A DNA stretch of 5,152 nucleotides, from NCBI GenBank assembly GCA_025354615.1, contig JANXMO010000266.1, positions 1 through 5,152 of the forward strand, in the 5' to 3' direction. The stretch comes from Burkholderiales bacterium (GTDB lineage Bacteria > Pseudomonadota > Gammaproteobacteria > Burkholderiales > Burkholderiaceae_C). The notes under the pieces were generated by a model. That model was not told the DNA's origin. It did no database searches and saw nothing but the letters and a program-made list of their open reading frames with translations. A program made the position numbers and the translations under genes. Shown here piece by piece: positions 1 through 5,152 of the stretch. The stretch's first letter is position 1. The number at the start of each line of letters is the position of its first letter.

Positions 1-1327
1 GTTTGACGACTTGCCGCCAGCCGCATTGCAACTGATTGCCCAAAAAGTGGAGCGCCCTGTAGACACAGCAGCTTTGAGCCAAGTGTCGAAGCCGGTGCAC
101 CAGTTGATCACCCGGGAAGTTCAAATTGCACACCTGGAAAAAAAAGCGGCGGCAGTAGACAAGGTCAGTGATTTCATCTCGATGCTGGGTAAAGCCGACA
201 GCCTGGTGAACGAAATGCCCAAGACGATTCACGACCTGTTGCCGCAGGAGCGAAGCGCTGTTCTGACCGCTTTGTTTCACCGTATTCCTGATCTACACCC
301 CAAAAATTTCAGCTGGAAAATCGCCTTTGAAGCCGGGTTGGACGCTGCCAAAAATTTGCCGCAGCCGCTGGCGTTATTGCTGGAACACATTCATGGGTTG
401 AAACCGGAAGAAAAGCCTGAAGCATTCCGCCAAGGGCTTGCGGCGGTGGAGACGTTGCAAGGGGACAAGTCCAAACCGCTCTTGGCGTTGTTGCAGCAAA
501 TCGGAAGCTTTTCTCAAGAGCAAACAGCTGCACCGTTCAATGCAGGCCTCACCGCCGTGTTGAAGTTGCCTGAAGCGCAGCAAGTACAACCGCTGCTGGC
601 GTTGCTGAGGACGTTTCGTTGTTTGCCTTACAGCGCAAGAAGCCTCATATTTGCAAGATGTCACCAGGCTGTCACGGTATTGGACTTGGCGCTGCAGGCG
701 CCGCCGCTGACCGAACTTTTAAAGCAAGTCGGCAGTTTGAAGATGGCCGAACGACAGGCGGCATTTGAAACAGGCCTTCTTGACCTGAAGGAGTTGCCCC
801 CGACGCAACAAGCGCCGCCACTGGCTGCTTTGCTGGGCACCGTTTGCAACCTGCCTGCAGCCAAAAGCCGCGCGGCATTTGATCTAGGCCTTCAGGCCGT
901 GTGGGCCCTGCCTGACGCACAGCAGGCGCAACCGCTGGCGGCGTTGTTAAAAGCGATTCGTTTTTTCCCTGAAGACCAAAAGCTGGAAGTGTTGAACGCA
1001 GGCCTTGCGGCCGTTGGCAAGTTGCCCGCAGCGCAGCAAGCGGAACAATGGTTTGCAGTGTTGGAAGGACACGAACATGTCGATCAATCCCAAAAACTTG
1101 AATTCTTCAATGCTGGCTTCAAGGCTGTCAGCCAATTGACGGACGCTGCGCAGCAATTGCAACCGATGAAGCTGCTGCTACTGCAGGTCACCCACATGTA
1201 CGGGAACCAAGCGAGGCCCGCAGTTGTAAAAATTCGCGCTGCCATCGCCAACTGGTCTCTAGAACAACAAGCACAACTGCAGCCACAACTGAAGTGGATG
1301 GATCAACACCCGGCCACTCAACTCTGA
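1..1327 (+). CDS. Putative type III effector, F-box-like plus 38-residue helical repeats (5' partial)
   Basis: The 5' end lies outside the window. The reading frame is open from base 2 (first codons F-D-D-L-P-P), so the TTG at base 11 is an internal leucine, not the start. The first visible ~40 residues align with residues 61-101 of the complete paralogue at 2615-4495 and carry an F-box-like pattern: LP, then ALQLIA, then D..ALS.VSK. Counting from the leucine at base 11, a linker (about residues 41-104) is followed by nine repeats of mostly 38 residues from residue 105. Their consensus is roughly AF..GL.AV..LP...Q..PL.ALL..I..LP, two short amphipathic helices per unit, resembling HEAT/ARM-type solenoids. 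No signal peptide or membrane segment is visible. By comparison with the paralogue about 60 N-terminal residues are missing, giving a full length near 500. The promoter is not in the window. An effector role is inferred from the paralogue's Hrp-type promoter. Sampled GC is low (27 of 60 bases at 121-180). Coding certainty is high, function moderate. Confidence 0.85.
   Translation, partial: FDDLPPAALQLIAQKVERPVDTAALSQVSKPVHQLITREVQIAHLEKKAAAVDKVSDFISMLGKADSLVNEMPKTIHDLLPQERSAVLTALFHRIPDLHPKNFSWKIAFEAGLDAAKNLPQPLALLLEHIHGLKPEEKPEAFRQGLAAVETLQGDKSKPLLALLQQIGSFSQEQTAAPFNAGLTAVLKLPEAQQVQPLLALLRTFRCLPYSARSLIFARCHQAVTVLDLALQAPPLTELLKQVGSLKMAERQAAFETGLLDLKELPPTQQAPPLAALLGTVCNLPAAKSRAAFDLGLQAVWALPDAQQAQPLAALLKAIRFFPEDQKLEVLNAGLAAVGKLPAAQQAEQWFAVLEGHEHVDQSQKLEFFNAGFKAVSQLTDAAQQLQPMKLLLLQVTHMYGNQARPAVVKIRAAIANWSLEQQAQLQPQLKWMDQHPATQL
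323..1324 (+). repeat. Array of nine degenerate 38-residue (114 bp) coding repeats
   Basis: Units begin at about bases 323, 422, 533, 647, 761, 875, 989, 1103 and 1217. Most are exactly 114 bp. The first is 99 bp, having lost five residues in the loop between the two predicted helices, and the second is 111 bp. Units 3, 5 and 6 are the most alike, for example LPEAQQVQPLLALL and LPDAQQAQPLAALL three units apart. The last unit replaces the usual LP with NW (AAIANWSLEQQ). Conservation is mainly at hydrophobic helix positions, so the array is old and not a fresh slippage product. Confidence 0.85.
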
Positions 1328-1389
1328 AAAAGCTGTTGTTTACAGCACATATCCCCGTCAAAAACGCCTGCGCAAGCTCAGAGAATAAC

Positions 1390-1404
1390 CCCCGCTTTGC
1401 GGGG
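1390..1404. terminator. Short GC-rich hairpin, possible terminator of the first repeat gene
   Basis: CCCCGC-TTT-GCGGGG forms a perfect 6 bp stem with a three-base loop, 62 bases after the stop at 1325-1327. Flanking GAGA (1381-1384) and TCTC (1405-1408) could extend it across a bulge. There is no proper T-run after it on either strand, so intrinsic termination would be weak. It may instead act as an mRNA 3'-end stabiliser. Confidence 0.45.
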
Positions 1405-1514
1405 TCTCACAACAGTTTGTAAAGCCTTGCAAAGCAGCGCTGCGGGATGCGCTTTGAGGGCTGATTCACGTTGGCTCGCAGTGGTTCGTCCGCTTTCCAA
1501 CTCCCCTGCAAAAA

Positions 1515-1520
1515 AAGGAA
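1515..1520 (+). promoter_or_regulatory. Ribosome binding site of the cupin gene
   Basis: AAGGAA lies five bases before the ATG at 1526, within an A-rich run. This fixes the start and gives the cupin gene independent translation. I found no convincing sigma-70 -35/-10 pair in the 198 bp gap before it. Confidence 0.7.
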
Positions 1521-1525
1521 ACTGA

Positions 1526-2365
1526 ATGAAGAAATTTGCCCTTGCCCTGATTGCCGCCGCCTGCAGTACCGCGGCCACCGGCCTTTATGCGGCTGACACC
1601 GCCCCCGCGATTCGCGGCACGGTCGTCACCGCCTCGCAAGTGCAGTTCCAGCCCATCATGCCGGACGCCGTGTGGTTCGGTACCGTCTATGGCGACCGCG
1701 CCAGCGGCCCGCACGGCACCTTCGTGAAGATCAAGAAAGGCGCGGCCACGCCGTCACACACGCACTCGCGTTCGTACTTCGCGGTGATCCTGGCCGGCCA
1801 GGTCGAAAACCCGATGGTCGGCACGCCTGACTCGTCAAAGGCGCTGGGCGCTGGCTCTTATTACGACGTGCCGGCGAATGTCGACCACGTGACGCGCTGC
1901 GCGGCCACCTCGCCTGAAGACTGCATGACTTTCTTTGTGCAAGACGGCGCATTCGACTTCGTGACCGACCTGGCCACGAGCAAGAAGTCACTCGATCTGG
2001 GCCACACGCGAACGGCTGACCAAATCAAGTTCGACCCCATCCTGCCGGGCGACGTGTGGTTCGGCACCGCGATGGGCGACCGCAGCAAGGGCCCGCACGG
2101 CACGTTCGTCAAAATTCGAAAGGGCGCGGCCACCCCGGCGCATGTGCACAGCGGCGCTTACCGCGCAGTGGTGCTGGCGGGCGAGGTGCAAAACCCGATT
2201 CCGGCCAACCAGGCCAACCCGGCGACGTTGACGCGCGGCAGCTACTACGACGTGCCGGCCAACGCCGACCACATCACCCGCTGCCAGAAGACCAGCCCGA
2301 CCGACTGCTTGACGTTCTTCTACCAGCCGACACCGTTCGACTTCACGCCGACCGCGGCGAAGTAA
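1526..2365 (+). CDS. Exported double-cupin protein (DUF4437-like)
   Basis: This 279-residue protein starts with a Sec-type signal peptide: MKK, a hydrophobic run to about residue 20, then an alanine-rich cleavage region near residues 22-24. Cys13 lacks the leucine expected at -3 of a lipobox, so a soluble periplasmic protein is more likely than a lipoprotein. Two homologous cupin domains follow, at about residues 41-145 and 169-273. Each has a motif-1-like segment with an HxH pair (H78/H80 and H206/H208) and a motif-2-like segment GSYYDVPAN.DH with a third histidine (H121 and H249). The usual motif-1 glutamate is not evident. These histidines could bind a metal. Each domain also has two cysteines eight residues apart (C125/C133 and C253/C261), possibly a disulfide in the periplasm. 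Domain order and the FDF ending of each unit fit DUF4437-type cupins. The substrate and reaction are unknown. The gene has its own ribosome binding site and a strong terminator, and its sampled GC (42 of 60 at 2221-2280) is higher than its repeat-gene neighbours. Confidence 0.9.
   Translation: MKKFALALIAAACSTAATGLYAADTAPAIRGTVVTASQVQFQPIMPDAVWFGTVYGDRASGPHGTFVKIKKGAATPSHTHSRSYFAVILAGQVENPMVGTPDSSKALGAGSYYDVPANVDHVTRCAATSPEDCMTFFVQDGAFDFVTDLATSKKSLDLGHTRTADQIKFDPILPGDVWFGTAMGDRSKGPHGTFVKIRKGAATPAHVHSGAYRAVVLAGEVQNPIPANQANPATLTRGSYYDVPANADHITRCQKTSPTDCLTFFYQPTPFDFTPTAAK
1646..2344 (+). repeat. Internal tandem duplication of the cupin domain (384 bp offset)
   Basis: The copies at about 1646-1960 and 2030-2344 are offset by exactly 384 bp (128 codons). 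TGTGGTTCGG is found at 1671-1680 and again at 2055-2064. Clear stretches of near identity surround it, including the segments encoding GPHGTFVKI and KGAATP. All six putative metal-site histidines and the four cysteines are kept in register, so both domains appear to be under constraint. Confidence 0.85.
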
Positions 2366-2386
2366 AAAAAACGGCTGCCGAGCCCA

Positions 2387-2425
2387 GGCCCGGTTCCTGC
2401 AACAGGCAGGAACCGGGCCGTTTTT
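2387..2425 (+). terminator. Strong rho-independent terminator of the cupin gene
   Basis: A perfect 14 bp stem, GGCCCGGTTCCTGC (2387-2400) with its complement at 2406-2419, closes over a five-base loop (AACAG). It is followed by G and five T (2421-2425). It begins 21 bases after the TAA at 2363-2365. AAAAACGG at 2367-2374 can also pair with CCGTTTTT at 2418-2425, so it may act in part on the other strand. It separates the cupin transcript from the downstream repeat gene. Confidence 0.93.
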
Positions 2426-2506
2426 GTTGAGCGTGAAGCAATCGAGCGGAGCGCTGCAGCCACAACAGCAACGGTTGAACCAAGCCCGCAAATTCCGGCC
2501 CTCGCT

Positions 2507-2567
2507 TTCGCCTTTTTGCGCATCACTTCGCTTTCCTTGGCAAAGCCAACAGCTTTGTCTTCATGCT
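2507..2567 (+). promoter_or_regulatory. PIP/hrpII box promoter (HrpX/HrpB-type)
   Basis: TTCGC (2507-2511), exactly 15 bases, then TTCGC (2527-2531). This is a perfect plant-inducible promoter box (TTCGB-N15-TTCGB), the same element as the Ralstonia hrpII box (TTCG-N16-TTCG). Thirty bases further on, CATGCT (2562-2567) matches the expected YANNNT -10 motif at the expected 30-32 base spacing. The box ends 83 bases before the ATG at 2615, giving a leader of roughly 40 bases. In Xanthomonas, Ralstonia and Acidovorax this element is bound by the AraC-type regulator HrpX or HrpB, which switches on type III secretion and effector genes. Confidence 0.88.
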
Positions 2568-2602
2568 CGCGGCAACTGATTTTTATAGTCTCCAGAAAAA
2601 GC

Positions 2603-2607
2603 GAGGG
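2603..2607 (+). promoter_or_regulatory. Ribosome binding site that sets the start of the second repeat gene
   Basis: GAGGG sits seven bases before the ATG at 2615. The frame stays open upstream to a TTG at 2516, but that codon lies between the two half-sites of the PIP box and upstream of the -10, so it would not be in the message. The ATG at 2615 is therefore the preferred start. Confidence 0.75.
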
Positions 2608-2614
2608 TATCTCC

Positions 2615-4495
2615 ATGCCGCCATCTGACAAATTCAAGCTGGGGATGGCTGCGGCTGCCTTTGTGCGCGGGGCACGTGAAAGCGCGCCAGATCAACCGGC
2701 GGTGTCGGCGCGGCTGCCCAGTCCGTTGTCAATAGGAGCGGACGTGTTGGCCCCCAGCGGGCGCGTACGCGGCTTGCCGCCATTACCCCCCCGGTTCAGC
2801 GATCTGCCCGTCGCGGCGCTTCAGTTGATTGCCAGGCGGCTTGACCGCAGAGCCGACGTGGTGGCCTTGAGTGTGGTGGCGAAGCACACACGCCAATCGC
2901 TCAAGTTGGAAGTGCAGATTGCGCAGCTGACCCAACTGGCAGCACATCCCCGCATATCGGCAAGTGGTCACATCGACCTCGCCACATTTCGTTCCATTTT
3001 GGGGAAAGCCGGCAAACCTCCTGTCGACCCACCCCAGACGATTCGCGACCTGCAGCCTCAAGACCGGGGCCCCGCATTGGCGGCGTTGATGGCCCACGTG
3101 AGCAGGATTGCGCCGGGCGATGGCGCAAGCAACACACTACAGGCGTTCGACGAGGGCTTTGCCGCGGTCAGGGAGTTGCCCTTGGACCAGCAGGCACAGG
3201 CTCTGCTTCCGTTATGGAGCCATGGCCTGCTTCGCTTGCCAGATGACCGAAAAGAGGCCGCTTTCGATATCGGCTTCGACACGGTGAAAGAGCTACCCCT
3301 CGACCATCAGGAGGGGCTGCTGTTGGCGTTGTTGAACCAACTGTGGCATTTGCCACCCGCACAAATAACGAGGGTCTACGATGGGGGTCGTGCTGCCGTC
3401 GATCGATTGGAACCCAAACAACAGCTCAACCCCCTGAATGCATTGCACAGACACATCACTTCGTTGCCGGAAGATCGTCAGCAGCAAGCATTCAGCCAAG
3501 CCGTTGTAGCCATTTCGAAGTTGAGCGATGCACACAGCGCGCTGGCCCTCCGCAGCTTGTTTTCGCTGATTCAGTCGATGCGAGACACCCACCGGCGCGA
3601 AGCTTTCGACACAGGGTTGGCAGTCCTTCTCCGCTTGCCACCGGCGCATCGAGGCAAGCCCCTGCACGCGTTGAGTGAAACCATCCATCAACTACCACCC
3701 GATCAGCGAGAGAGCGCGTTCGATGCAGCGCTGGCGGCTGTGCGCCAATCAGCACCTGCCGATGTATCAAAAGCGCTCGAAAAATTGCTGTGGACGGTCG
3801 GATCTTTGCCACCGCAACACAGGCAGGCGGCGTTTGACAACGGTCTTACGGCCCTGAAGGAGTTGCCTGACACGATGCAGGCCCGCCTCATGGTCGGTTG
3901 GATCGATCAGATCGGATGCATGCAAGGCCTGCGTCGTCCGGCATTCGACCAAGCATTCGTTGCCGTCAAGGCGTTGCCGCCGGCAGAACGGATGCAGCCG
4001 TTGACCGCGTTGGTGGAGCAACTCGACAGTTTGGCCGAATACGAGCTCTTCAACGACTTCAGTGCCCTGGTGACTGCCACAAGCGAATTGCCGGTCGAAG
4101 ATCAGAAGCCGCCTTTGTCGGCGTTGATTGGACAGCTGGAACGTGTGGAGCCAGCCCGGCAGCATGACGCCTTCAACGCCCTCATCACCACCGCGAAAAA
4201 CTGGCCGGTGGCGCAGCAAGATCGCGTCTTCATGTCCGCGCTGCTGAGACAGATTCCGACGTTGGATGAGGATCAAAGACCCCAGGCCTTCCATGCAAGT
4301 CTGGACGCCGTGCGGCAATTGCCCCCACCGGAACAAATCATGCTCTTCTCTGAGCTGGTCCGGTACATCGGGAATTTGCCTGAAGGGCAAAGACCAGCCG
4401 CATTCGCTGCGGCCACCGTTGTCTTGGATCGCTTATCAGCGGAGCAGCCGTTGGACGACTTGCGTACGTCTTTAGAACAGTTTCGTCCGCGGTGA
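2615..4495 (+). CDS. Putative HrpX-regulated type III effector, F-box-like plus 38-residue helical repeats
   Basis: This is a complete 626-residue protein and a paralogue of the gene at 1-1327. Residues 1-60 are polar and rich in Ala, Pro and Ser, with no Sec signal or membrane helix, as is usual for type III secretion signals. Residues 63-95 form an F-box-like segment: DLP at 63-65, ALQLIARRLD, then DVVALSVVAK. The hydrophobic, LP and VxK positions follow the F-box pattern. A linker (about 100-176) shares a short QTIRDLQPQ-type motif with the paralogue. From residue 177 to the end run eleven full units of 37-39 residues and one partial unit, consensus AFD.GL.AV..LP...Q..PL.AL...I..LP...R, probably a two-helix alpha-solenoid like HEAT repeats. 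Known F-box effectors (GALA/RipG of Ralstonia) recruit host SKP1 and form SCF ubiquitin ligases; the same role here is inference. I do not recognise a named effector. Unit 10 (NALITTAKNWP) faintly recalls SKWP/RipS repeats, but most units do not. No clear terminator follows. Confidence 0.88.
   Translation: MPPSDKFKLGMAAAAFVRGARESAPDQPAVSARLPSPLSIGADVLAPSGRVRGLPPLPPRFSDLPVAALQLIARRLDRRADVVALSVVAKHTRQSLKLEVQIAQLTQLAAHPRISASGHIDLATFRSILGKAGKPPVDPPQTIRDLQPQDRGPALAALMAHVSRIAPGDGASNTLQAFDEGFAAVRELPLDQQAQALLPLWSHGLLRLPDDRKEAAFDIGFDTVKELPLDHQEGLLLALLNQLWHLPPAQITRVYDGGRAAVDRLEPKQQLNPLNALHRHITSLPEDRQQQAFSQAVVAISKLSDAHSALALRSLFSLIQSMRDTHRREAFDTGLAVLLRLPPAHRGKPLHALSETIHQLPPDQRESAFDAALAAVRQSAPADVSKALEKLLWTVGSLPPQHRQAAFDNGLTALKELPDTMQARLMVGWIDQIGCMQGLRRPAFDQAFVAVKALPPAERMQPLTALVEQLDSLAEYELFNDFSALVTATSELPVEDQKPPLSALIGQLERVEPARQHDAFNALITTAKNWPVAQQDRVFMSALLRQIPTLDEDQRPQAFHASLDAVRQLPPPEQIMLFSELVRYIGNLPEGQRPAAFAAATVVLDRLSAEQPLDDLRTSLEQFRPR
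3143..4492 (+). repeat. Array of eleven and a half 38-residue (about 114 bp) coding repeats
   Basis: Units start at about residues 177, 216, 254, 292, 330, 368, 406, 443, 480, 519, 558 and 596. Lengths are 37-39 residues, with the last truncated at 31. Most begin AFD or AF, carry LP near position 12 and again near position 31, and end with an Arg-rich turn such as LPPDQRES. Sequence between units varies strongly at surface positions, as expected for a binding solenoid. The units are the same type as those in the gene at 1-1327 but more numerous. Confidence 0.85.
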
Positions 4496-4573
4496 ATGAG
4501 TGAAGGCCGACCTGCGCAATGCGCCTGAAAGAGGGACTGACCGGAACAGTTCGCCGGGCGAAGGGGATTCAGA

Positions 4574-4669
4574 GTTCACGTTGAACGGCAGGGCGAAGCG
4601 CTGCAGCAGCGGCAGCGCAATCAACAGCATGACCACCGCGCCGTCCTGACGGTCGCCAAGGGCGCGCAA
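4574..4669 (-). pseudogene. Possible remnant of a membrane-protein gene
   Basis: Just after the receptor gene ends, the minus strand reads RALGDRQDGAVV then MLLIALPLLQRFALPF, a charged stretch followed by a hydrophobic segment that would suit the N-terminus of a multi-pass inner-membrane protein. From the TTG at 4669 to about 4574, I count G or C at the third position in 29 of 32 codons. After that it falls to about 17 of 29 and the frame runs into the end of the effector gene. A TAG lies directly upstream of the TTG. The GAGG before it is too close to be an ideal ribosome binding site. This may be the 5' stump of a gene once downstream of the receptor and cut off when the effector region arrived. 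A chance open frame is also possible. I do not recognise the family. Confidence 0.3.
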
Positions 4670-4674
4670 CTACC

Positions 4675-5152
4675 TCAAAACGCTGTGCTCAAGGTCAGCC
4701 GCACACTGCGCGGCTCCACGGGGTGCGAGTGCAACCCGCTCACCCCGGTAGCCGGTTCGCCTGGTAGACGCGAGGTGTAGAAATAATCGATGTCACTGGC
4801 CTGGCGGTCAAAGAGGTTGAAGACGTCCAGCGCCAGCTTGACCTGCGGTGTCAGCTTGTAGCCGACGCGTAGATACGCCAGCGTAGTGGACGCCGAGCGC
4901 TGCGAGTTGTCTTCGATCAGCGGCCGTGGGCCGAAATGGCGCAGCTGGAATTGGCCAAACCATCGGCCGAAGTCGACCACCGTGGCGCCCAGCGCCACCA
5001 CGGTATCGATGGCGCCAGGAATGTGGTTGCCGGCCGGATCGTCCTGCGTGTAGCGGGCGCGTGACAGGGAGATGTCCGCATCCAGCAGCAGCCACGGCCG
5101 CGCCACCCAGTGGTTGTTCCATTCGATGCCGCTGCGCCGGCTGGCGCGGCTG
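4675..5152 (-). CDS. TonB-dependent outer-membrane receptor, C-terminal part (5' partial)
   Basis: The frame is open to the window edge. The GTG at 5106 is internal, because the codons before it continue the barrel (SGIEWNNHWVARPW), so 158 C-terminal residues are visible. The features are those of the last strands of a TonB-dependent receptor barrel: WLLLDADISLSRARY, RWFGQFQLRHFGPRPL, the LALDVFNLFDRQ signature with NLFD near the end, the segment DIDYFYTSRLPGEP, HPVEPRSVRLTLSTAF at the end, and a terminal phenylalanine that serves as the Bam assembly signal. Such receptors take up siderophores, cobalamin or other large solutes across the outer membrane using TonB energy. The plug and specificity regions lie outside the window, so the substrate cannot be named. 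The gene runs convergently to the effector gene, 179 bases away, and its sampled GC is high (42 of 60 at 5041-5100). Confidence 0.92.
   Translation of the reverse strand, partial: SRASRRSGIEWNNHWVARPWLLLDADISLSRARYTQDDPAGNHIPGAIDTVVALGATVVDFGRWFGQFQLRHFGPRPLIEDNSQRSASTTLAYLRVGYKLTPQVKLALDVFNLFDRQASDIDYFYTSRLPGEPATGVSGLHSHPVEPRSVRLTLSTAF

What the first reader, a model, noticed from the sequence alone, without database searches (positions are those of the whole stretch)
2507..2567. Perfect PIP/hrpII box with a correctly spaced -10 ahead of an uncharacterised repeat gene
TTCGC-N15-TTCGC is followed after 30 bases by CATGCT (YANNNT), and the ATG with its ribosome binding site lies 47 bases further on. 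Ten fixed bases at fixed spacing are expected about once per million positions by chance at equal base frequencies, and here the site is in the one place that makes sense. It puts the 626-residue protein in the type III secretion regulon.
Basis: partly seen in the sequence, partly recalled or inferred. Interest (0 to 1): 0.85.

Follow-up and report, generated by a model that had tools for sequence, protein, structure and literature searches.

The report
Hrp-controlled F-box repeat effector gene
A bacterial gene carries the exact promoter signature that also precedes genes of this genome's type III injection machine, and its 626-residue product is predicted to be an injected protein that would borrow the host's own protein-destruction (SCF ubiquitin) machinery, through a likely F-box joined to a long predicted coil of 38-residue repeats.

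Summary
The box is real: TTCGC-N15-TTCGC at 2507-2531, CATGCT 30 bases on, ATG 47 bases after that. Alone it is weak evidence: the reversed control occurs 13 times in this draft genome against 34. With the -10 it is strong: YANNNT lies 30 or 31 bases after 16 of 34 perfect boxes, 12 of 43 weaker ones and 0 of 13 controls. The protein has an F-box-like N-terminal segment (above Pfam's cut-off only in paralogue C57) and 38-residue helical repeats that model as a HEAT-like solenoid. A Mycetohabitans endofungorum protein, named F-box in its record, is a distant homologue. Most likely a type III effector acting as a false SCF substrate receptor, like GALA and XopI but with a different target-binding part. 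Expression, secretion and SKP1 binding are untested.

The parts
2507..2531 (+). Perfect PIP/hrpII box TTCGC-N15-TTCGC
   Evidence: Direct reading; only perfect match in the window; one of 34 in the genome against 13 for the reversed control
2562..2567 (+). -10 element CATGCT (YANNNT), 30 bases after the box
   Evidence: this spacing (30 or 31) holds for 16 of 34 perfect boxes, 12 of 43 weaker ones, 0 of 13 control sites
2603..2607 (+). Ribosome binding site GAGGG, 7 bases before the ATG
   Evidence: Direct reading; function inferred
2615..4495 (+). Gene for the 626-residue F-box-like/HEAT-like repeat protein, predicted type III effector
   Evidence: Open frame; paralogues in the same genome; Mycetohabitans homologue
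2795..2902 (+). F-box-like segment, residues 61-96 (FSDLPVAALQLIARRLDRRADVVALSVVAKHTRQSL)
   Evidence: Pfam F-box 12.7 bits, below the 20.5 cut-off; fourth best F-box match of the whole genome; the C57 paralogue passes the cut-off with 22.7 bits
3056..4477 (+). HEAT-like solenoid of 38-residue two-helix repeats, residues about 148-621
2..1327 (+). Neighbouring paralogue (441 residues visible, start off the contig), same F-box-like segment and repeats
   Evidence: 35% identity over residues 61-471 of the 626-residue protein, E 6.5e-41; 38-residue period; its promoter lies off the contig and could not be checked
2387..2419 (+). Intrinsic-terminator-like hairpin after the cupin gene, upstream of the box
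   Evidence: 14 pairs, 11 G-C, T run; shuffles give 0.7 on average

Best explanation
The site is a PIP/hrpII box with a correctly spaced -10, and it likely lets the HrpB/HrpX-like activator of this genome's Hrp2 type III secretion system switch on a gene whose 626-residue product is predicted to be injected into a eukaryotic host cell and to act there as a false SCF substrate receptor. Proposed working: the OmpR-type regulator beside it would raise the AraC/TPR activator (as HrpG does hrpX in Xanthomonas, PMC7831014, passages); this would bind the two TTCGC half-sites and recruit RNA polymerase to CATGCT, so that transcripts would start near 2574; the Ser/Pro-rich first 60 residues would hold the secretion signal; the F-box-like segment (61-96) would bind host SKP1; the HEAT-like solenoid (about 148-621) would hold host proteins for ubiquitination. 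Shown here: box, -10, spacing statistics, hrp genes, regulator gene, repeat period, paralogues. Inferred: activation by that regulator, secretion, SKP1 binding, degradation of targets, and the kind of host.
For: Box and -10 read directly. Genome-wide spacing peak: YANNNT at 30 or 31 after 16 of 34 perfect boxes, 12 of 43 others, 0 of 13 controls (one control has it at 29); none of the 34 perfect boxes has one at 24-29. Control sites sit in long open frames (12 of 13 in frames of 250 residues or more) against 5 of 16 perfect boxes with a -10. The same boxes precede the GNAT-hrcU-hrcV stretch, hrcC and an hrpD5-like gene. Gene order shared with Xanthomonas sp. LMG 31884 (HrcU 49, HrcV 68 and 52, HpaP 32, HrcQ 34, HrcR 66% identity; HpaP over 66 and HrcQ over 163 residues only). 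AraC HTH plus TPR regulator of 492 residues next to hrcU. First 50 residues 26% Ser+Pro. F-box: three of the four best F-box matches of the genome (C57, C368, the window) lie in genes counted under box plus -10. Repeat period 38; solenoid model. Of four family candidates without a perfect box, three (C322, C597, C60) have a one-mismatch box ending GTCGC with a -10 at 30 or 31 within the 500 bases read; 78 of 4,000 random 500-base stretches hold such a site. Mycetohabitans homologue (hhalign probability 94.8, E 5e-8), named 'F-box domain-containing protein' in its record.
Against: The window's own F-box match is under Pfam's cut-off (12.7 against 20.5 bits). The F-box alignment finds no significant PDB relative (F-box only protein 31 at E 1.7, fourth of 4 rows; the C57 segment alone finds none). 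The N-terminal domain folded alone is unusable (mean pLDDT 51.6) and is low in the full model. C537, the second-best F-box match, has no box with at most one mismatch in the 500 bases before the start that I chose. For C57, counted as a box gene, the box ends 361 bases before the ATG; without it the count is two of four. One-mismatch boxes as a class are no promoters (5 of 125 have a -10 at 30 or 31, near background). The Mycetohabitans genes have no TTCG-N16-TTCG box on their strand in the two 6,615-base stretches read, and Pfam finds no family in those proteins at E 0.1. HpaP is under NCBIfam's cut-off (31.8 of 65) though over Pfam's (64.3 against 23.8), and the HrpD5 match is under its cut-off (178.9 of 300). 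D5 departs from the usual lack of acidic residues in the first 12 (rule recalled). No relative of this family in any of 59 near relatives or of 398 other genomes of the order (partly the same genomes, at most three candidates scored in each row shown), so there is little comparative evidence of constraint.
Confidence: 0.72

Rival explanations
1. The promoter is a true Hrp promoter, but the N-terminal segment is not a working F-box: the protein is a type III effector that acts only as a HEAT-like binding scaffold, in the manner of the SKWP (RipS) effectors.
For: F-box score below the cut-off in the window protein; low-confidence model of that segment; repeat member C597 shows no F-box at E 0.1 yet has repeats and a near-box; a HEAT/armadillo effector, RipS4, is listed without mention of an F-box (PMC4617103, passages).
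Against: The aligned paralogue C57 passes Pfam's F-box cut-off; three of six aligned segments match PF00646 and four match F-box-like at E up to 1; the Mycetohabitans homologue is named F-box in its record.
Confidence: 0.2
2. The box is a chance match and the gene is an ordinary bacterial repeat protein outside the Hrp regulon.
For: Perfect boxes also occur by chance (13 of the reversed control in this genome); 18 of 34 perfect boxes lack the -10 at 30 or 31; 11 of 200 shuffles of the window hold a perfect box.
Against: Box plus -10 is expected 0.4 times and seen 16 times; the site lies after a terminator-like hairpin and 83 bases before an ATG with a ribosome binding site; relatives C57, C60, C322 and C597 carry boxes or near-boxes too.
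Confidence: 0.05
3. The promoter is real, but the protein works inside the bacterium or as a helper of secretion (chaperone or regulator) and is not injected.
For: A box and HrpX control do not suffice: in Acidovorax citrulli one such gene product was not translocated (PMC6913199, passages).
Against: Ser/Pro-rich N-terminus (26%), eukaryote-like F-box segment, several paralogues, relative in an endofungal bacterium.
Confidence: 0.1

Closest known systems
GALA effectors (RipG) of Ralstonia solanacearum
   Same: N-terminal F-box followed by repeats, several paralogues; RipG7 and other GALAs bind plant SKP1-like proteins (PMC4617103, PMC8150971, passages); Hrp control is recalled
   Different: GALA repeats are leucine-rich; here no LRR is found and the repeats are 38-residue helical pairs. 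Another boxed gene of this genome, on C368, does have an F-box-like segment plus LRRs
XopI of Xanthomonas
   Same: F-box effector found through its PIP box, binds a SKP1-like protein and leads a host protein to degradation (PMC4270169, PMC8150971, passages)
   Different: NCBIfam XopI gives 12.9 bits against a cut-off of 800, in the repeats and not in the F-box-like segment
F-box domain-containing protein of Mycetohabitans endofungorum (WP_199180516.1, WP_235090806.1)
   Same: Distant homologue over residues 206-400 (hhalign 94.8%, E 5e-8), F-box-like segment before the shared part; the genus has an hrp type III system used on its fungal host (a title in the reference list of PMC10746252, and passages of PMC7482071)
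   Different: 477 residues, 23-24% identity in the alignments, no PIP/hrpII box on the gene's strand in the stretches read
SKWP (RipS) effectors of Ralstonia solanacearum
   Same: HEAT/armadillo-type repeats in a type III effector (PMC4617103, passages)
   Different: 40-42-residue repeats, much longer protein (RipS4 2574 residues), no F-box mentioned in the passage read
HrpX regulon of Acidovorax citrulli
   Same: Perfect TTCGB-N15-TTCGB boxes at about the same number: 78 in that genome, 41 tied to HrpX-regulated genes (PMC6913199, passages), 77 here
   Different: The term F-box does not occur in that paper's main text; no expression data here

Membership tests
PIP/hrpII-box (HrpX/HrpB) promoters | TTCGB-N15-TTCGB | tested here: met
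   2507-2531, perfect
PIP/hrpII-box (HrpX/HrpB) promoters | -10 element 30-32 bases downstream | tested here: met
PIP/hrpII-box (HrpX/HrpB) promoters | HrpX/HrpB-type AraC regulator in the genome | tested here: met
   AraC HTH plus TPR, 492 residues, beside hrcU; orthology to HrpB/HrpX is inferred from architecture and place, as database relatives carry only general names or none
PIP/hrpII-box (HrpX/HrpB) promoters | Transcription depends on that regulator | not testable with these tools
   No expression data
Hrp2 type III secretion system | hrcU-hrcV-hpaP-hrcQ-hrcR gene order | tested here: met
   Contigs C386 and C124, same order in Xanthomonas sp. LMG 31884; the C386-C124 junction is not assembled; Massilia locus L127 has another order
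F-box proteins | F-box domain above the Pfam cut-off | tested here: inconclusive
   Window protein 12.7 of 20.5 bits; aligned paralogue C57 22.7 bits
F-box proteins | Binds SKP1 | not testable with these tools
   Needs a bench test
GALA (RipG) effectors | Leucine-rich repeats after the F-box | tested here: not met
   No LRR family among Pfam matches at E up to 1
XopI | NCBIfam NF041349 cut-off of 800 bits | tested here: not met
   12.9 bits
HEAT-like solenoids | Stack of two-helix repeats of roughly 40 residues (range recalled) | tested here: met
   38-residue period, model with paired helices and PP2A scaffold as first row; no Pfam HEAT family matched, so descent from HEAT proteins is not claimed
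SKWP (RipS) effectors | SKWP sequence family | not tested
   No member was fetched or compared

The most novel reading that the evidence does not exclude
A new class of injected ubiquitin-ligase adaptors: F-box plus HEAT-like solenoid, with three full members and shorter kin in one unnamed Burkholderiales genus and a distant cousin in the endofungal Mycetohabitans, in which each copy keeps the SKP1 hook and changes the solenoid to catch a different protein of a fungal or protist host.
Probability: 0.35. Interest if true: 0.72.

Novelty: new variant of a known kind. Interest (0 to 1): 0.55.

Why it matters
Promoter and spacing give a ready list of 28 box-plus-(-10) sites, and so of candidate effectors, in a genome without a known host. 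If the F-box reading holds, the same trick (host SCF capture) is joined to an unrelated binding scaffold, which would show that F-box effectors can arise by pairing one hook with different repeat types; the C368 gene with LRRs in the same genome makes the comparison direct. The Mycetohabitans link points to fungi as possible hosts and would make that testable.

Tried and rejected

The -10 test looked at offsets 20 to 44 and the peak at 30 or 31 was then counted; the published spacing is 30-32. One of the 13 control sites (C57:4777) overlaps a true box. The hypergeometric value assumed about 2,800 genes and counts C57, whose box is 361 bases away; I do not rest on it. The Ser+Pro comparison left out three apparatus genes and two proteins under 50 residues of the 28; starts were chosen by rule, and the 96 control frames were picked by length and not curated. 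By that rule two starts (C535, C248) lie only 5 and 6 bases after the -10, so some starts are surely wrong.

Full report
Observation. Earlier in-frame starts (TTG at 2516 and 2555) lie inside the box or before the -10; no in-frame ATG, GTG or TTG lies between the -10 and 2615 (read). A terminator-like hairpin at 2387-2419 follows the cupin gene.

Chance. The genome G000 is a draft of 2,804,475 bases in 697 contigs, 80.85% complete. Perfect boxes number 34 on both strands; the same pattern read backwards numbers 13. The TTCGB form numbers 77 against 84, so looseness destroys the signal. I took the surroundings of all 77 sites and of all 13 control sites and asked where YANNNT falls. For the 34 perfect boxes it falls 7 times at 30 and 9 times at 31 bases, once at 32, and never at 24-29; for the 43 weaker boxes 3 times at 30 and 9 times at 31; for the 13 controls never at 30 or 31, once at 29. 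The background is 0.015 per position, giving an expectation of about one among the 34. The controls lie in long open frames (12 of 13 in frames of at least 250 residues), the perfect boxes with a -10 mostly do not (5 of 16; the window's site is one of the five, because the 709-codon frame of its gene runs back over it). So the promoter class is real in this genome and the window's site has each feature tested.

Hrp system. Of three FHIPEP matches, C355 is flagellar (72% to a Pseudorhodoferax locus); C386 and C124 hold the two ends of an HrcV. C386 carries an OmpR-type regulator (4411-5229), the AraC/TPR protein (5317-6792, minus strand), a box at 6962 with TAAATT 31 bases on, a GNAT-domain gene, hrcU and the start of hrcV; C124 carries the end of hrcV, hpaP, hrcQ and hrcR. 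hrcU to hrcR run in the same order in Xanthomonas sp. LMG 31884. C390 has hrcC (over its NCBIfam cut-off) and an HrpD5-like gene (178.9 bits, cut-off 300) behind boxes with a -10, though hrcC's start is 311 bases from its -10. The regulator's relatives in the database are AraC-type proteins; the nearest is 44% identical and unnamed, and those with an organism (Roseateles, Mitsuaria, Aquincola) are 37-39% identical with general names. Calling it HrpB/HrpX-like is an inference from architecture, length and neighbourhood.

Regulon. Twenty-eight sites have a box and a -10. Downstream lie, besides apparatus genes, a 1,072-residue ankyrin protein, a 431-residue protein with an F-box-like segment and LRRs (C368), a protein with weak XopL and XopAE similarity (C601), and three with alike starts beginning MLK (C505, C91, C211); seven of ten boxed proteins scanned had no Pfam family at E 0.01. 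Leaving out three apparatus genes and two proteins under 50 residues, 18 of 23 have at least 20% Ser+Pro in the first 50 residues, against 17 of 96 control frames. The window protein has 26%. A Ser+Pro content of at least 20% is a published trait of type III signals (PMC3968052, passages).

Family. By sequence search: 2-1327 (35%), C57, C597 and a C322 fragment. Only the window gene, 2-1327 and C57 show both the F-box-like segment and the repeats. C60 and C537 were found by the F-box scan and join by eye through that segment and the sequence after it; C537 is cut by its contig end. The far end of C57 repeats the start of its own gene (142 of 143 bases) behind a second, different perfect box with TAGATT at 31, so a further copy begins there. 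Of the four without a perfect box that I scanned, C60, C322 and C597 have a box ending in GTCGC instead of TTCGB, with a -10 at 30 or 31, within 500 bases upstream; C537 has none. Such a site occurs in 78 of 4,000 random 500-base stretches. The GTCGC variant occurs 19 times in the genome; the other 16 were not tested for a -10.

Elsewhere. Among 72,556 plasmid records the protein matches five Mycetohabitans records at E 2e-4 to 8e-3, four M. endofungorum and one M. rhizoxinica. Profile comparison of four own members with two M. endofungorum proteins gives 94.8% and E 5e-8 over 194 columns. Those genes are annotated F-box, but Pfam finds no family in them at E 0.1 and no box stands on their strand in the stretches read. 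In M. rhizoxinica the type III system is crucial for the symbiosis with Rhizopus, and two candidate effectors with LRR and F-box-like domains are overexpressed on contact (PMC7482071, passages); whether one of these is this homologue I could not check.

Judgement. The added claim, an SCF-capturing effector with a HEAT-like target-binding part, is likely and untested. It works like GALA and XopI; it is a member of neither (no LRR; 12.9 of 800 bits).

Noticed in passing
L116 (C60) 1971-1995 minus; L045 (C322) 6323-6347 plus; L044 (C597) 2281-2305 plus: Three kin of the window gene have a variant box TTCGB-N15-GTCGC, each with a YANNNT 30 or 31 bases on; it may be a second accepted half-site in this genome, though one-mismatch boxes in general show no such excess.
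   Followed up: partly
L050 (C505) 365-2838, L098 (C91) 1523-3058, L099 (C211) box 1116 minus: Three boxed genes with alike MLK starts, one of 787 residues; no Pfam family at E 0.01 for C505 and C91, no NCBIfam family for C505: perhaps a second unknown effector-like family. Kinship is by eye.
   Followed up: no
L043 (C57) 4775-5002: A second perfect box with TAGATT at 31 leads into the start of a gene identical over 142 of 143 bases to the start of the C57 gene; the contig ends there, as it would at an unresolved repeat.
   Followed up: partly
L114 (C368) 10162-10186 minus and the gene behind it: A 431-residue protein with an F-box-like segment and leucine-rich repeats behind a box with a -10: a GALA-like layout in the same genome.
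   Followed up: partly
L047 (C535) 2061-2177: Two boxes back to back, both with a -10, face a 1,072-residue ankyrin protein one way (its first ATG only 5 bases after the -10) and a protein of at least 630 residues the other way.
   Followed up: no
window 1526-2365: Between the two F-box/repeat genes lies a two-domain cupin protein (DUF4437, Cupin_7, Cupin_2) with a signal-peptide-like start and no perfect box of its own.
   Followed up: no
window 4675-5151 minus: C-terminal end of a TonB-dependent receptor (Pfam barrel 25.1 bits, just under its 27 cut-off), cut by the contig end.
   Followed up: no
L045 (C322) 6430-6956: Repeat-family fragment in a frame of 133 codons that does not connect to a plausible start behind its near-box; it looks like a remnant.
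   Followed up: no
L040 (C386) 4411-5229: The OmpR-type regulator beside the AraC/TPR gene matches Pfam in its DNA-binding part, not as a receiver domain at E 0.1.
   Followed up: no
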